A stretch of DNA of 64,000 nucleotides from Pelagicoccus enzymogenes (GTDB taxonomy: Bacteria; Verrucomicrobiota; Verrucomicrobiia; Opitutales; Opitutaceae): positions 620,001-684,000 of the forward strand of contig NZ_JACYFG010000051.1 in assembly GCF_014803405.1 (NCBI RefSeq). The letters are read 5' to 3'. Within the stretch, counting starts at the first letter, position 1; each line of letters begins with the position of its first letter. Of this stretch, positions 1-64,000 are shown piece after piece. Under the pieces are notes generated by a model. The model saw only the letters and a program-made list of their open reading frames with translations. It ran no database searches and was not told the origin of the DNA. The position numbers and the translations under genes are program-made.

Positions 1-485
1 TAGGCGTGCGACAAGTTAAGATCGACGGGGTGTCGACGAATCTCGGTCGCCTCGTGGGCGCGGGTATCGGCGGCGCGGTGGGAGCCCTTGCGGTTCCCGT
101 GGAGTCGGAGGCGGTGATCGAGCAGACGTCACCGAACTCGATCAGTATTTACGAGACGAGCAATCGCCATGAAAACCAGGCCGCCATGGCGGTTGGCGGC
201 GCGGTAGGAATGGTCGTGGGGGAGCGGGTTGAAAAGGTTTTGACTGCTAAGCGAGCTCAGGAATTGACGATCGCTCTGGACAGCGGGGAGACCGTGCTTG
301 TGGTGCAAGTTTATCGCGAGCCGGGATTCTATGAAGATGAACGGGTGAAGCTGTACACCACGCGGGCAGGCGACTCCGTCGTTTATCACGCCAGCGTGGA
401 TCCCACGGTAGACCCGGATACCAACGCGTATCTTATTCCGGATACGGATGTTGAAGAGGCTGAATTTGAGCCAGTGACTTGGTAG
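1..485 (+). CDS. Glycine-zipper envelope protein, 5' end outside window
   Basis: The frame is open to the window edge, so the N-terminus, presumably including a signal peptide or lipobox, is missing. About 159 codons are visible from a GTG at 6. Two glycine-rich segments can be seen, GRLVGAGIGGAVGALA (visible residues 14-29) and AMAVGGAVGMVVGERV (60-75). They are followed by a beta-rich tail containing AQELTIALDSGETVLVVQ. The same arrangement, including KxAQELT-DxG-TVxVVQ, recurs in the gene at 536, so the two are paralogues arising by tandem duplication. Glycine-zipper 2TM proteins of the SlyB/17-kDa antigen type are usually outer-membrane lipoproteins. The exact role is unknown. Here the second zipper is separated from the first by an extra 30-residue segment that the neighbour lacks. 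Confidence 0.75.
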   Translation, partial: GVRQVKIDGVSTNLGRLVGAGIGGAVGALAVPVESEAVIEQTSPNSISIYETSNRHENQAAMAVGGAVGMVVGERVEKVLTAKRAQELTIALDSGETVLVVQVYREPGFYEDERVKLYTTRAGDSVVYHASVDPTVDPDTNAYLIPDTDVEEAEFEPVTW

Positions 486-535
486 GGGCTATTTTGCTGA
501 ATCCGTAGGGCCGCGGATTTCGTACCGGTCTAGCG

Positions 536-1045
536 ATGGAAAAGAACATCGCTAGTGCGACGCGTCTTTTAGCGCGTGTTTCGATAGGCTTGGCTTTGGT
601 TCTGTTTTTGCAGGGCTGCGCTTCCCAATCCTATCAGACTGTTCCTCGCTCGACATCCGGAAAGATACAGCAGGTGAATAGCGGAACGGTTGTGGCGACA
701 CGATCGGTCGTGATCGAAGGGGAGGCCGGTTATTTGGGTCGAACTAGCGGCGCGATCATGGGCTCCGCAATTGGCCAGACTGCCGGTGATGGTACGGGAC
801 GAACCTTGGCGGCTGCAGGTGGGGCTGTGGTCGGCGGAATCGTAGGAGGAATGGTGGAGAAGGAGCTTAGCAAGAAGCAAGCTCAGGAGTTGACGGTAGA
901 TTTGGACGATGGCCACACGGTGGTGGTTGTCCAGGAAACCAAAGACATCGGATTCGTGGAAGGAGATCGTGTCAGCGTAACGCACACGCCCTCCGGCGAG
1001 GCTCACGTGGCTCACGCTCACTACGAAACGGACGGTGTCTACTGA
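536..1045 (+). CDS. Glycine-zipper 2TM outer-membrane lipoprotein (SlyB/17-kDa antigen type)
   Basis: A 169-residue protein. Residues 10-28 form a lipoprotein signal ending in LFLQGC, so Cys28 is the predicted acylation site. Residues 68-107 are an alternating Gly/Ala zipper (YLGRTSGAIMGSAIGQTAG, then AAAGGAVVGGIVGGMVEK), the hallmark of the Rick_17kDa_Anti/glycine-zipper 2TM family. The C-terminal third is beta-rich (AQELTVDLDDGHTVVVVQ) and matches the end of the preceding gene. Family members sit in the outer membrane and are associated with envelope integrity; no enzymatic activity is expected. The gene starts 50 bp after the preceding paralogue, so co-transcription is plausible. The ATG at 536 is chosen because the signal sequence begins directly there. 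Confidence 0.8.
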   Translation: MEKNIASATRLLARVSIGLALVLFLQGCASQSYQTVPRSTSGKIQQVNSGTVVATRSVVIEGEAGYLGRTSGAIMGSAIGQTAGDGTGRTLAAAGGAVVGGIVGGMVEKELSKKQAQELTVDLDDGHTVVVVQETKDIGFVEGDRVSVTHTPSGEAHVAHAHYETDGVY

Positions 1046-1209
1046 CAGGCTTCTGGAGTCGAGGCCTGTGGTGGGCGCTGCTAATCTCCAGACAAGTGGA
1101 GGCAGGTTTTGAAGGCCTGTCTCCGCTTTTGTTTAACTCTCAGGGAGAGTGTTTTGATGGTCGTTATTGCTTGAAGGCGTCTTGGCCACTTGTTCGTTTG
1201 TCTCGGACG

Positions 1210-1656
1210 ATGAGCTTGAACGTTGGCGACGAAGCCCCGGATTTTTGTTTGGAGAGCACGGGGGGAGGAACGGTCTCCCTAGAGGAGCTTAAGGGCAGAC
1301 CCTTCGTGCTTTATTTCTATCCGAAGGATTTTACCTCGGTTTGCACGAAGCAGGCTTGCTCGTTCAGGGATCAGTTTTCGCATTTGAGAGGTTTGGATGT
1401 TTCTGTTTTTGGGGTGAGTCGTGACAACTTGGATACGCACGTGCGGTTCAAGAAGGAGCATGGTCTAAACTTCGAATTGCTGGCGGATGCCGACGGTGAG
1501 GTCACTCGGGCTTACAAGGCTCGGCTGCCTTTTGTGGGAATCCCCAAACGCGTGACCTACCTGATCGGAGCGGATCAAAAGATAGCGGCGGTGCACGATG
1601 AGCTTTTGGGTTCGGATTCCCATGTCACCGCCGTGTTGCGTGCGCTTCAACCTTGA
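1210..1656 (+). CDS. Thioredoxin-dependent peroxiredoxin, PrxQ/Bcp type
   Basis: A 148-residue protein of the AhpC/TSA fold that reduces hydrogen and alkyl peroxides in the cytoplasm. The motif FYPKDFTSVCTKQACSFRD contains the peroxidatic Cys45 and a second Cys50 five residues later, the arrangement of atypical 2-Cys PrxQ enzymes. The opening LNVGDEAPDFCLES and the later LLADADGEVTRAY are also family-typical. The frame is open upstream to a GTG at 1096, but the extra 38 residues resemble no peroxiredoxin. The ATG at 1210 gives the normal family length and start. No strong ribosome-binding site is visible before it. The gene faces the convergent GH20 gene with only 9 bp between their stop codons. 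Confidence 0.9.
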   Translation: MSLNVGDEAPDFCLESTGGGTVSLEELKGRPFVLYFYPKDFTSVCTKQACSFRDQFSHLRGLDVSVFGVSRDNLDTHVRFKKEHGLNFELLADADGEVTRAYKARLPFVGIPKRVTYLIGADQKIAAVHDELLGSDSHVTAVLRALQP

Positions 1657-1665
1657 GGCGAAGGC

Positions 1666-3285
1666 TCAAGCGGTGGGGAAATGGGAGACGCTTTCCTCCA
1701 AGCCCCCCGGTCGGTTTCGCGTCAGCCAAAATGTTTTGAATCTCTCAATCGCTTCAAGTGGCAAGGAGGGCGGTAATTGACCTTTTAGAAGAGACAAGCC
1801 CTTGCGAGCTGCGTAGGCGAGAAGTTCGCGGGCGAGCTCGATTTCTCCGCTTGCTGCTGATTGGTTGAGGGCAGCATGGGCGCGTTCCAGTTCGCCTTTA
1901 TCGAGCTGGCTGGCGAGTTTCGAGTAGGTCTCGGCAGTGGCGAAGAGGATTTTGTTCAACCAGCTTTGATTATGTAAGTAGGTCGAGAAACCATTTGCGA
2001 TGTCGCTTAAGGCAACGACTGAGGCGTATTCAGAATCCGATAGCGGTTCGGGGATCAGTTTGACCGCAGCATCCTTCAACGAAGGCGTGGTTTCGGCGTT
2101 GCAATTCCAGGCTCGCTCGGCGGCTTGCAAAATGGGAAGGACGCTGAGCAAGTGGGATTGGTGGTGGCCGTTGTCGCCCCAGTCGGTCAGGAGCAGGCCG
2201 GCGGCGCAATGGCGGTGAGCGTTTTCGGCGGCTTGGTCGATGTTGGGCAATGCGGTGTAGAGGCGTCCGCCGATACTGTTCCAGGTGGAGGTTCCGGGGA
2301 CGACTACGAACTTCGCTCCGGCGGCATGCATGGCTTGGCAGTGGGCTTCGAAAGGGTGGTTGACCTCGTAGCCCCAGAGCAGGGCGGTGATGTCGGGACC
2401 AAGTTCTGCGGCGAGCTCGGGCTGATTGATGATAATGTCTCCCCAGAACTGCATGCGGTAGCCGCGGGCTTGTACCTTTTTTTGGATACGCAGGAGGTGC
2501 TCGAGGTAGACGCGGGTTTTGCCCTGCGCTTCGACGGCAGACTTTGAGTAGCCTTGCCCGAGTTCCCAAGGCTCGTCGCCGCCTACGTTCACGTTTTTAC
2601 TTGTGAAATTTGGCAGGAGCTCGGCGAAAAGCGAGTCGACGAAATCGGCGGACTCGGGCGTGGGCTTGAGGGTGCTGCCGTATTTTTTCCAGCCGGAGAT
2701 GGGGTGTTCGAAGCCGTCCGGGCTTTCGGCGAGGTGGTGGTATTCCGGGTGACGCAGCCATCGCTCCATGTGGCCGAAGCTGTTCTGGTTGGGAACGAGT
2801 TCGATGAAGCGTTCGCGGCAATAAGCGTCGAGGTCTAGGATGTCTTCGGGTGAGAGCGGAGAGGCGTTTGCCCAGACGCGCTCGTGATCGCGGTAGGCGA
2901 AGGTATGTTCGGTGTAGAGTTGCAGCTGGTTGTACTTGAGGGAGGCCAGGAGGTCGACCAGTTCGTAGAGCGAGGCTTGGGTAGGGACCTTGCAGCGGGA
3001 GATGTCGAGCATGTAGCCACGGACTTCTAAGTCGGGCCAGTCTTCGATTTCGAGGCAAGGGAGGACGCCTTGAGGATGCTGAACAAGGATTTGGGCGAGG
3101 GTGGCTTTCGCGTAAAAGGCGGCTTCTTCGCTGGCGGCCGAGATTGCGATGCTATTGGGGCTAATTGTAAGGCGGTATCCGTTTTTTGGAGCGGAAGAGG
3201 ATATTTGGACGCTAGGATCGGAAGGGCTGTCAACTAGGGAGCCTTCCAGGGGAGTGGTTGATTTGGGCTGTGGGAGAAGGTGCAT
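1666..3285 (-). CDS. Glycoside hydrolase family 20 (beta-N-acetylhexosaminidase-like)
   Basis: A 539-residue protein with the GH20 layout. The N-terminal alpha/beta domain opens with LLPQPKS (residues 3-9), and the TIM barrel starts near EVRGYMLDISR (87-97). The catalytic pair lies in NVGGDE (Asp237-Glu238): in GH20 the Glu is the acid/base and the Asp orients the substrate N-acetyl group. The family removes terminal GlcNAc or GalNAc from chitin fragments, peptidoglycan or glycans. No signal peptide is visible, so it is probably cytosolic and acts on imported oligosaccharides. The start codon lies 9 bp from a REP-like palindrome that fills the gap to the HAD gene upstream, so no separate ribosome-binding site is evident. 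Exact substrate is unknown. Confidence 0.85.
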   Translation of the reverse strand: MHLLPQPKSTTPLEGSLVDSPSDPSVQISSSAPKNGYRLTISPNSIAISAASEEAAFYAKATLAQILVQHPQGVLPCLEIEDWPDLEVRGYMLDISRCKVPTQASLYELVDLLASLKYNQLQLYTEHTFAYRDHERVWANASPLSPEDILDLDAYCRERFIELVPNQNSFGHMERWLRHPEYHHLAESPDGFEHPISGWKKYGSTLKPTPESADFVDSLFAELLPNFTSKNVNVGGDEPWELGQGYSKSAVEAQGKTRVYLEHLLRIQKKVQARGYRMQFWGDIIINQPELAAELGPDITALLWGYEVNHPFEAHCQAMHAAGAKFVVVPGTSTWNSIGGRLYTALPNIDQAAENAHRHCAAGLLLTDWGDNGHHQSHLLSVLPILQAAERAWNCNAETTPSLKDAAVKLIPEPLSDSEYASVVALSDIANGFSTYLHNQSWLNKILFATAETYSKLASQLDKGELERAHAALNQSAASGEIELARELLAYAARKGLSLLKGQLPPSLPLEAIERFKTFWLTRNRPGGLEESVSHFPTA

Positions 3286-3293
3286 CGATATTC

Positions 3294-3313
3294 GCGACCA
3301 AGGTCGCTCCTAC
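3294..3313 (-). repeat. REP-like palindrome, type A
   Basis: The + strand reads GCGACCAAGGTCGCTCCTAC, a 6-bp inverted repeat (GCGACC/GGTCGC) followed by CTCCTAC. An identical 20-mer occurs at 26400. It fills most of the 24-bp gap between the HAD gene and the GH20 gene. The TAG stop of the HAD gene (3310-3312) lies inside the repeat. Confidence 0.85.
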
Positions 3314-4011
3314 AGAGAAGCGATGAGATCTTGTAGTTGTTTTATGGATGCGATTTCGTGGAACTTCGAGTGGTGTTTGGGAGCGGCTTCTACGCGTTCG
3401 TGCTCCCAAGTAAGGTGGTAGGGAATGTGCACTCCGGTTCCGCCCAATTCGAGGATGGGGAGGATGTCGGACTTGAGGGAATTGCCGACCATGACGAGAG
3501 ATTGAGGGTCGATGAGGTGTTGGCGGAAGAGGCGGGCGTAGTCTTCGTTGTTCTTGTTGGATACGACTTCGATGTGCTTGAAGTACGGAGCGAGGCCGGA
3601 CTTGGCGATTTTGCGTTCCTGGTCGCGCAGGTCGCCTTTGGTTATGAGAATGAGCTCGTGTTGGCGGCTGAGGGCTTCGACGGCTTCGGCGGCTCCTTCG
3701 ATGAGTTCGACGGGGTGGGCGAGCATGTCTTTGCCGAAGTCGATAATGCGGCGGAGTTCTTCGGCGGGAATGGCGCCGTCGGTGAGTTTGATGGCGGTCT
3801 CGATACTGGAAAGGGTGAAGCTTTTGACTCCGTATCCGTAGAGTTCGAGATTTCGCATTTCGGTGCGAAAGAGGGTGCTCTCTACGGTTTCTGCGTCGTG
3901 GTATTCGGCGAGCAGCTGGCAGTACTTGCGATGGTGTTCCTCGAAGAGGTTCTCGTTGTGCCAAAGCGTGTCGTCGGCGTCGAAGGCGATGGTGAGTCGG
4001 GCTTCTCTCAT
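3310..4011 (-). CDS. HAD-superfamily hydrolase
   Basis: A 233-residue protein with all HAD phosphatase motifs. Motif I is FDADDTLW (nucleophile Asp11, acid/base Asp13). Motif II is LILITKGD (Thr124), followed by Lys153 in VVSNKN, and motif IV is MVGNSLKSDI (acidic Asp182). A helical cap of about 90 residues between motifs I and II puts it in the subfamily I (phosphoglycolate phosphatase/YjjG-like) group. It probably dephosphorylates a small metabolite or nucleotide; the substrate cannot be told from sequence. It lies 9 bp downstream of the TruC-like gene, same strand, and is likely co-transcribed with it and the GH20 gene. Its stop codon is embedded in a REP-like element. Confidence 0.85.
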   Translation of the reverse strand: MREARLTIAFDADDTLWHNENLFEEHHRKYCQLLAEYHDAETVESTLFRTEMRNLELYGYGVKSFTLSSIETAIKLTDGAIPAEELRRIIDFGKDMLAHPVELIEGAAEAVEALSRQHELILITKGDLRDQERKIAKSGLAPYFKHIEVVSNKNNEDYARLFRQHLIDPQSLVMVGNSLKSDILPILELGGTGVHIPYHLTWEHERVEAAPKHHSKFHEIASIKQLQDLIASL

Positions 4012-4020
4012 TTCAATTTT

Positions 4021-4764
4021 CTAGAGATTGATTTGTTCCAAGGCGGATTGGAAGCTTGCTTCTAGGGGGCAGGTGATGGTGACGGTTTTGTCGTCGAATG
4101 GGTGTTCGAACTCGACCTGTGTGGCGGCGAGGAGGAGGCGGTGGATGTTGAAGTGGGTGCGAGCGTGTTTGTTGGCTTTGTTGCAGCCGTGTCGGGTATC
4201 GCCGATGATGGGGTAGCGGATGTGGGCGAGGTGACGGCGGATTTGGTGGCGTCGACCGGTGTGGGGATAGAGTTCGACGAGGGAGTAGCGCGTGGTGTCG
4301 TAGCGTTCTGTTGGATACGGAAGTTCGGTGGTGGCGAGGCGCTGGTAGGCGGTGAGCGCTTCTTGCGTTTGGGCGCTTTTCTTGTGGCCGTCCTGGTCTT
4401 CGTATTTGTGCAGGGGGGAGTCAATGCTTCCGCTTTCGGGAAGGTGGCCACGCACGACCGCTTGGTAGGTCTTTTTGACTTTTCGCTCTTGGAAGTAGAC
4501 GGAGAGGGCGGTGCCTGCTTCTTCGTCGAGGCCGAAGAGGAGGATACCGGAGGTGGGGCGGTCGATGCGGTGGGCGGGGTAGACGTGTTGGCCGATTTGA
4601 TCGCGCAGGAGTTGGATGGCGAAGCGGGTTTCGCGTCTGTCGATGGGGCTGCGGTGTACCAGCAGGCCGGAGGGCTTATGGATGGCGATGTATCGCTCGT
4701 CTCGATACAAGACTTCGAGAGGGGGCTCGGGAGGCGGAGGGGAGCTGGATTGAAGGTTTTCCAT
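4021..4764 (-). CDS. truC: tRNA pseudouridine synthase TruC-like (RluA family)
   Basis: A 247-residue RluA-family enzyme that isomerises a uridine in RNA. The catalytic Asp68 lies in the signature HRIDRPTSGILL. The segments HKPSGLLVHRS, RDQIGQHVYPAHR, TTRYSLVELYPHTGRRHQ and RRHLAHIRYPIIGDTRHG resemble Escherichia coli TruC, which modifies U65 of tRNA, more closely than RluA, RluC or RluD. There is no S4 domain, again as in TruC. The first 14 residues are Pro/Ser-rich and extra to the family. A type B REP-like element ends 14 bp before the ATG. A second RluA-family gene, with an S4 domain, is at 30415. Confidence 0.85.
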   Translation of the reverse strand: MENLQSSSPPPPEPPLEVLYRDERYIAIHKPSGLLVHRSPIDRRETRFAIQLLRDQIGQHVYPAHRIDRPTSGILLFGLDEEAGTALSVYFQERKVKKTYQAVVRGHLPESGSIDSPLHKYEDQDGHKKSAQTQEALTAYQRLATTELPYPTERYDTTRYSLVELYPHTGRRHQIRRHLAHIRYPIIGDTRHGCNKANKHARTHFNIHRLLLAATQVEFEHPFDDKTVTITCPLEASFQSALEQINL

Positions 4765-4777
4765 TTGTATTGACGCG

Positions 4778-4807
4778 AATCATCGCGTGACAAGCGCGCT
4801 CCCACAA
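4778..4807 (-). repeat. REP-like element, type B
   Basis: The + strand contains TCGCGTGACAAGCGCGCTCC, close to copies at 15184, 20440 and 21566 whose shared core is TCGCGTGACAAGCACGCTC. The core can form a hairpin with a 5-bp stem (GCGTG/CACGC). It lies just upstream of the truC-like start codon. Confidence 0.75.
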
Positions 4808-4941
4808 CGGTCTTGTTGTTGTGAGGTGCGACTTGCTATGGGAGACATTTAGAAAAAGGGGAGGAGTTGTTGGTTGCTTGGGTTGTTGTTTCGCGTGTCG
4901 TTTTTTTCTTCTCCCATGAAGTTCCTGAAGTTGCACGAAGG

Positions 4942-4979
4942 AAAAAGAGAAAAAGCCCGCATCGTAGCGATGCGGGCTT
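4942..4979 (-). terminator. Rho-independent terminator for the DUF4097 gene
   Basis: A perfect 12-bp stem (AAGCCCGCATCG paired with CGATGCGGGCTT, 4953-4964 and 4968-4979) with a 3-nt loop. On the minus strand it is followed by a T-rich tract TTTTTCTCTTTTTC. It lies 138 bp beyond the stop of the gene ending at 5117. Confidence 0.8.
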
Positions 4980-5067
4980 CCCTCCTACCATCTGCCGGGC
5001 GGAGCCGGCGATGTCTTTTTTTGACCGTACTAGAAAATTGGGTTGGGGATTGAGGACTGTGTTTGAC

Positions 5068-5090
5068 GCCCGCGGAGCGGCCGTCCCACC
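5068..5090 (-). repeat. REP-like palindrome, type C
   Basis: GCGGAGCGGCCGTCCCACC on the + strand. A near-identical copy (one T for C in this stretch) is at 61343. It can form the small hairpin CCGC-TCC-GCGG on the minus strand. Confidence 0.7.
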
Positions 5091-5116
5091 ACGGAGGATG
5101 GGCTGCGAAAGCGGCC

Positions 5117-6091
5117 CTAGATTTCGGCGATGGTTACGCGACCGCCGCTGGTGGTGAGCTTTACGAGAGGGCCGCCGCCGTTGACGTCGCCCTCGATCTT
5201 TTTCTTGTCGAGAGTCCCTTGGAAGCTGCCGCCGTGGCTGAAGGAAACGCCACCGCCGTTTGACTTGGCGTAGACTTGGAAGGCTTGGTTGTGGGGAAGT
5301 GAGATGCTGACGCTGCCGCCAGAGGTACGAAGTTCGGCTGGGGCTTGCATACCGGCCTGTAGGGTGGCGCTGACGTTTCCGCCGGAGGTTCCGAGCTCCA
5401 TGGGCTCGAGCAGGGCGCTTTGCAGGTTGGCGCTTATGTGGCCGCCAGAGGTGTGGGCCTTGAGGGCAGAGATCGCTCCCTCTATTTTGATGTTTCCGCC
5501 GGAAGTGTGCAGATCGACAGCGCCGACGAGGCCTTCGACGTTAATGTTTCCTCCGGAGGTGTGGGCGTGGGTGTCGCCTTGAATTTGTCGGAGCCGGATG
5601 TTTCCGCCTGAGGTTTTTATTTCTAGCGGGCCTGAAATGTCCGAGGCGTCGATGTTTCCTCCCGAGGTTTTGAGGTTGAGCGCGGACGTCATGCCCTCGG
5701 CGGTAACGTTTCCGCCGGAGGTGCGGACCTTGGCGATAAGATCGGCGGGGAGGTGGAGAGTGGCTTGCTTGTAGCCCTTGGTTTTGTCGCCCCAAGAGAA
5801 CCAGGACCCATTGTCTTTTTCGAACTCGATCTTGATGAGGAGGGTGTCGCCTTCGCGAGTCGTGGATTGGGTGACCTTGCTGTCGTCGAATCCGGTGAGC
5901 GGTTTTTCGAGTTCGAGTTCGAGGTCGCTGCGGTCGGAACCGATCAAGGCGACATTGGACTTGGAAATGTAGAAGTCGACTTTGGTGATTCCGTCGAGGC
6001 TGTGATGCTGGACTTCGTCGGCCGCGGTGGCGGTGTTGGTGGCGATCAGGGCAGCGGCGACGAGTGGTAGTGATATGAGTTTTGTATTCAT
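5117..6091 (-). CDS. Secreted DUF4097-family beta-helix protein with TSGG repeats
   Basis: A 324-residue exported protein; residues 1-24 are a Sec signal peptide ending TATAADE. After an N-terminal beta domain (about 25-125), ten repeats of roughly 15-22 residues follow, nine with TSGG and one with SNGGG (for example RTSGGNVTA, HTSGGNINV, TTSGGRVTI). Such repeats form the stacked beta strands of the DUF4097 or 'adhesin-like' fold, in which conserved turns line up in a right-handed helix. Family members are often next to sigma/anti-sigma or phage-shock-type genes, but their biochemical role is unsettled. A second DUF4097 gene in this window (29531) is in a sigma-factor operon; this one stands alone with its own terminator. 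Confidence 0.8.
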   Translation of the reverse strand: MNTKLISLPLVAAALIATNTATAADEVQHHSLDGITKVDFYISKSNVALIGSDRSDLELELEKPLTGFDDSKVTQSTTREGDTLLIKIEFEKDNGSWFSWGDKTKGYKQATLHLPADLIAKVRTSGGNVTAEGMTSALNLKTSGGNIDASDISGPLEIKTSGGNIRLRQIQGDTHAHTSGGNINVEGLVGAVDLHTSGGNIKIEGAISALKAHTSGGHISANLQSALLEPMELGTSGGNVSATLQAGMQAPAELRTSGGSVSISLPHNQAFQVYAKSNGGGVSFSHGGSFQGTLDKKKIEGDVNGGGPLVKLTTSGGRVTIAEI

Positions 6092-6151
6092 GGCCAGGTG
6101 GTTGGTTCTGGTCCGTGACTACTCATTTGCTCGGGTTCGGGTTACCGATTT

Positions 6152-9100
6152 TTATGGGCTGATCCAAAGTTTTACGAAAAAGTTAGGTGGGAGGTCTTTG
6201 AATTGGGCAATGGCCTTCTGGGTTCTTTGTTCAGCCGAACTTGGGAATGGGGCAATTTGCCAGGCCTTCAGGTCTTCAGAAATGACGAGCTCAAACGATT
6301 GTTCGATCTCGTTTACCCAGCTGTACTCGATTCCTGCTTCCGTAAGTTGAAAGCTCAGAGGGGGAACGTTTTGGCCATAGGGAGTCGCCGTCGTAGTGAT
6401 GAGTTCGAATTCTGGTAGCGTGAGACTTCCTTCATCCCATGAAACGGTTACTTGATAGGATCCCGCGTTTTCGGCGTGAACAGAATTAAAGCTCAGGCGG
6501 CTGCTGGTTTCTTGAGGGATAAGGTTACCGTTGTGGGTCCATTGGTAGTTTAGCCCCGGTTTTTCGCTAGCATTGATCGCGAAGGTGAGCGGAAAACCGA
6601 TCGGTACGGACTGGCCTCTTGGCTGATTCTGGATTTTCGGTGGTCCAGATAAGCTGATGAGATGCAGGGAGGATTGGTTCGTTTGAGGGTCGTAAGTGAC
6701 AGTGGCGACTCGTTCGTTGAACAAAGTCCCTGAGAGAGTACGGCTGGAGACTCCATAACTTCTTACAAAGACTCCGTTTTGGTCGAAGCGTTTATTTCTT
6801 ACGATGACGTCTCCATTCGGCAGCGCTCCGAATTGATCACTCGCCGATATCGCATCTATTTGCACCGCGAAGCCTGGGGCAATAGCTCCATTATTTGAGA
6901 GTCTTAGCAATTGAGTTCCTGCTATGAGAAGTCGGTCGCTCCTGTCGATGGCTATGGCCTCGATTTGGCTCAAGCTTGGATCGAGGGTGAAGGAATTGTC
7001 TACTTCTCCGTTGGCATTTACTCTGATCACCGCCGCAGGAGTTTGGTTGAATTGTCGACGGTAGAGGTAGACTCTGCCAAGGCTGTCGCTGGTAACCATG
7101 GTGTAGTTGTTTTGGACTTTCTTTACCCCGTGCTGGTAGTCGGGATCGAGGGTTCCGTCGATGAGGTAGCGGTCAAAGCGAACGGATTCGCCGGAGTTAG
7201 GCTCGATGGAGACCACGAGGAATCCGGTATTTGAATACGGATGATAGATGAGTTTTGGCGGAGATTGATAGATGGTGCCGAGATCTCGGTAACTGACTGG
7301 GTTTCCGACTGGGTCGAGGACGTGTAATTCGTACTCGTAGCCGTAGTTTTCTCCGCGGAGCACAGCGAGGTATCCTTGAGGAAGCGGGCAAAGCGCTTTT
7401 GTCGCGGGTAGAGCGCTTTCTGGCAAGGATGCGAAATATGATGAATCGATGTTTCCGGCGGCATCCAACTTGAGGATCGGTCCTGTTAGGGTTCCGTCGA
7501 CGTGTTCTCCAGTGATAGGAAGGAACAGGTTTTGACCATCGAGAGCGGCGGTAGGTTCACCCAAGTAGGCAGTCTCTAGGCGGACGAGTTTTGTGGGCTC
7601 GGATGGGTTGCTGTCAGAATTAATGAATACAACTCTTTCCTTGGTTCCTTGTGGGTCGGCGAGTCCGTGAAGGGCGAAGGCGTTGTTTTTAAGTCCAACG
7701 ATTTGCCGGTAACTGTGGAGCCCATCGAAGGTTTTCGAGTCGTGAAAATTATTAGTGCCATCGGACTCGACCCAGAAGATGCGAGCGGACTTTGGATCGA
7801 GTTCCGCGTGGGCTATGATGGAGAGGCGAGTGCCATCTGCACTCTTAACAGCAAAGATGTTATTGGTAGGAATGGTCCATCCTGTGATATTGAGATTCCA
7901 GAGCTCCTCGCCCTCGAATGTGCTTCCACTCAGAGTTTGAGCAACAGGGTCGTGCTTGAGTTGAGTACCGTTTGCCCAGATGCCAAGGATTTGAGTAACT
8001 AAGGGAGAGTAGCCGATATCGATGATGTCTGAACCAGGGAGGCTCTTCCCATCGGCTCCGAGGCGGATGAGCCAATGAGTATTGGGCCGGGTGAGTGTAT
8101 AAGTGTCGTCGGCGATCCTCATGCTCAGAGGATGAATAAAGGTCCAGGGAGGCATGCCACCTACGAACTGTTCAATTCTCGGCAGTGGGGTCACCGTGCC
8201 TGAGTTTGATATTTCGAGTGCAGTGCTGCCATCGTCGACCCAGACATTGCCATCTGGCCATTGGCGGAAAGCGATAACAGAATACATGTTGCTATCGAAA
8301 CGGTGAACGCCGAACGCGGTGTCAGGCATTCCTTGAGGGGTGAGGCGGGTGAAGTGGGTGATTGTGTCGCCCGATCCTCCAGGAACAAATTCTGTCAGGA
8401 GAGCGAAATGGGTTCCTGTGAAGGGGCAGAAGTTGAGGCTGTCGTATCCGGCGGGAATGCGATCCTTACTCCAGTCAATTGTCATCTCCCCCTCTTCATT
8501 CACGTAGTCTGTCCTAATCTTGCGGATGGGAGGCAGGGAGTCCTCCAGCGATTGGATGTAGTATCCGCCATTTGGAGAAGGGATGATTGATGAAGCGTAG
8601 AGCGGGCTTTCGCGTCCGACGTCGAATTTCTTTTCGATTTGTGGAACGATGTCATTCACCGAGACGATTGCGGGCTTAGACCATTGGGTTCCGATAGAAT
8701 TTTTTGATCTTAGACGGTAGGTACCGATGTCCTGCAGTCCGATTTCATCGAATTCGAGGACGGGAGTATTGGCGCCCTCGATGGGCAAACCGTCGACGTA
8801 CCATTGGAGCTCTGGGTAGGGTGCTCCGTCAACGCTTGCTTTCAGAATTAGGCTCCCGAAGGAGCTTGCGTCGCTGTCGTGGGGATGAGTGAGGAAATGC
8901 GGAGCTTTGGGCGGTAGTAGGCGAATTGGGTTGCTTGTGATAGTTGTATCTACACTTTGGATACGAATTTGATAGGTGCCTGCATGTGACGCGTCCAAGT
9001 GGTCGAAGTCGAGTTGGGGGGCGTTTGCTCCCGGGATTTCTGTTCCATCTTTTAGCCAGACGATGGAGTCGGGCAAAAAATCGACGATAGTGACCTCGAG

Positions 9101-11272
9101 AGAGACAGGACCTTCAGAGAAGGAAACTCGTTTCTTGAAAGGAGTGGAGAAGCTTGCTGGGGAACGAGTATATCTTGCGGAGGTCGGTAGAGGGCCGATT
9201 GGAGTGAGGGCTGTGCCGGCCAAATAGAGGTCTCCATTTGGTGCTATGTCTACTTCTGTGTTTTTCCATTTAAATCGGTCATCAACTTCGGTGACCACAC
9301 CTTCAGGTGAGACATGCCATAGCCGCTCGCTTCCTGATTCGCTTGGCTGATCTATTTTGTATCCAAATATCACAGTCGAACCGTCATCCGCGTAGCGGTT
9401 TGCGCTTTGGCTAGGCCAGGTATTTGCACTTTGGTAGGGCCGTTCGATGAACTTCTCCGGAGCGTAGTTCTGGTCCAGTTCGCCGTTGATTGAAAATCTA
9501 GCGCCGAGGGGTTTGGCGATTTGGTTATCGCCTATGGTGAGGCTGGGGAAATACAGCCAGTCGCCGACTACCTTCATGAACGCGAGATTTCCGTAGAGGT
9601 TTGGAATCGAGAAGTCCGGGTCTGGAGCTCCCAAGTGAGACATACGACGGACTTCTCTTGGGATATTTGCCCATTTTCCAAGAGTGTAGTAGATATGTTG
9701 TTTCGTGACGCAGAGAATGGCGGTGTCCGGATCGAGGGTGGGGAAGGATTCGTCTACGCTGCCATGAGGGAGGAGTTTGACGACGCCGATCTCCTGTCCC
9801 CATTTGCTTGCTCGCTGCTCGGCAAGCCATTCTCCATTTGGCATTTGAGCCCGGAACCACAATGAAGGGTCGAAGTGAGGTTGGACAGGTAGGCGGGTAC
9901 GGTTTTGGTCGTAGAAAAGGAAGTCGTCGGTAGTGAAAGTGCCGTCGGCTAGCTGAGTAAGCTTGAGGTTGTTGACGGGTTCGAACGATACGCGAATGGT
10001 CCCGTCAATTCGTGCGATGCCGTCTCCCATCAAGAGTTCGCCGCTGTTCGTCCAGCTCGCGGCTTTCGGTTTGCTGATGGAAATTTTGCTTGGGTGGGCT
10101 TCCGCTAGGGTGCCGTTTTCAGAGAGGAAGGCAAAAGCGATTTTCTTGGAATCGGAGCTAGTGCGGCCGGACAGCAGGAGGCCGTTTTGCGTCATGGCTG
10201 CGGAAAAGTAATCGATTGGACCATCATCGGTGAATAATCCGTCCGGATCAAAGTTGAATGCCTCGTCGATCTGGCCGTCTGCTTTCAGTTTTATCACTTG
10301 CGTGAAATCATTTCCGATCTGGTTCCAAGCGCCGGTGACGAAGTAGCCGCCGTCACCAGCAGAGAAGACTTCGCTCTTGTAGTAGACTGAAGCTTGGTTT
10401 GATACGCCGAATGAGCTGTCACGCTTTCCGTCTGCACCAATCTTAGTCGGAAAATATTGGTCGCCGCTTTCGTATAGCAGAAAAATTTCGCCAGTGGGTA
10501 GGCTGCTTATGTGGTATTGGTTGTATTCGAGCTGCTCGTTTCGATAGCCGTAGCGGCTAAATCCCGGGGCAGCTTGGCCGTTTGGCTCCAGCAGCATGAG
10601 GTTTCCGGTCGTCAGAGTAGAGCTGTTGGGGAAGGCGCCGACCGCGAGGATTTTTCCATTCGCAAGGATGTGAACGGCGCGGCAGTAGCCCTCGACTCTG
10701 GGAGCTTTGAAGCTTTCGTCCAAAACGTAGTCTCCCGTTTCGGATCGAACGAGCCTTTGAATCCGGGTGAATTGTTTTCCCGGTTGGCTGGGGTCTGTTT
10801 CCCCGAAGATCTGAAGGAAACGGTTGTCCTTCTGCAGGATGAGACCTTGTTGGTTTGCGATTGTAAGGACCGGCTCGCCGTTTGGGGAGAATTGTATCAC
10901 GGTGTTCCCGTTTAGCCCCAGCTCTGGGGCGACGTTGGTGAAGGAGATGCTTATTGAACCATCGCTGTTGAGTGCGGCTTGATCGGCTTGGGCCTCGAGG
11001 ATTGGAAAACTCAGCGAAAGGGGTTCGAAGTTGCCCTCCGGGCTGAGGATTGCGAGCGAGCCGGAGAATTCTCCGTCGACCGAGTCGAAGCCGCCGACGG
11101 CCAAGTGGGAGCCATCCTCGAGCGCGATAAGTTGCGATGGGATGGCGTCTTGGCGGGACTCGAGTTCAAAGTTCTCGCTGAGTCGGTATGTTTCGGCCAG
11201 GCCCTGGAAGTAGGGAGCCAAGGTGATCAGGCAAATAAGTCTGAACGTCTTTGGGGGGAGAGGGATTCGCAT
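6152..11272 (-). CDS. Giant secreted protein with delta-60-type repeats and Ig-like domains
   Basis: A 1706-residue protein with an N-terminal signal peptide (residues about 5-26, ending GLAETY). Much of it consists of repeats resembling delta-60 or bacterial beta-propeller strands, with recurring phrases such as PNGKILAVGAF, ADGKRDSSFGV and ANGEVDNSF. Two tandem Ig-like domains lie near residues 700-870 (WLKDGTEIPGANAPQLDF and WYVDGLPIEGANTPVLEF, each ending in AGTYQ/GTYR). A third lies near 1550-1630 (YQWTHNGNLIPQ, ENAGSYQVTV). The C-terminal 60 residues resemble those of the next gene and other verrucomicrobial secreted proteins (FELVISEDLKAWQ ... FFVKLW). It is probably extracellular or surface-bound; no catalytic motif was found. 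It starts 23 bp after the RCC1-type gene, suggesting one transcript. Confidence 0.75.
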   Translation of the reverse strand: MRIPLPPKTFRLICLITLAPYFQGLAETYRLSENFELESRQDAIPSQLIALEDGSHLAVGGFDSVDGEFSGSLAILSPEGNFEPLSLSFPILEAQADQAALNSDGSISISFTNVAPELGLNGNTVIQFSPNGEPVLTIANQQGLILQKDNRFLQIFGETDPSQPGKQFTRIQRLVRSETGDYVLDESFKAPRVEGYCRAVHILANGKILAVGAFPNSSTLTTGNLMLLEPNGQAAPGFSRYGYRNEQLEYNQYHISSLPTGEIFLLYESGDQYFPTKIGADGKRDSSFGVSNQASVYYKSEVFSAGDGGYFVTGAWNQIGNDFTQVIKLKADGQIDEAFNFDPDGLFTDDGPIDYFSAAMTQNGLLLSGRTSSDSKKIAFAFLSENGTLAEAHPSKISISKPKAASWTNSGELLMGDGIARIDGTIRVSFEPVNNLKLTQLADGTFTTDDFLFYDQNRTRLPVQPHFDPSLWFRAQMPNGEWLAEQRASKWGQEIGVVKLLPHGSVDESFPTLDPDTAILCVTKQHIYYTLGKWANIPREVRRMSHLGAPDPDFSIPNLYGNLAFMKVVGDWLYFPSLTIGDNQIAKPLGARFSINGELDQNYAPEKFIERPYQSANTWPSQSANRYADDGSTVIFGYKIDQPSESGSERLWHVSPEGVVTEVDDRFKWKNTEVDIAPNGDLYLAGTALTPIGPLPTSARYTRSPASFSTPFKKRVSFSEGPVSLEVTIVDFLPDSIVWLKDGTEIPGANAPQLDFDHLDASHAGTYQIRIQSVDTTITSNPIRLLPPKAPHFLTHPHDSDASSFGSLILKASVDGAPYPELQWYVDGLPIEGANTPVLEFDEIGLQDIGTYRLRSKNSIGTQWSKPAIVSVNDIVPQIEKKFDVGRESPLYASSIIPSPNGGYYIQSLEDSLPPIRKIRTDYVNEEGEMTIDWSKDRIPAGYDSLNFCPFTGTHFALLTEFVPGGSGDTITHFTRLTPQGMPDTAFGVHRFDSNMYSVIAFRQWPDGNVWVDDGSTALEISNSGTVTPLPRIEQFVGGMPPWTFIHPLSMRIADDTYTLTRPNTHWLIRLGADGKSLPGSDIIDIGYSPLVTQILGIWANGTQLKHDPVAQTLSGSTFEGEELWNLNITGWTIPTNNIFAVKSADGTRLSIIAHAELDPKSARIFWVESDGTNNFHDSKTFDGLHSYRQIVGLKNNAFALHGLADPQGTKERVVFINSDSNPSEPTKLVRLETAYLGEPTAALDGQNLFLPITGEHVDGTLTGPILKLDAAGNIDSSYFASLPESALPATKALCPLPQGYLAVLRGENYGYEYELHVLDPVGNPVSYRDLGTIYQSPPKLIYHPYSNTGFLVVSIEPNSGESVRFDRYLIDGTLDPDYQHGVKKVQNNYTMVTSDSLGRVYLYRRQFNQTPAAVIRVNANGEVDNSFTLDPSLSQIEAIAIDRSDRLLIAGTQLLRLSNNGAIAPGFAVQIDAISASDQFGALPNGDVIVRNKRFDQNGVFVRSYGVSSRTLSGTLFNERVATVTYDPQTNQSSLHLISLSGPPKIQNQPRGQSVPIGFPLTFAINASEKPGLNYQWTHNGNLIPQETSSRLSFNSVHAENAGSYQVTVSWDEGSLTLPEFELITTTATPYGQNVPPLSFQLTEAGIEYSWVNEIEQSFELVISEDLKAWQIAPFPSSAEQRTQKAIAQFKDLPPNFFVKLWISP

Positions 11273-11295
11273 GGCGAGGTGGATTGCGGTGCTTC

Positions 11296-14031
11296 TTAGG
11301 GAGTTACGAGTTGAAGGAAGATGGGGATACCTTCCTCATCGTACGGGGAGATGGTTTGGAGCGTTCCCTTGCTGAGCTTCATGGCCTGATAGTTCGGATG
11401 ACGGATCCAGTTTTCGAGATCCCGGCTGAAGCGGACGAAGTAATGTTGACCTTCGGGGACTTGGAAGGAGCAAATTGGCGTTAGGTCTTGCTGGTTGGCG
11501 AGGACGCTGAATTGCGTTTTCAGAGGACCTTGTCCGAGCGGTTTGGCGATGGTAAAGCTTCCGCCGACGGAGATCCAACCGAGTGCGCCGTCGTGATCTT
11601 CATTGATGGGAACGAGGTCATAGAAGTTCCCGAAGGGGATAATATCTCCGTTCGCTCTCAGAGCGTAGCCTCCTGCCCAGTTCAGGCTGATATCGATGAT
11701 GTCGTTCGGACTGGGACCGATCGTCGAGATGAGGCCCCAAGGCTTTACGGTGCCGTCCTCTCGCAAAGCGACTGAGTAATCGAGGGACGCCTCGATGGCG
11801 ACGACTTTTCCGAGTTCGTCATGAATGATCAGCGGTCCGTCTTCGCCCCATTCGGCTACTCGGCCATCTGCGAAAAGTGCAAGGCTACGGCGCTCGCCGC
11901 ATGCGATTGCGACGGCCGGTTCGGGAAGTTGGGGCACTGTGATTTGAGTGCGGGTAAAATCCTCCCAAGCGAGCACCGTGCCGTCCTCCTTTAGGGCCAT
12001 GAAGTGGTCTCCTTGGGCCTTGATTGATATGATGTTTTGCAGGGAGTCGGGGCTTTGCCAGAGGGCGCTATCGAGGCTCCAGATCGAGACTCGCCCATCT
12101 GAATGGAGAGCGTAGTTAATGCCGCTCCCGGCGGCCACGCTCACAACGTCCGTCAAAGTGACCTTCGACTCTAGTGGGCGATCTGACCAAACGAAGGTGG
12201 TTCCATCTTGTTTTAGCGCGAGTATGTGGTTCGAGCCAGCAGCGACTATTGCGACGCCGTTGGCTCCAGGAGGGGAGTCGAGAAGGCTGTGGTTTTGAGG
12301 GCCGTAGCCGAGAAGGCTAACGAGGTCGACGAAACGAATCGTCTCAATGCTGTCAGCGAAGCCGTCAGCAACGCAACGAGCCCTCAGCTGAAAGGATGAT
12401 TCATAGGGAATCGGGTTTTCGTAGATAGGGGAATCGGAACTGGGTTTCGAGCCGTCCAATGTGTAGTGTATCGCTCCCGAGGCGTTAGGGTTCGTGAGGC
12501 TTATTTGGCCGCCACTCGATTGGCTTCGCGAATCGTCGAAATCGGTAGAGGGGGGCAGGAGGATTGGAAGAAAAACGGCTTGAAGGTTTAGTGCTTCGTT
12601 TAGGCGGATATTGAGTGGGTTCTCTGATGATTGCAGATCGCCTTCCCAGCGGTGAAACCCAAATCCTGGGGCGGGGATCGCGACAAGTTTAAGAGTCTCC
12701 GATTCTTGGAAGTTGCTCTTTTGTTTGGAGCGGCGGACATGCCCCCTGCTTGCGTCGAAAGAGAGTGAGAGCTGATGGGGCTGGCTAGCTGCTTCACGCT
12801 GCGCGGCGATGCCGTAGTGCTCGGCATCAATGGCGATGACTTTGTCTAGACGAGAATCAGGTTGGAGAGAGCTGCTGAGAGGCCAACTTACGATGGTACC
12901 ATCCGCACGAAGGCCGAAGCTCGTGTCGTATGAGACCGCTATGTCGACTATGTCAGTCCAGGAACCGACAGCAGCCTTGAATTCGGGCGTCGCGGCATAG
13001 CCACCCCAGCCCAGTACGGTCCCGTCCGCTTTGAGAGCTAGGGAGTGGTTGTTGCCGAAAGCGAAGTCGATGGCTCCTTCAATGCCGCTGGGCAAGGACT
13101 CATCGCGCCAATTACCGCTGCCCCATGCCCTGATACTGCCGTCCTCCAAAATGCCGACGGCGAAAGCATCGTCCGCCACGATGTGAATAAGGTTGGCAAG
13201 GTGTCGTGGAGGTTCGAGCGACCAGTTCCGAGCAGAGCCGCCCCATGCCCTAGCCTTTCCGTCGCGCAAAAGGGCTATGGCGGCATCTTCTGCTGCTACG
13301 ATCGAAACGACGTTATCCAGTCCCTCGGGAGGAGTTATCTTGGAAGTATCCAAATAGTCAGAGTTTCCCCAAGTATTGACTTTACCTGCTTCGCTAAGGG
13401 TAACTAGGAAGTGCGAACCGGCCGCGATTTCAGCCACCTTTCCGAGCCCTGCCGGTGGTTGGGGAGTCCGGTCGAATGTGGTCTGCCTCTGCACTACCGT
13501 TCCATCCGTTTTCAGTGCCAGCACACCGTCCGAAAACGCGGTGACAAGATCGACGTTAGCTTGAAGTGCGGCCGTATCCAGTTCTTGGATAGTGTTCCAA
13601 GCCTCAAGCTCCTCAATCTTCAGAAATCGGGCCTCGGAGACGATGCTCTCCAAGCCGCTGGTACTTTTCGTGATTGCTCGGACTATGGTAGATTTATCTA
13701 AATCGAAAGGTCCGGTATAGGTTTTTCTGCTGCTAGTGACTCCCTCTGTTTCGAGCGTGTAGTGTATCGAGCTCTCGGAGTCGTGAATGCCAAGGCTGAC
13801 TGTCACCGAGTCGTAGAATTTTCCTGAAGAAGGAGAAATTTCAGGTTGCGTCACGACTTCCTGAGCTCGCGAATCAGCCAAGGATATTGAAAACAGAATG
13901 GCTATTTTAGCTAAGTAACCAGCTTGCCGAAGGGCTTGGCGGAATCTGGAACAGCTCGGGGGATTAAGTACTTCCATGATCGTATCAAATACGTACCCAC
14001 GATCCGTTGGTAGATTTACCGAAGATGACAA
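11296..14031 (-). CDS. Secreted RCC1-repeat protein with chitobiase C-terminal-like domains
   Basis: A 911-residue protein. Two CHB_HEX_C-like beta-sandwich modules, SSGKFYDSVTVSLGIHDSES...IHYTLE (about 65-135) and ASGAIHYTLDGSKPSSDSP (about 515-580), precede two blocks of RCC1-type propeller repeats with the typical LKADGTVLGWG, LREDGTVKPWG and LHSDGRVSIW motifs. A Pro-free linker contains a TQA-type segment (FDASRGHVRRS...GFHRWEGDL) typical of bacterial repeat (Big-like) modules. The signal peptide lies at residues 36-57 (IAILFSISLADSRAQE); Met19 (13977) is an equally possible start. The C-terminus (FVRFSRDLENWIRHPN) resembles that of the next gene. It is likely a surface or secreted binding protein of unknown ligand. 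Confidence 0.75.
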   Translation of the reverse strand: MSSSVNLPTDRGYVFDTIMEVLNPPSCSRFRQALRQAGYLAKIAILFSISLADSRAQEVVTQPEISPSSGKFYDSVTVSLGIHDSESSIHYTLETEGVTSSRKTYTGPFDLDKSTIVRAITKSTSGLESIVSEARFLKIEELEAWNTIQELDTAALQANVDLVTAFSDGVLALKTDGTVVQRQTTFDRTPQPPAGLGKVAEIAAGSHFLVTLSEAGKVNTWGNSDYLDTSKITPPEGLDNVVSIVAAEDAAIALLRDGKARAWGGSARNWSLEPPRHLANLIHIVADDAFAVGILEDGSIRAWGSGNWRDESLPSGIEGAIDFAFGNNHSLALKADGTVLGWGGYAATPEFKAAVGSWTDIVDIAVSYDTSFGLRADGTIVSWPLSSSLQPDSRLDKVIAIDAEHYGIAAQREAASQPHQLSLSFDASRGHVRRSKQKSNFQESETLKLVAIPAPGFGFHRWEGDLQSSENPLNIRLNEALNLQAVFLPILLPPSTDFDDSRSQSSGGQISLTNPNASGAIHYTLDGSKPSSDSPIYENPIPYESSFQLRARCVADGFADSIETIRFVDLVSLLGYGPQNHSLLDSPPGANGVAIVAAGSNHILALKQDGTTFVWSDRPLESKVTLTDVVSVAAGSGINYALHSDGRVSIWSLDSALWQSPDSLQNIISIKAQGDHFMALKEDGTVLAWEDFTRTQITVPQLPEPAVAIACGERRSLALFADGRVAEWGEDGPLIIHDELGKVVAIEASLDYSVALREDGTVKPWGLISTIGPSPNDIIDISLNWAGGYALRANGDIIPFGNFYDLVPINEDHDGALGWISVGGSFTIAKPLGQGPLKTQFSVLANQQDLTPICSFQVPEGQHYFVRFSRDLENWIRHPNYQAMKLSKGTLQTISPYDEEGIPIFLQLVTP

Positions 14032-14134
14032 ATCAATTGATGACAGATTGTTCGTTTTTAGACGAACGGATCGTCCGAAATCGTTCGCACCCTAAGAGAC
14101 CACGGACGTTTCGAAGTCTTTGCTCCACCCTCTA

Positions 14135-15148
14135 CTAGATAGTCTCACCGCTTTTAAGGCGGTTGGTTGCGTCCTCTATCTCCTGCCAGCGGAAGAGGGT
14201 GCTTTGCTCTTTTTTGAGGGCTTTCCAGAGCTGCTTGTCGTCGCGCTTTTGCAGCTCGAGGTCGCGCAGGCCGGCGGCGTCGCAGCTGAGCAGGCGGGTG
14301 TAGCCTTTGAATTGGCGGGGTCGGCCGATGAGGCGGGAGGCGGCCGGGGCCTGGGGGCGATCGGTTGAGGCCGGAAGGCTTTTGTTGGAGAGGGCGAGGA
14401 AGCTGTAGGGGAGGCTACGGAGGTCGATTTCCATGGTTTGGGCGAAGCGGGACCAGAATCCTTCGGTGAAGGCTTCGACAGGGGGCTTGCCAAAGAAGTG
14501 GCACCAGTGGCGCTGGTTTTCCTCCTTCAGCATAGGGCAGGCGTCGCAGTGGGTGCAGGGGGCTTCGATTTGGAATTCGTTCCGGAGGGCTTCGCGTTGG
14601 GCAATGACTTTGCGGCTGGAGGCATGGTCGCCAGGCTCGACGAAGATGATTTGGGCGGCGCTCTGCAGCTGCTCGGAGAGCTGTTGTTGGGCTTCGTAAC
14701 CGAGCTCGTTGAGGGCGTGAGAGACGAGGATTAGTGAATTGTGAATGGGGAATTGCGAAGTGGGGGCGGGGGCGGGGGCGATTTCGACTTCGAGGCTGGG
14801 ATAGGCGTCTTGGATGGTTTTTTGGGCGAAGCGGCAGGCGAGGGCGGAGTGGTCCCAGAGCTGGACCTTGTCGAAGGCGTCGGGGCCGAAGAAGTCGAGG
14901 ACGCGGAGGGCGGCGATGCCGGAGCCGCAGCCCCAGTCGAAGAGGCTGCGGGAGCGGAGCTGGAAACCGGCTTGGGCAGCGAGGGCGAGGGCGTTGTCCC
15001 ATTTCCAGCCGATGCGGGCGGCGAAGGTGGCGTGGTAGTGGGCGAGGTCGTCTTCGCTTTGCCAATAGACGCCGGAGTTGGCTCCGCTTTGGAGGAAGCG
15101 GGAGCGGAGGCGGTCGAGGGTTTCCCAGTTGATGTCGGTCTCTTGCAT
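14135..15148 (-). CDS. Rsm22-like SAM-dependent methyltransferase
   Basis: A 337-residue protein with a Rossmann methyltransferase core: SAM motif I is LFDWGCGSGIA (residues 69-79) and the post-core strand is LILVSHALNEL. A cysteine cluster, CTHCDAC (Cys198, 201, 204) with WCHF (Cys216), matches the metal or Fe-S site of the Rsm22/mitochondrial ribosome assembly family. Homologues act on, or assist assembly of, the small ribosomal subunit, though activity is unproven in bacteria. The frame is open a further 36 codons upstream, but that stretch translates a REP-like element (KQERACHAIPRH), so the ATG at 15148 (MQETDINWETL) is the credible start. It is divergent from the ABC transporter gene. 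Confidence 0.75.
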   Translation of the reverse strand: MQETDINWETLDRLRSRFLQSGANSGVYWQSEDDLAHYHATFAARIGWKWDNALALAAQAGFQLRSRSLFDWGCGSGIAALRVLDFFGPDAFDKVQLWDHSALACRFAQKTIQDAYPSLEVEIAPAPAPTSQFPIHNSLILVSHALNELGYEAQQQLSEQLQSAAQIIFVEPGDHASSRKVIAQREALRNEFQIEAPCTHCDACPMLKEENQRHWCHFFGKPPVEAFTEGFWSRFAQTMEIDLRSLPYSFLALSNKSLPASTDRPQAPAASRLIGRPRQFKGYTRLLSCDAAGLRDLELQKRDDKQLWKALKKEQSTLFRWQEIEDATNRLKSGETI

Positions 15149-15183
15149 GTGGTGCGAATTCGAGGGGGAAGAGTGGTGACGAG

Positions 15184-15207
15184 GAATCGCGTGACAAGCA
15201 CGCTCCT
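15184..15207 (-). repeat. REP-like element, type B
   Basis: GAATCGCGTGACAAGCACGC followed by TCCT on the + strand; it matches the in-gene copy at 20440 over 22 bases. It sits between the divergent methyltransferase and ABC transporter genes, 36 bp from the chosen methyltransferase start. Confidence 0.8.
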
Positions 15208-15269
15208 GTTTAAATTCACGGTTCGGGGCTTGTGTTGAAGCGTCGGGGCCTCTCAATCGTTCAGGTTTT

Positions 15270-17006
15270 ATGAAGACGATTTGGAGAGTTTCGAGCTACT
15301 TGTTCCGTTACAAGGCGATGTTTTGGGGTACGATTGCCTTGGCGATCGGGAGCATGGGCTTCTACTTGGTTTTTCCCTCGGTGGCGGGAACGATTGTGGA
15401 ACGCTTGGAGACGCGCGAATCTCTGGACGGCTATTGGATGCTGGTGTTGGGCCTCGTGGGCTGTTTCGCGATGCGGGAGGTGCTTAACTCCTTGCGTATC
15501 CGTTTGAACAACATTTTGGAGCAGAAGGTCTTGGTGGATATTCGACGGGACTTGCATTCCAAGCTGCTGAACTTGCCGGTGCGCTATTTCGATACGCGGA
15601 AGAGCGGAGACATTGCGTCGCGTGTGATTGACGACGTGCAGAACGTGGAGCGAGTGATCCTTGACGGTACGGAGCAAGGCAGCACCGCTGTGCTGACTTT
15701 GCTGGGAGTGACGACTTTGATGTTCGTCACGGAGCCGCGTCTGGCGCTTTTGATGATAGCCCCGATTCCAGTGATGATCATCTTGTCGCGGTTTCACTTC
15801 AAGTCGCAGAGCGTGAACTGGCGCAAGGTGAGAGAGGCTTCGGGAGAATTGAATTCTCTGCTTATAGAAGACATCCAAGGAAATCGCTTGATCAATTCCT
15901 TCGCATTGAAGGACCGCGAGCGGGCGCGTTTCGACGAGAAGTGCGAGGAGTTGCGTCGTTACACGCTCAAGGGCATGTTTCGCTGGTCGCTGCACGGCCC
16001 GGTCAATGGTTTCATTGTCAGCCTCGGCACTGTCGCTGTGGTCGGCTACGGAGGCTACCTCACTTTCGCGGAACCCGAGAATTTTGGATACGGTGACTTG
16101 GTGACTTTTTTGCTGTATTGTTACATGCTGTATCAGCCACTTACGTTGATTTCCTCGCTCAACAACATGCTGGCGACGGGGAAAGCTTCGGCGGAGCGTG
16201 TCTTCGATTTGCTCGACTTCGATATCGATATCCAGGATCCGGATACGCCTAAGCCGTTCCCCGCAGCTCCGCTCAAGGTTCAGTTCGATGCGGTGGACTT
16301 CACCTACTCGGAGCGGGCGAACTTGTTGAGCGACTTTTCGCTGATCATGCCGGAAGGCAAGGTGACGGCTTTGGTCGGTCACACGGGGGCGGGCAAGTCG
16401 ACGGTGGCAAACCTGCTGCAGCGCTACTATGACGTGAGCGAGGGTTCGGTGTCGATTGGGGGAGTGGATGTGCGGGATCTTTCGTTGAAGTCGCTACGCT
16501 CGAACATCGGCATGGTGGCTCAGGATCCGTTCCTCTTCGATGGATCGGTGCGGGATAATCTTTTGTTGGCTCGGGAGGATGCCTCTGAGGCTGACTTGAT
16601 TCAGGCTCTAGAAGGCGCTTGCGCCTGGGAATTCGTATCCAAGCTTCCGGACGGTATGGATACCTTGATCGGGGAACGTGGCATTCGTCTGAGCATGGGG
16701 GAGAAGCAGCGTCTCACCATTGCTCGTGTGATCTTGCGCAATCCGCCGCTTGTCATTTTGGACGAAGCGACGTCGGCGGTGGATACTCTGACGGAGGCGA
16801 AAATTCAGGCGGCGGTGGACAACCTGGTCAAGGAACGCACGACCTTGGTGATCGCTCACCGCCTCTCGACGGTGTTGAAAGCGGACAAGATCGTGGTCTT
16901 GGACCAGGGACGTATCATCGAAACGGGTACGCACGACGAGCTGATCCATATCGACGGGCATTATGCCAACCTGTGGAAGGTGCAAACGGACTTGATCGCC
17001 GAGTAG
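15270..17006 (+). CDS. ABC exporter, fused permease and ATPase (MsbA-like half transporter)
   Basis: A 578-residue type IV ABC exporter half-molecule that should dimerise in the inner membrane. Residues 1-310 hold the six-helix membrane domain and residues 335-578 the nucleotide-binding domain. Visible motifs are Walker A GHTGAGKST (370-378), Q-loop AQDP, Walker B LVILDE (494-499) and H-loop His530. The signature motif is LSMGEKQR (474-481) rather than the usual LSGGQ: the first Gly is Met and the Gln is Glu-Lys shifted. It is still followed by the normal RLTIARV, so activity is plausible. Substrate unknown; lipid, lipopolysaccharide precursor or drug export are the usual roles. Confidence 0.9.
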   Translation: MKTIWRVSSYLFRYKAMFWGTIALAIGSMGFYLVFPSVAGTIVERLETRESLDGYWMLVLGLVGCFAMREVLNSLRIRLNNILEQKVLVDIRRDLHSKLLNLPVRYFDTRKSGDIASRVIDDVQNVERVILDGTEQGSTAVLTLLGVTTLMFVTEPRLALLMIAPIPVMIILSRFHFKSQSVNWRKVREASGELNSLLIEDIQGNRLINSFALKDRERARFDEKCEELRRYTLKGMFRWSLHGPVNGFIVSLGTVAVVGYGGYLTFAEPENFGYGDLVTFLLYCYMLYQPLTLISSLNNMLATGKASAERVFDLLDFDIDIQDPDTPKPFPAAPLKVQFDAVDFTYSERANLLSDFSLIMPEGKVTALVGHTGAGKSTVANLLQRYYDVSEGSVSIGGVDVRDLSLKSLRSNIGMVAQDPFLFDGSVRDNLLLAREDASEADLIQALEGACAWEFVSKLPDGMDTLIGERGIRLSMGEKQRLTIARVILRNPPLVILDEATSAVDTLTEAKIQAAVDNLVKERTTLVIAHRLSTVLKADKIVVLDQGRIIETGTHDELIHIDGHYANLWKVQTDLIAE

Positions 17007-17095
17007 AATTTGCCCACGAAGGGCACTAAGCTTCACGAAGAGTGGCAGAGTAGATGAAACTGCCTTCGGCCTTTTTCGTTTTTGGGGACGCGTTT

Positions 17096-17122
17096 GGGCG
17101 GCTTCGGAGAAGCCGCGCCACC
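17096..17122. repeat. REP-like palindrome, type D
   Basis: An 8-bp inverted repeat GCGGCTTC/GAAGCCGC (17098-17105, 17109-17116) with a 3-nt loop, followed by GCCACC. It has the same size and ending (GTGG on the minus strand) as the other palindromes here. It lies between two convergent genes and could also help termination. Confidence 0.6.
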
Positions 17123-17135
17123 AGGTCGCGGTTTT

Positions 17136-18197
17136 CTAGAGGAAGGCCACGCGGGCGCAGGCAGGGATCTCTAGGCTGCGGGTGTGTGTGAGCTTTCCTG
17201 ATACGGGGTCGATGCGGAAGAGTTCGCAATTGTCGCTGTCCATGTTGGCGGCGATCAGCCAGCGGCCTGTGGGGTCAATGTTGAAGTTGCGGGGCTGCAC
17301 GCCGCGGGTGGGCTCGTGGTCGATGGCGGTGAGCTTGCCAGTGGCAGGATCGACGGAGAAGATGGCGATGCTTTCGTGTCCGCGATTCGACGAGTAGACG
17401 AAACGTCCGTCGGGGGAGACCAGAACTTCGGCGGCCCAGCGAATTTCGTCGTAGTCGGCGGGCAGGGTGTCGATGACTTGGGTTTCGCGGAGGGCGCCGG
17501 TGGAGGAGTCGTAGTCGTAGACGCCGAGAGTGGAAGCCATTTCGTTCAAAACGTAGACGAAGCGGCCGCTCGGGTGGAAGGCGAGGTGGCGCGGTCCGGC
17601 TCCGGGGGCGGTCTTGATGTGGCCGAAGGCGCTGGGGACGAGCTTGTGATTGAGGGTATCATTTTCGTAGACGTGCACGGTGTCGGTGCCCAGGTCGCTC
17701 ACGAGGGCGAAGCGGTTGTCAGGAGAAGTGAATACGGAGTGCGGGTGCGAGCATTCCTGGCGTTTCTCGTTGGGGCCGCTGCCTTCGTATTTTTGGATGT
17801 CGCTGTATTCTCCCAGTCCTCCGTCCTCGCGTACTGGATAGGTGATGGCGTAGCTGGAGTTGTAGTTGGCCCCGAATACGTTGGCTCCGATGCGGTCGAC
17901 CTGCACGTGGCTGGGGGAGACGGTGGGGCAGCTCACGGTATTGATGTGGGAGAGGGCGCCGGTTTCGAGATTGATACGGTAGGCGGCGAGGCCGCCGTTT
18001 TGGCCCTTTTCGGCTTCCTTGACGTTGGCGAGGGTGTAGAGGATTCGTTTGGAGGGGTGCACGCTGAGGAAGGCGCAGTTTTCGGCAGCCGTGGTGCCGA
18101 CGAGTTCCATTTCGCCGCTCTCGAGGTCGAGGCTATAGCAGTAGAGGCCTTTGCTGTGAGCGACGGGTTTGGTGCCAAAATAAACGAAAGTCTTCAT
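17136..18197 (-). CDS. Lactonase-fold seven-bladed beta-propeller protein (Pgl-like)
   Basis: A 353-residue protein of the lactonase/6-phosphogluconolactonase (YbhE-type) propeller family. Blade repeats such as FLSVHPSKRILYTLANV, HLAFHPSGRFVYVLNE, VLVSPDGRFVYSSNRGHESIAIF and FNIDPTGRWLIAANMDSDN are characteristic. GPRHLAFHP and PHSVFTSPD are hallmark segments. In Escherichia coli the enzyme hydrolyses 6-phosphogluconolactone in the pentose phosphate pathway, but many paralogues act on other lactones. No signal peptide, so cytoplasmic. The frame extends 14 codons upstream of the ATG at 18197, but that extension covers a hairpin (18205-18220) and has no family similarity, so MKTFVYFGTKP is taken as the start. 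Confidence 0.8.
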   Translation of the reverse strand: MKTFVYFGTKPVAHSKGLYCYSLDLESGEMELVGTTAAENCAFLSVHPSKRILYTLANVKEAEKGQNGGLAAYRINLETGALSHINTVSCPTVSPSHVQVDRIGANVFGANYNSSYAITYPVREDGGLGEYSDIQKYEGSGPNEKRQECSHPHSVFTSPDNRFALVSDLGTDTVHVYENDTLNHKLVPSAFGHIKTAPGAGPRHLAFHPSGRFVYVLNEMASTLGVYDYDSSTGALRETQVIDTLPADYDEIRWAAEVLVSPDGRFVYSSNRGHESIAIFSVDPATGKLTAIDHEPTRGVQPRNFNIDPTGRWLIAANMDSDNCELFRIDPVSGKLTHTRSLEIPACARVAFL

Positions 18198-18204
18198 GGC
18201 GGGG

Positions 18205-18220
18205 GAGACCAACGGGTCTC
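18205..18220. repeat. Short perfect hairpin upstream of the Pgl-like gene
   Basis: GAGACC-AACG-GGTCTC: a 6-bp stem with a 4-nt loop, 8 bp before the ATG of the Pgl-like gene on the minus strand. It could be a regulatory hairpin covering the ribosome-binding region or another small REP variant. Confidence 0.4.
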
Positions 18221-18331
18221 TGGAAGGAGGGCCACTCAAAAATGAGCGGGCACCGCTATTGGATACTGTTTGGCGTGAGCGGTCTGGGAAAAGGGATTGC
18301 AGGGGTGGGGGAGATTTGCGAGTTGGTGCGC

Positions 18332-19498
18332 ATGAGCAGCTTTTTCTCTCGCCGTCACTTTTTGTCTACTTTGGCTGCCTTGGGGGCTACGCGCTTGTTG
18401 CCGGGGCAACAGGAGTCCGACGCGGCTTTCACCTGCTCTCGAACGATGGAACGAGTGGCGAGCGATAGCTTTTTCAATGGCAGCTTGAGCATCGTTAAGG
18501 ATGGGAACGGCGCGAAGTTGAGCGGAGAGATGATGTACCATGCGATCAAGGGAGAGCCCATCGAGGGGGCCTTGACTTGGAAGCAATGGTCGGAGCAGAC
18601 GGGAGCGGAAATCCCTGAAGAGGTGGAGGATGCTGCGGACTATGAGGCTTGGTTTGAGAAGGAAGTGGTTATCGGAGGGATGATCTTCAAGTTCGAGGGA
18701 GTCGAGGAAAGCGAATGCGTCACGATCGGGAGTGTCTTGGGGAACGCCTCGACTTGCTTCTTGCGGCCGCAGGCGGTGTCGCTGAGTGTGGCGGCTCGCT
18801 ACGTGGCACCCGAGGTGAACCTTGTCCAGACTCGCATGGTGGTGCGGGTGAACAATCAAGGGGTGAAAGCGTTCCCCACCGTGTTGCAAGGATTCCGTTT
18901 CGAAGGGGACGCTTCGCCGCGAATCGGGTATGGCGTCTTGCATGTAGAAGGGCAGGAAAGTTGCGAGTTGCTCAAGGAGCTCGCAGAATATGGCGAGTTT
19001 GAGTTGGTATGGATGGATGAGTTTGGCAACGAGCTCTCGTGCTGTCGCTTTTCCCTGTTTTCATTTAACGAGCGGGTGGAGGAGGCTTCTGAGTTGGCTG
19101 TCGAGTTGTATTCAGATGCTAAGGTCGGAGTGTGCAACTCTGGAGAGGAGCTGGACTGCTACTTGACCACTGCGACGGTGCTCTCGATGGGATTGGCGGA
19201 CGACAGCTGGGAATTGCAGCGCTTGCGGCGTTTTCGCGACGAGGTACTGATGGGCAAAGAAAGCGGCGAGGCCTTGGTGAGGGAATACTATGAAGTCGCT
19301 CCGCGAATCGTATCCGAAATTTCGGCGCGAAAGGACTCTCGCTTGCTTTGGGTTGCTTCGTATTGGCTGGGGATCTTGCCTACGTGCCTCCTTGCGGAGG
19401 CCAGGCTGGATCGGGCAGCAGTGTTTTGGTATCGCAGCATGACTGCTTGTTTGATGCGTTTAGGGAGAAAGGGAAGCTCCTGCCGGAGCTTGATCTAG
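18332..19498 (+). CDS. Tat-type exported protein with C-terminal CFI-box
   Basis: A 388-residue protein. The start ATG at 18332 gives a twin-arginine-like leader, MSSFFSRRHFLSTLAALGA, so export in folded form is likely. The C-terminal third carries a divergent CFI-box motif: CYLTTATVLSMGL (276-288), LRRFRDEVLM (298-307) and REYYEVAPRIV (317-327). This matches the CFIATAAYGS...LRxFRDxxL...YYxxSPxxA pattern of CFI-box proteins, whose role is unknown. The middle (residues 30-260) has no recognisable domain; it has several Cys. A leftward extension to 18242 exists in frame but lacks support. It is followed after 27 bp by the oxoprolinase gene on the same strand, so the two may form an operon. Confidence 0.6.
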   Translation: MSSFFSRRHFLSTLAALGATRLLPGQQESDAAFTCSRTMERVASDSFFNGSLSIVKDGNGAKLSGEMMYHAIKGEPIEGALTWKQWSEQTGAEIPEEVEDAADYEAWFEKEVVIGGMIFKFEGVEESECVTIGSVLGNASTCFLRPQAVSLSVAARYVAPEVNLVQTRMVVRVNNQGVKAFPTVLQGFRFEGDASPRIGYGVLHVEGQESCELLKELAEYGEFELVWMDEFGNELSCCRFSLFSFNERVEEASELAVELYSDAKVGVCNSGEELDCYLTTATVLSMGLADDSWELQRLRRFRDEVLMGKESGEALVREYYEVAPRIVSEISARKDSRLLWVASYWLGILPTCLLAEARLDRAAVFWYRSMTACLMRLGRKGSSCRSLI

Positions 19499-19525
19499 GT
19501 CGTATTGCTAAAGGAGAAGAAGGGG

Positions 19526-22500
19526 ATGTCTTGGAAATTTTGGATCGATACGGGGGGGACCTTTACGGATTGCATCGCCTTGTCGCCAGAAGGCGAAGAG
19601 TTGCGAGTGAAGACTTTGTCGTCTTCGGCTTTGCGGGGTAGCGTAGTGGAGGTAATCGATGGTAATCGTTTACGGGTCAAACTGGCGTATCCGGTTTGTA
19701 AGGATTTTTATGTGGGGTACGGGTTTAGAGTTACGAGTGTTTCGTCACCGTGTTCCTCTAGTGTCGCTTCGCTCGGTGCCGGCAAACGCGCCAATGTAAT
19801 TGCTTGGGATCCTCGAAATTGTGAGATGACTTTGGATACGGATCTGCTGGGAGTCGAGGTTGGGCAGCTGTGCGAATTGCAATCGCCCGAAGAGCCTCCT
19901 GTCCTCGCTGTTCGGATTTTGACGGAAAAACGGCTGGACCAAGCTTTGCCGGAACTCGAAATGCGCTTGGCGACGACGCGCGGGACGAATGCCTTGTTGG
20001 AACTCAAGGGCGCGAAGACTGCGTTCTTGGTGACGGAGGGATTTGGTGACTTGTTGCGGATCGGCAACCAGCAGCGGCCGGATCTTTTTGAAATCGGTAT
20101 CCAGAAAGTGGAGCCGTTGCACAATTGCGTTTTCGAGGTTAGCGGTCGTTTAGCGTCAGACGGCTCTGAGATCGCACGCCTAGACGAAGGGGCGGTGCGA
20201 GGATTTGCTCAGTCTGCGCTGGCGGAGGGAGTGGAGAGTTTCTCAGTTGCTTTGCTGCACAGCTATCGCAACGGGGAACACGAAAAGCGGGTGGCGGAGA
20301 TTTTGCGGCAGGAGGGCGCGAAATACGTGTCGGTTTCGAGCGAACTTTCTCCTTTTGTGAAGTTGCTTCCGCGGGCGGAGACGGCGTTGGTAGACGCCTA
20401 CTTGGCGCCGATCATGGACAGCTATTTGGATGCGGTGGAGAATCGCGTGACAAGCACGCTCACAGGGGCTCCGGCATTGCGGGTGATGACGAGCGCGGGG
20501 GGCTTGGTGAGTCGCAGCAATTATCGTCCAAAGGATAGTCTGTTGAGCGGTCCAGCGGGAGGCGTGGTGGGATCGTCGCTCTCTGGGCTACAAGCGGGCG
20601 AGGGGCGGAGCATCGCTTTCGATATGGGAGGGACGAGCACGGACGTGTCTCGTTTCGATGGTCAATTGGATTATCGCTTTGAGCAAAAGATCGGCGCAGC
20701 CCGCGTCTTTGCCCCGAGCTTGAGGATCGAAACGGTGGCGGCGGGAGGGGGATCAGTCTGTTGGTTTGACGGATCTGCCTTGCGGGTGGGGCCGCAGAGC
20801 GCGGGCGCCAACCCCGGGCCAGCGTGCTACGGAGCGGGCGGTCCCCTCGCGATTACAGATGTCAATTTACTGTTGGGGCGTTTGGATGCTTCGAAGTTTG
20901 GGATTCCGGTATTTCTGGAGAGAGCGGAGGAGAGACTTCTTGAATTGCAACGGTCTATCCTTGAATCGACGGGTGAAGCAATGAGCCGAGAGGCCATACT
21001 GGAGGGCTTGCTTGCGATCGCGAACGAAACGATGGCGGAAGCGATTCGCAAAATTTCGACTGGCGAAGGCTACGATCCGGCAGACTATGTTTTAGTCGCT
21101 TTCGGTGGCGCAGGGGGATTGCATGCCTGCGCTGTTGCGAGTATTCTCGATATGGATACGATCGTTTTCCCTTCGGATGCCGGATTGCTGAGCGCCAAAG
21201 GCTTGCGTCACGCGCAAGTCGAACACTTTGAAGGTCGCCAGGTTTTGCGGAATTTGGGCGAATGCGAAAAGGACTTGGAAGCTTGGATTGGCGAGCTGCG
21301 AGTGAAAGCTGAACGTTGTTTAGCCGAAGACGGCATTGATGCTGCGGAGATCGATTCGAGAGAACCGCGTTTCGAGTTACGGTATCGTGGTCAGGAATCG
21401 ATATTGACTCTGGAGGGCGGTGAATTGAGTGAGCTCAGGGCGCGTTTTGAAGCTGCGTATCGCGAGCAATTCGGTTTCTTGCCGGATGGCTTGGAGATCG
21501 AGTTGGTGGCGGTGCGAGTGGCGGCGGTGAGCGGCGATAGCGGGTTGGGCGAGGAATGCTTCGAAGAATCGCGTGAGAAGCAGGCTCCCACAGAAGCGTA
21601 TATGGTTCGTAGCGATCTAGAGGCGGGACAGACGCTTTCAGGCCCGTTCGTGATTCAGGATCCTTTCAGTACTGTTTACGTGGATACGGGATGGACTGCG
21701 ACTGTCGGGAATCAGGGGACCTTGAAGTTGCGTAGGGTCGAGACCATGGAAAAGGGTCAGTCGCAGGGTGAGGTGGTTGACTTGGAGCTCTTTACGAATC
21801 GTTTTCTATCGATCGTCGACGAGATGGGAGCCTTGTTGGAACGGGCTGCGTTTTCGACCAACGTGAAGGATCGTAAGGACTTTTCTTGCGCCTTGCTGGA
21901 TCCGGACGGTTATCTATTAGCGAACGCGCCCCATATTCCGGTTCACTTGGGGGCCCTAGGAGTCTGTCTGCGCACGGTTTTGCAGCGGATGGAGCTAGAG
22001 CCTGGAGATGTGGTAGTGACGAATCACCCGGCCTACGGGGGATCGCATTTGCCAGATGTGACTTTGTTGGCTCCGGTGTATACAGAATCCGGAGACAAGC
22101 TGTTAGGTTACGTTGCAAATCGGGCGCATCATGCGGAGTTGGGTGGAATCTCCCCCGGGAGCATGCCTCCCAATGCCCAGAACCTAGCCGAGGAGGGGGT
22201 TGTCATTGCTCCTTTAAAGCTCGCTTCAAAAGGTTCTGTCGATTGGAAGCCGCTATTGCGTCTCCTGAAGGAAGGGCCTTATCCGAGTCGTTCTCTAGAT
22301 GAAAACGTGGCGGATCTTTCCGCTCAGTTGGCCTCCATCCGTAGAGGGCAATCTGCCTTGATGCAATTGGCGGAAAAGGAGGGTTGCAGCCGTGTAGGGA
22401 AATACATGTCGCTATTGAAGGAACGCGCTGCGACAGCGTTGAGGCAGGCTTTGTCCGCGACCGATTGCGTTGGCAAGGGGCGGTATCGAGAAAGCTTGGA

Positions 22501-23320
22501 CAATGGAGAGGCGGTCGTGGTGGAAGTTACGACGCAAGGGTCAGGAAAGTGGTTAATCAATTTCAGCGGCACAGCGGGTGTTCAGCCGGACAACTACAAC
22601 GCGACGCCGGCGATAGCTACCAGTGCTGTGATCTACGTGCTGCGTTTGCTTGCGGCTGTGGATGTTCCATTGAACGAAGGGTTCCTAGATGTAGTGGATA
22701 TCAAGATACTCGAAGGAATGCTGAACCCGTCTTTTGATGAGGATCCTAGAAATTGCCCTGCGGTGGTGGCGGGCAACGTTGAGGTGAGCCAACTGGTCGT
22801 TTCTGTATTGTTGAAGGCTTTTGGCTTAGCCGCTTGTAGCCAGTCTACCATGAACAACTTGATTTTCGGAACAGATTCGTTCGGCTACTATGAGACGATA
22901 GCCGGAGGTGAGGGGGCTTCTCCTACCAGAGCAGGAGCGAGTGGCGTGCATACCCATATGACGAATACGGCAATGACCGATTCGGAAATCATGGAAATCC
23001 GTTATCCTGTGCGAGTGGAATCATTCGCTTTGCGTAGCGGATCCGGCGGAAAGGGGATTCATCGCGGTGGCGATGGAGTCACCAAACGTATACGTTTTTT
23101 GGATGCGGTAACGCTTTCGCTGCTGACGCAACGAAGAAGGCAAGCTCCCTTTGGCATGGCAGAAGGCGAGCCGGGTTCTTGCGGAGAGCAAATCTTGATC
23201 GATCCAACGGGCGCTCGAACGATCTTGCCGGGCAACGGTAGTTGGAACTTGAGCGCGGGCAGCGTGTTGGAGATTCGTACTCCCGGAGGCGGCGCTTGGG
23301 GGCGCGGTTCACAACCTTAG
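19526..23320 (+). CDS. ATP-dependent 5-oxoprolinase / N-methylhydantoinase, fused A and B subunits
   Basis: A 1264-residue protein close in size to single-chain eukaryotic 5-oxoprolinases. Residues 1-700 are the HyuA half (FWIDTGGTFTDC at the start; FDMGGTSTDVSRFDG; GAGGGSVCWFDG-like VAAGGGSVCWFDG). Residues 735-1264 are the HyuB half (ERAAFSTNVKDRKDFSCALLD, TNHPAYGGSHLPDVT, GDGVTKRIRFLDAV). It hydrolyses 5-oxoproline to glutamate, or related imides, at the cost of ATP. A good ribosome-binding site AAGGAG (19511-19516) lies 9 bp before the ATG at 19526, which fixes the start. An insertion of about 75 residues separates the LSSSALRG segment from the TTRGTNALLE segment. Two REP-like sequences lie inside the gene at 20440 and 21566, read in frame as ENRVTSTLTG and EESREKQAPTE. 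Confidence 0.88.
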   Translation: MSWKFWIDTGGTFTDCIALSPEGEELRVKTLSSSALRGSVVEVIDGNRLRVKLAYPVCKDFYVGYGFRVTSVSSPCSSSVASLGAGKRANVIAWDPRNCEMTLDTDLLGVEVGQLCELQSPEEPPVLAVRILTEKRLDQALPELEMRLATTRGTNALLELKGAKTAFLVTEGFGDLLRIGNQQRPDLFEIGIQKVEPLHNCVFEVSGRLASDGSEIARLDEGAVRGFAQSALAEGVESFSVALLHSYRNGEHEKRVAEILRQEGAKYVSVSSELSPFVKLLPRAETALVDAYLAPIMDSYLDAVENRVTSTLTGAPALRVMTSAGGLVSRSNYRPKDSLLSGPAGGVVGSSLSGLQAGEGRSIAFDMGGTSTDVSRFDGQLDYRFEQKIGAARVFAPSLRIETVAAGGGSVCWFDGSALRVGPQSAGANPGPACYGAGGPLAITDVNLLLGRLDASKFGIPVFLERAEERLLELQRSILESTGEAMSREAILEGLLAIANETMAEAIRKISTGEGYDPADYVLVAFGGAGGLHACAVASILDMDTIVFPSDAGLLSAKGLRHAQVEHFEGRQVLRNLGECEKDLEAWIGELRVKAERCLAEDGIDAAEIDSREPRFELRYRGQESILTLEGGELSELRARFEAAYREQFGFLPDGLEIELVAVRVAAVSGDSGLGEECFEESREKQAPTEAYMVRSDLEAGQTLSGPFVIQDPFSTVYVDTGWTATVGNQGTLKLRRVETMEKGQSQGEVVDLELFTNRFLSIVDEMGALLERAAFSTNVKDRKDFSCALLDPDGYLLANAPHIPVHLGALGVCLRTVLQRMELEPGDVVVTNHPAYGGSHLPDVTLLAPVYTESGDKLLGYVANRAHHAELGGISPGSMPPNAQNLAEEGVVIAPLKLASKGSVDWKPLLRLLKEGPYPSRSLDENVADLSAQLASIRRGQSALMQLAEKEGCSRVGKYMSLLKERAATALRQALSATDCVGKGRYRESLDNGEAVVVEVTTQGSGKWLINFSGTAGVQPDNYNATPAIATSAVIYVLRLLAAVDVPLNEGFLDVVDIKILEGMLNPSFDEDPRNCPAVVAGNVEVSQLVVSVLLKAFGLAACSQSTMNNLIFGTDSFGYYETIAGGEGASPTRAGASGVHTHMTNTAMTDSEIMEIRYPVRVESFALRSGSGGKGIHRGGDGVTKRIRFLDAVTLSLLTQRRRQAPFGMAEGEPGSCGEQILIDPTGARTILPGNGSWNLSAGSVLEIRTPGGGAWGRGSQP
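20440..20464 (+). repeat. REP-like element, type B, inside the oxoprolinase gene
   Basis: GAATCGCGTGACAAGCACGC followed by TC, identical over 22 bases to the intergenic copy at 15184. It is translated in frame as (E)NRVTSTLT within the HyuA half, between YLDAVE and GAPALRVMTSAGG. Confidence 0.75.
21566..21592 (+). repeat. Degenerate REP-like element, type B, inside the oxoprolinase gene
   Basis: TCGCGTGAGAAGCAGGCTCC followed by CACA. It differs from the type B core at two compensating positions (GAC to GAG, CAC to CAG). It is translated in a different frame from the copy at 20440, as ESREKQAPT, near the end of the HyuA half. Confidence 0.6.
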
Positions 23321-25629
23321 CGTTTGCTGCTGATTTGCCGGTCCGCACGTTCGAGTACCGCCCTGAGGGAGGGAATTGAAATGGGCTTTGAAATATAGTC
23401 GTCCATGCCTTGAGCCAGAAAGCGATCCTTTTGTTCAGTCAGGGCGTAGGCGCTTTGGGCGACGATCCAAACGGGAGAGTCGTTTGCGAGCTGTTTGATT
23501 CGACGGGTGGCCTCGATTCCGTCCATCTTCGGTAGCTTTACGTCCATCAAGACGATGGGATACCGCTTGGCTTGCCAAAGCTCGATCGCTTCTTCCCCGC
23601 TTTCCGCAATGTCGTGCGGGCACTGGAGGTGTTTCAAGATGGCGCTGGTGACGAGCTTGTTGTTGGGTTCGTCTTCGACGAGGAGGATTTTCGAGGGCGC
23701 TGGCTGGGTCGCTGGGGCAACGTCTTGAACCTTGGTCTTTTCTACCGGGGACGGGTGTGGTTTCTCCAATCCAGGAAGGGTGATGTAGAAGCGTGTTCCG
23801 TTAGCGGTATCGCTCTCAAATTCGATCTTCCCATCGAGTAGCTCGATGATGCGTTTTGAGATCGCGAGCCCGAGACCCGACCCCCTTTGGGACTTGCTCA
23901 AGGAATCGCGGCCTTGGCGAAATGGCTCGAACAAAGACTTTTGCTCTGGTTTCGGGATACCTGAGCCAGTATCGGAAATTGAAATACGCAAGGAGCTACC
24001 GATGGAGTCGAGGCTAACCTTTATCGATCCCGACTCGGTGAACTTTATGGCGTTTCCGATTATGTTGAACAGCACTTGCAGCAAGAGTTGCCCATCGGTG
24101 TTTAGGGCGCTGTTTCGCGGAGCGCGGTTGTCCAGCGTATATTCCAGGCCTTTTTTCTTCGCGCTGGATGCCAGGGGGAGTAGGCGCCCGCTGAAGAAAC
24201 TGTCGATATCCAGAGTTTCGCGCTTTGGCTCGAGGCTGCCGCTCTCGATCTTAGCGAGGTCGAGTATGCTGTTGATCAGCTCCAGCAAGTGGGTGGACGA
24301 AGCAAGCATGATATCGACAAGGGGAGCCTTGGCATCGTCATCGGTTTGTAGTTTAAGCAATTCGCAGGGGCCCACGATGGAGTTGAGAGGGGTTCTCAGC
24401 TCGTGGCTCATCATGGCGAGAAATTCGGATTTCGCCTGATTGGCTTTCTCTGCGGCGACTTTGGCTCGCTGCAGTTCCTCTTTTTGTCTTTGGGATTCCG
24501 TGACGTCGTGGACGAGGCTGGCGACTCCGATGATCTTGCCGTGTTGGTCGACGAGGCTTGTGTTGTGCCATTCGCAAATGCGTTTGGAGCCGTCCTTGTG
24601 CAGGTTCTGGTTTATGGACCGTTTGCCGCCTCTATTGGAAACGAGCCGAGCCCAGACCTCCTTCGTCTTTTCTTGGGTTTCTGGGTCGATGATGATGCTA
24701 CCGGGCTGTCCGACTGCCTCCTCTCGGGTGTATCCGAAAATCTGAGTCGCTGCTTGGTTCCATTCGGTAATGCGGAAGTCGAGTCCCCACTCGATGACTC
24801 CGAGTGGCGTTTGTTCGACGTGCAGCCGCATTCTCTGGTTTTGGGCTCGGAGTTCCTCTTCGAACCACTTGCGTTCGGAAATGTCTTGGGCGAGGGCATA
24901 GACGAGGCCCTTTTCCGGTAGGGGGCGGGAGCTCCAATCGAGCCAAACGTAGTGCCCGTCTTTGTGCATGACCCGGTTTTGAAAGGAGTACTGGATTTGC
25001 TTTTCTTCCAGCAAGGTTTCGACGAGTCGTTCCGAACGTTCTCTGTCCTCGGGATGGATAAATTCCACGAGAGGGGTTGAAAGGAGTTCCTCTTTGTCGT
25101 AGCCGAGGGTGGTCTCGAAGGCGGGGTTGACGTCGAGGTAGTAGCCCGTCTGGAGGTCGGCGACGCAGATGAGGCTGATGGTATTCTCGAAGATGGCGCG
25201 GTAGTGAGTTTCCGCTTTGTCGAGGCGGCGTTCGGTGTCCAGGCGCTCCGTGAGCCCGCGGCAGACGGCGATGAAGATCTCTCTCTGGTCGAGTTCCCGA
25301 TAGATCGTGTGCATCTCGACGGGAAAGGTCTCGCCTCGCTTGTTGCGGTGCTCCGTGCGATAGACGGCGGAGCCCTGCTCGCGTAAGCGGTCGATGCGAG
25401 GAATGAGTTCGGCTTTTATGTAAGGGGCTTCGATGTCCCAGGGGCCCATTTTCTGGAATTCGTTTTCGCTGTATCCATAGCGGGCGACTGCTGCTTCGTT
25501 TGAAAGCACGATGCGACGGTTGCTGTGATCGTAGACGAAAACGGGATCGGGAAGACTGTAGAAGGCGGCCTCGTAACCTAGTTTCTCTGTGATCGAGGAA
25601 GGGTTAGGATCGGAATTTGGTCGAGGCAT
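23317..25629 (-). CDS. Hybrid sensor histidine kinase (PAS-PAS-PAS-HisKA-HATPase-REC)
   Basis: A 770-residue soluble hybrid kinase. Three PAS domains lie at about 20-125, 143-255 and 265-380 (FVYDHSNRRIVLSNEAA; FENTISLICVADL; QTPLGVIEWGLDFRITEWN), each followed by a PAC-type strand. The HisKA motif MSHELRTPLNSI has phospho-acceptor His409. The HATPase has N-box NIIGNAIKF and G-box DTGSGIP. The C-terminal receiver has ILLVEDE and phospho-acceptor Asp696 in VLMDVKLPKMDG. No transmembrane segment, so it reads a cytoplasmic signal such as redox state or a ligand. It needs a separate Hpt to pass phosphate on; two free Hpt genes are at 55067 and 58239. It overlaps the convergent oxoprolinase gene by 4 bp at the stops. 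Confidence 0.9.
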   Translation of the reverse strand: MPRPNSDPNPSSITEKLGYEAAFYSLPDPVFVYDHSNRRIVLSNEAAVARYGYSENEFQKMGPWDIEAPYIKAELIPRIDRLREQGSAVYRTEHRNKRGETFPVEMHTIYRELDQREIFIAVCRGLTERLDTERRLDKAETHYRAIFENTISLICVADLQTGYYLDVNPAFETTLGYDKEELLSTPLVEFIHPEDRERSERLVETLLEEKQIQYSFQNRVMHKDGHYVWLDWSSRPLPEKGLVYALAQDISERKWFEEELRAQNQRMRLHVEQTPLGVIEWGLDFRITEWNQAATQIFGYTREEAVGQPGSIIIDPETQEKTKEVWARLVSNRGGKRSINQNLHKDGSKRICEWHNTSLVDQHGKIIGVASLVHDVTESQRQKEELQRAKVAAEKANQAKSEFLAMMSHELRTPLNSIVGPCELLKLQTDDDAKAPLVDIMLASSTHLLELINSILDLAKIESGSLEPKRETLDIDSFFSGRLLPLASSAKKKGLEYTLDNRAPRNSALNTDGQLLLQVLFNIIGNAIKFTESGSIKVSLDSIGSSLRISISDTGSGIPKPEQKSLFEPFRQGRDSLSKSQRGSGLGLAISKRIIELLDGKIEFESDTANGTRFYITLPGLEKPHPSPVEKTKVQDVAPATQPAPSKILLVEDEPNNKLVTSAILKHLQCPHDIAESGEEAIELWQAKRYPIVLMDVKLPKMDGIEATRRIKQLANDSPVWIVAQSAYALTEQKDRFLAQGMDDYISKPISIPSLRAVLERADRQISSKR

Positions 25630-25761
25630 GGGCTCGTCTTGTGTTGAGGAGGGGGTGGGGGAGGTGTTCTGCTCTGTTGGGTACGATGGAACCTACATTG
25701 AATAGCGCGCTATGGCAAACATCAAGAGGCACTCTTTGCTGCGCTTTTCTCTACGTAAAGA

Positions 25762-25800
25762 AGCCCGCTCCGGATTTTTTTGAAAAATCGGAAGCGGGCT
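25762..25800 (-). terminator. Probable terminator after the DoxX gene
   Basis: An 8-bp GC stem (AGCCCGCT/AGCGGGCT) continued by an A/T-rich inner stem (GATTTTT/AAAAATC). The minus-strand exit reads TTCTTTACG, a weak T tract. It lies 43 bp beyond the DoxX stop codon. Confidence 0.6.
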
Positions 25801-25842
25801 GGAATGGGATTTCGTTTTGGCGTCGAACGTGAGTTTATGGAA

Positions 25843-26298
25843 TCAGTCCGCTGACTTGGAGATCGCTTTGTCGACTGAGAGGGCGCCTCCTCCGGATACT
25901 ACGCCGATTAGGGCGAGGCCGATCGTGAGCAGATGGTACTCAAAGCCTTCGCCTGCCTGGTTTCCGTACCAGTTCATGAAAAAGCCGTTTGCGGTGTGGC
26001 CCATGAACATGGCAACTGTCATGGTAATTCCGATACCGAAGGCGGAAATGCGGGTCAGGGCTCCGGCGAAGAGAGCTACGGCGCCCAGCGACTCGGCGAT
26101 GATGACGAGGAACGCAAGTATGGCTGGGATACCCAGGGAATCAGTGAAGTAGCCCATGGTCCCGGAGAAACCGTAGCCACCGAACCAGCCAAGGAGCTTT
26201 TGGGCTCCATGCGGAAAGATGACGATGGCCAAGGTAAGGCGAGCTATGAGAGGAGCGACGCTGTTGGAGGTCGCGAGGATGGATTGTACGTATTTCAT
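25843..26298 (-). CDS. DoxX-family membrane protein
   Basis: A 151-residue integral membrane protein with four predicted helices (for example LIARLTLAIVIFPHGAQKLLGWFGG, and AILAFLVIIAESLGAVALFAGAL). The phrases FPHGAQKLLGWFGGYG and LGIPAILAFLVIIAE are typical of DoxX/YqjF-type proteins, linked in other species to redox balance, thiol stress or respiratory complexes. It follows the pirin gene on the same strand after 117 bp that contain two palindromes. A DoxX-pirin pair next to a LysR regulator is a common bacterial arrangement, usually tied to oxidative or electrophile stress. Physiological partner unknown here. Confidence 0.85.
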   Translation of the reverse strand: MKYVQSILATSNSVAPLIARLTLAIVIFPHGAQKLLGWFGGYGFSGTMGYFTDSLGIPAILAFLVIIAESLGAVALFAGALTRISAFGIGITMTVAMFMGHTANGFFMNWYGNQAGEGFEYHLLTIGLALIGVVSGGGALSVDKAISKSAD

Positions 26299-26361
26299 TT
26301 GGTTTTTTTGTTTAAAAAGTTTGGTGGTTGGAGCGTGGGAGTAGGGTACGTTTTCCCGGGA

Positions 26362-26380
26362 GCCCGCTGGGGCAGCGGGC
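26362..26380. repeat. GC-rich palindrome between pirin and DoxX genes
   Basis: GCCCGCT-GGGGC-AGCGGGC, a perfect 7-bp stem with a 5-nt loop. It lies 20 bp from the type A REP-like element, so the two form a pair of adjacent hairpins in the 117-bp gap. Confidence 0.6.
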
Positions 26381-26399
26381 GCAGCCGAGGATGTTTTTG

Positions 26400-26419
26400 G
26401 CGACCAAGGTCGCTCCTAC
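26400..26419 (-). repeat. REP-like palindrome, type A
   Basis: GCGACCAAGGTCGCTCCTAC on the + strand, identical over 20 bases to the copy at 3294. The TAG stop of the pirin gene (26416-26418) lies inside it, exactly as for the HAD gene at the other copy. Confidence 0.85.
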
Positions 26420-27111
26420 TTGAGATCGAAGAGGAGGACTTGGCTGCTGTTGTTGGCCTTGAGCTGCAGCGTTTCGGGGCCGCTCAGGTAGGCGGCGTCG
26501 CCTGCTTCGAGGCTTTGGCCGTTCAGTTCGATCTTGCCTTCGGCCAAGTGCAGCCAGGCGTGTCGATCTGCGGCGAGTTGGTATTCGATTTCCTGCGACG
26601 GATCGAGTCGGGCGAGCGAGAGGTCGGCGTCTTGGTGGATCGCCATGGAATCGTCGCGTCCTGACTTGCTGGCGGCAAGGTGCCATTGGCCTGCTGCGGC
26701 ATCGGCCATCTGTCGTTCGGCATAGCGTGGCGTGACTCCGTTTTTGTTGGGCTGTATCCAAATTTGCAGCAGGTGTACGGCCTCGTCGCTGGAGGGGTTG
26801 AACTCGCTGTGCATGATACCGGTGCCGGCTGCCATGTATTGGAAGTCGCCCGGTTGGATGACGCGGCCGTTGCCCATGGAGTCCTTGTGTTCGAGCTGTC
26901 CGCTGAGAACGTAGGTAATGATTTCCATATCCTGGTGAGGATGGGTGCCGAAGCCTTTGCCCGGCATGACGATGTCGTCGTTGATGACGCGAAGGCTGCG
27001 GTAGCCCATCCACTCGGGATCGTAGTAGTTGGCGAAGCTGAAAGTGTGGTAGGATTCCAGCCAGCCGTGATTGGCGTGGCCGCGTTCGTTTGATCTGCGT
27101 ATCTGTGTCAT
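26416..27111 (-). CDS. Pirin-family protein (YhhW/quercetinase-like bicupin)
   Basis: A 231-residue bicupin. The N-terminal cupin keeps all four metal ligands: His57 and His59 in GFGTHPHQDMEI, and His101 and Glu103 in IMHSEFNPS. Escherichia coli YhhW, with the same ligands, has quercetin 2,3-dioxygenase activity. Other pirins act as redox or iron sensors, so the physiological role is not fixed. The opening IRRSNERGHANHGWLESYHTFSFANYY is highly typical of this branch. Cytoplasmic. It is divergent from the LysR gene, with 110 bp between starts, and its stop codon is contributed by a REP-like element. Probably co-transcribed with DoxX. Confidence 0.88.
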   Translation of the reverse strand: MTQIRRSNERGHANHGWLESYHTFSFANYYDPEWMGYRSLRVINDDIVMPGKGFGTHPHQDMEIITYVLSGQLEHKDSMGNGRVIQPGDFQYMAAGTGIMHSEFNPSSDEAVHLLQIWIQPNKNGVTPRYAERQMADAAAGQWHLAASKSGRDDSMAIHQDADLSLARLDPSQEIEYQLAADRHAWLHLAEGKIELNGQSLEAGDAAYLSGPETLQLKANNSSQVLLFDLK

Positions 27112-27151
27112 GGATGCAGTATGCCACGTGGAGGCCGGTTTTGTGAAAGAC

Positions 27152-27172
27152 TATGATTCTTGCCTGAGCATA
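27152..27172. promoter_or_regulatory. Possible LysR-type binding site
   Basis: The 110-bp gap between the divergent pirin and LysR starts contains TATG-N13-CATA, a dyad with the T...A ends typical of LysR-family boxes (T-N11-A). This is weak evidence based on position and symmetry alone. Confidence 0.3.
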
Positions 27173-27221
27173 ACTTCTGCGCATGCTTGGGTGGTCTTTA
27201 TCGGAAGTTGGAATTCAGGTT

Positions 27222-28115
27222 ATGGAGCTGAGGCATTTGCGTTATTTTATTGAGGTGGCGTTGGAGGAGAACGTAACGCGGGCGGCGGAGAAGCTGCACG
27301 TGTCGCAGCCGGCCTTGAGCCGCCAGGTGAGGGATTTGGAGGAGGAGCTGGGCTTTTCCTTGCTGGAGCGCAGCGCCAAGTCGATATCGCTGACGGAGGC
27401 AGGGCGTGTTTTCTTGGACGAGGCGAGCGAGGTCTTGAAGCGGCTGGAAAAGGGAATCGCGGTGGCGCGAGAGGCGGCTGAGGGTGAGGGAGGGGAACTG
27501 CACGTGGGCTACGCCCCGTCGCTCACGGTGAAGATTTTGCCTCCGACGATCCGGGCGTTTCAAGCGTCCTTCCCGAAGGTGAGGGTGAAGCTGCACGATT
27601 TGTCATCCGAGGAGATGGTGGCTGGTTTGCGTAACGGTGAGCTGGATTTCGCTTTCATGCTGGACAGCGAGGTGCGGAGCTCGGTTGGCTTTCGTTTCGT
27701 AGCTCTGAAGGAGGAAGGCTTGAGGCTTGCGGTGGGCAACGAGCACGAGTTGGCGGGCGCGGGTAAAGTCGCCTTGTCGCAGCTGAAGAAGGAAACCTTG
27801 GTAGGCTTCAACCTGCAGGAGTATCCGGAATACGGGAATCTCCTTGGGCGTATTTTCCGCTCGGGAGGCAAAAAGCTTCGCTTGGCGGAGGAGCATGAGA
27901 GCGTGAGCAGTCTTGTTGCAGCGGTGGAGGCCGGCATGGGGGTTGCGATCGTGACGGAATCTTTGTCCTGCGTGGCGGGAGGGCGGGTGACCCTGCTGGA
28001 GCTTGCGGAGGAAGCGGAGTGCTTGGTGGTGGGGATCGCTTGGAAGGAGAGGGCGCTTTCGGCCAAGGAGCTTGCCTTCTGCGAAAAGGCGAAAGCAGCC
28101 TGCGACCTGGCTTAG
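27222..28115 (+). CDS. LysR-family transcriptional regulator
   Basis: A 297-residue regulator. The N-terminal winged helix is canonical (MELRHLRYFIEVALEENVT, then AAEKLHVSQPALSRQVRDLE), and residues 90-297 form the periplasmic-binding-like effector domain (LHVGYAPSLTVKILPPTIRAFQ). The frame is open 13 codons further upstream, but MELRHLRYF is the universal family start. It is divergent from pirin-DoxX and, as is usual for LysR proteins, probably regulates that pair and itself from the shared 110-bp gap. The similarity to BenM/CatM-type regulators suggests an aromatic or small-acid effector, which is only inference. Confidence 0.9.
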   Translation: MELRHLRYFIEVALEENVTRAAEKLHVSQPALSRQVRDLEEELGFSLLERSAKSISLTEAGRVFLDEASEVLKRLEKGIAVAREAAEGEGGELHVGYAPSLTVKILPPTIRAFQASFPKVRVKLHDLSSEEMVAGLRNGELDFAFMLDSEVRSSVGFRFVALKEEGLRLAVGNEHELAGAGKVALSQLKKETLVGFNLQEYPEYGNLLGRIFRSGGKKLRLAEEHESVSSLVAAVEAGMGVAIVTESLSCVAGGRVTLLELAEEAECLVVGIAWKERALSAKELAFCEKAKAACDLA

Positions 28116-28190
28116 GGCTCTTTTTTGGAAAAGTGGCTGAGGTCTGTAACCTCCGGGCATCGAGCCAGTAACCCCTTCGAAACGAGCAAT

Positions 28191-28763
28191 GTGGACGTAG
28201 CGGAAGACGACAGGCTGATGACGGCGGCAAAGCTGGGGGATCTCGATGGAATTGCGGTTCTGTTCGAGAAGTACCATCAGCCCTTGCTCGGCTTTTTTCG
28301 AAGGTTGAGCGGGCAGGCCCAATTGAGCGAGGACCTGGCTCAGGAGACGTTTTGGAGGATTCTGCGCTACCGAAAAAGCTACGATCCGCGGCGCTCGTTC
28401 AGGGCGTGGATGTACCAGATAGCGAGAAACGTGATGAACGACCATGGAAGGAAGACGACGCGAGCGGGAAGGATCTTTGACGATCGTTCCAGCGAGGAGG
28501 CTGAGTTGCGAGCTCGCTCGGCCAGCGACGTGAGCGGCGAGGTCGAACGCTCGGACCGGGCGGAATTGCTTAGAACGGCTTTGTCGCAGCTACCGCTGGA
28601 AAAGCGGGAAGTGATCGTGCTCTGCCGATTCGAAGAACTGCCGCAAGCTGAGATCGCCCGGATGTTGGGCTGCAGCGTGGGAGCATTGAAGGTGCGCTTG
28701 TTTCGCGCCCTGAAGGACTTGAAAGATGTTTTTGTGGAATTAGGAGGGGAACCGGCGTTATGA
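28191..28763 (+). CDS. RNA polymerase sigma factor, ECF (sigma-70 family)
   Basis: About 190 residues with sigma region 2 (FEKYHQPLLGFFRRLSG, SEDLAQETFWRILRYR, SFRAWMYQIARNVMNDH) and region 4 (LPLEKREVIVLCRFEELPQAEIARMLGCSVGALKVRLFRALKDL). It directs RNA polymerase to a stress or envelope regulon. The start is uncertain: a GTG at 28191 preceded by ACGAG fits the normal ECF length, while a TTG at 28125 would add 22 residues. The stop overlaps the next gene by 4 bp (ATGA), so the sigma factor and the downstream membrane protein are translationally coupled, the usual arrangement for a sigma/anti-sigma pair. Confidence 0.88.
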   Translation: MDVAEDDRLMTAAKLGDLDGIAVLFEKYHQPLLGFFRRLSGQAQLSEDLAQETFWRILRYRKSYDPRRSFRAWMYQIARNVMNDHGRKTTRAGRIFDDRSSEEAELRARSASDVSGEVERSDRAELLRTALSQLPLEKREVIVLCRFEELPQAEIARMLGCSVGALKVRLFRALKDLKDVFVELGGEPAL

Positions 28764-29527
28764 AGGAAGAGGAGATGGAAGCGTTTATCGACCGTTTGCA
28801 GAGCGGCTCGAGGGAAGCACGTTCGCCCGAGGGCATGGACGAAGAGAAGCTGCAAATGGCCGTGCTCTGGGACGAGCTTGCGGACCTAGGGGAGACGCCG
28901 GAGCAAAACCGGGAACTTGTATCCGATTTTCAAGACAAGATTGACGCCTATCGTTCCGGGTGGGACGCCGCCCTGCGTAATGGCAGTTCGGAGCCTCTCG
29001 AGAGAAGAGGAGCTGCATCGTCTTGGAGCGCCTTCTTCCGTTACGGTTTGGTAGCAGGTGTGGCGGCAGCTATGGTCTTCGCCGGGTTCGTCGCTCAGTC
29101 TTTCATGGCACGAACGGATCAGCTGCAGGCGGAGCTGAGGCAAACGCAGGAGACGCTTGCCCTTTCCTTGCTGGAGCAGTCCTCGGCTCCCAAGCGATTG
29201 GCTGGCCTTGCAACAGTATCGAAGATCGACCAACCCAGCTCCCGTTTACGCGAGTCGGTGGTGCGGACTTTCGATAGCGACTCGAATTTGAACGTTCGCC
29301 TCGCTGCGGTGACGGCTTTGCGAGCGCTTCCGCGTGAGGAAGCGCTTGCGGTCCTTTTGGAGCGCATGGAAAGCGAGGGGTCGCCTATCGTGCAGATCGA
29401 GATCCTACGGCAGGTGCTCAATCTGGTGGGGGACGGCTCCGACTCCGTTCTCGTCGAGCGTATCGGAAAAATGAATATGGAACCACGGGTGCGCGCCTTT
29501 TGGGAGGAAAACAATCAGAGTATTTGA
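28760..29527 (+). CDS. Putative anti-sigma factor with one membrane helix and HEAT-like C-terminus
   Basis: A 255-residue protein coupled to the ECF sigma gene by an ATGA overlap. Residues 1-90 are acidic and helical, without a clear zinc-type anti-sigma (HxxxCxxC) motif. One transmembrane segment lies near 92-112 (YGLVAGVAAAMVFAGFVAQSF). Then comes a coiled-coil stretch (RTDQLQAELRQTQETLALSLLEQ). The end has HEAT-repeat character (LRESVVRTFDSDSNLNVRLAAVTALRALPREEALAVLLERM). By position it should tether or inhibit the sigma factor from the inner membrane with the HEAT-like part outside the cytoplasm. That assignment is from context and topology, not from a recognised anti-sigma domain. Confidence 0.65.
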   Translation: MKEEEMEAFIDRLQSGSREARSPEGMDEEKLQMAVLWDELADLGETPEQNRELVSDFQDKIDAYRSGWDAALRNGSSEPLERRGAASSWSAFFRYGLVAGVAAAMVFAGFVAQSFMARTDQLQAELRQTQETLALSLLEQSSAPKRLAGLATVSKIDQPSSRLRESVVRTFDSDSNLNVRLAAVTALRALPREEALAVLLERMESEGSPIVQIEILRQVLNLVGDGSDSVLVERIGKMNMEPRVRAFWEENNQSI

Positions 29528-29530
29528 TAT

Positions 29531-30304
29531 ATGGATGCAAGAAACACATCAAGCATGAGGCTGCGCGTAGCGGCTATGGTTGCGTTGGTCGTAGGTTGGC
29601 TCGGCCTCGAAGCGGAGCCGTTGTGGATTGCGGAACCGGTAACGGTTGTCGATTTGAAGCCCGATTGCGAAGTGCTTTTCATCGCCAGCTTGACTGACGG
29701 CAATATCACGGTGCGAGGAGAGGAGCGAGAGAGCATCGAGCTGACCATCGATCGTTTCGATCCTGAGGACTCGCGACGCAACAAGGCGCGCCTGGATGTC
29801 GATCTCGACCAAGGCTTGGTCAAGCTGAAGCTCTTCGATCAGCTGGAGAAGTCGAACATCGTAGCGGTAGTGCCCACTGGCTCTTTCTTGAGGCTGCGGG
29901 CGGTGGATGGCGACGTGCGCGTGGACGACATTTCTGGGGAGATCGAAGTTAACGCGGTAGACGGAGACGTGCTGCTGCGAGAGGTGAGTGGCGGCATCGT
30001 AGCCAACTCGGTCGACGGGCACGTGAGGGTGGAGTTAACTGACCGGCCGCTCGTCAATCCATTGTCGCTGGCGACGGTGGATGGGGATGTCTTGCTTGTC
30101 GTGGAGCGAGACTTGGACGCAAACTTTTCGGTGTCTACAATCGATGGCAAGTTCGACTGCGACCTCGAGTATCGCTCGCAAGGATCGAGCGGCGGTTGGC
30201 GCAAGTTCGTGGGAGTGAATGTGACGGGGACGATTGGCGATGGCGGTCCACCGATTTCTTTGAAGACGATCGACGGTGACGTGCGGATCAAGGCTCGGGA
30301 TTAG
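29531..30304 (+). CDS. Secreted DUF4097-family protein with VDG repeats
   Basis: A 257-residue exported protein with a signal peptide (residues 9-29). A beta-helix-like domain follows with repeats RAVDGDVRVDD, NAVDGDVLLRE, NSVDGHVRVEL, ATVDGDVLLVV, STIDGKFDCDL and KTIDGDVRIKA. It has the same fold type as the TSGG protein at 5117 but uses VDG or IDG turns. It begins 3 bp after the anti-sigma-like gene and so is the third gene of the sigma operon. DUF4097 proteins are repeatedly found with sigma/anti-sigma modules; this one may be the regulon product or part of the signal-sensing unit at the envelope. Confidence 0.78.
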   Translation: MDARNTSSMRLRVAAMVALVVGWLGLEAEPLWIAEPVTVVDLKPDCEVLFIASLTDGNITVRGEERESIELTIDRFDPEDSRRNKARLDVDLDQGLVKLKLFDQLEKSNIVAVVPTGSFLRLRAVDGDVRVDDISGEIEVNAVDGDVLLREVSGGIVANSVDGHVRVELTDRPLVNPLSLATVDGDVLLVVERDLDANFSVSTIDGKFDCDLEYRSQGSSGGWRKFVGVNVTGTIGDGGPPISLKTIDGDVRIKARD

Positions 30305-30414
30305 AACCTTTCCTTGAGCCTTCCCTTACGCGGGTAGAAGGGATGGAAGTTCCCTTGATTTTTGCTGTCGACAAGTGGTTTCGGAAGGAGCAATGGATTC
30401 GCTTAAAAGACTGT

Positions 30415-31272
30415 ATGGCAAATCGCGTTTTGCCCAGCCCCAGCGAATCGACTGGTTTGCTGGCTCATCTGTTCATCGTGTTGCAGGACTCCAAGCGTAC
30501 CCGCGTGAAGGAGTTGCTGTATAGTGGCCATGTTCATGTGAATGGGCAATCGGTTACGCGGCATGACGTGCAGGTTGGGCCGGGGGATCGGATCGAGGTT
30601 CGAGCGGAGAGGGTGGCGCCGCGGCGTGTTTTGCCTTTTCAGGTTCTCTATGAAGACGGGGCGTTGCTCGTGATCGTGAAGCCAAACGGGCTGCTTACGG
30701 TACCCAGCAAGCACGAGAAGACGCGCAACGTACTGAGCCTGGTGAACGCCGCTTTGAAAGAGACGCGGGAGCGCGCTTACATCGTTCACCGTCTAGACTT
30801 GTACACCTCCGGCGTGCTGGTCTTGGTGAAGAGCGAGACTTACCAGGCGAAGGTGACGAAACATTGGGCGGATGCCAAAAAGCAGTACCATGCCTTGGTC
30901 GAAGGGGTGCCGGAACGCAAGAGTGGTACTTTGACCCATTACTTGAGGGAAGACGAGCGCCTGGTCATGCATGCTCATTCTTCCCAGGTTAAGTCCAGCG
31001 TGAGAGCGAGTTTGAGTTATCGCGTGCTGGATGAACGAGGGTCGCATAGTCTGCTGAGCGTCCAGCTCAAGACCGGTAAGAAAAACCAGATTAGGGCTCA
31101 ATTGGCCGCGATCGGGCATCCGGTAGCGGGAGACGCCAAGTATGGGGCCCAGAGCAATCCCATTGGGCGACTGGCTTTGCATGCATCGAGATTGTGGATA
31201 CCGCATCCCAAGTCCGGAACCATGATGGAATTTCGGGCACCCTTGCCACGGGGCATGGAAGAGCGGACTTAA
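30415..31272 (+). CDS. S4-domain RluA-family pseudouridine synthase
   Basis: A 285-residue protein. Residues 12-60 are an S4 RNA-binding domain (SRKRVKELL-type DSKRTRVKELLYSGHVHVNG), and the rest is the RluA catalytic domain with the active-site Asp in HRLDLYTSG. KTGKKNQIRAQLAAIGHPVAGDAKYG is the conserved second half. Like RluC/RluD it should modify uridines in large-subunit rRNA, but which position is not clear. A longer start at 30343 is possible; the ATG at 30415 gives the family-like beginning just before the S4 domain. It stands alone between the sigma operon and the chemoreceptor gene. Confidence 0.85.
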   Translation: MANRVLPSPSESTGLLAHLFIVLQDSKRTRVKELLYSGHVHVNGQSVTRHDVQVGPGDRIEVRAERVAPRRVLPFQVLYEDGALLVIVKPNGLLTVPSKHEKTRNVLSLVNAALKETRERAYIVHRLDLYTSGVLVLVKSETYQAKVTKHWADAKKQYHALVEGVPERKSGTLTHYLREDERLVMHAHSSQVKSSVRASLSYRVLDERGSHSLLSVQLKTGKKNQIRAQLAAIGHPVAGDAKYGAQSNPIGRLALHASRLWIPHPKSGTMMEFRAPLPRGMEERT

Positions 31273-31589
31273 GCAAAACTGTGTCGGTGAAATAGCGGAC
31301 GGTTTTTGTTGCCGGGGGCGTTCCAATATCCGCTTCAACTAGGGAAGGTAATTGGGACTTAGGATGTTTGTTCTAGTGAGCTTTGAGGAGTTTACCCCGG
31401 TCCTCTTGAGTAGTTCTGTCAAAAGATTGTATGAACGCAGTCGAACTCTCATTTCCATCAAAGCCTTAGACGATGAGTAGGTGAATTAATCCAGCCTATT
31501 GCCTTACCTGGGCGGCTGGAGCCTTCCTCGCTTATCTACGTGTTCCCATCGCTGGCCACCGTACTTCACCCACTCATCTCAGTCACCCA
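31273..31589. other. Intergenic region before the chemoreceptor gene
   Basis: 317 bp without a gene. It contains a possible weak promoter (TTGAGT at 31406, TATGAA at 31430, 18-bp spacer). A bulged hairpin CCAGCC...GGCTGG (31491-31519) has an inner GCC/GGC pair. No known riboswitch or sigma-28 promoter was recognised. Confidence 0.35.
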
Positions 31590-33227
31590 ATGAAACTCAC
31601 TTCGAAAATTCTCCTAGGCGGCACCGTTCTAGTCGGACTTGTTGTCGGTACCTCGCTCGCAGTCATGTATCGGTCAATCGAGAGCCAGGGACTCGACATG
31701 GGGAGGGATCGCATGAAGTCGATCCTGCATCAGGCGGAAGCGGTGAAGGACCACATGTCGGACTTGGTGCGGATGAAGGCGTTTGACCGCGAGAAGCTGG
31801 TAGGCGAATTGCGGCAAGAGAGCGACTATCGAAATACGACTTTTTATCGTACCATTCCAGTTGTCGCTTCGTGGCAGACCATCGAAAGCATTGCGGCGGA
31901 GGAGGGCGTGAGTTTGCGTACGCCGAAGTTCGATGCCCGTAACCCTCGCAATGAGCCAAGCGAGGATGAGGCAAAGATTCTTAGCTACCTAGAGAGCTCG
32001 GGCGCTTCGGAATATTTCGAGAACGACACGGACAACGGGCTGATGGTTTATGCGAGGCCGGTGGTGCTGGAGAAGAGTTGCCTCTATTGTCACGGTGACC
32101 CGAGCACGAGTCCGACCGGCGACGGCAAGGATGTCCTTGGCTTTGCCATGGAGGGATGGAAGGAAGGGGAGGTGCACGGAGCATTTATCCTGAAATCCAG
32201 CACGGAGCCGATTTACGATGCGGTTCTGGCCAGTTTTGGCAACGTATTGATGTGGGTGCTTCCGATGTGTCTGATTTTTGGATACATCGCATTTCGCCTT
32301 CTGCGCACCAAAGTTGTCGCTCCCATCGAGTCGGCGATCTCTGAAATTGCCAACTCTACCCACGCAGCTGTCGGCGCGTCCAAGGAAGTCACGGATTCGA
32401 GCGTGAGCCTTGCGGATGGGGCTTCGCGTCAAGCGTCTGCTCTTGAAGAAACCAATGCTTCTCTGGTGGAGATATCGACTGCGATTCAGGACAACCTTTC
32501 CAATACGAACCAAGCGGTCGAAGTTGCTCAGGAAACGCGCAAGGGAGCGGACAAGGTTTTCGAGCGGATGCAAGAGTTGCGTGGCGCGATGGGAAGCATC
32601 GCGGAATCGGGAGCGGAGATTTCTAACATCATTAAAACGATCGAGGAGATCGCCTTCCAGACCAACATCCTGGCTCTGAACGCAGCGGTGGAAGCGGCGC
32701 GGGCTGGCGAAGCCGGCGCTGGATTTTCGGTGGTTGCGGACGAGGTGCGTCAATTGGCGATGAGAGCTTCTTCAGCTGCCCAGGACTCTGCGTTGCGTAT
32801 CCAGCGTTCGGTGGAAGCGAGCTCGAGAGGCGATAAAATTTCCACGGCGGTAAACTCGGATTTGGAATCGATAACCAAGCAGGTGCACAGCATCGACGAC
32901 TTGCTGGAATCCTTGCAAAAAAGCTCGGCCCGTCAGTCCATGGGCATTGAACAAGTGAGCACAGCGGTGACGGATATCGATCGCGTGACGCAAAGCTCCG
33001 CTTCGAGCAGCGAGGAGCTCGCCTCGGCGGCGGTCGAAATGTCGGGACAGGTTACGACCTTGCAGCGAGCGATCGAGTCGCTGCGAAGCGTCGTGAACGG
33101 AGAGCAAGCGGAGTCGGCTGGCGGCATTGGATCCAAGGTGCAAAGACAGGCCGCAAAGCGTCAGGATTCGACGCCGGATGCGTCTCGTCTGAAGGAAAGG
33201 AGCCCGGAGGCTTCGCTCTGGAATTAG
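31590..33227 (+). CDS. Methyl-accepting chemotaxis protein with DUF3365 c-type haem sensor
   Basis: A 545-residue receptor. It has a first helix (residues 8-28) and a periplasmic DUF3365/Tll0287-like domain (about 30-205) with a haem c motif CLYCH (Cys164, Cys167, His168). A second helix (215-238) and a cytoplasmic signalling domain follow, with the MCP hairpin tip [21 protein letters not shown] near 350-370. The C-terminus lacks a CheR-docking pentapeptide. The covalent haem predicts sensing of redox state or a diatomic gas in the periplasm. It has no HAMP that can be clearly recognised. No che genes lie nearby, so it must work with a chemotaxis system elsewhere. The ATG at 31590 begins the first membrane helix. 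Confidence 0.88.
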
Positions 33228-33254
33228 TCGAAATAGTCCAAGGCGACGTGCGAC

Positions 33255-33782
33255 CTAGAGGCTGGTAAGCTCTTTGAACCGGGTGGCTTGGCGGCGGGAG
33301 ACTTCGATCTCTTGGCTGTCGGTGAGCGTAAGTTTCAGGCCACCGGAGAACCATGGCTCAATGTCTCGGATGGCGTTGAGATTGACGATTTGTTGGCGGT
33401 TTGCCCCGGAAGAATATGCTGGGGTCGAGCCTTGATTCCAGTTGGTTGAGCGATTTTGGGATCATGGGCTTTTGATCCGAAAAGTGGATACGGGTGTAGC
33501 TTCCTTCGACCTCGAAGAGTCTTATGTCGATGAGCTTTACGAACCAGCAACGATCGCCGTCCTTTACGAATACTTGGGAATCGGAAGCAAGGGGTTGGGT
33601 CGATTTGTTCTTTGAGTCGCTGGTGTCGGCAGGCCAAGTGGACGCGAGCTTGCCGATTGCGCTTGCTCTGCGGTTTCAGCTTCTCCGAGAGGCTCGATGT
33701 TGGGGAATGCTTCGAGGAGATGGGCGAGCTCTCTTCTGGCGAGACGGGAATCTTCGATGATGAGAGCTCGCATGGAAAGCAT
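33255..33782 (-). pseudogene. Broken LytTR-type response regulator
   Basis: The first 43 codons read as the start of a receiver domain (MRALIIEDSRLARRELAHLL). The frame then jumps directly into a linker and LytTR DNA-binding domain in another frame (VFVKDGDRCWFVKLIDIRLF, EGSYTRIHF, PKSLNQLESRLDPSIFF). A further 1-bp shift at a C4 run (33404-33407, G4 in the coding strand) is needed to reach the end (ANRQQIVNLNAIRDI ... QATRFKELTSL). The middle of the receiver, including the phospho-acceptor Asp, is deleted. One large internal deletion plus frameshifts make it non-functional. It starts 8 bp after the DUF1080 stop codon. It was almost certainly the partner of the broken kinase at 34602. Confidence 0.85.
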
Positions 33783-33789
33783 GCCTCGC

Positions 33790-34605
33790 TTACCAGCTTT
33801 TCTTCAAGCCGGGATGGACTGTGCGGTTTTGAATCTCGTCACCGTCAAGCTCGCGTATCCAAATATTGCGATACGAAACGAAGTGTTGATGATCTTGCAG
33901 GGAGAGGGGAAGCTTCTCGGCGTGGGCTGTGTACTCAGGGAAGCCGATCCATTGGGTGGGGCCGTAGAGTACGGCGTCGTATTGCACGAGCACCCCGTTG
34001 AGGATGGCTGTCATGCGGGCTGGGGACTTGAGGGAGCCGTCCTCGTGGAAGCGAGGCGCGATGAATATCACGTCGTACGTTTGCCACTCGCCCGGCTTGC
34101 GAGCGGGATTGGCGAGTGGTGGGTATTGCTTGTAGATTGAACCGAGCTGTCCGTTGACGTAGGTCTCGTTCTGGTAGGAGTCGAGGACCTGAATCTCGTA
34201 ACGTCCCATGAAGAAGATGCCAGAGTTGCCGCGGTCTTGGCCGTCGTGTCCTTCGATGTCGGTGGGGGAGCGGAACTCCAAGTGCAGTTGGACGTCGCCA
34301 AAGGCTTGTTTCGTATGGATGCCGGATGCGGGTTTTTGAGGTATGACTGTGAAGGCGCCGTCTTCGATCTTCCAAGGCTTGGCCTCCGGATTGTCCAGCT
34401 CCCACGCGTCGAGGTTGGAACCGTCGAATAGCACGATGGCGTCCGACGGAATACCGGAATGGGTGTCGACGATCTCTGGCTTAGGCTCCCATTGCTCGGA
34501 CTTTTGCGATTGTTCGTAGCGCGTGAGTCCCTCGTCTTGAGCGGAACAGGAAGCGGCGAGCGCGAGAGCGAGTGTGGCGATTTGGGGAAGGGGGCTTTTA
34601 ATCAT
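33790..34605 (-). CDS. DUF1080 (3-keto-disaccharide hydrolase-like) secreted protein
   Basis: A 271-residue protein with an N-terminal signal sequence (residues 5-22, ending AASCSAQDE; Cys20 might be lipidated, though the lipobox is imperfect). A concanavalin-like DUF1080 domain follows (IVLFDGSNLDAWE, GDVQLHLEFRSP, RGNSGIFFMGRYEIQVLDSYQNETY, WQTYDVIFIAPRF). DUF1080 proteins are abundant in Planctomycetota and Verrucomicrobiota and act in glycan or keto-sugar hydrolysis, or simply bind carbohydrate. The gene is intact, yet its ATG overlaps the stop of the broken histidine kinase (ATGA) and the broken response regulator follows 7 bp later. It is therefore the only functional member left in that operon. 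Confidence 0.82.
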   Translation of the reverse strand: MIKSPLPQIATLALALAASCSAQDEGLTRYEQSQKSEQWEPKPEIVDTHSGIPSDAIVLFDGSNLDAWELDNPEAKPWKIEDGAFTVIPQKPASGIHTKQAFGDVQLHLEFRSPTDIEGHDGQDRGNSGIFFMGRYEIQVLDSYQNETYVNGQLGSIYKQYPPLANPARKPGEWQTYDVIFIAPRFHEDGSLKSPARMTAILNGVLVQYDAVLYGPTQWIGFPEYTAHAEKLPLSLQDHQHFVSYRNIWIRELDGDEIQNRTVHPGLKKSW

Positions 34606-35549
34606 AAAAGTGGAGTTGCAGCATTGACCGTGCTTTTCAAGCCATTTGAGCGATCTGCCCTAGGGATGCGAATGCGGGAGATGACGTGGGTTTTGTTTTG
34701 CTCGAGAGTGAGCTCCGCTTGAGGTCCGCAGAGAAGTTGCAGGCGATCGCGGATGTTCTTCAGTCCGACCCCGGTAGAGGAGGGATCTGAGGGGGCGCGG
34801 GCGCTAGGGTTGCGCACGTCTATGTGGAGCAAGCCGTGGCGCTCGTAGATGGCGATGTCGACGCTCCCTCCCTGCGGGCGTTTGGAAAGGCTGTGCTTGA
34901 TGGCGTTCTCTGCCAGGAGCTGGATGGCCATGGGAGGGATTTGGCAGTCGTCTAGCTCGGGGGTCGAATCGATGGAGTAGGCGAGCCGGCTCTCCATGTG
35001 GATGCTCTCGAGGTCAAGGTAGTCGCGTACGGTTTCGGGTTCCTGAGCGATGGAAATCGTCTCCGCGTCTTTCACGGCAGCCTGCAGGCGCCATTTTTCG
35101 ATTTCTTCGGACTTGTAGTTGCGGATAGCTTGATAGCTGAAGTAGGCCATGGACCAGAGCATGAGGATGATCTGGGTCTGAAAGATGTAGATCAGCAGGA
35201 AGAATGGGCTGTACGGCCGTTCTTCCGAAAAGAGGTCGAAGGGCCAGAACATGATCAGCGACACCATCAGCTAGCTGAGCGTCGAAATGAGCAAGGTCGC
35301 GGCGGCGAGCCGGAGGATCAGCTTGCCGAAGGAGAGCCGCGCCCACCCAGCCTTGAGCGAGTGGTTGCGAAGCAGGTGGGTTAACAGGAATAGGATAGCC
35401 GCTCCGGAGTAGGCGACGCCCGCGGTGCTGCTAGCTGGAATATCTGGAATGAAACCGCGGTTCGAGATGTATCCGATCGTTCCATACACGCCCCAGGCAA
35501 AAGTCTGGAGGAGTCAGTAGCTCAGTTTCGGCTTAGGAAGAGGGGGCAT
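34602..35549 (-). pseudogene. Broken LytS-type sensor histidine kinase
   Basis: The reading frame from the ATG at 35549 (MPPLPKPKLSY) is interrupted by two in-frame stops. One is TGA after codon 11, where Trp is expected (SY*LLQTFAWGVYG). The other is TAG at 35271 (TLLISTLS*LMVSL). The remaining sequence encodes membrane helices and a LytS-type kinase core (YLDLESIHMESRLAYSID, AIQLLAENAIKHSLSKRP, GVGLKNIRDRLQLL). At about 35050, AETISIAQEPETVRDY joins sequence before and after the His-box: the segment with the phospho-acceptor His (normally NPHFIFN) is deleted. ATP-binding motifs survive. Nonsense changes plus loss of the catalytic His show long-standing inactivation. Confidence 0.85.
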
Positions 35550-35563
35550 GGGCGGGACTTGCC

Positions 35564-35704
35564 TCAGTCGTGGCAGTTCTGGGATGGGCGGTTAAAGAGA
35601 AGGATGCAAACGATGATGGGAGCGATGAAGCCACCGAAAGGTTTTTCCATCAAGAAAGCGATCGGAAGAAGAAGGCAAAGGACTAGAATCGGCAGGTGTT
35701 TCAT
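35564..35704 (-). CDS. Small membrane protein, 46 residues
   Basis: An ATG at 35704 opens a 46-codon frame (MKHLPILVLCLLLPIAFLM ... FIAPIIVCILLF) ending at a TGA 14 bp before the start of the broken kinase. Two hydrophobic stretches suggest a hairpin membrane protein. It reads as the first gene of the decayed LytS/LytTR operon. Similar small hydrophobic proteins preceding such kinases have no known function. No homologue is recognised; the case rests on hydrophobic pattern, spacing and strand. It could also be chance coding. Confidence 0.45.
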   Translation of the reverse strand: MKHLPILVLCLLLPIAFLMEKPFGGFIAPIIVCILLFNRPSQNCHD

Positions 35705-35772
35705 GTTGTTGCGGATCCAAGGTTTAGGGAATCGACTTGCAGCAACCTGAGTTGCTTGCAGCGTGGAGGGCT

Positions 35773-36363
35773 ATGTTGCTGCGAGTGTTTTGGATGTGTC
35801 TGGCGATAGCCTGTTTCTCGTTTGAAGGCCGAGCGGACGGTTTGCCTGATGGGCGATACCTTCCGCGCCGCCCCGGAGAGCCGCCTTCCTACCAAAGGTA
35901 CCAGCAGCAGGGCAGCTCCTCTCAGCAGCAGCAGTACGCGAGGCCGCAGCCCGCGCCGCAGGCGTACCAATATGCTCCTGCTGTCCGCCCCCAGCCAACG
36001 GTTCGCTCCTATTCGCAAGTCCCTCGGCAGCAGGTTCAAGCCTCTTCGTCTGGAACCGTGCCGCGAAGCCAGCGTTTCGCGCCTACCCGTCCGGGCGCGA
36101 AGCGGGGCGCCTTTGCTCCCAAGGAAAAGATCTCCACGCGCTCCGTTAGGGCTGCCTACAGCCTGTACAAGGGGTATCATTCGATTCAGCAAGCGACCGC
36201 GAAAGCTCAGGCTCGAACGGTTGAAGGCGTATTTGTGGAAGCCGTCGAGGACACGACTAGCCCGCCGACCATGGCTAAAATAATTACGTATCCGATCAAG
36301 CTGGTGGCCAACGTAGTTGTGGAAGTGGTACGCACGGTGGCGGTGGACTGGTGGAAATATTGA
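35773..36363 (+). CDS. Secreted Pro/Gln/Ser-rich low-complexity protein
   Basis: A 196-residue protein from the ATG at 35773, which gives a clean signal peptide (MLLRVFWMCLAIACFSFEGRA). The mature N-terminal half is low complexity (YQRYQQQGSSSQQQQYARPQ, PAPQAYQYAPAV), with many Gln, Pro, Ser and Tyr. The C-terminal half (KEKISTRSVRAAYSLYKGYH, TYPIKLVANVVVEVVRTVAV) is amphipathic or hydrophobic and could associate with membrane. No family is recognised. It is divergent from the small ORF and kinase remnant, and is followed by an alpha/beta hydrolase remnant on the opposite strand. Confidence 0.55.
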   Translation: MLLRVFWMCLAIACFSFEGRADGLPDGRYLPRRPGEPPSYQRYQQQGSSSQQQQYARPQPAPQAYQYAPAVRPQPTVRSYSQVPRQQVQASSSGTVPRSQRFAPTRPGAKRGAFAPKEKISTRSVRAAYSLYKGYHSIQQATAKAQARTVEGVFVEAVEDTTSPPTMAKIITYPIKLVANVVVEVVRTVAVDWWKY

Positions 36364-36379
36364 GGGTCCGCAAGGGCTT

Positions 36380-36800
36380 TTGGTCCAGCAGCGTATCCAG
36401 TTCTTGGTAAAAGAACTCGGGATCGTCCTACATGATGAAGTGCTTTCCCTTCTCGCTCATGACGAGTCGGTAGTTCGGGTGCTTCTGGTATTGTTGGTGG
36501 AAGGTCGCGTCGACGCTCTCTTGGGTGGCTCCGAATTGGGAATACCCATACCATGCTCCGATTACGGTGGTTGGTGTAGAGATTTTGGATACGGATTCCC
36601 TCAGGTTGACGGTGTTGAGTTCGTACATGGCTTGGGCTACGGTGGGCGCATGGCTGGAAGCGGACATGGCTAGGGCGCACTCGATATTGTCGGGAGAGGT
36701 GACCATCATGCTCAGCATTTGGCGGAGCTGGGCATCGTTTTGGGAGCCTTGCCTCATCATTTCGCGTTGGGCAGCAGCTTGGGTTTTCGTACTCTCGACT
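36380..36800 (-). pseudogene. Remnant of an alpha/beta hydrolase gene
   Basis: Only the C-terminal part of the fold is recognisable: REMMRQGSQNDAQLRQML, MVTSPDNIECALAMSASSH, ISTPTTVIGAWYGYSQFG and YRLVMSEKGKHFIM, in which the His is the catalytic His. An in-frame TAG at 36428 interrupts the sequence just after it (FIM*DDPEFFYQELDTLL), where related enzymes have Tyr. The N-terminal half with the nucleophile Ser is absent; only frame-shifted debris lies upstream. A lesion at both ends argues for a decayed gene rather than a short functional one. Confidence 0.7.
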
Positions 36801-36923
36801 GTACAGTGCGTCGAGCAGGCCGTTTTGGGCGAACGGTCGCAAAGGGGGGGCGAGCGGTAGTCGTTGCACTGTCGGGGACGATTGGGCTGGCTTGTTTCGA
36901 GCCTTTGAGCAGAAGAGCAAAGG

Positions 36924-37547
36924 GTGTTCGATGCATCTCAATGGTATGTATTCATCGCAGCCTCCTTGGCCTTGGTGGCGATTCCGGGCCCGGCGGTGGC
37001 GTTTATCGTGGCAAGGACCTTGGCTTCCGGCCGCAAGACAGGCCTGGTTACGGCGGCTGGCATTGGCCTGGGAAATTTGATCCACGCAGTGGCGGCGGCC
37101 TTTGGCGTTTCGGCTTTGATCGTGGCGAGCGATTGGGCCTTGGCTGGAATTCGTTACGCGGGGGCCGCTTACCTTGTCTCCTTGGGAGCGCGCGCGTTGC
37201 TGACGAGAGCGAAAGGCGAAAAGGATGGGGCCTTGGATCCGCGAGTCTCCCGGGGATCGGACTTTCGCAAGGGGATCCTAGTCGCTCTGCTCAATCCCAA
37301 GGTGATACTTTTTCTCTTGGCTTTCTTGCCGCAATTTGTGGATCCGGAACGCGGCGAGTTGAGTTTGCAGCTATTGATATTGGGCGTTAGCTTTGTGCTT
37401 ATCGGTTGGTTGGGGGATAGCTCTTGGGCCTTGGTTTCAGGATCTTTGGCGAAGCGTTTGATGAAGGCTGTGCCGTCTCGCAGCGTTTCGGTCGCATCTG
37501 CCTTCGTCTTCATTGCCTTGGGCTTGCTGACCGCATTTGCGTTCTAG
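36924..37547 (+). CDS. LysE/RhtB-family amino-acid exporter
   Basis: A 207-residue inner-membrane protein with about six helices and the family opening WYVFIAASLALVAIPGPAVAFIVART. The segment GILVALLNPKVILFLLAFLPQFV is the second hallmark of RhtB/LysE proteins, which export amino acids or homoserine lactone-like compounds to relieve overload. The start codon is a GTG at 36924 preceded by a purine-rich AAAGG. The substrate cannot be inferred. It precedes a 290-bp gap with a terminator at 37766. Confidence 0.88.
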   Translation: MFDASQWYVFIAASLALVAIPGPAVAFIVARTLASGRKTGLVTAAGIGLGNLIHAVAAAFGVSALIVASDWALAGIRYAGAAYLVSLGARALLTRAKGEKDGALDPRVSRGSDFRKGILVALLNPKVILFLLAFLPQFVDPERGELSLQLLILGVSFVLIGWLGDSSWALVSGSLAKRLMKAVPSRSVSVASAFVFIALGLLTAFAF

Positions 37548-37765
37548 GCTTGCCCTTTGCGAGGCTGTAGATTGGCTGCTTGCTCGAATGTCTAAACTGC
37601 CGACAGCTCAAGCGAAGAAGACCGAAGCATGCGCTATGCTCCGTTCGTCTTTGCTTGCGCTCTCCGTTTCCACCTCCGGTCTGGACTGGAATCGTCATGC
37701 GACGCGCTGCGGCAGGGAAGGTTTATTCAAAATGTAGATACGGAATCGTTATCTGACCATTGTCT

Positions 37766-37808
37766 AAAAGCCCCTGCTGCTCTCGAAGCCAGCAGGGGCT
37801 TTTTGTTT
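37766..37808 (+). terminator. Rho-independent terminator
   Basis: A 14-bp perfect stem, AAAAGCCCCTGCTG paired with CAGCAGGGGCTTTT (37766-37779, 37790-37803), with a 10-nt loop and a T-rich exit TTTTTGTTTG. It is 218 bp after the LysE-family stop; no gene is visible in between. Confidence 0.85.
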
Positions 37809-37837
37809 GTGCAAATCGCTCGCTACCATGACCTAAA

Positions 37838-39028
37838 ATGAACTCTGCCATCCATTCTCTGAAGGAACTGACGATCGAGATCCGTTCCTTGCCTCGGCCC
37901 GTATTCGTGTTGGTGCTGGGACAATTCCTGAATCGTCTCGGTGCTTTCGTGTTTCCATTCTTCGGCTTGTTCCTGAAGGACAAGTCGTTCGAGATGTCCG
38001 AGATTGCGGGCGTCATGGCAGCGCTTGGGGCAGGGCACTTCTTGGGGCCGGTTGCCGGTGGCTACTTGGCGGACGCGATTGGGCGCCGCAATACCATCGT
38101 CCTCTCCCTGCTCTCGAGCGGAAGCTCGCTGCTTGGGCTGTATTTCATCGACAACTACATCTTGTTGCTGGCGCTAGGAGCGTTCTACGGCTTTACAGTG
38201 TTCGTGTTTGGCGCCCCAGCGAGCGCCTTGTTGACGGACCTGGTTCCGGAGGAGAAGCGGGTAATGGCTTTCGCCTTGTTTCGCTTGGCGATCAATGCCG
38301 GTTTCGCGGCGGGTCCAGCATTGGCGGGCTTTCTGTACTTGAAGGCGCCGATCCTGATATTCCTGGGCGATGCCTTGACGACCTTTGCCTTCGCAGGCTT
38401 GGCGTTTTTCTATTTGCCGCACGGGTTGCGGACCATCGAAGGCAACGCTTCGTGGAGTAGCGTGCTCGCCAACTGGGTGACGGCTGTGGCTGATGCGAGC
38501 CGCAACCTCGCTTTTCGCCGTTTTTTGATGGCGGTCCTGCTCATGGGAATTTCTTTTTCCCAGATCTTCACCTTGCTCGCCATTTTCGCTGCCGACCGCG
38601 GCTTAGCGCCCGCCAGCTACGGGTTGCTGATGGGCTTGAACGGGGCCATTATCATGCTGATCGAAATTCCCGCCGTGCAATGGCTCAAGCGTCTGGGCCC
38701 TAAACGGGTCTTGATGTGCGGCTACGCCTTGATCGGTATCGGTTGCGGCCTATTTTCCCTGGCCGAAACCCTGTTTGGGTTCGTGGCGGCGATGGTGGTC
38801 TTTACGGTAGGGGAGATTATCGCCTTGCCCATCGGCATGGCCTACAGCAGCGGCTTGGCTCCGGAGGCTTACAGAGGACGTTACTTCGGCTTGCGAGGCA
38901 TGACCTGGGCCCTGAGCAACTTGCTCGCCAGCGGCGGCGTTTGGCTCTACGGGGAAATGGGGGCGAGCTGGTGGCTGCTTGCCGGCGTTTTTGGCATTGC
39001 AGGGGCTTGCGTTATCGGTCGTAAGTGA
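37838..39028 (+). CDS. MFS transporter
   Basis: A 396-residue protein of the major facilitator superfamily with about 12 helices. Loop 2-3 motif is GGYLADAIGRRN, and EEKRVMAFALFRLAINAGFAAGPALAGFL fits helix 4-5. Sequence style resembles the drug or sugar efflux (YdeE/MdtH-like) branch. It likely exports a small molecule by proton antiport; the substrate is unknown. The ATG is 30 bp after the preceding terminator, so its promoter must lie within or just after that hairpin region. It is followed by the BlaI operator. Confidence 0.85.
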   Translation: MNSAIHSLKELTIEIRSLPRPVFVLVLGQFLNRLGAFVFPFFGLFLKDKSFEMSEIAGVMAALGAGHFLGPVAGGYLADAIGRRNTIVLSLLSSGSSLLGLYFIDNYILLLALGAFYGFTVFVFGAPASALLTDLVPEEKRVMAFALFRLAINAGFAAGPALAGFLYLKAPILIFLGDALTTFAFAGLAFFYLPHGLRTIEGNASWSSVLANWVTAVADASRNLAFRRFLMAVLLMGISFSQIFTLLAIFAADRGLAPASYGLLMGLNGAIIMLIEIPAVQWLKRLGPKRVLMCGYALIGIGCGLFSLAETLFGFVAAMVVFTVGEIIALPIGMAYSSGLAPEAYRGRYFGLRGMTWALSNLLASGGVWLYGEMGASWWLLAGVFGIAGACVIGRK

Positions 39029-39052
39029 GGGCGTCAAAATATTATCTGGACC

Positions 39053-39083
39053 TTGACTATTTACTACGAATGTAGTCTATTCT
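39053..39083 (+). promoter_or_regulatory. Promoter with BlaI-type operator
   Basis: TTGACT (39053) and TCTATT (39076), spaced 17 bp, look like a -35/-10 pair. Between them lies the perfect dyad ACTAC-GAAT-GTAGT (39063-39076). BlaI/MecI operators have a similar ACnnnTGTAGT-type dyad overlapping the promoter. It is 22 bp upstream of the blaI-like start and would give autorepression of the regulator-sensor pair. Confidence 0.7.
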
Positions 39084-39104
39084 CGGGGTCTCGTTTTTAA
39101 TGCT

Positions 39105-39476
39105 ATGGAAAAAGGCCCCAAAATATCCGACGCAGAATGGGAAGTAATGAAGGTAGTCTGGGATCACGCCCCGATGACCGCTACCGAAGTGCTTGATCTG
39201 CTGCCCCATGACCAGTGGAAGCAAAAGACCGTTAACACTTTCTTGGCTCGATTGGAGCAGAAGGGCGTTATCGAGTCCCAGCGCGAAGGACGCGCCAACG
39301 TTTACTCCTGCCTTCTGAGCGAAGGGGAGTGCCGCCGCACCGAGGGAAGTCATTTCCTTAGCAAAGTGTTCCGGGGCAAGGTTGCCCCGATGATGCTCCA
39401 TTTCATCGAGAACGAAGAGTTGTCGGACGATGAACTGGATGAGCTAAGGGCTATTCTCGACCGGAAGGCAAAATAA
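39105..39476 (+). CDS. BlaI/MecI/CopY-family repressor
   Basis: A 123-residue winged-helix repressor (ISDAEWEVMKVVWDHAPMTATEVLDLLP, WKQKTVNTFLARLEQKGVIESQREGRANVYS). Members dimerise and bind ACTAC/GTAGT-like dyads, and are released when the partner M56 protease cleaves them. The adjacent dyad at 39063 and the M56 gene 1 bp downstream support an autoregulated repressor-sensor operon. There is no beta-lactamase gene nearby, so the regulon may concern another envelope stress. A cleavable region around HFIENEELSDDELDEL is plausible but unproven. Confidence 0.9.
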   Translation: MEKGPKISDAEWEVMKVVWDHAPMTATEVLDLLPHDQWKQKTVNTFLARLEQKGVIESQREGRANVYSCLLSEGECRRTEGSHFLSKVFRGKVAPMMLHFIENEELSDDELDELRAILDRKAK

Positions 39477-39477
39477 C

Positions 39478-40959
39478 ATGGCAGATCTTTTTTGGTCCTA
39501 CTGGGACGCATCCGTACGCTTCGCCTTGCTGAGCTTTTTCATGCTTTTGGCCATACCGGCCTTGAGGCGCTGGCTTTCACCCAAATTGCTGTGTTGGGCT
39601 TGGGCTCTGTTGGTGATCCGGCTTTCCCTGCCCATCGCATTGCCGTTCAGCCACAGCATTTTCAACCTGAGCGAGAATTTGCAGCCGTCCACTTGGACGA
39701 GCGTGTTGCGCAGTGGCGTGGTCGAGGCGGGCTGGGGCGAAACCTTTCTCCCTGACTTCCGCACCCAGGACGAATTGGTCAAGAGCACCTTGGTGGGCTT
39801 CTCCTGGGAAAACGCTTTGGTATCGCTCTGGGCGATCGGTATCTTGGTCTTGATCGGACGCCTGGTGACGAACGCCATCCGCTTGCATCGCTTTTTCAAC
39901 CGCGCGGAGCGGATCAACTCCGGGCGTTTGTACGAAGTTTTCAAGGATACGCGACGTCGCTTCGGAATCCACGCCAACGTGCCGCTGCTGGTTTCGCGGG
40001 ATGTGAAGACGCCGGGGATCGCTGGTATCTTCAATCCGCGGGTGGTCATCCCCAAAGTGTTGGCTGACGAGTTGAGCGACGAGGAGATCCGCTGCGTTCT
40101 TCTGCACGAGCTGACCCATTACAAGCGCGGAGACTTGTTCCTGCATCACCTTCTGATGCTGGTTTGCTTCATCCATTGGTATAATCCTTTGGTTTGGCTG
40201 GTTTTCCGTCAGTTCAAGATTTCCATGGAGCAGGCCTGCGATGCGGATGTGGTCAACACGGTCAGCATCACCACCGTGCGCGACTATGGCATGACGCTCT
40301 TGCGGGTGATGCAGCGGTGCCGCGGCTCTCTGGTTTCTCCTGCGGGAGCGCTTTGCCTGCTCGGCAACCGCAAGGCCAGCGCCTTGCGCGATCGCATCCA
40401 TTTGATCGCGAGCCCGCGCCGTTCGGCTCCCATTTTCGCAATTCTCGGGCTCGGGCTCTTTGGCGCTTCCTTCGTTTATTCGATCACGGAAGAAGCAGAG
40501 GTCGAGAACGAGGCAGAGCGCTTGCTGGGGCTGACCCGCTTTTCGGGTTCGGCTTTCTTCCGTCTCGCAGGACAGGAGCAGGACCGGGCTGACGACATCG
40601 AGATTGGTCGTCTTTTGGATTCGGCCCTGCTGAACAAGCCTCGCAGCTGGCTGCAGGAAGTTGATGTGTCCAGCTTTGCCGGGCGGGAAGTGGTTGCCCG
40701 CGTGACCTACGAGGTGGATGCTGGGAGCTCCGGTCAGGATTTTTGGGTTTCGGTCAAGAACGAGGACGGTCGCATCATAAATCGGACCTCTACCGCGATT
40801 GTCAGGGACGCGGGCTCGGACCTTCGCTTCATGGAGTTGAGGTTAGGGCTGGCTAGTAGCGCTCGGGAGATCGACTACGGCTTGAGGGCGAGCGGCTCTT
40901 CGGGCGTATGGCTCAGGTCATTCGAGTTGTTGGAGCCCAGCGGCAGAGAGAGACCGTAG
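39478..40959 (+). CDS. M56-family membrane metallopeptidase sensor (BlaR1-like, without penicillin-binding domain)
   Basis: A 493-residue protein with N-terminal membrane helices (about 12-55 and 108-130) and the zinc protease motif HELTHYKRGD (His210, Glu211, His214), with the third ligand in EQACDADV (Glu251). A further helix near 322-345 (APIFAILGLGLFGASFVYSI) leads to a C-terminal extracytoplasmic domain of about 145 residues. In BlaR1/MecR1 that domain is a beta-lactam-binding transpeptidase fold. Here it is much shorter and beta-rich (VDVSSFAGREVVARVTYEVD, GVWLRSFELL), resembling a jelly-roll or carbohydrate-binding module. The signal is therefore probably not a beta-lactam. It starts 1 bp after blaI. 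Confidence 0.85.
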   Translation: MADLFWSYWDASVRFALLSFFMLLAIPALRRWLSPKLLCWAWALLVIRLSLPIALPFSHSIFNLSENLQPSTWTSVLRSGVVEAGWGETFLPDFRTQDELVKSTLVGFSWENALVSLWAIGILVLIGRLVTNAIRLHRFFNRAERINSGRLYEVFKDTRRRFGIHANVPLLVSRDVKTPGIAGIFNPRVVIPKVLADELSDEEIRCVLLHELTHYKRGDLFLHHLLMLVCFIHWYNPLVWLVFRQFKISMEQACDADVVNTVSITTVRDYGMTLLRVMQRCRGSLVSPAGALCLLGNRKASALRDRIHLIASPRRSAPIFAILGLGLFGASFVYSITEEAEVENEAERLLGLTRFSGSAFFRLAGQEQDRADDIEIGRLLDSALLNKPRSWLQEVDVSSFAGREVVARVTYEVDAGSSGQDFWVSVKNEDGRIINRTSTAIVRDAGSDLRFMELRLGLASSAREIDYGLRASGSSGVWLRSFELLEPSGRERP

Positions 40960-40977
40960 AACTTTTTATCGAACAAT

Positions 40978-41013
40978 AAACCGTATCCGTAGATTGGGTA
41001 CGGTTTTCTTTTT
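40978..41013 (+). terminator. Rho-independent terminator after the M56 gene
   Basis: An 11-bp stem AAACCGTATCC/GGGTACGGTTT (one T-G pair) with a 7-nt loop and a T-rich exit TCTTTTT. It lies 18 bp after the stop codon. Confidence 0.85.
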
Positions 41014-41059
41014 GCTTGATTCAGGTTGAGGTCTTTCGGTTGGACGCCATGCTGGGACT

Positions 41060-42121
41060 ATGGGATCTGATAAATCGAGGCAGACCGGTCGTGGAGCCAA
41101 GTCGAATCCCAGGAACCGTTTCGAAGGGCTGGAGTTCGTTCCTGAGGAGGGCATGGAGCGTGAGCGCGGGGCGGCGCAGAAAACTCGATTTTACGACGAT
41201 TTGTCGGAAACGATCATCACCTACAATTCCAGCCCGGACATCCCCTTTGACGCGAGCTTGAATCCATATCGAGGGTGTGAGCACGGTTGCGCCTACTGTT
41301 ATGCGCGTCCCACCCACGAATACCTTGGTTTTTCGGCGGGCCTCGACTTCGAAAGCAAGATTCTAGTCAAGCGGAAGGCCCCGGAGCTTCTGAAGCAGGC
41401 GCTTGCGGCGCCCAAGTGGAAACCGCAATTGGTGGGCATGAGCGGGGTTACGGATCCTTACCAGCCGGTGGAGCGTCGGCTTGCCCTCACGCGGCGCTGT
41501 TTGCAGGTCCTGTTGGATTTTCGCAATCCGGTAGGGATCGTTACCAAGAACCGTTTGCTTACGCGCGACTTGGATTTGCTGGGAGATATGGCTCGTCGCC
41601 AGCTCTGCCACGTTTCGATTTCCCTTACCACTTTAGACGCGGAATTGGCTCGAGTGATGGAGCCGCGCACGAGTTCTCCGCAGGGGCGTTTGCAGGCAAT
41701 TGCTCAGCTTGCCGAGGCAGGGGTTCCGGTGGGGATCTTGTTGGCTCCAGTGATCCCCGGGCTGAACGATCACGAGATCCCCTCTATTCTCAAGGCGGCG
41801 AAGGAAGCGGGTGCGAGTCACGCGAGCTATGTCTTGCTACGATTGCCGCACGGGGTGAAGGAAGTGTTTTTCGACTGGATGGACCAGGAGTTCCCGGCTC
41901 GGAGAAACAAGGTGGAAAGTCGGCTGCGGGAACTGCGGGGCGGCAAGCTGAACCGCGCTGAATTTGGCGAGCGGTTCTCTGGGCAAGGGATCTTCGCGGA
42001 GCAAATTCGGCAATTGTTCTCCATCAGCCGGAAGCGGGAAGGAATGAACAGCGAGCCACCCGCCGTGAACGTGCGGGATTTTCGTCGTCCCGCCTCGCCG
42101 CAGCTGGAGTGGTCCTTTTAG
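41060..42121 (+). CDS. PA0069-family radical SAM protein
   Basis: A 353-residue radical SAM enzyme with the cluster motif CEHGCAYC (Cys73, Cys77, Cys80) in NPYRGCEHGCAYCYARPTHEYLG. It shares the family's opening region with Asn-Arg-Phe-Glu and the C-terminal ARRNKVESRLRELRGGKL. The family (also called Rv2578c-like or spore-photoproduct-lyase-related) is widespread but has no established reaction. A 4Fe-4S cluster and 5'-deoxyadenosyl radical chemistry are expected. The start at 41060 is chosen because RNRFEGLEF is conserved. Its stop overlaps the convergent next gene by 4 bp (TTAG). Confidence 0.85.
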   Translation: MGSDKSRQTGRGAKSNPRNRFEGLEFVPEEGMERERGAAQKTRFYDDLSETIITYNSSPDIPFDASLNPYRGCEHGCAYCYARPTHEYLGFSAGLDFESKILVKRKAPELLKQALAAPKWKPQLVGMSGVTDPYQPVERRLALTRRCLQVLLDFRNPVGIVTKNRLLTRDLDLLGDMARRQLCHVSISLTTLDAELARVMEPRTSSPQGRLQAIAQLAEAGVPVGILLAPVIPGLNDHEIPSILKAAKEAGASHASYVLLRLPHGVKEVFFDWMDQEFPARRNKVESRLRELRGGKLNRAEFGERFSGQGIFAEQIRQLFSISRKREGMNSEPPAVNVRDFRRPASPQLEWSF

Positions 42122-42636
42122 GATTCGGTGGGGAAATCGGGCAGGGTGAAGCGACGGACTTTGCCCTTGTAGATGCGAATTTCGCCCTCGATGGGTTCGC
42201 CGGTGCCTTCCAAGTCGCCGCGGTAATAGAAGATCTCGTCGGTATCGCGACGGACCGAGAATTTCCGGTCGGTAGGTTCTCCCAATATTTCTATCACTTC
42301 GTCCTCGGTGAGGCCATTTTGGATGCCGTTCCAGTTAGCGGGGGTGGTCCATGGTCCGCTGGCTCTGGCTTCGGCTTTCTGAAGTTCGATCCGCATGTGA
42401 TCGAAGAGGTTCTTGCGTTCCCGAGGTTGCGCTTCCGGAGCGCTGGCGTCCAAGGCTCCGGCAGGTATCGCCTTTGTAGCCTCGAGCGTAGCAACTCGCG
42501 CTTCCAAGGTGGCGACCTGTTGGCGCAGGGCTTGAAGCTCGCTGAGCACCTGGTCGATTTTGTCGTCGGCCCGGAGGTTTAGGGAGGCGAAGGGAAGGGT
42601 GGCGAAGCAGAGGATTTGCGGGAGTTTTCGAAGCAT
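42118..42636 (-). CDS. Exported BamE/SmpA-like protein with coiled coil
   Basis: A 172-residue protein from the ATG at 42636, which gives a signal peptide (MLRKLPQILCFATLPFASLNLRA). Residues 27-58 form a heptad-like coiled coil (QVLSELQALRQQVATLEARV). The C-terminal region (NWNGIQNGLTEDEVIEILGEPTDRKFSV, FYYRGDLEGTGEPIEGEI) matches the SmpA/BamE fold, a small alpha-beta module of outer-membrane proteins. No lipobox was seen, so it is probably periplasmic. It is convergent with the radical SAM gene, sharing four bases at the stops. Confidence 0.65.
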   Translation of the reverse strand: MLRKLPQILCFATLPFASLNLRADDKIDQVLSELQALRQQVATLEARVATLEATKAIPAGALDASAPEAQPRERKNLFDHMRIELQKAEARASGPWTTPANWNGIQNGLTEDEVIEILGEPTDRKFSVRRDTDEIFYYRGDLEGTGEPIEGEIRIYKGKVRRFTLPDFPTES

Positions 42637-42784
42637 GGATAGACTGTGTTTGAGGCGAGGCGGGCGCTGCAAGCTCTGTTCTCGGTCAAAAATACATTAA
42701 TCCTCCTGTGAATTTGCGGAAGATATGGACGAAGTTAGTCTATGAGCCTCTGTAGGACGCTTTTCGAAATCTTCCCTCCCTCCT

Positions 42785-45607
42785 GTGACGCTCTCGAAGC
42801 TACTAACTCTATTGTCTTTGAAGATCTTGGTCGTGGTGATTCTCACCATGAGCGCGATCTCGGCTTTGGCGTGGGGGGTGGTCGTGAAGCAAAAAACTTC
42901 GGGAGAAGGGTCGGTGCATCGCCAGTTGATTGCGGAGTTCGTTTATCATGCGCGGGAGCTACGTTTGTTGCATGACGTCCACAGTTCCGGCGACGCAGAC
43001 TATTTAGGTTTCCTCGTCGAAAGCCGCCTCGAGAAGTGCGAGGAGGTGATTGGGCAGATGGGGAAGAGCGGACGAGCGCTTCGCGATTACAACTGGAGCG
43101 AGGTTGAAAGCTCCTTTCGAGACTACGTCAGGGCGGCGGAGGCGGCGCTCGGCGCTCCGGGGAACGACGGAAAGCAGTGGGTTTTTCACGATGCTTCGAA
43201 TGCCTTTGAGGATACATTGCGACGATTGGAGAGCAGAGCGAGGACGGTGCTGCATGAGCAGGAGGCTTCGATTCGCAGCATGAAGTGGGTGGCGGCAACA
43301 GGTTCCTTGTTCACCCTCGCGGTGCTGGTGCTCTTCTATTTGCGTACGATTCGAGAAACGATTCGTCGGCTTTCAACGCCGATAATACTTCTGTCGCGGG
43401 CTGCGGATCGGGCGGTTCGCGGGGCGAAGAGCATCCGGTTCCGAAACACGGAAGTAACGGAGTTGCAGAGCCTTGGGCAGAGCTTGCAGCAGTTTTCCAA
43501 TCGCATGCACGAGCTGGTAGGCGAGCGGACCAAGGAGCTGACGGAGTCCAATCTCGCGCTCGAGCGGCAGATCGAGCGGGCCGAGGCGTTTGCTCGGCAA
43601 GCCAAGGAGGCGGAAGAGGCGAAGTCGAAGTTCTTGGCCAACATGAGCCACGAGATTCGAACTCCGATGAATGGTATCCTCGGAATGAATACTGTTTTAA
43701 GGGAAACGGAGTTGGACGACGTGCAACGGCGTTATTTGGATACACTTTCCAATTGCTCGGAAACCTTGATGGTCTTGATCAACGACATTTTGGATTTTTC
43801 CAAAATCGAGGCGGGCAAGCTAGAAATTGACTACAGCCCGTTTGACCTGATCGAAGTGATGGAGGAGGTGGCCACATTGTTTGCCTTGAATGCGAGCCAG
43901 AAGGGATTGGATATCGTGGTGTTGGCCAATGGAAAACTGAGCGTTCCGGTGAGGGGGGATTCCCATCGCCTGAAGCAAGTTCTATCCAACCTCGTGAACA
44001 ATGCCATCAAGTTTACGGATCAAGGTTCCATAGAAATCGGGGTCGAGCTGGAAATGGCTGCGGACGAGCTCGTGGCGAATCTTTGGGTTCGGGATACGGG
44101 GATCGGGATACCTGAAGATGTTCAGCGAAAGCTCTTCAAGGCGTTTTCGCAGGCGGACGAGTCGACCTCGCGGAAGTTCGGCGGGACCGGACTAGGATTG
44201 GTGATCAGTCAACGCCTGGTGGAATTGATGAACGGCGCGATCGGCCTTTCGAGCGAAGTTGGAGTAGGATCCAAATTTTGGATACGGATGCCCTTCGCTC
44301 GTTCGGAAGGGCCTCGGTTTCAGTTGGGAAAGGCGCAGCGCGAGAAGTTGGAGCAGCGGCGTATCCTGATCGTATCGGATCGGCCGGACCTTGCTTACTC
44401 CCTGCAGTATGCGTTGCGGGAAGCGTCGATCGAAGCGGACGTGGCGGCGGATTTCGAGGACAGCAAGCTCTTGTTGGAGGAGGCAAAGTTCGATGGTCGT
44501 TCGTTTACGGACGTGGTGTTTGACGAGGCGCTGGGTTTGGGGCCGTGGAAGGCGTGTTTGGGGCAGATCAAGATCAGAAGTCTCATGTTGGCGGATCCCT
44601 CGCTTCGCCGAACCAGCTTGGACGTGCCGGTGGCTGGAGTGCACCTACTGCCATCTCCTGCTTCGGCTCGCCGTATCATTCATTCCATCCTGAACGAGGA
44701 GAACGTGCAGCGAAAGCGTCGTCGCGAAGGGGACGCCCTTCCGCAGTTTCCCGAGGCGAAGATTTTGGTGGTCGACGACAACGATGCGAATCGCTTGGTC
44801 GCTGAGGAGCTCTTCAAGCGGCATGGCATCCATCCGCACCTGGCGTCCAGCGGCTGGGAAGCGCTGGAGGAGACGTGCCGGACGAAGTTCGACATCATCT
44901 TCATGGACTGCATGATGCCGGAGCTCGATGGATTCGAAACGACGGGGATCATCCGCAGCGGCAGGAATGGCACGCTCTGCCGGGATTCCCAGATCGTGGC
45001 GTTGACCGCGAATGCGATGTCGGGCGACCGCGATAAGTGTTTGAAGGCAGGCATGGACGATTACTTGGCCAAGCCTATTCGACCAAAGGTGCTGACGGAA
45101 AAGCTACAGCAGGTTTTCGGAGACGGGGAGCAGCGGGCGGTCGAGGCCGATCCGATTGAATTTTCAAGGGAAGAAAAGAACTCCGAGGCTCTAGAACATG
45201 CCGGGCCCGGGCTTGAAACGCCTGATGTCTCATTGCCAAGTGCCGAGTCCGAACTCTTCGACCTGGAGGAGCTTTTGGGTATGTTTGGCGATGACAGGGT
45301 TTTGATCGGAAGCTTGGTCGACGAATATTTGAGTGGCTTGGACGATACTTTCCAGGCCTTGCGCATGGCTATCGAGGAAACGGCGGACATCGATAAGGCG
45401 CGCTTGCATTCGCATAGCATGAAGGGGAGCTCCCGCAGTTTTGGGGCAAATCGCTTGGGCGACGTGGCCGATGACGTGGAGATGGCGTGCGTGAGCGGGG
45501 TTTGGAGCCAAGTTGAGTTGGCGTGGCGCAAGATCCCCCTCACGATAAAGGAAACGAAGACGGAGGCGCAGCGCCTGAAACGCGAGGTGCTCGGCTTGGA
45601 GAGCTGA
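42785..45607 (+). CDS. BarA-like hybrid sensor kinase (TM-HAMP-HisKA-HATPase-REC-REC-Hpt)
   Basis: A 940-residue inner-membrane kinase, GTG start at 42785. Two helices (12-33 and 168-187) flank a periplasmic sensor of about 130 residues. HisKA follows with His289 in [13 protein letters not shown], then HATPase ([16 protein letters not shown]). A first degenerate receiver at about 525-635 ([15 protein letters not shown]) has lost the catalytic Lys. A complete receiver has Asp708 in [14 protein letters not shown] and Lys763 in LAKPI. The C-terminal Hpt domain has phospho-His877 in HSHSMKGSS. This is a full His-Asp-His relay that can pass phosphate to an external response regulator. No such regulator is adjacent. 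Confidence 0.9.
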
Positions 45608-45624
45608 ACGTGCCAAGGAGAAAG

Positions 45625-45651
45625 GCGGGCACGAAAAGGCCCGCAGCTTTG
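45625..45651 (+). terminator. Possible terminator between convergent genes
   Basis: GCGGGC-N8-GCCCGC (45625-45630, 45639-45644) followed by AGCTTT, 17 bp after the kinase stop codon. The T tract is poor. Confidence 0.35.
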
Positions 45652-45721
45652 GCGAGCGACGGGCACTTGGGTGGCGGAAACTGGGAGGAACTTGCATCCC
45701 CCGCTGCTTCTCTGGAAACGC

Positions 45722-45913
45722 TTACTTCTGGCGGCGCTTCGCGTTGCGGTAGGCTGCGAGCGCAACGCCCGAAACCAGGAGGGCGGCGACGCCCGTGAAC
45801 ACGGTTTGCCAGTTTATTTCCCAGCCTGAGTGGGTGTGAGGTATGGCAGTGCTGTGGGCAGCTGCGGAGGCTGCGATGGCGAGAGAGGCGAGGGTCGTGG
45901 TCGTCTTTTTCAT
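45722..45913 (-). CDS. Small His-rich membrane protein after larC
   Basis: A 63-residue protein starting MKKTTTTLASLAIAASAAAHS. It has a signal-like first segment, a short His-containing loop (HSTAIPHTHSGWEINW) and one transmembrane helix (VFTGVAALLVSGVALAAY) ending in a positive tail. It begins 25 bp after larC on the same strand, so it is plausibly the last gene of the lar operon. The His residues could bind nickel, and a role in nickel handling would fit the context. That is inference; no family is recognised. Confidence 0.55.
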   Translation of the reverse strand: MKKTTTTLASLAIAASAAAHSTAIPHTHSGWEINWQTVFTGVAALLVSGVALAAYRNAKRRQK

Positions 45914-45938
45914 TTGAGTCAGGAGTCTTAGGATAATC

Positions 45939-47147
45939 TCAGGAGCGGGCAATCGTTCGTTTCAGCTCTTGGATGGAAAGCTTGTGTTTTTGGGAGAGTT
46001 CTTTGAGCGACTCGTATTCGAGCTTCGTCTTTTTTTTTCCGGAAGGCGTTTCAGATTCTTTAGCTAGAAGCGTACCGTAGTCGGTTTCGATAGCAATCTT
46101 TCTTCGTTTAAGGACTCGTCTCTCGGTCAGATGGTAGCGAAGGCCGATGCTGCTGGTATTCTCCAAGATGTAATCGGCCACGGCGTCTCTGCTTTCGCTA
46201 GGCGCCAAGGCGCTGAGCAGGAGGCCAGGCCGCCCCTTTTTCATCTGCACGGAGCAAAGGTGAAAGTCTAGAGCGCCGGCTTGCAGCAGGCCGTCCTGGA
46301 AGTCGGCGCCGAGGTACTCTCCCGAGAAGTCGTCGAGATTGGTTTCGATGACCCAGGTGCGCGTCGCCTCTTGAGCCGCTTGCTCGAGCAGCGAAACCCT
46401 CACGACGTTAGCAGCCTTGAAGTTCTTCTTGCCGGGGCCGTACGCGATTTGGCGGGCAGGTGTTGGCGGCGTTTCGAATCGTGGCTGGAGGTACTTGAGG
46501 ATGGCGGCTCCGGTAGGCGTGCAGCGCTCGCCTTGCTCCTCGCCCTTGTAGCTCGGCAGGCCTCTCAGAATATCGGCGGTCGCGGGAGCGGGAACGGGCA
46601 GCAAGCCATGTTGGGTGTGTACGGAACCGAAGCCGAGGCAGATGGGGTCGCTGTAGCACTGGCTGATGTCGAGTCGGTCCAGCAGCAGGGCGCAGCCTAC
46701 GATGTCCAGGATGGAGTCGACTCCGCTGACCTCGTGGAAGTGGATTTTCTCGATGGGGATGTCGTGTATCCGGGATTCTGATTCGCCGATGATCTGAAAA
46801 ATGTCTTTGGCGATGTCTTTGGCTCGCTGCGGAATGTGAGCCGCTTCGATAAGTTGAACGATGTCGCTTAGATGGCGGTGAGGACCGTGATGGTGGTGGT
46901 GATGCTCGTCCCCGTGGTGGTGAGAGTGGCTTTCGGTGGGGGCAGCTCCTGTATCCACAATGTTGATATGCTTGCAGACGATGCCGTTTTTGTTGAGGGA
47001 CTGGACCTCTACCTTGGCGTCGGGCAAATGCAGTTTGGAGGGAAGCGCTTGGATTTCCTCGAAGGCGTCGGCAAGGCTGCATAGGGCGCTGAGCAGCATG
47101 TCTCCGGCTACGCCGGAAAAAGGTTCGATGTAGAGGGTATTTGCCAT
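45939..47147 (-). CDS. larC: Nickel-pincer cofactor biosynthesis protein LarC
   Basis: A 402-residue LarC (DUF111) that inserts nickel into the pincer nucleotide in a CTP-dependent reaction to make the Ni-SCS cofactor of lactate racemase-type enzymes. Family landmarks are the opening EPFSGVAGDMLLSAL, HFHEVSGVDSILDIVG and VPAPATADIL. A His-rich stretch (residues 74-92) includes HHHGDEHHHHHHGPHRH and is a likely nickel store. In Lactiplantibacillus plantarum the protein is made from two frames by ribosomal frameshifting; here it is one continuous frame. It starts 6 bp after larB. The stop is followed by the small His-rich gene. Confidence 0.92.
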   Translation of the reverse strand: MANTLYIEPFSGVAGDMLLSALCSLADAFEEIQALPSKLHLPDAKVEVQSLNKNGIVCKHINIVDTGAAPTESHSHHHGDEHHHHHHGPHRHLSDIVQLIEAAHIPQRAKDIAKDIFQIIGESESRIHDIPIEKIHFHEVSGVDSILDIVGCALLLDRLDISQCYSDPICLGFGSVHTQHGLLPVPAPATADILRGLPSYKGEEQGERCTPTGAAILKYLQPRFETPPTPARQIAYGPGKKNFKAANVVRVSLLEQAAQEATRTWVIETNLDDFSGEYLGADFQDGLLQAGALDFHLCSVQMKKGRPGLLLSALAPSESRDAVADYILENTSSIGLRYHLTERRVLKRRKIAIETDYGTLLAKESETPSGKKKTKLEYESLKELSQKHKLSIQELKRTIARS

Positions 47148-47153
47148 GGGAGC

Positions 47154-47810
47154 TTATGCCGTACGTTGCAGGATGCGGTAGGCGGCCATGGCGGCCCCGT
47201 AGCCATTGTCGATATTGACTACGGTGATACCGTTGGCGCAGCTGGAAAGCATGGTGTTGAGGGCGACGGCTCCGTTCTCGGAAACGCCGTAGCCGACGGA
47301 GGCGGGCACGGCGATAATGGGTTGGGGAAGCAGTCCGCCCACCGCGGTAGGCAGGGCTCCTTCGAAGCCGGCCACCACGATGAGGACCTTGTATTTCTTG
47401 AGTTCGTCGACCTTGGAAAGGAGCCGATGGATCCCGGCGATGCCGATGTCGTTGTAACGGGCGGCGTGGCAGCCGAGAAACTGCAGGGTGTAGAAGGCCT
47501 CGTTGACTACGAAGGCGTCGGAGGTTCCGGCGGAGAGCAGGGCGACCTCGTTGCTCGGGGAGTCCGGGGCATTCGGTTCCCGCAGGGCGAAGACCCCGGA
47601 GATATCGTCGTAGAGGCTGCCCTCGAATTGAGATTTGAGTGCTACGCCCTTGTCGGGCTGGACCTTGGTGGCCAATGCGTTGAGGCCTTTGCTTTGGTAG
47701 CTCTGTAGGATCTCGATGAGAACGGGTAGCGATTTGCTGGCTCCGTAGATGACCTCGGGGAAGCCGAGTCGTTCGGAGCGGTTGAAGTCGAGTTCGAAAG
47801 ATTCGCTCAT
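47154..47810 (-). CDS. larB: Nickel-pincer cofactor biosynthesis protein LarB
   Basis: A 218-residue LarB, related to PurE/AIR carboxylase, which carboxylates nicotinic acid adenine dinucleotide and cleaves the phosphoanhydride to give pyridinium-3,5-biscarboxylic acid mononucleotide. Recognisable parts are RLGFPEVIYGASKS, VALLSAGTSDAFVVNEA and the C-terminal VVAGFEGALPTAVGGLLPQPIIAVPASVGYG that forms the active-site loop. The middle gene of larE-larB-larC; its ATG overlaps the larE stop by 4 bp (ATGA), so the two are translationally coupled. Confidence 0.93.
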   Translation of the reverse strand: MSESFELDFNRSERLGFPEVIYGASKSLPVLIEILQSYQSKGLNALATKVQPDKGVALKSQFEGSLYDDISGVFALREPNAPDSPSNEVALLSAGTSDAFVVNEAFYTLQFLGCHAARYNDIGIAGIHRLLSKVDELKKYKVLIVVAGFEGALPTAVGGLLPQPIIAVPASVGYGVSENGAVALNTMLSSCANGITVVNIDNGYGAAMAAYRILQRTA

Positions 47811-48643
47811 TTCGTGTCGTTGGGAAGGGCGCGATTCAATTTTCCGGAGACCAGGCCTTCCTGGTCGAGAGTCGTTTGGGGGAAGCCGATAGCGGCGAAG
47901 GTTTCCACGATTTTAGGCATGTGCGCCTTGAGGGGGGCAATGCTTTCGCTTGGGACTTCGATGCGGGCCTCGTTCTGGTAGTGGCGCACGCGGGCTTCTT
48001 CGAAGCCGTAGCGAGCGAGCACGCTTTCGGCGAGCTCGATTCGGTTGAGCTTCTCGCGGGTTACGGATTGGCCGTAGGGGATGCGGGAGCTCAGGCAGGG
48101 GCTAGCCGGCTTGTTCCAGTTGGGGAGCTGCAAGCTTTTCGCGAGGGCCCGAACGGCGGCCTTGTCCATTCCGCAGTCGGCGAGGGGGGATCGTACCGCG
48201 GCTTGGGAGGCGGCCTGCAGCCCGGGGCGATAGTCGCCGAGATCGTCGCAGTTGGTTCCGTTGGTGGCGACGAAGCCCGGGTATTTTTGCAGGAGGGCGG
48301 AGAGGTCGTGGTACAGATGGCTCTTGCAGGCGTAGCAGCGGTTGAAGGGATTGGAGTAGTAGGCTTCGTCGTCGATCTCTTGGGTGTGGATGATATCGAG
48401 CTGGATGTCGTAGCGTCGACAGAAGTCCTTGGCCTCCTGCAGGTCCCGCCGCTTGAGGCTTGGAGAGTCTGAGATGCAGCCGATGGCCCTCTCCTTGCCG
48501 AGGTTTTGGCGGGCGAGGTAGAGCACCAAGGCGGAGTCGACGCCGCCCGAGAAGGCGGTTACGCTGCCGGGGATTTTGAGAAACCAGTCGCGCGCTGCGC
48601 GGAGCAGTTTCTCGGTGTCGATTTCGGGGGCCATATCCTTCAT
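47807..48643 (-). CDS. larE: ATP-dependent sulfur transferase LarE
   Basis: A 278-residue PP-loop enzyme that adenylylates the biscarboxylic nucleotide and transfers sulfur to it. The PP-loop is FSGGVDSAL (31-39). Cys183 in PASPCLSSRIPYG aligns with the sacrificial Cys of L. plantarum LarE, so each enzyme molecule may give up its own sulfur. CYAC (103-106) is a second Cys pair, so an iron-sulfur variant cannot be excluded. It is the first gene of the lar operon. No larA-like gene for the cofactor-using enzyme is in the window. Confidence 0.93.
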   Translation of the reverse strand: MKDMAPEIDTEKLLRAARDWFLKIPGSVTAFSGGVDSALVLYLARQNLGKERAIGCISDSPSLKRRDLQEAKDFCRRYDIQLDIIHTQEIDDEAYYSNPFNRCYACKSHLYHDLSALLQKYPGFVATNGTNCDDLGDYRPGLQAASQAAVRSPLADCGMDKAAVRALAKSLQLPNWNKPASPCLSSRIPYGQSVTREKLNRIELAESVLARYGFEEARVRHYQNEARIEVPSESIAPLKAHMPKIVETFAAIGFPQTTLDQEGLVSGKLNRALPNDTK

Positions 48644-48859
48644 ACTCGGAAAGGGGGCATTTGACTGCGTGAGGAGAGCAATTGCGAGAAGAGTCTTTGC
48701 GGCGTTCGCGCGGGATGGCCCGAGGCAAGCGTCTTTTTTGCGGTGGGGTAGTCTTGAATTATCGCCCTGCGGGTTTTGCGAAATGTGAAAAAATGTGTGT
48801 GTTCAGTATTACAAACTTGGGTTCTGTTTGGATCCGCGGTTTGCTGGAGAAGTTGGGAG

Positions 48860-50512
48860 ATGTCCGCTCTCGTTATGGTTGAAGCAGAAGACGAAAGGGA
48901 GGGGAGCGAGGCTCGGACTTTGGGTCCGAAGGGTTCGCTCCGGAGAATTCTTGTTGTTCAGGAAAGCGAGGTTGATCGCGTTTTTTTGGAACGCCTCTTC
49001 GACGCCCGCGGTTTGCGGAAGCGCTTCAGCTTGACCTTCGCGCCGGATCACGAGGTTGCCTTGGATCTTCTGGAGAGGAAGGGTTACGAGGTGCTTTTGC
49101 TGGACCTAGGCCTCTCGGCGGAGGTGGACATGGATTGGCTGGACGCCTTGCAGGCGAGGACCAATTGCCCCCTGCTAATCCTCAGCGCCTTGGACAACGA
49201 GGAGATTGCGGTGCAGGTGATGCAAAGGGGAGTGCAGGACTACCTCAGCAAGAACGAGTTGACCGCGATCGCCCTGGAGCGAACCATCAACCACTCGATC
49301 GAGCGGTATCGTTTGATGGCGGAGCTGTCGCAAGCCAAGCGAAAGGCGGAAGCTGCCTCCCAGGCTAAGAGCGATTTTCTGGCTGTCATGAGCCACGAGT
49401 TTCGCACCCCGATGAACGGAATCATTGGTGGGATAAATCTCCTGACGACGCTTTGCGAGAAGCAGCAGGCGCAGGAGTTGTTGAACATGATGCGGGAGTG
49501 CGCGGAGAGCCAACTGACTTTGATCGGCGACGTCTTGGACATCAGCAAGATCGAGGCGGGCGGGTTGGAGTTGTCCTACGAGCCGTTCAGCCCGCGCGAT
49601 CTCATCTCTAGCGTGCTGAGCGCCGTGTCCTATGCTGCTCGAGAGAAGGGGATCAAGTTGGCGGTGGATATCGACTCGGGAATGCCGCGGGAGTTGATTT
49701 CGGATGCGCGTCGCTTGCGACAGGTCTTGATTAACTTGGCCGGCAATGCGGTGAAGTTCACGGTTGAGGGCGAGGTGAGGATCCATGCTCGCAAGCTGGA
49801 AGGGGAGCTCGTCGAGTTTCGCGTGACGGACACGGGGATTGGGATCGAATCGTCGGATATCGACTCGATTTTCGACACCTTCACGCAGGTCGATTCCTCC
49901 TACAGCCGCCGCTACGCGGGAGCTGGGCTTGGCCTGGCCATTTGCAAGCGCCTCGTGCGGATGTTGGGCGGTACCATTCGGGTCGAGAGCGAGGTGGGGC
50001 GTGGATCGGATTTCCATTTCACCGTGACTTGCAGGGAGCGCGACGATGCGGAGGACCAGAGGCGGGACTTGGAGAGCGATGCGTCGATCCGGTTCGCGGA
50101 GGCATATCCCTTGGCGGTGCTGGTCGTCGAAGACAGTCAGCTGGTGCGCAGCTTTCTCATGGCGACTTTAGGAAAGCTGGGCTACGATCCGCATGAAGCG
50201 GAATCTGGCAAAGAGGCGCTGCAGCTTGCGGAGAAGAACCATTACGATGCGATATTCATGGACATTCGCATGCCGGACCTGGACGGGTTCGAGACTGCCA
50301 CGATGCTCTTCGAAATGCAGAAAAACCGGGACGGTTGCGTTCCTTATGTCGCAGCGATTTCCGCTACCGTAAATGACGAGATCAGCCTGGAGTGCGATGC
50401 CCGCGGGATTGACCGACTTCTCTTCAAGCCCATTGAAATCGAGGAGATCCGCGGGACCTTGCGCCAAGCTGCTCGCTCCCGGCCAAAGCCGCCTCGCGAC
50501 GATTTGCTCTGA
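48860..50512 (+). CDS. Hybrid histidine kinase (REC-HisKA-HATPase-REC)
   Basis: A soluble protein of 550 residues from the ATG at 48860; a TTG at 48776 is an alternative start. The first receiver is unusual: its acidic pair is replaced by Gln-Glu (VVQESEVDR), though Asp82 is present in LLLDLGLS. It has HisKA His179 in [13 protein letters not shown], HATPase ([16 protein letters not shown]) and a canonical second receiver with Asp467 in [13 protein letters not shown]. No transmembrane segment, so activation must come through the first receiver or a partner. There is no built-in Hpt; the free Hpt proteins at 55067 and 58239 are candidates. It is divergent from larE. Confidence 0.88.
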
Positions 50513-50542
50513 AGCGGCAAGGAACCTTGTTCTAGGCAGTCC

Positions 50543-51031
50543 TCAAGTCTGCTCCTGGCTCTTCAGCCAATTCCAAAGCCCCTCGAGGTCGGGGTCATCC
50601 ACGCTCTCCTGTTCGAAGTCTCGGTCGAGCTTGATTGCGGAATCGAGGTGGTCCGAGGCGTCTTGGTATTGTCCGAGCAGGGAGCAGTAGCAGGCTAGGT
50701 TGAACCATAGCACGGGTTCTTGCGGGTGAAGAACGAGGGCTCTCAAGGCGATGTTCTTGGCCTCTTCGTTACGTTCCATCTCCCGCAGGGCGTAAGCCCA
50801 ATTGATCCATGCATGACGGGAGCTGGGCGTTTGCTCGGCCAGCTGCTTGGATACGGCTTCCATGAGTTCCCAATTCCTTGCTTCGAGGTACAGGCGGGAA
50901 CGAACGAGCAGGACGTCGTCCATCAATCGCTCGGATGGTTCGATCGCGTCGAGCTCCTCGCTTGCTTCCTTTAACATGCCTAGCTCGATGTATCCGTTCG
51001 CGTAGGACACACGTGTAGAAGTGGGGATCAT
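50543..51031 (-). CDS. Tetratricopeptide-repeat protein
   Basis: A 162-residue protein made of about four TPR units (VSYANGYIELGMLKEASEEL, VRSRLYLEARNWELMEAV, AWINWAYALREMERNEEAKNIALRALVLHP, LWFNLACYCSLLGQYQDASDHLDSAI). No signal peptide. TPR proteins bind partner proteins; none is obvious here. It starts just 2 bp before the end of the DUF2721 gene in transcription order and is probably the last gene of that group. Confidence 0.8.
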   Translation of the reverse strand: MIPTSTRVSYANGYIELGMLKEASEELDAIEPSERLMDDVLLVRSRLYLEARNWELMEAVSKQLAEQTPSSRHAWINWAYALREMERNEEAKNIALRALVLHPQEPVLWFNLACYCSLLGQYQDASDHLDSAIKLDRDFEQESVDDPDLEGLWNWLKSQEQT

Positions 51032-51033
51032 GC

Positions 51034-51477
51034 TCAGGGACGTTTGCCGATTTCCTCTTTAAGGGTGACGAAGTGTTGAGTGGTTTCTTTCAGGGCAAAG
51101 AGCAAACCTGCGGAAAGGGCGATCAAGCTGAGCAGGAAGGTGGCGACCACCGCGCTTGCCAGTGGCAGGTTAGCCACGGTAGCGAATGCGAGGAGGATGG
51201 CGGAAAGGAGGGAGAGACACATAGACCCGTACAGCGTAGCCACTGCATTGCGGAGCAAAAGGGAGCGACGGGTGAGGTTGCTGATCTGCTTTTCGAGCGA
51301 GCTCGCGTAGTCGATATTGTCCCTGCTGCCGTCGGACAGGAGCGAACGGATCCCTTGCACGATGCGACTGAACCGGGTTTGCAGCGCCCATGCGAGCGTG
51401 GCTGCGGAGGTCATCATGAGAAAGGGAGCGAGGATCGCCTGGTAGTTCTCGAGGGTGAGCTGGGTCAGGTCACTCAT
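51034..51477 (-). CDS. DUF2721-family membrane protein, copy 2
   Basis: A 147-residue protein of two to three helices with an opening NYQAILAPFLMMTSAATLAWALQTRFSRIVQGIR, typical of DUF2721. A short cytoplasmic helical stretch (KQISNLTRRSLLLRNAV) separates the first and second hydrophobic blocks. The ATG at 51477 is inside the end of the preceding DUF2721 gene (8-bp overlap) and gives the family start; a longer frame begins at 51579 but overlaps much more. Function of the family is unknown. Confidence 0.7.
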   Translation of the reverse strand: MSDLTQLTLENYQAILAPFLMMTSAATLAWALQTRFSRIVQGIRSLLSDGSRDNIDYASSLEKQISNLTRRSLLLRNAVATLYGSMCLSLLSAILLAFATVANLPLASAVVATFLLSLIALSAGLLFALKETTQHFVTLKEEIGKRP

Positions 51478-51910
51478 CTGAAATTTCGAGCTGAACGATT
51501 CGGTAGGAAAGGATGGCCTCTCGCGTCGCATAGCCAAGCCCGATGAAGAGGAAGCTGAGCGAGAGTCCGAAGAGGACAAAGACTAAGACAGAGGAGGCGA
51601 GGGCACTGAGGACGCCGATCCCGAGAGCGATTGAGGAGAAGACGAGAAATACGACCGTCGTGTAGAAACAGAAGATGGCGTTCCGCACCAGCCGCGCTCG
51701 TTGCATAAGCGAATCGATTTGCTTGTTCACGCGGTTGAGGCTGGCGTCGAGCGGTTCCAGGCCTCGACGTTCGCTATTCAGCTGGCGGATGACGGTAACT
51801 AAAGTGCTGTACTTGGATTGCAGCCCTGCCAGCAGCAGTCCGACTCCCGTGACCAAGACGGCTGGGGCCAGAGAAGCGTTGATAAAGTTGATCGCGTCCT
51901 GTAGTTGCAT
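51470..51910 (-). CDS. DUF2721-family membrane protein, copy 1
   Basis: A 146-residue protein whose segments FINASLAPAVLVTGVGLLLAGLQSKYSTLVTVIRQLNSERR and MQRARLVRNAIFCFYTTVVFL match DUF2721. Its layout (helix, cytoplasmic amphipathic segment, two helices) is the same as that of the next gene, which it overlaps by 8 bp, so the two are diverged tandem duplicates and probably form a hetero-oligomer. No function is known for the family. Confidence 0.75.
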   Translation of the reverse strand: MQLQDAINFINASLAPAVLVTGVGLLLAGLQSKYSTLVTVIRQLNSERRGLEPLDASLNRVNKQIDSLMQRARLVRNAIFCFYTTVVFLVFSSIALGIGVLSALASSVLVFVLFGLSLSFLFIGLGYATREAILSYRIVQLEISDE

Positions 51911-51994
51911 GGTGGTGACGGAGCGGGGTGTAGCCCACGCGGCAGTTAGGGGCGATTAACGCAAAAATTGTCGCGTTTGTCGACTTTTCACTCG

Positions 51995-52540
51995 CTAGCG
52001 AGGATCGATGCTCGGCAAGCCGTCGATGCTTTGCAGGTTCTTCTCCTGCTGATAGGCGATGATTCCGTCTTCTCCCTTTTTCGAAGCCCACTTGTCTAAG
52101 ACCTCGCGGTCGCCTTGGTATTCGTAGAGTGGTACCGAGTAACCGCAGGAATCCGCGACGCGCTTAACGTCGAGGTGTATGATGGCCCGGGCTCCGGTGT
52201 TTTGGGGAAAGTGGGTGGCGAGACGCTCGTATTCGTCGCTTCCTTTGAGGTGGGCGGTTCCGGTTCCGTGCAGGCGAAAAATTTGCGGAGCTCCTTCGAA
52301 GGCGCAGAACATGATCACCATACGCCCGTTCTCTCGGAGATGGGCGATGGTCTCGGCGCCACTCCCGGTGTAGTCCAAGTAGGCGACTTCGAGAGGTCCG
52401 AGAACGCGGAAGCTGTCTCCACCTTTTGGTGACAGGTTTACATGGCCGTCGCTGGCGAGAGGAGCGGTTCCGACGAAGAACATCTTTTGCTTTTCGATCC
52501 AAGCCATGTGCTTGGCTGACATCTCGGGGTGAACTTTCAT
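51995..52540 (-). CDS. Pyridoxamine 5'-phosphate oxidase-fold protein
   Basis: A 181-residue protein with the split-barrel flavin-binding fold. FFVGTAPLASDGHVNLSPKGG and FRVLGPLEVAYLDYTGSGAETIAHLRENGRMVIMFCAFEGAP are characteristic of the PPOX family branch that contains general stress and F420 or FMN-dependent reductases, not the true PdxH. Its natural substrate is unknown. Cytoplasmic. It is preceded on the same strand by birA after 90 bp that contain a palindrome, and is probably expressed separately. Confidence 0.8.
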   Translation of the reverse strand: MKVHPEMSAKHMAWIEKQKMFFVGTAPLASDGHVNLSPKGGDSFRVLGPLEVAYLDYTGSGAETIAHLRENGRMVIMFCAFEGAPQIFRLHGTGTAHLKGSDEYERLATHFPQNTGARAIIHLDVKRVADSCGYSVPLYEYQGDREVLDKWASKKGEDGIIAYQQEKNLQSIDGLPSIDPR

Positions 52541-52594
52541 GGCGTGGCAGAGTTGTGGAGGGGAGGACTGGGTGTGAATCTTCGCACGATTTTG

Positions 52595-52630
52595 GGAGCG
52601 GAGCGACTGCGCGATGCGGCTCGCTCCTCG
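52595..52630 (-). repeat. REP-like palindrome next to the birA stop
   Basis: The inverted repeat GAGCGA/TCGCTC (52601-52606, 52621-52626) encloses TGCGCGATGCGG. On the minus strand it reads TAG-CGAGGAGCGAGCC, so the birA TAG stop (52631-52633) directly abuts it. It resembles the other REP-like sequences by the AGGAGCGA end, and may also terminate transcription. Confidence 0.5.
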
Positions 52631-53614
52631 CTATTTTTCGATGGTGACCTCGCCTGCTCGAGCCAGGAAGCGGGACCCATCCTCTTTTTCGATAATGAGG
52701 GCGCCGCTGTTGTCGATGCCGCTGGCGACTCCGGAGATTCGGCTATCACCTTGAATGAGGCGGATGCTTTTTCCGGCAAGGGTGTCGTAGCGAGGCCAGC
52801 GTTCTTTTAGCGCCGCTCGATGGCTGCCGTCAGCGAGTTGCTTGTATGCGATAGCGATGCGTCCGGTAATTGCGGATACAAGTTTGTTGATATCGAAGCT
52901 TTGCCCGGAGCTTTGCCTCAGGGAGGTTGCGATTTGCTTGAGCTCCTCCGGCCAATCCGAGCCGTCGCTGTTTACGTTGAGTCCGAGACCGAGCACGGCG
53001 CTGAGGACCTGATCTGCTTCCATGCGAGCTTCAGTCAGGATACCGGCGACTTTCTTTCCCTCGATGTGCAGGTCGTTGGGCCACTTGACTTGACAGTTTA
53101 CGCGGCAGATGGAGTTGATGCATTCGCAAATGTTGATGCCCATCCAGAGGGTGAAGAGCGACATTTGGGTGGGCGAGATTTGAGGTCGGAATCCGAAGCT
53201 TGCGTAGAGGTTTCCGTTTTGGGGACTGTGCCAGGCGCGTCCCAGACGTCCGCGTCCAATTGTTTGTAGTCGTGAGATGACTACGAATGGCGTGTTCTCG
53301 CCATTGGCGATAAGGCGTTCCGCTTCGGAGTTGGTGCTATCGACCTCGTCGAGCACGATTGCTTTGAATTTGTCGGCGGCGTGTTGAAGGCGGGCTTGGA
53401 TAAGTGGTTGGTTGAGCTCTTCGGGAACTTTGGTGAGCCGATACCCCTTGCTGCGGACCGCTTCGAAGTCGAAGCCCTGCGCTTTCAGCTTTTCCATGTA
53501 TGACCAAACGGATACGCGGGAAACTCCGATGAGTTCGGCCAGCTCGCTGCCTGATACGAAGTCGCCGTCGGCGGCGAGAAATTCGCGAATGATGAGGACG
53601 TTGCTGTCTGACAT
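52631..53614 (-). CDS. birA: Biotin-protein ligase and bifunctional repressor BirA
   Basis: A 327-residue bifunctional BirA. Residues 1-60 are the winged helix (FLAADGDFVSGSELAELIGVSRVSVWSYMEKL), which represses biotin genes. Residues 75-260 are the ligase domain with QTIGRGRLGRAWHSPQNGNLYASF (nucleotide and biotin loop) and VKWPNDLHIEGKKVAGIL. The last 50 residues form the SH3-like C-terminal domain. It attaches biotin to acetyl-CoA carboxylase. The start is set at 53614 (MSDSNVLIIREFL); the frame is open further, but that stretch is antisense to nadC. It follows nadC by 29 bp on the same strand. Confidence 0.92.
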   Translation of the reverse strand: MSDSNVLIIREFLAADGDFVSGSELAELIGVSRVSVWSYMEKLKAQGFDFEAVRSKGYRLTKVPEELNQPLIQARLQHAADKFKAIVLDEVDSTNSEAERLIANGENTPFVVISRLQTIGRGRLGRAWHSPQNGNLYASFGFRPQISPTQMSLFTLWMGINICECINSICRVNCQVKWPNDLHIEGKKVAGILTEARMEADQVLSAVLGLGLNVNSDGSDWPEELKQIATSLRQSSGQSFDINKLVSAITGRIAIAYKQLADGSHRAALKERWPRYDTLAGKSIRLIQGDSRISGVASGIDNSGALIIEKEDGSRFLARAGEVTIEK

Positions 53615-53643
53615 GGAAAGGGAAGGTGAGGGGAGGCTGTGGT

Positions 53644-54555
53644 CTAGGAGTCGAGTCCTATGTCGATCCAGGTGGACTGGTGCACGGTGGCTCCGGTGGA
53701 GATGAAGTCGAGCCCGAGTTTCGCCAATTCGGGCAGGGATTCTATGGTGATGCCGCCGCTCGCTTCGGTGACAGCCCGGTCGCCGATGAGCGTTACCGCC
53801 TGTTTGAGTTGATCGACCGAGAAGTTGTCTAGAAGGATTATATCGACGCGGGCGGCGAGGGCGTGCTCGATCTGCTCTAGGGTGTCCACTTCCATCTCCA
53901 CGAGAATCTGGGGATGGCGCCTGCGGGATTCCGCGACGGCGTCGATTGCGGATTGGCGAGGGTTTTCTCCGAAAGCAGCCAGATGGTTGTCCTTCAGCAT
54001 GACTCGGTCGAAGAGGCCGATGCGATGGTTCCAGCCGCCACCGCAAGCGACGGCGTATTTTTCGAGCGTTCGGTAGCCGGGGGTGGTTTTGCGGGTGTCG
54101 AGCAGCCGGGTGGAGCTGTTTCCGAGGGCGTCCACGTAGCGTTGCGTGAGGGTGGCGACGCCGGAGAGCTTTTGCAGGAAATTAAGCAAGGGACGCTCGG
54201 CGCTGAGCAAGCTTCGCGCTGGACCGCTCACTGTTCCGATGGCATCGCCTCGAGCGAGAGTGTCGCCGTCCGCCGCTGCCGCTGCGAAGGCGAGCTTGGG
54301 ATCGTAGGCGGCGAGGACATGCGGAGCCAGCTCGACGCCGCAAAGGGTGATGGGGCTGCGGGCGCGGAGGGTGGTTTTCACCGTTTGGTCAGCGTCGAGC
54401 AAGGCGGAGGAATGGTCGCCCGGAGTGTCGGTGCCGCGGCTGAGCCCGCCGCCGGCTAGGTCCTCAGATTTCGCGAGCTGGATAAGCGTTTGGAGAGGAG
54501 CGAGGTCGAGGTCGGCCCAGGTGAGGCGCTGGCAGCAACGTTCGGGTTTTTTCAT
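53644..54555 (-). CDS. nadC: Nicotinate-nucleotide pyrophosphorylase (carboxylating)
   Basis: A 303-residue quinolinate phosphoribosyltransferase of NAD synthesis. It makes nicotinate mononucleotide from quinolinate and PRPP. Family marks: LSGVATLTQRYVDAL, LLDTRKTTPGYRTLEKYAVACGGGWNHRIGLFDRVMLKDNHLAAFG and VEMEVDTLEQIEHAL, ending EASGGITIESLPELAKLGLDFISTGATVHQ. The start is the ATG at 54555; the frame is open upstream to 54975, but that region overlaps the opposite-strand gene at 54675. No nadA or nadB is present in the window. It is probably co-transcribed with birA. Confidence 0.93.
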   Translation of the reverse strand: MKKPERCCQRLTWADLDLAPLQTLIQLAKSEDLAGGGLSRGTDTPGDHSSALLDADQTVKTTLRARSPITLCGVELAPHVLAAYDPKLAFAAAAADGDTLARGDAIGTVSGPARSLLSAERPLLNFLQKLSGVATLTQRYVDALGNSSTRLLDTRKTTPGYRTLEKYAVACGGGWNHRIGLFDRVMLKDNHLAAFGENPRQSAIDAVAESRRRHPQILVEMEVDTLEQIEHALAARVDIILLDNFSVDQLKQAVTLIGDRAVTEASGGITIESLPELAKLGLDFISTGATVHQSTWIDIGLDS

Positions 54556-54674
54556 TGGTGCGGCGAATAGTGGCGGCGATTGTGAAAGAGTGAAGGGCGA
54601 AAAAGTGAAAAGTGCGGGGACTGGCGAAGCGTTTGGCGCTTGAGAGGCGAGGAGCGGCTTGCTTGCATCGGAGG

Positions 54675-54965
54675 ATGGATTTGCAGGATTTTGTGAGGTC
54701 GCTGGAGCAGGAAAATCCCCCTCAAGAAGTGGATGGGGCTCTCTTGGCTTTGTGGTGGGACGCGAAGGGGGACTGGAGCCGGGCCCACGAAATCGCCCAG
54801 GATGCTGCCAGTCGCGAGGGCGATTGGGTGCATGCCTACCTCCACCGCAAGGAAGGGGACGAAGGTAACGCGGGCTACTGGTACAGCCGGGCCCGTCAGC
54901 CTGTTTTCCACGGGGCGTTGCAAGAGGAATGGCGTAAAATCGTTTCCGCTCTCCTGGAAGTGTGA
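54675..54965 (+). CDS. Small conserved protein of unknown function
   Basis: A 96-residue protein starting MDLQDFVRSLEQENPP. The signature LLALWWDAKGDWSRAHEIAQ, followed by GDWVHAYLHRKEGDEGNAGYWY and EEWRKIVSALL, is shared with a group of short hypothetical proteins in several phyla, from memory of similar sequences. No signal peptide or metal motif. The many Trp residues and the Asp-Trp/His pattern suggest a helical repeat of TPR size. The ATG at 54675 has GGAGG immediately before it. It is divergent from nadC. Confidence 0.65.
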   Translation: MDLQDFVRSLEQENPPQEVDGALLALWWDAKGDWSRAHEIAQDAASREGDWVHAYLHRKEGDEGNAGYWYSRARQPVFHGALQEEWRKIVSALLEV

Positions 54966-55066
54966 GGCGTTTCAACTAGGCACCTAGGTGCGATCTTTCC
55001 GAGATATCGGGGGCCTTGTTTGATTCCGCTCGGGTTTTGCGCAAGCTTGCCTGTCGTCTTCGATTC

Positions 55067-55432
55067 ATGAAAGATTCCTCTCGCCATGAATTGAAGCTCT
55101 TTGCGGCCGAATCGCTCCTTTCTCGACTGATGGACGATGAGGAGTTGATGAGGAAGGTTTTGCAGGCTTGCCTGCAAGACCTCAGCCGAAATTTTGAATT
55201 GCTCAAATCGAGTGTCGAAGCGGGGGACGAGTCGACTGCGGGCAAGGTGGCCCATACATTGAAGGGGTCGGCCAAGAACGCAGACCTGCGGGCTCTGGCA
55301 GCGATTGCCCTAGAGATAGAGGAGGGTTTGAAAGCGGGGGATAGGGTCGGAGTCGAAAGGCGTCTAGAGGATTTGTCCACTGTCGTGAGGGATTCTATCC
55401 GTGAAGTGGAGAGGTACCTTACCGGGATCTAG
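55067..55432 (+). CDS. Hpt (histidine phosphotransfer) protein
   Basis: A 121-residue helical protein with the Hpt motif VAHTLKGSAKNADL, phospho-acceptor His63. It should shuttle phosphate between receivers of the hybrid kinases in this region and response regulators. It begins MKDSSRHELKLFAAESLLSRLMDDEELM. A second Hpt protein with the same His position and the shared pattern SRLMxDEEL...VLxAC is at 58239. An in-frame extension to 55016 is less likely because it lacks similarity to the paralogue. Confidence 0.85.
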   Translation: MKDSSRHELKLFAAESLLSRLMDDEELMRKVLQACLQDLSRNFELLKSSVEAGDESTAGKVAHTLKGSAKNADLRALAAIALEIEEGLKAGDRVGVERRLEDLSTVVRDSIREVERYLTGI

Positions 55433-55751
55433 ATAGAGGATCGTTTCGCCGCGCTAGGTTTGGGAACTCGGTCGCTGGAGTTGCATTACCTAGCTTTGTA
55501 AAAACGAGGTAAGCGAATCGCCCCGCTTTACGCTTACTTTACGGGAAGAAGCGGCATTGCCGCATGCGATTTTAAAAGGAGCGTTAATGGGGCGAGAGGG
55601 TGAAGTTTGTGGCGCTTACCTGCTTCGTAGGAAGATTCTCGCGCCGTTCTCTAGGGTGGTGGAGCTACTTGCCAGTACACTTTGGTCCGAGCTTTGCCGC
55701 AGCGAACGGGCCAATGTGATTGGCCTGAATTACTTAACCACTGATTGCACC
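55433..55751. other. Intergenic region with possible structured leader
   Basis: 319 bp without a clear gene. It carries three inverted repeats: TTACCT/AGGTAA (55486-55491, 55507-55512), GTAAGCG/CGCTTAC (55509-55515, 55531-55537) and GCGGC-ATT-GCCGC (55551-55563). The first two share GTAA (55509-55512) and so cannot form together. No known riboswitch consensus was recognised. Confidence 0.35.
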
Positions 55752-56894
55752 ATGAACGCCACTAAAGAACATACCTCAGACAAGTCAGCCTCTGCTCCTT
55801 TGAACGTCTTGATTGTAGACGACAGCATACACGACTACCGCTCCCTTTCAGTCATGATCGGGGCGAATTCAGACAATAGATACGAGTTCGATTGGGCGCG
55901 AAATTCGGAGGAAGCGGAGTCCAAGCTCGAAGTAGGCGCTTACGAGATTGTCGCGGTAGACTATAATCTCGGCTTAGAGGAAGGCTCGGAAGTGATTCAG
56001 AAGCTTTCTGCCAACTACCCGGCGTCCTCCTACATCATGGTTACGGGGAACCAAGACCCGGACGTCTACAAGCGCGGGATACGCGCTGGAGCGGTGAACT
56101 TCGTTCAGAAGAACAAGGAATGTGGAATGATTTTCGACCGAATGGCCCAGTATGCGGTTGAGAGAAAACGATCGGAGAGCTCCTTGAAGATGGCGAACGC
56201 CTCGAAGGATTGGCTGATGTCGCTTTTGGAAACGGATCTCGCGACTCCCTTGTTCGCTTTGAACCAGATGCTTTCCACTACCTACAAGGAGGCCGAGAAT
56301 ATGCCCAAGGAGATGCTGATCGAGCTTTTGGATACAGCTTACCAAACTTCCTGCGAAGCCTTGATCGCGACCAAGGAGCTTCTGGATTGGGGGCGCAGCG
56401 TGCGTGGGGCGATGCGCCCGAATCTCGCCATGGTAGATGTATCGGGGTGCATTCATCGAGCGGTTCGCCTACTCACCTCCTTGGCCGACGAACGGGGGAT
56501 CTACATCGCCCAGCGCGGAGTCTTCGACTTCAAGGCCTATTGCGACGAGCGAATGCTCTCGACTGTCCTTCGAAATCTACTCTCTGCAGCGCTGTCGTAT
56601 TCTGACAACGACAAGACGGTCTGCATCGAATCGGTAGTGGTGGATGGGCACCTTTCGCTTGGGATCAACAGCGAGGGAAGCGGCATCGAAGCCCGCTCCT
56701 ACGCGTCGCTTTTCGACTCCAAGGGAACCGACAGCGAGTCGTGCAGCCCGATCGAGCGTCAGTCTATTTGTTCGATCCAGGTGGCGAGCCACATGTTGGA
56801 TTCGATGGGTTGTTCCTTGGAGATTCGCAACGATCCCAAGAAGGGAGTACGCTTCACCTTCAAGCTCCCGCTGAAATTCCCCATGGGAATCTAG
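55752..56894 (+). CDS. Receiver domain fused to a degenerate histidine-kinase-like module (pseudokinase)
   Basis: A 380-residue protein. The receiver (18-125) is intact: Asp24-25, Asp70 in EIVAVDYNLG, Thr98 and Lys120. It is followed by a HisKA-like helix in which the usual SHELRTPL reads ETDLATPL, so the phospho-acceptor His is replaced by Thr161. The HATPase-like region keeps the shape (VLRNLLSAALSYS, LGINSEGSGIE) but lacks the magnesium-binding Asn of the N-box (Ala279) and a normal G-box. It can receive phosphate but not phosphorylate itself. Start at 55752 (MNATKEHTSDK). It is between Hpt and a REC-kinase gene and probably acts as a regulated scaffold for the relay. Confidence 0.8.
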   Translation: MNATKEHTSDKSASAPLNVLIVDDSIHDYRSLSVMIGANSDNRYEFDWARNSEEAESKLEVGAYEIVAVDYNLGLEEGSEVIQKLSANYPASSYIMVTGNQDPDVYKRGIRAGAVNFVQKNKECGMIFDRMAQYAVERKRSESSLKMANASKDWLMSLLETDLATPLFALNQMLSTTYKEAENMPKEMLIELLDTAYQTSCEALIATKELLDWGRSVRGAMRPNLAMVDVSGCIHRAVRLLTSLADERGIYIAQRGVFDFKAYCDERMLSTVLRNLLSAALSYSDNDKTVCIESVVVDGHLSLGINSEGSGIEARSYASLFDSKGTDSESCSPIERQSICSIQVASHMLDSMGCSLEIRNDPKKGVRFTFKLPLKFPMGI

Positions 56895-56945
56895 AAGACC
56901 CCTTGAACAGGCCTGCCTAAAATCGTATTTGTCGCTCGAATCATC

Positions 56946-58079
56946 ATGGAATTCCCAAGACCCATTCAAGTTCTGCTCGTGGAGGACAGCCGCGACCATG
57001 CGGTTTTCTTCACGGCTGCCTTGGGCAAGGGCTTCAAGCACACGCATGAAGTGACGGTGGTGGAGTCACTATCCGAGGGTTTCGCTGAATTGTCGTCGGG
57101 CCATTACGATTTGATCGTGCTAGATCTTGGCCTGCCTGAGAGCCAGGGACTGGATACGCTGAAGACTTTCTTCCGAGCGATGGGTCCAGCGAATCCTGTC
57201 ATCGTGCTGACGGCGAATTCCGATGAAGGAATTGGCGAGGAATCCTTGCGGCTGGGGGCGATTGACTTCCTTACCAAAGGGGAATTTGGGGCGGACCAAT
57301 TGTCGCGGACGGTACGGTATGGGCTCGAGCGCTGGCGTCAGCGCCGCGAACTGGAAGAGGCCCAGAGAAATCTCAAAAGCTTTGCCCATGTCGCGGCTCA
57401 CGACCTGAAGTCTCCGGTGAAGTCAATTGGCCTCTATGCAAGCTTGCTGAAGCAGAAAGCGGCTTCGCGGGATGCGGACGAGGAAGAAATCGAGTTTATC
57501 GAATATATCGAGTCCTTCACCGAGCAAGCCGAGAAGCTGGTCGATAGCCTGCTAAATTTCAGTGTCCTCGGAGAAAAATCTGTTGAGTTGGGTACGGTGG
57601 AAGTGTCAGCGATCGCTGGCCAAGCGGTGTCTAACCTCAGCGCATTGGTCGAGGAGGAGTCCGCCACGGTAGAAGTGGGGGAATTGCCGCTAGTCCAAGC
57701 GGACGAGGGGCTTTTGGTTCATGTGCTGCAAAACTTGATCTCGAACGCGATCAAGTATCGCGGCGAAGAGCCGCCGCTCGTCAAGGTCGCGGCCATGGTG
57801 CGGGGAAGCGAGGTCGAAATCGCAGTTCAGGACAATGGGCGTGGGATCGATGCGAAGTATTTCTCGAGGATTTTCGAGCCCTTCAAGCGTTTGTCGGGGC
57901 CGACGCATCCGGAAGGTGTCGGGCTGGGCTTGGCTATCTGCCAGCGAGTGGTTGAGGCCCACCGGGGTAGGATTTGGGTCGAATCGGAGCAGGGGCGCGG
58001 TTCTGTGTTCCGGTTTACGCTTCCCATGGCGGAAGCGAGCGTACGCCCTTCGCTGGGAGTGCACTGCCAATTAGGCTAG
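56946..58079 (+). CDS. REC-type histidine kinase
   Basis: A 377-residue soluble protein with an N-terminal receiver (LLVEDSRDH, Asp60 in IVLDLGLPES) and a kinase core with His152 in HVAAHDLKSPVKSI and HATPase motifs (VLQNLISNAIKYRG, DNGRGID, EGVGLGLAI). The AHDLKSPV box and receiver-first order resemble phytochrome-type or Rcp-linked kinases. It is 51 bp downstream of the pseudokinase and 159 bp before the second Hpt gene. A relay from this His through a receiver to Hpt is plausible. No membrane segment. Confidence 0.88.
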   Translation: MEFPRPIQVLLVEDSRDHAVFFTAALGKGFKHTHEVTVVESLSEGFAELSSGHYDLIVLDLGLPESQGLDTLKTFFRAMGPANPVIVLTANSDEGIGEESLRLGAIDFLTKGEFGADQLSRTVRYGLERWRQRRELEEAQRNLKSFAHVAAHDLKSPVKSIGLYASLLKQKAASRDADEEEIEFIEYIESFTEQAEKLVDSLLNFSVLGEKSVELGTVEVSAIAGQAVSNLSALVEEESATVEVGELPLVQADEGLLVHVLQNLISNAIKYRGEEPPLVKVAAMVRGSEVEIAVQDNGRGIDAKYFSRIFEPFKRLSGPTHPEGVGLGLAICQRVVEAHRGRIWVESEQGRGSVFRFTLPMAEASVRPSLGVHCQLG

Positions 58080-58238
58080 CCCCTAGGCGGCCTAGGTAGC
58101 TCTCGCGTTTTTCCTGCGCAGAGCAGCTCATCAGGGCAGGGTTTTTCGCTCTGACTTGGGGGCTTTGCTTCAATACTCTATTGCCTCGCCGTTCAATTGT
58201 TAGATACCATCCTCTCCCTATCCAGCTCCTGAACGAAA

Positions 58239-58601
58239 ATGGCCGAACCTGCTTTTAATCCCACCAATCTTTTTGACTTGGAGAGCCTCAAATCCCGCCT
58301 GATGGGGGATGAAGAGCTTGTCGCGCAAGTGCTTGAAGCCTGCGTCCCGGATATCAACGCAAACTTTAGAGACTTCGCTTTGGCTATCCAATCCGGCGAA
58401 GTCGAAACCGCGACGGTTCGCATCCACGCGATGAAAGGGGCCTCTCAAAACGCGGACTTGGTTGCTGTATCCGAGTTGACACAGCAAATAGAGTCTTCGC
58501 TCAGAGCGGGAGACACCGAGTTTGCCCGCCAAAGCGTGGACCGGCTGGAGGAACTGGTGGGGCAAACGATCGGCGAGGTGCGGCGCTACCTCAACAACTA
58601 G
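58239..58601 (+). CDS. Hpt (histidine phosphotransfer) protein
   Basis: A 120-residue Hpt protein with RIHAMKGASQNADL and His63. It closely resembles the Hpt protein at 55067 in length, His position and the helix LESLKSRLMGDEELVAQVLEAC. The start ATG at 58239 has no strong ribosome-binding site. Together with the preceding three genes it forms a cluster Hpt, REC-pseudokinase, REC-kinase, Hpt. It may receive phosphate from the REC-kinase or from the unlinked hybrid kinases. Confidence 0.85.
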   Translation: MAEPAFNPTNLFDLESLKSRLMGDEELVAQVLEACVPDINANFRDFALAIQSGEVETATVRIHAMKGASQNADLVAVSELTQQIESSLRAGDTEFARQSVDRLEELVGQTIGEVRRYLNN

Positions 58602-58658
58602 GAGCTGCTCCAGCTCCGGGGTTTAAGGAGTTGATTAGAGCGTCTTAGCGGATAGCTT

Positions 58659-59750
58659 ATGCTCATCCAGCCTATGTTCCGTCCTCGATTTCTCTTTGCC
58701 CTCGGTGTCAGTCTAAGCTTGCTCGCCTTCAGTGGTTGCGACTCAACGTCATCGGCCGAACGCAGGGCGGAGCAAGCCCGCAAGGAAGCCGAGCAAGCTC
58801 GGATGCGGGCGGCGTTCCTAGGGCGTATCCACGAAGCGGAGTCAAAGGTTTGGCAGGTTTTGCACCCCTTGATCGAGAAAGCGGCGAACTATCGGGCAGA
58901 AGAAACGCACGGCTACATTGGGGCCGCGTTTGTCACGGAGGCCTTCTACAGCGAAGCCTTGTTAGTGGAAGCTCGAGCGGAAGGTTTTGGACCTTGGGTT
59001 TCGGTGCTCACCGTTTTTCCAGACTCGCCTGCGGAGAGCGCTGGCTTGCGGGCAGGCGATCGTCTGCTCTCCATCAACGGCTCGAAGGTACCGGAAGGGT
59101 CGCGTTCCGCCCTTTATGCGGCGCGGCAGGTGAAGCGTCAGCTGGAGCCCGGAGGACCGAACCAATTGCTTGTGCAGCGCGGCGACGAAGTGCTCGAGTT
59201 GGAGGTGCAACCTGTGGAAGGCGCATACTATGGGGTGGTCGTAGTGGCCTCCAACGCAGTGGATCTGCAGGTCGATGGGGACGTCATTTGGATTGGCCTC
59301 GCTTTAGTGGAGAATCTAAAAAGCGAAAAAGACCTGAGCTATTTGTGCGCCTACGCCCTCGCGAAAAACGTGATGCGGCACTCCAAGCAGAAGGGCAAGA
59401 ATGCGATGTTGGGTCAGATCCTCGACGTGGCGGCTGCAGCCAGTGGGGTCAATACAGGAGGTCTCTTTGGGGGAATGGGGGGCAACGCCTATTCGCACGC
59501 CTTCGAGGTGGAGGCAGATTTGATTGCTCTGTACTTGCTCGCTTCGGCTGGGTATGAGTTTTCCGAGTATCCAGATTTTTGGGACCGCGCTTTGCGCAGC
59601 CGCGATCGAAATGGCGAGCTTACTGCTAAAGAAAGCGAACGCATTGAAACAGCGAGCAAGGTCGTCGCGTCTATTCGAGAGAAGATCGAGGCCGAGGAAG
59701 CGATTTTTCCGGAGGAGTACTTGCAGGGAGACGTCAGCGAAATCGAATAG
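58659..59750 (+). CDS. PDZ lipoprotein with inactivated M48 peptidase domain
   Basis: A 363-residue lipoprotein; LAFSGC gives Cys27. An Arg/Glu-rich coiled coil (33-65) is followed by a PDZ domain (about 108-185, VLTVFPDSPAESAGLRAGDRLLSINGSKV) and an M48-like domain. The zinc motif, normally GHELAHNVMRH, reads AYALAKNVMRH (231-241): His232 is Tyr, Glu233 is Ala and His236 is Lys. The third ligand region EVEADLIALYLLASAGY is kept. Zinc binding and hydrolysis are thus lost while the fold is retained. It may act as a binding or chaperone-like factor at the outer membrane. A Met at codon 6 is an alternative start. Confidence 0.8.
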   Translation: MLIQPMFRPRFLFALGVSLSLLAFSGCDSTSSAERRAEQARKEAEQARMRAAFLGRIHEAESKVWQVLHPLIEKAANYRAEETHGYIGAAFVTEAFYSEALLVEARAEGFGPWVSVLTVFPDSPAESAGLRAGDRLLSINGSKVPEGSRSALYAARQVKRQLEPGGPNQLLVQRGDEVLELEVQPVEGAYYGVVVVASNAVDLQVDGDVIWIGLALVENLKSEKDLSYLCAYALAKNVMRHSKQKGKNAMLGQILDVAAAASGVNTGGLFGGMGGNAYSHAFEVEADLIALYLLASAGYEFSEYPDFWDRALRSRDRNGELTAKESERIETASKVVASIREKIEAEEAIFPEEYLQGDVSEIE

Positions 59751-59764
59751 GGACCCTTGCCCTC

Positions 59765-61282
59765 TCAGCCTTCGCTCTTCGGAGGCAAGCTTTTGAGGAG
59801 CGTGCGATGCAGCTCCCTCGCGCTGCTGTCTAGGGGAAGTCGAGACGTGTACTCGACGAAATTCCTCGCCTCTTCCCAGCGGGATCTCGCGACGAGGTAT
59901 TGAGCGATATACAGGGCGATCCATTCGTCGTAGGGATAAATTTGATGTCCTTGTACCAGGACGCTGACTTGCTCCGGTGGGGGTTCGCTTGCGGAGGAGA
60001 GGATCACCTCGCCGAACCGCTTGAAGAGCTCTTGAGAGAAGTCTCCTCCCAATTCTCGGGAACGGTTCAGAGCATGTAGCAGCTCTCCGGTTTCTGCTTC
60101 GTTTATGGATTCCGAGTAAAAGGCGTAGTTCGGAATGTGCTCCCTAAGCAAGCTCGTCGCGTAGTTGAGATAGAGATACGGGGACTCTCCTCCTAGGTCG
60201 ATGGCTCGCTTGAGGTCGGCGGTTGCGTCGCTCCAGCGGCCTTGAGCCATGGATTGGTAACCGAGAAAGGAGGCAGCCAGGGTTGATTGCTCGAGAGCTT
60301 CGGAAGCTCGGGCGAGGTAAGGATACGCTTCTTGAGCGTCGCGGGTCACGAGGAGGAGGGATCCGTAGAGCAGCTGGATTTCCCCTTGGCTCAGAGGGAC
60401 GAGCGCGGCGTCCTCGACGGATGGATTTGCGGGAAGGCCGTACACCAGCTGGGTGAACTTTCCGTTTTTGCAATAGTTGGCGAGCATCTGCTCGAGCTGG
60501 GCGTAGTTGACTCCTAGGAGTTCCATCAAGTCCTCTTCGTAGATGGGAGTCCCGTTTTTTGCCCGGTTGAAGAGTTTGCGGAATGCGTTCTCAGGCAGCT
60601 TGTTTTCGCCGTACATGAGAAAGTGGGTGAGGGCCCAGGATTGGGCGTAGAAGACGCTCGTTTCCTGAGAGCCCGAACCGTATTCGTGAGAACTGTGCTG
60701 GATGCGGAAGAACCGTTTGAGCGGTATCGGTTCATGCCTTTGTAGCGCGTAGATGCTGCTTGGAATGGTGCTTCCTACGACAACCTTGTTGTCCTTTTTT
60801 CGGACAACGGTTGAGAAGAGTTCCGCGAATCCTTCGTCCAGCCACGGCGGTAGTTTCAATCCGGGTTGGTGCAGCAAGTGATGGACGTATTCATGGAACG
60901 CTGTCGACCGGATTTGCTCGGTTTCTCCTTCACCTACTATGATTAGACTAGGGCCTTCGTAGTTATGTTTTAGATACAGTCCGACGATGCTGTTGTTCGG
61001 TTTTCCATCGTAGAGAGGGGCTACTTGCGAAAAGGATTTTCGGCTTTTGAATATGTAGACGTTCAGGGGCATTGCTCCCTCCTGCACAAGTCCTGGAAAG
61101 AGAAGGTCCAATGTGCCGCGAGCGTCCGATAGTTCTGCCAGCAGCTTGCGAGTTCTGTTTTCGCTCGATTCGCTGTAGACGCGCATCCCCTCTATTTCAG
61201 TTTTCCACCATTTGGATTTGGCTGCAAGGTTCGGGCAGAGGAATCCGAGGGCTAGCGAGAGCAGAAGGAATCGAGTAAACAT
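59765..61282 (-). CDS. Secreted gluzincin-type metallopeptidase with TPR-like tail
   Basis: A 505-residue protein with a signal peptide (residues 1-21). A gluzincin-type core follows: STAFHEYVHHLLHQ (zinc His130, His134, catalytic Glu131) and the third ligand in WLDEGFAEL (Glu150). This matches the peptidase-MA/DUF1570-like group, periplasmic or extracellular. The C-terminal half (about 290-500) is helical with TPR-like repeats (YPYLARASEALEQSTLAASFLGYQSMAQGRWSDATADLKRAI). Substrate unknown. It faces the PDZ-pseudoprotease gene with 14 bp between stops. Confidence 0.82.
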   Translation of the reverse strand: MFTRFLLLSLALGFLCPNLAAKSKWWKTEIEGMRVYSESSENRTRKLLAELSDARGTLDLLFPGLVQEGAMPLNVYIFKSRKSFSQVAPLYDGKPNNSIVGLYLKHNYEGPSLIIVGEGETEQIRSTAFHEYVHHLLHQPGLKLPPWLDEGFAELFSTVVRKKDNKVVVGSTIPSSIYALQRHEPIPLKRFFRIQHSSHEYGSGSQETSVFYAQSWALTHFLMYGENKLPENAFRKLFNRAKNGTPIYEEDLMELLGVNYAQLEQMLANYCKNGKFTQLVYGLPANPSVEDAALVPLSQGEIQLLYGSLLLVTRDAQEAYPYLARASEALEQSTLAASFLGYQSMAQGRWSDATADLKRAIDLGGESPYLYLNYATSLLREHIPNYAFYSESINEAETGELLHALNRSRELGGDFSQELFKRFGEVILSSASEPPPEQVSVLVQGHQIYPYDEWIALYIAQYLVARSRWEEARNFVEYTSRLPLDSSARELHRTLLKSLPPKSEG

Positions 61283-61342
61283 GCCTTGCTCTCCAGCAGA
61301 TTATGGACCACTCGATCCATAGAGTGGAAGGGGGGCGGTAAC

Positions 61343-61365
61343 GCGCGCGGAGCGGCCGTTCCACC
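61343..61365 (-). repeat. REP-like palindrome, type C
   Basis: GCGGAGCGGCCGTTCCACC on the + strand, differing by one base from the copy at 5068 over this stretch. It is followed by GGAGGGAACGGCGACGCC (61378-61395), which has a similar look. It lies between two tandem minus-strand genes, near the stop of the EamA gene. Confidence 0.65.
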
Positions 61366-61395
61366 TCGGCTGAGTGTGGAGGGAACGGCGACGCC

Positions 61396-62283
61396 TTATG
61401 CTTTCGCCTTGCGGGCGGCGCGGCGGATTTTTGCGGCCTCGTGGATAACGATGACGGCGCCGCTGACGCAGAGGGTGGCTGCGAAGTAGAAGGTCAAGGG
61501 GGGAGTGTCGCTAAAGATGAGCCAACCGAGGATGCCGGCGGAAACGAATTGGTGTAGGTTCACTACCGCAAAGGTTTGGGCGGTGAAGTAGCGTAAGCTG
61601 TTGTTCAGGGTGACGTGTCCGAGGATGGTGGGGAGTATAGCCATGGCCAGCATCCACCCGGCCTCTTCCCAGGATCCGAGGCTGATGGAATCAAGCGTGA
61701 GCAAGGAGAAGAGAAAGCTCAGAGCCGTCGCCACAACATAGATGGGTACCATGTAGAGCCAGATCGAAGGGAAGTCTTTGTTGATTCTGCCGAAGGCGAG
61801 GTAGGCCGCGAAGGTTATCATGGAGCCGAAGCAGACGAAGTTGCCCAGCAAGTAGTCGGGATTTATGCTGAAGGCATTCGCCGAAAGCACGGCCACTCCT
61901 GCGAGAGCGACCAGCGTACCCAGTATTTCGCGACGGGTGACCTTTTCCTTGATTAGGAAGAAGGCGAGGAACGGCATGACGGCGGGCGTGAGGTTGATGA
62001 TCAAAGTCGCGTTGGCGATGTAGGTCATGCGGGCGCCCAGGGCCCAGGAGATGAGGTGGACGGAAAGCAGGGCGGCGGGTATCAGGCAGCGGCGAAACAT
62101 GCGAAGCTGCACCCTTTCTCGATGGGTGTGCCAGCTTTTCAGGAAAATGGGAAGCAGCAGCAGGGAAGCGAACAGGAGCCGGTAGCTTCCTACCAAGGCA
62201 GGCGGAAGGCTGCTGGACCGGATCAGGATGACCGAGGTCGAGCAGAAGAAAACGCCGGAAAGAAGGAGAAGGAAGCGCAGCAT
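61396..62283 (-). CDS. EamA/DMT-family transporter
   Basis: A 295-residue inner-membrane protein with ten predicted helices in two EamA repeats (FFCSTSVILIRSSSLPPALVGSYRLLFA and FVCFGSMITFAAYLAFGRIN). PAVMPFLAFFLIKEKVTRREILGTLVALAGVAVL is typical of the drug/metabolite transporter superfamily. The substrate is not predictable. It is downstream of the ammonium transporter on the same strand, after that gene's terminator, so it has its own transcript. Confidence 0.85.
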   Translation of the reverse strand: MLRFLLLLSGVFFCSTSVILIRSSSLPPALVGSYRLLFASLLLLPIFLKSWHTHRERVQLRMFRRCLIPAALLSVHLISWALGARMTYIANATLIINLTPAVMPFLAFFLIKEKVTRREILGTLVALAGVAVLSANAFSINPDYLLGNFVCFGSMITFAAYLAFGRINKDFPSIWLYMVPIYVVATALSFLFSLLTLDSISLGSWEEAGWMLAMAILPTILGHVTLNNSLRYFTAQTFAVVNLHQFVSAGILGWLIFSDTPPLTFYFAATLCVSGAVIVIHEAAKIRRAARKAKA

Positions 62284-62417
62284 GGAGGGCTAGTATCTCC
62301 CATGATGCGCGGTTGCTGTCACGAAGAGAATTCGCTAGGTGGGGGTAGACGTTTCGGAGAGCAGGTGCCGGCAATCGCTTTTTGCGTTCGAGAATTCATC
62401 GTAATTGCGAAAGAGGC

Positions 62418-62453
62418 AAAAAGAGCCCCGCTCGCAAAAGCGAAGCGGGGCTC
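62418..62453 (-). terminator. Rho-independent terminator of the ammonium transporter gene
   Basis: GAGCCCCGCT/AGCGGGGCTC (62423-62432, 62444-62453) with an inner CGC/GCG. The minus-strand exit is TTTTTGCC. It lies 39 bp after the amt stop codon. Confidence 0.8.
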
Positions 62454-62492
62454 CCAAAAGGAGTTTGAGTCGAGGGCTGTCCTTTGGGCAAA

Positions 62493-63827
62493 CTATTCGC
62501 CCTTAGCGAGGCCGTAGCCGTGTTCGCCGTGCAGCGATTGGTCGAGGCCAACAATCTCGCTTTGCTTATCGACCCGGAAGCCGACCGTCTTGGCCACAAG
62601 CACGCAAATGATGTAGGTCGCAACTGCGGACAGGCCGATAGTGGCGCCCATACCCAGCATTTGGATACCAAATTGGTCCATTGCCGTCCAAACGCCCGAC
62701 TCGGTTCCGGCGGCGGCGTCCGCAAGCCAGCTGGGGCGAAGGAGAAAAGCAAGCAGCACCACGCCGAGTCCGCTCCCCACGCCGTGGATACCGAAGCAGT
62801 CGAGGGTGTCGTCGTAGCCGAGTTTATCCTTGGCTTTGAGGGCTAGGAAGCAGACGCAAGAGGAGGCAGCTCCCAGCAGGATTGCCCCCATGGGTTGTAC
62901 CACGGCGGCTGCAGGAGTGATGACCACGAGGCCAGAAAGGATGCCGGAAACGAAGCCGAGTGAGGTGACCTTCTTGAATTTGATGGCTTCGATTAGCGTC
63001 CAAGCGAGGGCTCCGGAGGCTCCGGAAATCTGGGTCATGGTGAGGGCTCGAGCCGTGTCGAGGCCGGACTGCACGGTGGAGCCGGCGTTGAACCCGAACC
63101 AGCCTACCCAGAGGAATCCAGCGCCCATCATGGTCATGACAAGGTTGTTGGGATTGATGAGATCGCGCGGGTTTCCCTGTCGCTTACCTAGGAAGAGGGC
63201 GACTACCAAGGCGCTGGTGCCGGCGGAGACGTGAATGACGAGCCCGCCAGCGAGGTCGATAACGCCTGCTGCTCCCACGTTGAGCAGCCAGCCGTCGGCT
63301 GACCAGATCCAGTGGCAAAGCGGGCAGTAGACGAAAAGGAACCAGAGGGCGATGAAGCAAACGTATCCACGAAAGAATACGCGCTCTGCTAGGGCGCCGC
63401 TGATCAGGGCCGGTGTGATAATGGCAAACTTGCCTTGGAACATGGCGACGATGTACTCCGGAATGCCGTCCACGATACTGTTGTCGATACCCTTGAGCAT
63501 GAAGTAGTCGGGATTCCAGCCTATGAAACCGCCGAGCACGCTGTCGCCGAAGGTCAGGGCGTAGCCGCAGACGACCCAGAGCACGCCGATAACTGCCATG
63601 GCCACGAAGCTGTGCATCATGGTGCTGATGACGTTCTTGGTCCGCACCAAGCCGCCGTAAAACATGGCCAGGCCTGGGACCATGAAGAGGACAAGAGCGG
63701 TGGATATGAGCATCCACGCGGTCGTTCCGGTATCTACTGTTCCGTCTGCCGCGGCGTCCTGGCCAAGGCAGATTTGAGGGAGGGACAGTAGAGCGAGTAG
63801 AGGGAGGAGGGTTTTTATTCGCTTCAT
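62493..63827 (-). CDS. amt: Ammonium transporter (Amt family)
   Basis: A 444-residue Amt channel with a cleavable signal peptide (residues 1-25), as in other long-form Amt proteins, and eleven helices. Family motifs: DTGTTAWMLISTALVLFMVPGLAMFYGGLVRTKN, GFLWVGWFGFNAGS, SALVVALFLGKR and CFGIHGVGSGLG. It moves ammonium or ammonia for nitrogen assimilation. The start ATG is at 63827 (MKRIKTLLPLLALLSL), 8 bp beyond an inverted repeat (63835-63849). No GlnK/GlnB gene is adjacent within the window, though the upstream part is cut off. Confidence 0.93.
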   Translation of the reverse strand: MKRIKTLLPLLALLSLPQICLGQDAAADGTVDTGTTAWMLISTALVLFMVPGLAMFYGGLVRTKNVISTMMHSFVAMAVIGVLWVVCGYALTFGDSVLGGFIGWNPDYFMLKGIDNSIVDGIPEYIVAMFQGKFAIITPALISGALAERVFFRGYVCFIALWFLFVYCPLCHWIWSADGWLLNVGAAGVIDLAGGLVIHVSAGTSALVVALFLGKRQGNPRDLINPNNLVMTMMGAGFLWVGWFGFNAGSTVQSGLDTARALTMTQISGASGALAWTLIEAIKFKKVTSLGFVSGILSGLVVITPAAAVVQPMGAILLGAASSCVCFLALKAKDKLGYDDTLDCFGIHGVGSGLGVVLLAFLLRPSWLADAAAGTESGVWTAMDQFGIQMLGMGATIGLSAVATYIICVLVAKTVGFRVDKQSEIVGLDQSLHGEHGYGLAKGE

Positions 63828-63834
63828 CTGTGGG

Positions 63835-63849
63835 GCGGAATCATTCCGC
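63835..63849. promoter_or_regulatory. Perfect inverted repeat just upstream of the amt start
   Basis: GCGGAATCATTCCGC, 7-bp arms around a central C, 8 bp before the amt ATG. It overlaps the place where the ribosome-binding site should be, so it could be an operator or a translation-blocking hairpin. Confidence 0.4.
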
Positions 63850-63970
63850 AACGGATGAATGAAGCAAGGGGTTTTTAATGAACAGAATTCATAAGAATGT
63901 CTTCTGTTTCCGATTAGTTGAAGGAGCGCGTTTAGGGATCCCGACTCCCTAAGAATTCCATTGAAGTGAG

Positions 63971-63993
63971 GGGGCGCTTGACGGGAGCGCCCC
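63971..63993. terminator. Hairpin near the window end
   Basis: GGGGCGCT/AGCGCCCC, 8-bp stem with a 7-nt loop. There is no T-run on either side within the window, so this may be a terminator of a gene beyond the edge or another palindrome. Confidence 0.35.
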
Positions 63994-64000
63994 GATCGTT

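Follow-up and report, generated by a model that had tools for sequence, protein, structure and literature searches.

YehU, of the YehUT system of Salmonella, is a PF06580 kinase, and by Pfam the ancestral genes of the two-component pair described here are of the same LytS/LytTR type. For S. Typhi, one study describes yehUT as accumulating non-synonymous changes through adaptive or relaxed evolution (PMC3875573). The present pair differs from YehUT in having knock-out lesions in each of its partners and a PF06439 gene lying between them. In myxobacteria, indels and frameshifts have been reported to remove two-component genes within a genus, the differences originating mainly from gene loss, and this is the same kind of lineage-specific pseudogene formation (PMC4603909). 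In contrast to the myxobacterial losses, two genomes that lack a functional pair still keep the intervening enzyme gene here.

The enzyme gene encodes a DUF1080 protein of the 3-keto-disaccharide hydrolase family (PF06439). Like the 3-ketoglycoside hydrolases BT2157 and CCNA_01705, it carries a single PF06439 domain according to Pfam; BT2157 has been described as hydrolyzing 3-ketotrehalose, and fitness data led to the proposal that CCNA_01705 hydrolyzes 3'-ketolactose (PMC9007349). A limited literature search returned no paper linking a 3-keto-disaccharide hydrolase with Verrucomicrobi.

Here, a stretch of 64,000 nucleotides from Pelagicoccus enzymogenes (the window), part of a 6.2-Mb genome (G000), was compared with the congeneric genomes G001, G003, G004, G006 and G007, the last being Verrucomicrobiae bacterium DG1235, and with G011, G013, G023 and G027 from other genera. 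Neighbouring genes were compared at the loci of eight relatives, out of the kinase-bearing loci found in 21 genomes. They are labeled by their Pfam matches (sigma-70, PseudoU_synth_2, here called Rlu, LysE, MFS, Penicillinase_R or BlaI, Peptidase_M56, LysR, DUF4097, MCP), the label HEAT-like resting on a match below the cut-off. The locus is a clean case of signaling-gene decay by an ordinary mechanism, well supported by the relatives. It catches a two-component pair in the course of dying, with the enzyme of the operon surviving, and the congeners show the unbroken and the erased state. We are highly confident that the pair was broken by ordinary pseudogene formation, the enzyme gene being kept; the pair would have become dispensable in this lineage beforehand.

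The LytS-type histidine kinase (PF06580) pseudogene occupies positions 34602..35549 of the complementary strand and was aligned to its orthologues at L017:7992-9065 (G007), L018:8226-9293 (G004) and L020, where a contig end cuts the gene. The start codon ATG is retained at 35549. Two in-frame stops and a deletion of the His box had been claimed in the first-pass annotation, and all three lesions can be read directly: a TGG codon has become TGA at 35516-35514, a CAG codon has become TAG at 35273-35271, and 52 codons (156 nt) are missing in frame at a junction around 35065/35064, as placed by codon alignment with G003. The absent segment includes KAQINPHFIFNCLNNIRALVLED in this alignment and takes out ELIALKAQINPHFIFNCLNNIRALVLEDSEKARDAITKLSELLRRSMRSNQV as read in G003, which is the His-box region, leaving the remnant without the NPHFxFN box of PF06580. 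No uninterrupted frame spans the membrane and ATPase parts, because of the TGA and TAG codons. A Pfam search with the remaining 221-aa open reading frame gave no His_kinase match, and the orthologue of G007 matches this family at 7.2e-26. At the 3' end the frame runs beyond the stop positions of the relatives, and the tail differs in every relative. The kinase of the window is a relic of the PF06580 family and no working member.

The LytTR-type response regulator pseudogene (33255..33773, complementary strand) retains its ATG at 33773 and its stop at 33257-33255. It measures 519 nt in comparison to 720-747 nt in G003, G004 and G007, and its orthologues at L017:6211-6957, L018:6535-7359 and L127:941-1723 are unbroken. 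The alignment stays in frame to about residue 38, up to a small deletion near 33659, after which 80 nt stand against 282-309 nt in the relatives. The stretches LFLDIQMPG, FTTAYDQ and LQKPI, all present in the relatives, are gone; they contain the Asp, Thr and Lys positions of the receiver. This bears out the earlier reading that the regulator has lost the receiver center with its Asp and has undergone frame changes. The LytTR part contains one extra base near 33406, and in the genome search PF04397 is matched twice, at positions 2-50 and 52-96, in different frames. The 72-aa open reading frame that remains from the regulator has no Pfam match, the G007 orthologue scoring highly for both Response_reg and LytTR, and a tree of the LytTR remnant gave no resolved placement. 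The further claim that the phosphotransfer residues were removed by precise deletions is not supported: the kinase has a clean, in-frame deletion, but the losses in the regulator are ragged, and a nearby hydrolase gene outside the pair has suffered similar damage (see below).

One might suppose that the remnants act as a new, truncated regulator, in which the 221-aa product, with membrane and ATPase parts and no His box, works together with the regulator peptides. This reading draws on the open frame from 35267 (34602-35267), which retains PPMAIQLLAENAIKHSL, and on a kinase divergence that does not exceed that of intact kinases. With the His box and the receiver center gone, the LytTR part in two pieces and both the 221-aa and the 72-aa frames without Pfam match, we consider it highly improbable. 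The loss of a working pair remains the preferred reading, and no close copy that could compensate for it was found elsewhere in G000. Its only further PF06580 gene and its single unbroken LytTR gene lie on contig C2 and are only distantly alike (24% identity, E 1.1e-4, and 32% identity, E 2.1e-12, respectively).

Between the two relics, the DUF1080 gene (33790..34605, complementary strand, 271 aa) is intact, as had been noted before: the frame is open and matches PF06439 at 8.2e-43 and 147.1 bits, covering positions 2-187 of the 187 of the profile. By eye a putative signal peptide is present, and PDB entry 4qhz is a relative at 1.4e-66. Its dN/dS of about 0.10 against G007 shows, as judged from substitutions, purifying selection on the enzyme gene, which stayed intact in this way while its neighbors decayed. 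The enzyme would still be expressed and would act as a periplasmic 3-ketoglycoside hydrolase. A promoter scan of 33200-35900 did not find a sigma-70-like site.

The TGA at which the kinase frame of the window ends overlaps the ATG of the DUF1080 gene (ATGA). The first-pass annotation described this as an overlap that still exists; the overlap itself is there, but it is not a conserved trait. In all three relatives in which the junction is readable, a gap separates the genes, of 45 nt in G003, 34 nt in G004 and 142 nt in G007 when the ATG starts are taken. These gaps rule out that ATGA represents a retained translational coupling, and because of them it most likely arose as a side effect of the decay.

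The comparison with related genomes, by which the first-pass annotation proposed to judge its reading, yields the intact pair with DUF1080 between the genes in three congeners. The order kinase-DUF1080-regulator is found with all genes unbroken in G007 (L017) and G004 (L018). In G003 a contig end splits the operon: the kinase lies on C73, open and with its 3' end cut off, and C76 starts with what appear to be the last kinase codons and stop, followed by DUF1080, the unbroken regulator and a convergent gene for a methyl-accepting chemotaxis protein (MCP). Pieces of the intact genes of these three genomes can be aligned to the window on either side of each lesion, at about 49-82% identity.

At five of the eight loci compared (G006, G011, G013, G023 and G027), the kinase gene directly adjoins the regulator gene, and the stretch has no DUF1080 match. 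Therefore, DUF1080 is most simply seen as a later insertion between an older adjacent pair, and the operon kinase-DUF1080-LytTR would have originated in this direction. In G002 and G005 neither a kinase match nor a close regulator match was found; the sole DUF1080 of G002 resembles a distant second copy of G000, and none was found in G005 at 1e-40.

The convergent neighbor in the window is an intact MCP gene (31590..33227, forward strand; PF00015, PF11845), and its counterpart in G003 (L127:1734-3371, 78% identity) also adjoins the unbroken regulator. In G004, G006 and G007 the regulator is adjoined by the sigma factor, HEAT-like and DUF4097 genes, which in the window are found within 28125-33227; in the window and in G003, the Rlu and MCP genes lie between these and the regulator.

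Decay is regional and includes a nearby hydrolase outside the signaling pair. Of this alpha/beta hydrolase (36386..36910, complementary strand), open in G004 (L018:10127-10990), G003, G006 and G007, about residues 117-287 of 287 are left (around 170), the N-terminal portion that carries GHSLGG is missing, and a TGG codon has become TAG at 36430-36428. For a decay map, the longest non-overlapping open reading frames of at least 120 aa from the G001, G003, G004 and G007 stretches were placed onto 104 kb around the window. This gave 122 matches at 74 loci, a list that may contain further shadow frames, with parts of the 104 kb having no counterpart in the compared stretches; 14 matches looked broken. 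At five of the 74 loci, each relative that was mapped there indicated a broken gene, but two of these loci are shadow frames over open genes. Widespread decay of the 104 kb is thereby ruled out, and of about 72 loci only those of the kinase, the regulator and the hydrolase are clearly broken. The chance of finding three broken genes within five consecutive ones of 72 is about 0.007.

Substitutions were used to judge the age of the decay. Over alignable codons, the remnants have a ratio of dN on the window branch to that of G003 of 1.13 (0.86-1.51), the neighboring MFS and LysE genes one of 0.96 (0.74-1.28), and the excess of amino-acid change in the remnants, 0.015 (-0.022 to 0.047), is not significant. 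Among changes unique to the window, the nonsynonymous to synonymous count is 21:17 in the kinase vs. 11:30 in DUF1080 (p 0.012). For kinase and LytTR together it is 28:27 and does not differ from the 47:50 of MFS and LysE (p 0.87); within the kinase, the window count of 21:17 compares with 18:34 unique to G003 (p 0.057). Of 93 kinase sites that do not vary among four relatives, seven are changed in the window, two of these being the nonsense codons. This does not exceed what intact kinases show at comparable sites: 3 of 89 (G003), 7 of 93 (G004), 10 of 96 (G007) and 45 of 131 (G006). Since the remnants show no measurable excess of substitutions, the decay is either recent or not yet measurable. 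Nonsense mutations, deletions and frame changes would thus have disrupted the pair, along with the nearby hydrolase, at a fairly recent time. The low divergence fits such recent decay, but would equally be expected from assembly faults.

Indeed, the lesions could stem from errors of sequencing or assembly, in which case the operon would be intact in the organism. G000 is a draft of 60 contigs, and the remnants are not significantly more diverged than intact genes, as such a reading would have it. Nevertheless, an in-frame deletion of 156 nt, a regulator that is shorter by about 200-230 nt net, a third gene without its first part and three nonsense substitutions are untypical of errors. Furthermore, the lesions are confined to three nearby genes, the other loci of the 104 kb being open against at least one relative or shadow frames. 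We regard errors as a very unlikely explanation.

A second genome without the pair is G001. The rpoB protein tree gave no resolution within the genus, and rpoB DNA was used instead. Here the support is good for only two inner branches, and G001 is the sister of the window genome (94.4% identity, support 100/99). The DUF1080 gene of G001 is intact (PF06439 at 2.4e-40) and lies between Rlu and BlaI/M56; the pair is absent beside it, and the whole G001 genome has neither a PF06580 nor a LytTR match at E 0.001. Upstream of DUF1080, 38 nt still match the stop codon of the G004 kinase and the spacer that follows it (E 2.4e-4), which would be a small but fitting trace of the lost kinase. Together with the unbroken operons of G007, G004 and G003, this supports the main claim of the first-pass annotation, namely inactivation of the pair with the enzyme kept: the pair is unbroken in three genomes, dying in one and gone in one, and DUF1080 is intact in all five.

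What is missing from G001 extends beyond the pair. Ten window genes (sigma factor, HEAT-like, DUF4097, MCP, regulator, kinase, the gene at 35737-36363, hydrolase, LysE and MFS) were not found in 19 kb around its DUF1080; a 26% match to the regulator within that stretch falls in another gene. For the HEAT-like and the MFS protein, a search of the entire G001 genome likewise gave no match, at 1e-6 and 1e-20, respectively. Retention of DUF1080 is not unique there, since Rlu was also retained, which weighs against the decay explanation. Between LysR and BlaI of G001 (L126:8369-10872), Rlu and DUF1080 are the sole genes found of the stretch.

With the pair gone and DUF1080 intact in G001, there were either two separate losses with the same result or a single one that proceeded in two stages. 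In the latter case, the pair would already have been dead in the common ancestor of G000 and G001, one inactivation being completed later by deletion in G001. The sister position in rpoB DNA and the lack of a working copy in both genomes would suit such a history. However, dS between G000 and G001 is 1.03-1.28 in the neighboring genes M56, Rlu and LysR, values near saturation, and 0.26 in rpoB; two further gene pairs (17139 and 45942), with dN near or above 1 that probably resulted from cutting on the wrong strand, were left out. An unconstrained remnant dating from this divergence should far exceed the upper bound of 0.047 on excess amino-acid change. A single ancestral loss thus appears unlikely. 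Because the remnants show little excess change while dS between the two genomes is large, the pair was probably lost separately in G001, and two independent events are favored.

The trees of the operon genes disagree. The DUF1080 of the window is 86% identical to the copy of DG1235, whereas its identity to the G001, G003 and G004 copies is about 65-70%. In the DUF1080 tree, window and G007 are joined (100/98, and 99/97 in a second tree) apart from these three, and a grouping of the window with G001 is rejected (p 2e-9). In the kinase tree the window joins G003 (96/97), and a grouping with G007 is rejected (p 0.006). The differing DUF1080, kinase and rpoB trees indicate that genes of one operon have different histories. 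As the simplest account, an old exchange of the DUF1080 allele is suggested by this conflict; differential loss of old duplicates is an alternative.

Taken further, a PF06439 gene that entered the operon between kinase and regulator, passed as an allele from species to species and outlived both regulators in at least two lineages could point to repeated adaptive shedding of regulation around a single conserved gene, a proposal we hold to be unlikely. If it were true, the enzyme would have been freed from signal control. If the losses were independent, the genus would represent a natural experiment that asks if a PF06439 enzyme performs equally well, or even better, without its regulators.

Elsewhere in the window, about 8 kb at roughly 6100-14100 have no counterpart in the compared stretches of G004 and G003, with matches resuming on both sides, and may represent a possible insertion.

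Follow-up and report, generated by a model that had tools for sequence, protein, structure and literature searches.

In Leptospira, phosphorylation of the receiver of LvrB leads to a coiled-coil in the signalling helix and the CA domain is freed (PMC13269768). In Pseudomonas aeruginosa, RetS, which has a degenerate HATPase, was shown to curb GacS in three ways, namely siphoning, transmitter phosphatase activity and a block of autophosphorylation (PMC5992135). The RetS phosphatase activity requires a T at position +4 of its His (PMC5992135). DivL of Caulobacter has a dead kinase core that binds DivK~P, and it possesses neither kinase nor phosphatase activity (PMC4211667). LvrB (PDB 8vc9) is the best match in the PDB to the fold of PK, a predicted pseudokinase of Pelagicoccus enzymogenes, which belongs to a marine genus of the Verrucomicrobiota, and DivL and RetS are also among the matches. 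Among the papers searched, none deals with histidine kinases of Pelagicoccus.

PK is encoded in a four-gene island at positions 55067-58601 of the window, the whole 64-kb stretch of DNA that was analyzed, from a genome of 6.2 Mb. The earlier note had described four consecutive same-strand genes for an Hpt, a REC-pseudokinase, a REC-kinase and an Hpt, and the Pfam domains and coordinates bear this out. Hpt1 (55067..55432, + strand) is a stand-alone histidine phosphotransfer protein (Pfam Hpt, E 3e-11) in which the His and the HxxKG motif are kept; its start is the ATG at 55067, with a TTG at 55016 as a possible upstream alternative. It is followed on the + strand by PK (55752..56894), with REC, DHp-like and HATPase-like parts (Pfam REC and HATPase_c; AF2 model), by KIN (56946..58079), a Rec-controlled histidine kinase (Pfam REC, HisKA and HATPase_c), and by Hpt2 (58239..58601; Pfam Hpt, 2e-8), a paralogue of Hpt1. 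The genes are separated by about 320, 51 and 159 bp, so that PK and KIN look co-transcribed and the two Hpt genes may have their own promoters. Scans for promoter and terminator patterns in 54500-58800 gave sites no more numerous than in shuffled sequences, and no named Rfam family or tRNA was found in the window.

The PK alignment consists of eight Pelagicoccus orthologues that are 50-82% identical to the window's PK. Their receiver is complete: the acidic pair, the phospho-acceptor Asp70 (codon at 55959..55961, + strand), Thr98 and Lys120 are present in all eight. The kinase part lacks the residues of an autokinase. The phospho-His position holds Thr in seven orthologues and Lys in G005, the N-box Asn is replaced by Ala or, in G005, by Gly, the G1 Asp is missing from 7/8, and the F box and the G2 glycines are missing from 8/8. 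Asp70, Lys120, Thr161 in ETDLATPL and Ala279 (56586..56588, + strand; motif table of the aligned orthologues) at the N-box position are all as the earlier note had given them, and neither the His nor the N-box Asn, the two residues whose retention in relatives it had named as counting against its proposal, is found in any of the eight. The full set that marks a Rec-HK (phospho-His with the N, G1, F and G2 motifs) is kept by none of them. Such a loss of autokinase residues, conserved in 8/8 orthologues under purifying selection, is what defines a pseudokinase. Pfam detects HATPase_c in seven of the eight and gives no HisKA match in any, even at E<=5. The AF2 model of PK, built on the eight-sequence alignment and of moderate confidence (mean pLDDT 73.8), has a REC domain, two DHp helices and a HATPase fold. 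From this pattern, PK appears to be a dead derivative of LvrB-type Rec-controlled histidine kinases. Another option is that PK is an unconventional enzyme which phosphorylates, or is phosphorylated on, Thr161, since this residue is present in 7/8 PK; the Lys at the site in G005 and the absence of the N, F and G2 motifs throughout speak against it, and we consider it highly improbable.

One feature of the lost phosphorylation site is kept. Compared with the RetS-type H-E/D-x-x-T/N motif, the His is lost and the acidic D at +1 and T/S/N at +4 are retained in 8/8 PK; in the window this segment runs from Thr161 to Thr165 (56232..56246, + strand; alignment, codons read). A possible phosphatase motif is retained where active HisKA kinases have theirs. 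The +4 residue is only suggestive because D and P near the site occur throughout the family and KIN itself has S at +4 in 7/8 cases; in the five f21 relatives the residue is A or G. No nucleotide site is visible in PK, and the phosphatase activity of HisKA proteins is often nucleotide-assisted. The spacing between the receiver Lys and the phosphosite is 41 in all 16 PK and KIN proteins. A heptad rule between Rec-HK classes was dropped, as the spacings 40, 41 and 47 are not all multiples of seven apart, and only the equality between PK and KIN is used here.

KIN is of the active type. The phospho-His and the N, G1, F and G2 motifs are present in 8/8 KIN, and across KIN and the other tabulated REC-HK or hybrid kinase domains from the same taxonomic order the H, N, G1 and most of the G2 residues are kept. 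The LvrB sequence matches KIN over its full length (8-362, E 9e-23). The LvrB-type arrangement of an N-terminal receiver, helix, DHp and CA with no other domains is found in both KIN and PK, judging by the Pfam order, the AF2 models and the LvrB match, and KIN can be assigned with good reason to the Rec-controlled kinases of this architecture. The trees, which have long branches, do not settle a sister relationship of PK and KIN (AU p 0.175 with the HK part and 0.306 with REC), and the origin of the pair from tandem duplication of a single ancestral gene is neither shown nor rejected.

PK and KIN are neighbours in all eight sampled Pelagicoccus genomes, with gaps of up to about 320 bp, and in five of these Hpt1, PK, KIN and Hpt2 are collinear together with a PDZ protein; the grouping is not a matter of chance. 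Loss of the cluster in relatives had been named as evidence for a chance grouping, and such a loss was not seen outright: the PK-KIN pair is conserved throughout, although the Hpt genes accompany it in only 5/8 genomes. Upstream of the five complete islands there is nadC with a small gene in three and a nucleoside diphosphate kinase with a ketoacyl synthase in two, and Hpt1 stays joined to the island on either side of this rearrangement breakpoint. One reading of the locus is a relay in which KIN or a hybrid kinase would phosphorylate the PK receiver, from which the phosphoryl group would pass to Hpt1 or Hpt2 and then to an unlinked output regulator, with the dead kinase part serving only for dimerization. 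The two Hpt proteins with intact phospho-His that flank PK-KIN in the five genomes fit such a relay, as does the genome G006, where a 1322-aa PAS-HK-REC-REC-Hpt hybrid kinase ending in an Hpt of the island family lies directly upstream of PK (L040:2276-6244). However, the pair occurs without any island-family Hpt at the locus in G002, where the order is ketoacyl synthase, nucleoside diphosphate kinase, PK and KIN, and in G005, where PK-KIN lies in a different gene context. A relay also leaves unexplained why the DHp is the most conserved part of PK, and we regard it as rather unlikely.

In a draw of 372 genomes of the order, which left out one genus member, a profile built from PK gives 630-735 bits in members of the genus and no more than 126 bits in the others, and the next-best matches are REC-HKs with an intact His. 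PK therefore appears to be a lineage-specific product of the genus Pelagicoccus as far as sampled. A contig search with PK gave four relatives, namely Pelagicoccus mobilis, two Pelagicoccus strains and Verrucomicrobiae bacterium DG1235. In the genome G127 (L042:3364-7339) a PAS-HK and a single REC protein come before an active REC-HK, and this layout could feed the receiver of the latter.

Both Hpt proteins score above the cut-off of PF01627 with an invariant phospho-His, and their alignment (A4) has invariant His, Lys and Gly. With a profile built from them, Hpt1, Hpt2 and the G006 Hpt reach 142-190 bits, as sequences that themselves trained the profile, and other Hpt domains at most 45. By these measures Hpt1 and Hpt2 belong together in a single family, with the Hpt at the C-terminus of a PAS-hybrid kinase as a relative. 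Outside the island the profile of A4 scores highest on a 1340-aa hybrid kinase from G002 (73 bits), followed by hybrids of 1323-1352 aa in G000, G001, G004 and G007 (55-61 bits), with a few others scoring close to these. These hybrids are 38-45% identical to the G006 hybrid over nearly the full length, and it is plausible that Hpt1 and Hpt2 derived from such a PAS-hybrid kinase.

The window contains other hybrid kinases with which the island had been proposed to form a branched relay. Their domain make-up is as the earlier note described it for the proteins at 23317, 42785 and 48860: by Pfam, a PAS hybrid kinase without Hpt (23317-25629), a BarA-like hybrid kinase with its own Hpt (42785-45607) and a REC-HisKA-HATPase-REC protein without Hpt (48776-50512). 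The branched relay itself is not supported, and a link between the island and these kinases was rejected on synteny. In G007 about 0.5 Mb separates the island from the BarA-like and REC-kinase-REC genes, and in G004 these genes lie on a different contig; the PAS hybrid was found in 3/8 genomes and is unlinked from the island in the two besides the window. Since the hybrids are unlinked or absent in relatives, their closeness in the window is no evidence for a shared relay. In each of the five genomes with a BarA-like gene, the REC-HK-REC gene lies about 3 to 11 kb away from it, and this pair is a candidate module of its own, independent of the island. The window also encodes a methyl-accepting chemotaxis-type protein with a Tll0287-like domain (31590-33227) and a BlaR1-type M56 peptidase (39478-40959).

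A second set of data comes from the conservation of the separate domains. Among the five close species and among all eight, the identity of PK is 0.87 and 0.73 in REC, 0.91 and 0.77 in the DHp and 0.70 and 0.52 in the HATPase-like part; for KIN the values are 0.76 and 0.65, 0.80 and 0.68, and 0.68 and 0.60. The receiver and DHp of PK are thus conserved above the same domains of KIN, and conservation within PK is lowest in the HATPase-like part. Together with a dN of 0.05-0.31, far below a dS that is above 1 or saturated, this argues that PK is selected and not decaying, with its REC and DHp under strong purifying selection, and that the most strictly kept portion is the receiver together with the DHp, which is the dimer and docking module. 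One could still read PK as a kinase gene that is being lost, in four genes grouped by chance, given its lost motifs and its weakly conserved HATPase-like part. This is contradicted already by dN far below dS, and in 8/8 species PK, at 50-82% identity, is still open and collinear, in an island unit that is intact on either side of the upstream breakpoint; we hold such decay to be very improbable. A further possibility is a phosphate sink, in which the PK receiver drains KIN or the Hpt proteins and the remaining protein is a leftover scaffold. The receiver is complete in 8/8 PK and receiver siphoning is one of the three RetS mechanisms (PMC5992135). However, a sink needs the receiver only, yet the identity of the PK DHp exceeds that of both the PK REC and the KIN DHp. 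A pure sink is weakened because the DHp is the most conserved domain of PK, and we find it quite unlikely. What stands of the earlier proposal, as far as sequences can tell, is that next to an active kinase lies a protein that can be phosphorylated but is dead as a kinase.

We favour the explanation that PK regulates KIN as a catalytically dead protein gated by its receiver, similar to RetS and DivL but built as a Rec-HK, and we put the chances of this at about even. The retention of the PK receiver, helix and DHp, the spacing equal to that of KIN and the precedents of RetS and DivL favour such a non-catalytic regulator over a relay step or a sink. In this mechanism a Rec-controlled histidine kinase would have turned into PK as a dedicated regulator of the neighbouring KIN. 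Asp70 of PK might be phosphorylated by KIN, by a hybrid kinase or by an Hpt, and this may alter the signalling helix and the DHp, as in LvrB. The DHp of PK could then act on KIN, or on the partner receiver of KIN, by docking or as a heterodimer, like RetS with GacS and DivL with CckA, and/or PK could use the retained D-x-x-T/S/N motif to dephosphorylate a receiver, in the manner of RetS. Where present, Hpt1 and Hpt2 would carry phosphoryl groups between the receivers of PK and KIN and a hybrid kinase encoded at another place in the genome. The adjacency and equal spacing of PK and KIN are no proof that the two proteins bind each other. A specific arrangement, in which PK and KIN, their helix spacings being equal, form a mixed DHp dimer where only KIN catalyses and its activity is set by the phosphorylation of the two receivers, is in our opinion unlikely; if true, it would place a two-input logic inside one kinase dimer.

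This receiver-gated regulator can be compared with the known systems. LvrB shares the order of REC, signalling helix, DHp and CA over the whole length of PK and aligns end to end with KIN. However, LvrB is active with His161, whereas PK is without the His and the ATP-site motifs, and the upstream partner of LvrB, LvrA, is a hybrid kinase whilst PK and KIN each have a second Rec-HK as neighbour. RetS resembles PK in its degenerate HATPase, its phosphoryl-accepting receiver and the T at +4, and it restrains another sensor kinase; it differs by its retained His (HExxT), its two receivers and its sensor part, whereas PK lacks both the His and a sensor domain and has a single receiver, at the N-terminus. 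DivL is also a pseudokinase with a replaced phospho-His, whose DHp docking surface is repurposed to act on another kinase, but it carries PAS sensor domains, and the receiver that it reads (DivK~P) is a separate one, whereas PK has its own. In CheA3-CheS3 of Rhodospirillum centenum (PMC3868531), two receiver-kinase hybrids are likewise paired and one controls the other through receiver phosphorylation, but there the two are members of a chemotaxis-type cascade and act as kinases. The dead and live Rec-HK pair, found in every sampled species of the genus, would separate a receiver-driven conformational switch from catalysis, and it makes it possible to test directly for control of a kinase in trans by a receiver that acts through a dead partner. 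Of the proteins compared here, the pseudokinases are DivL and RetS, and LvrB, the prototype of the Rec-HKs, is an active kinase; in Pelagicoccus what appears to be a natural dead Rec-HK stands beside a live one.
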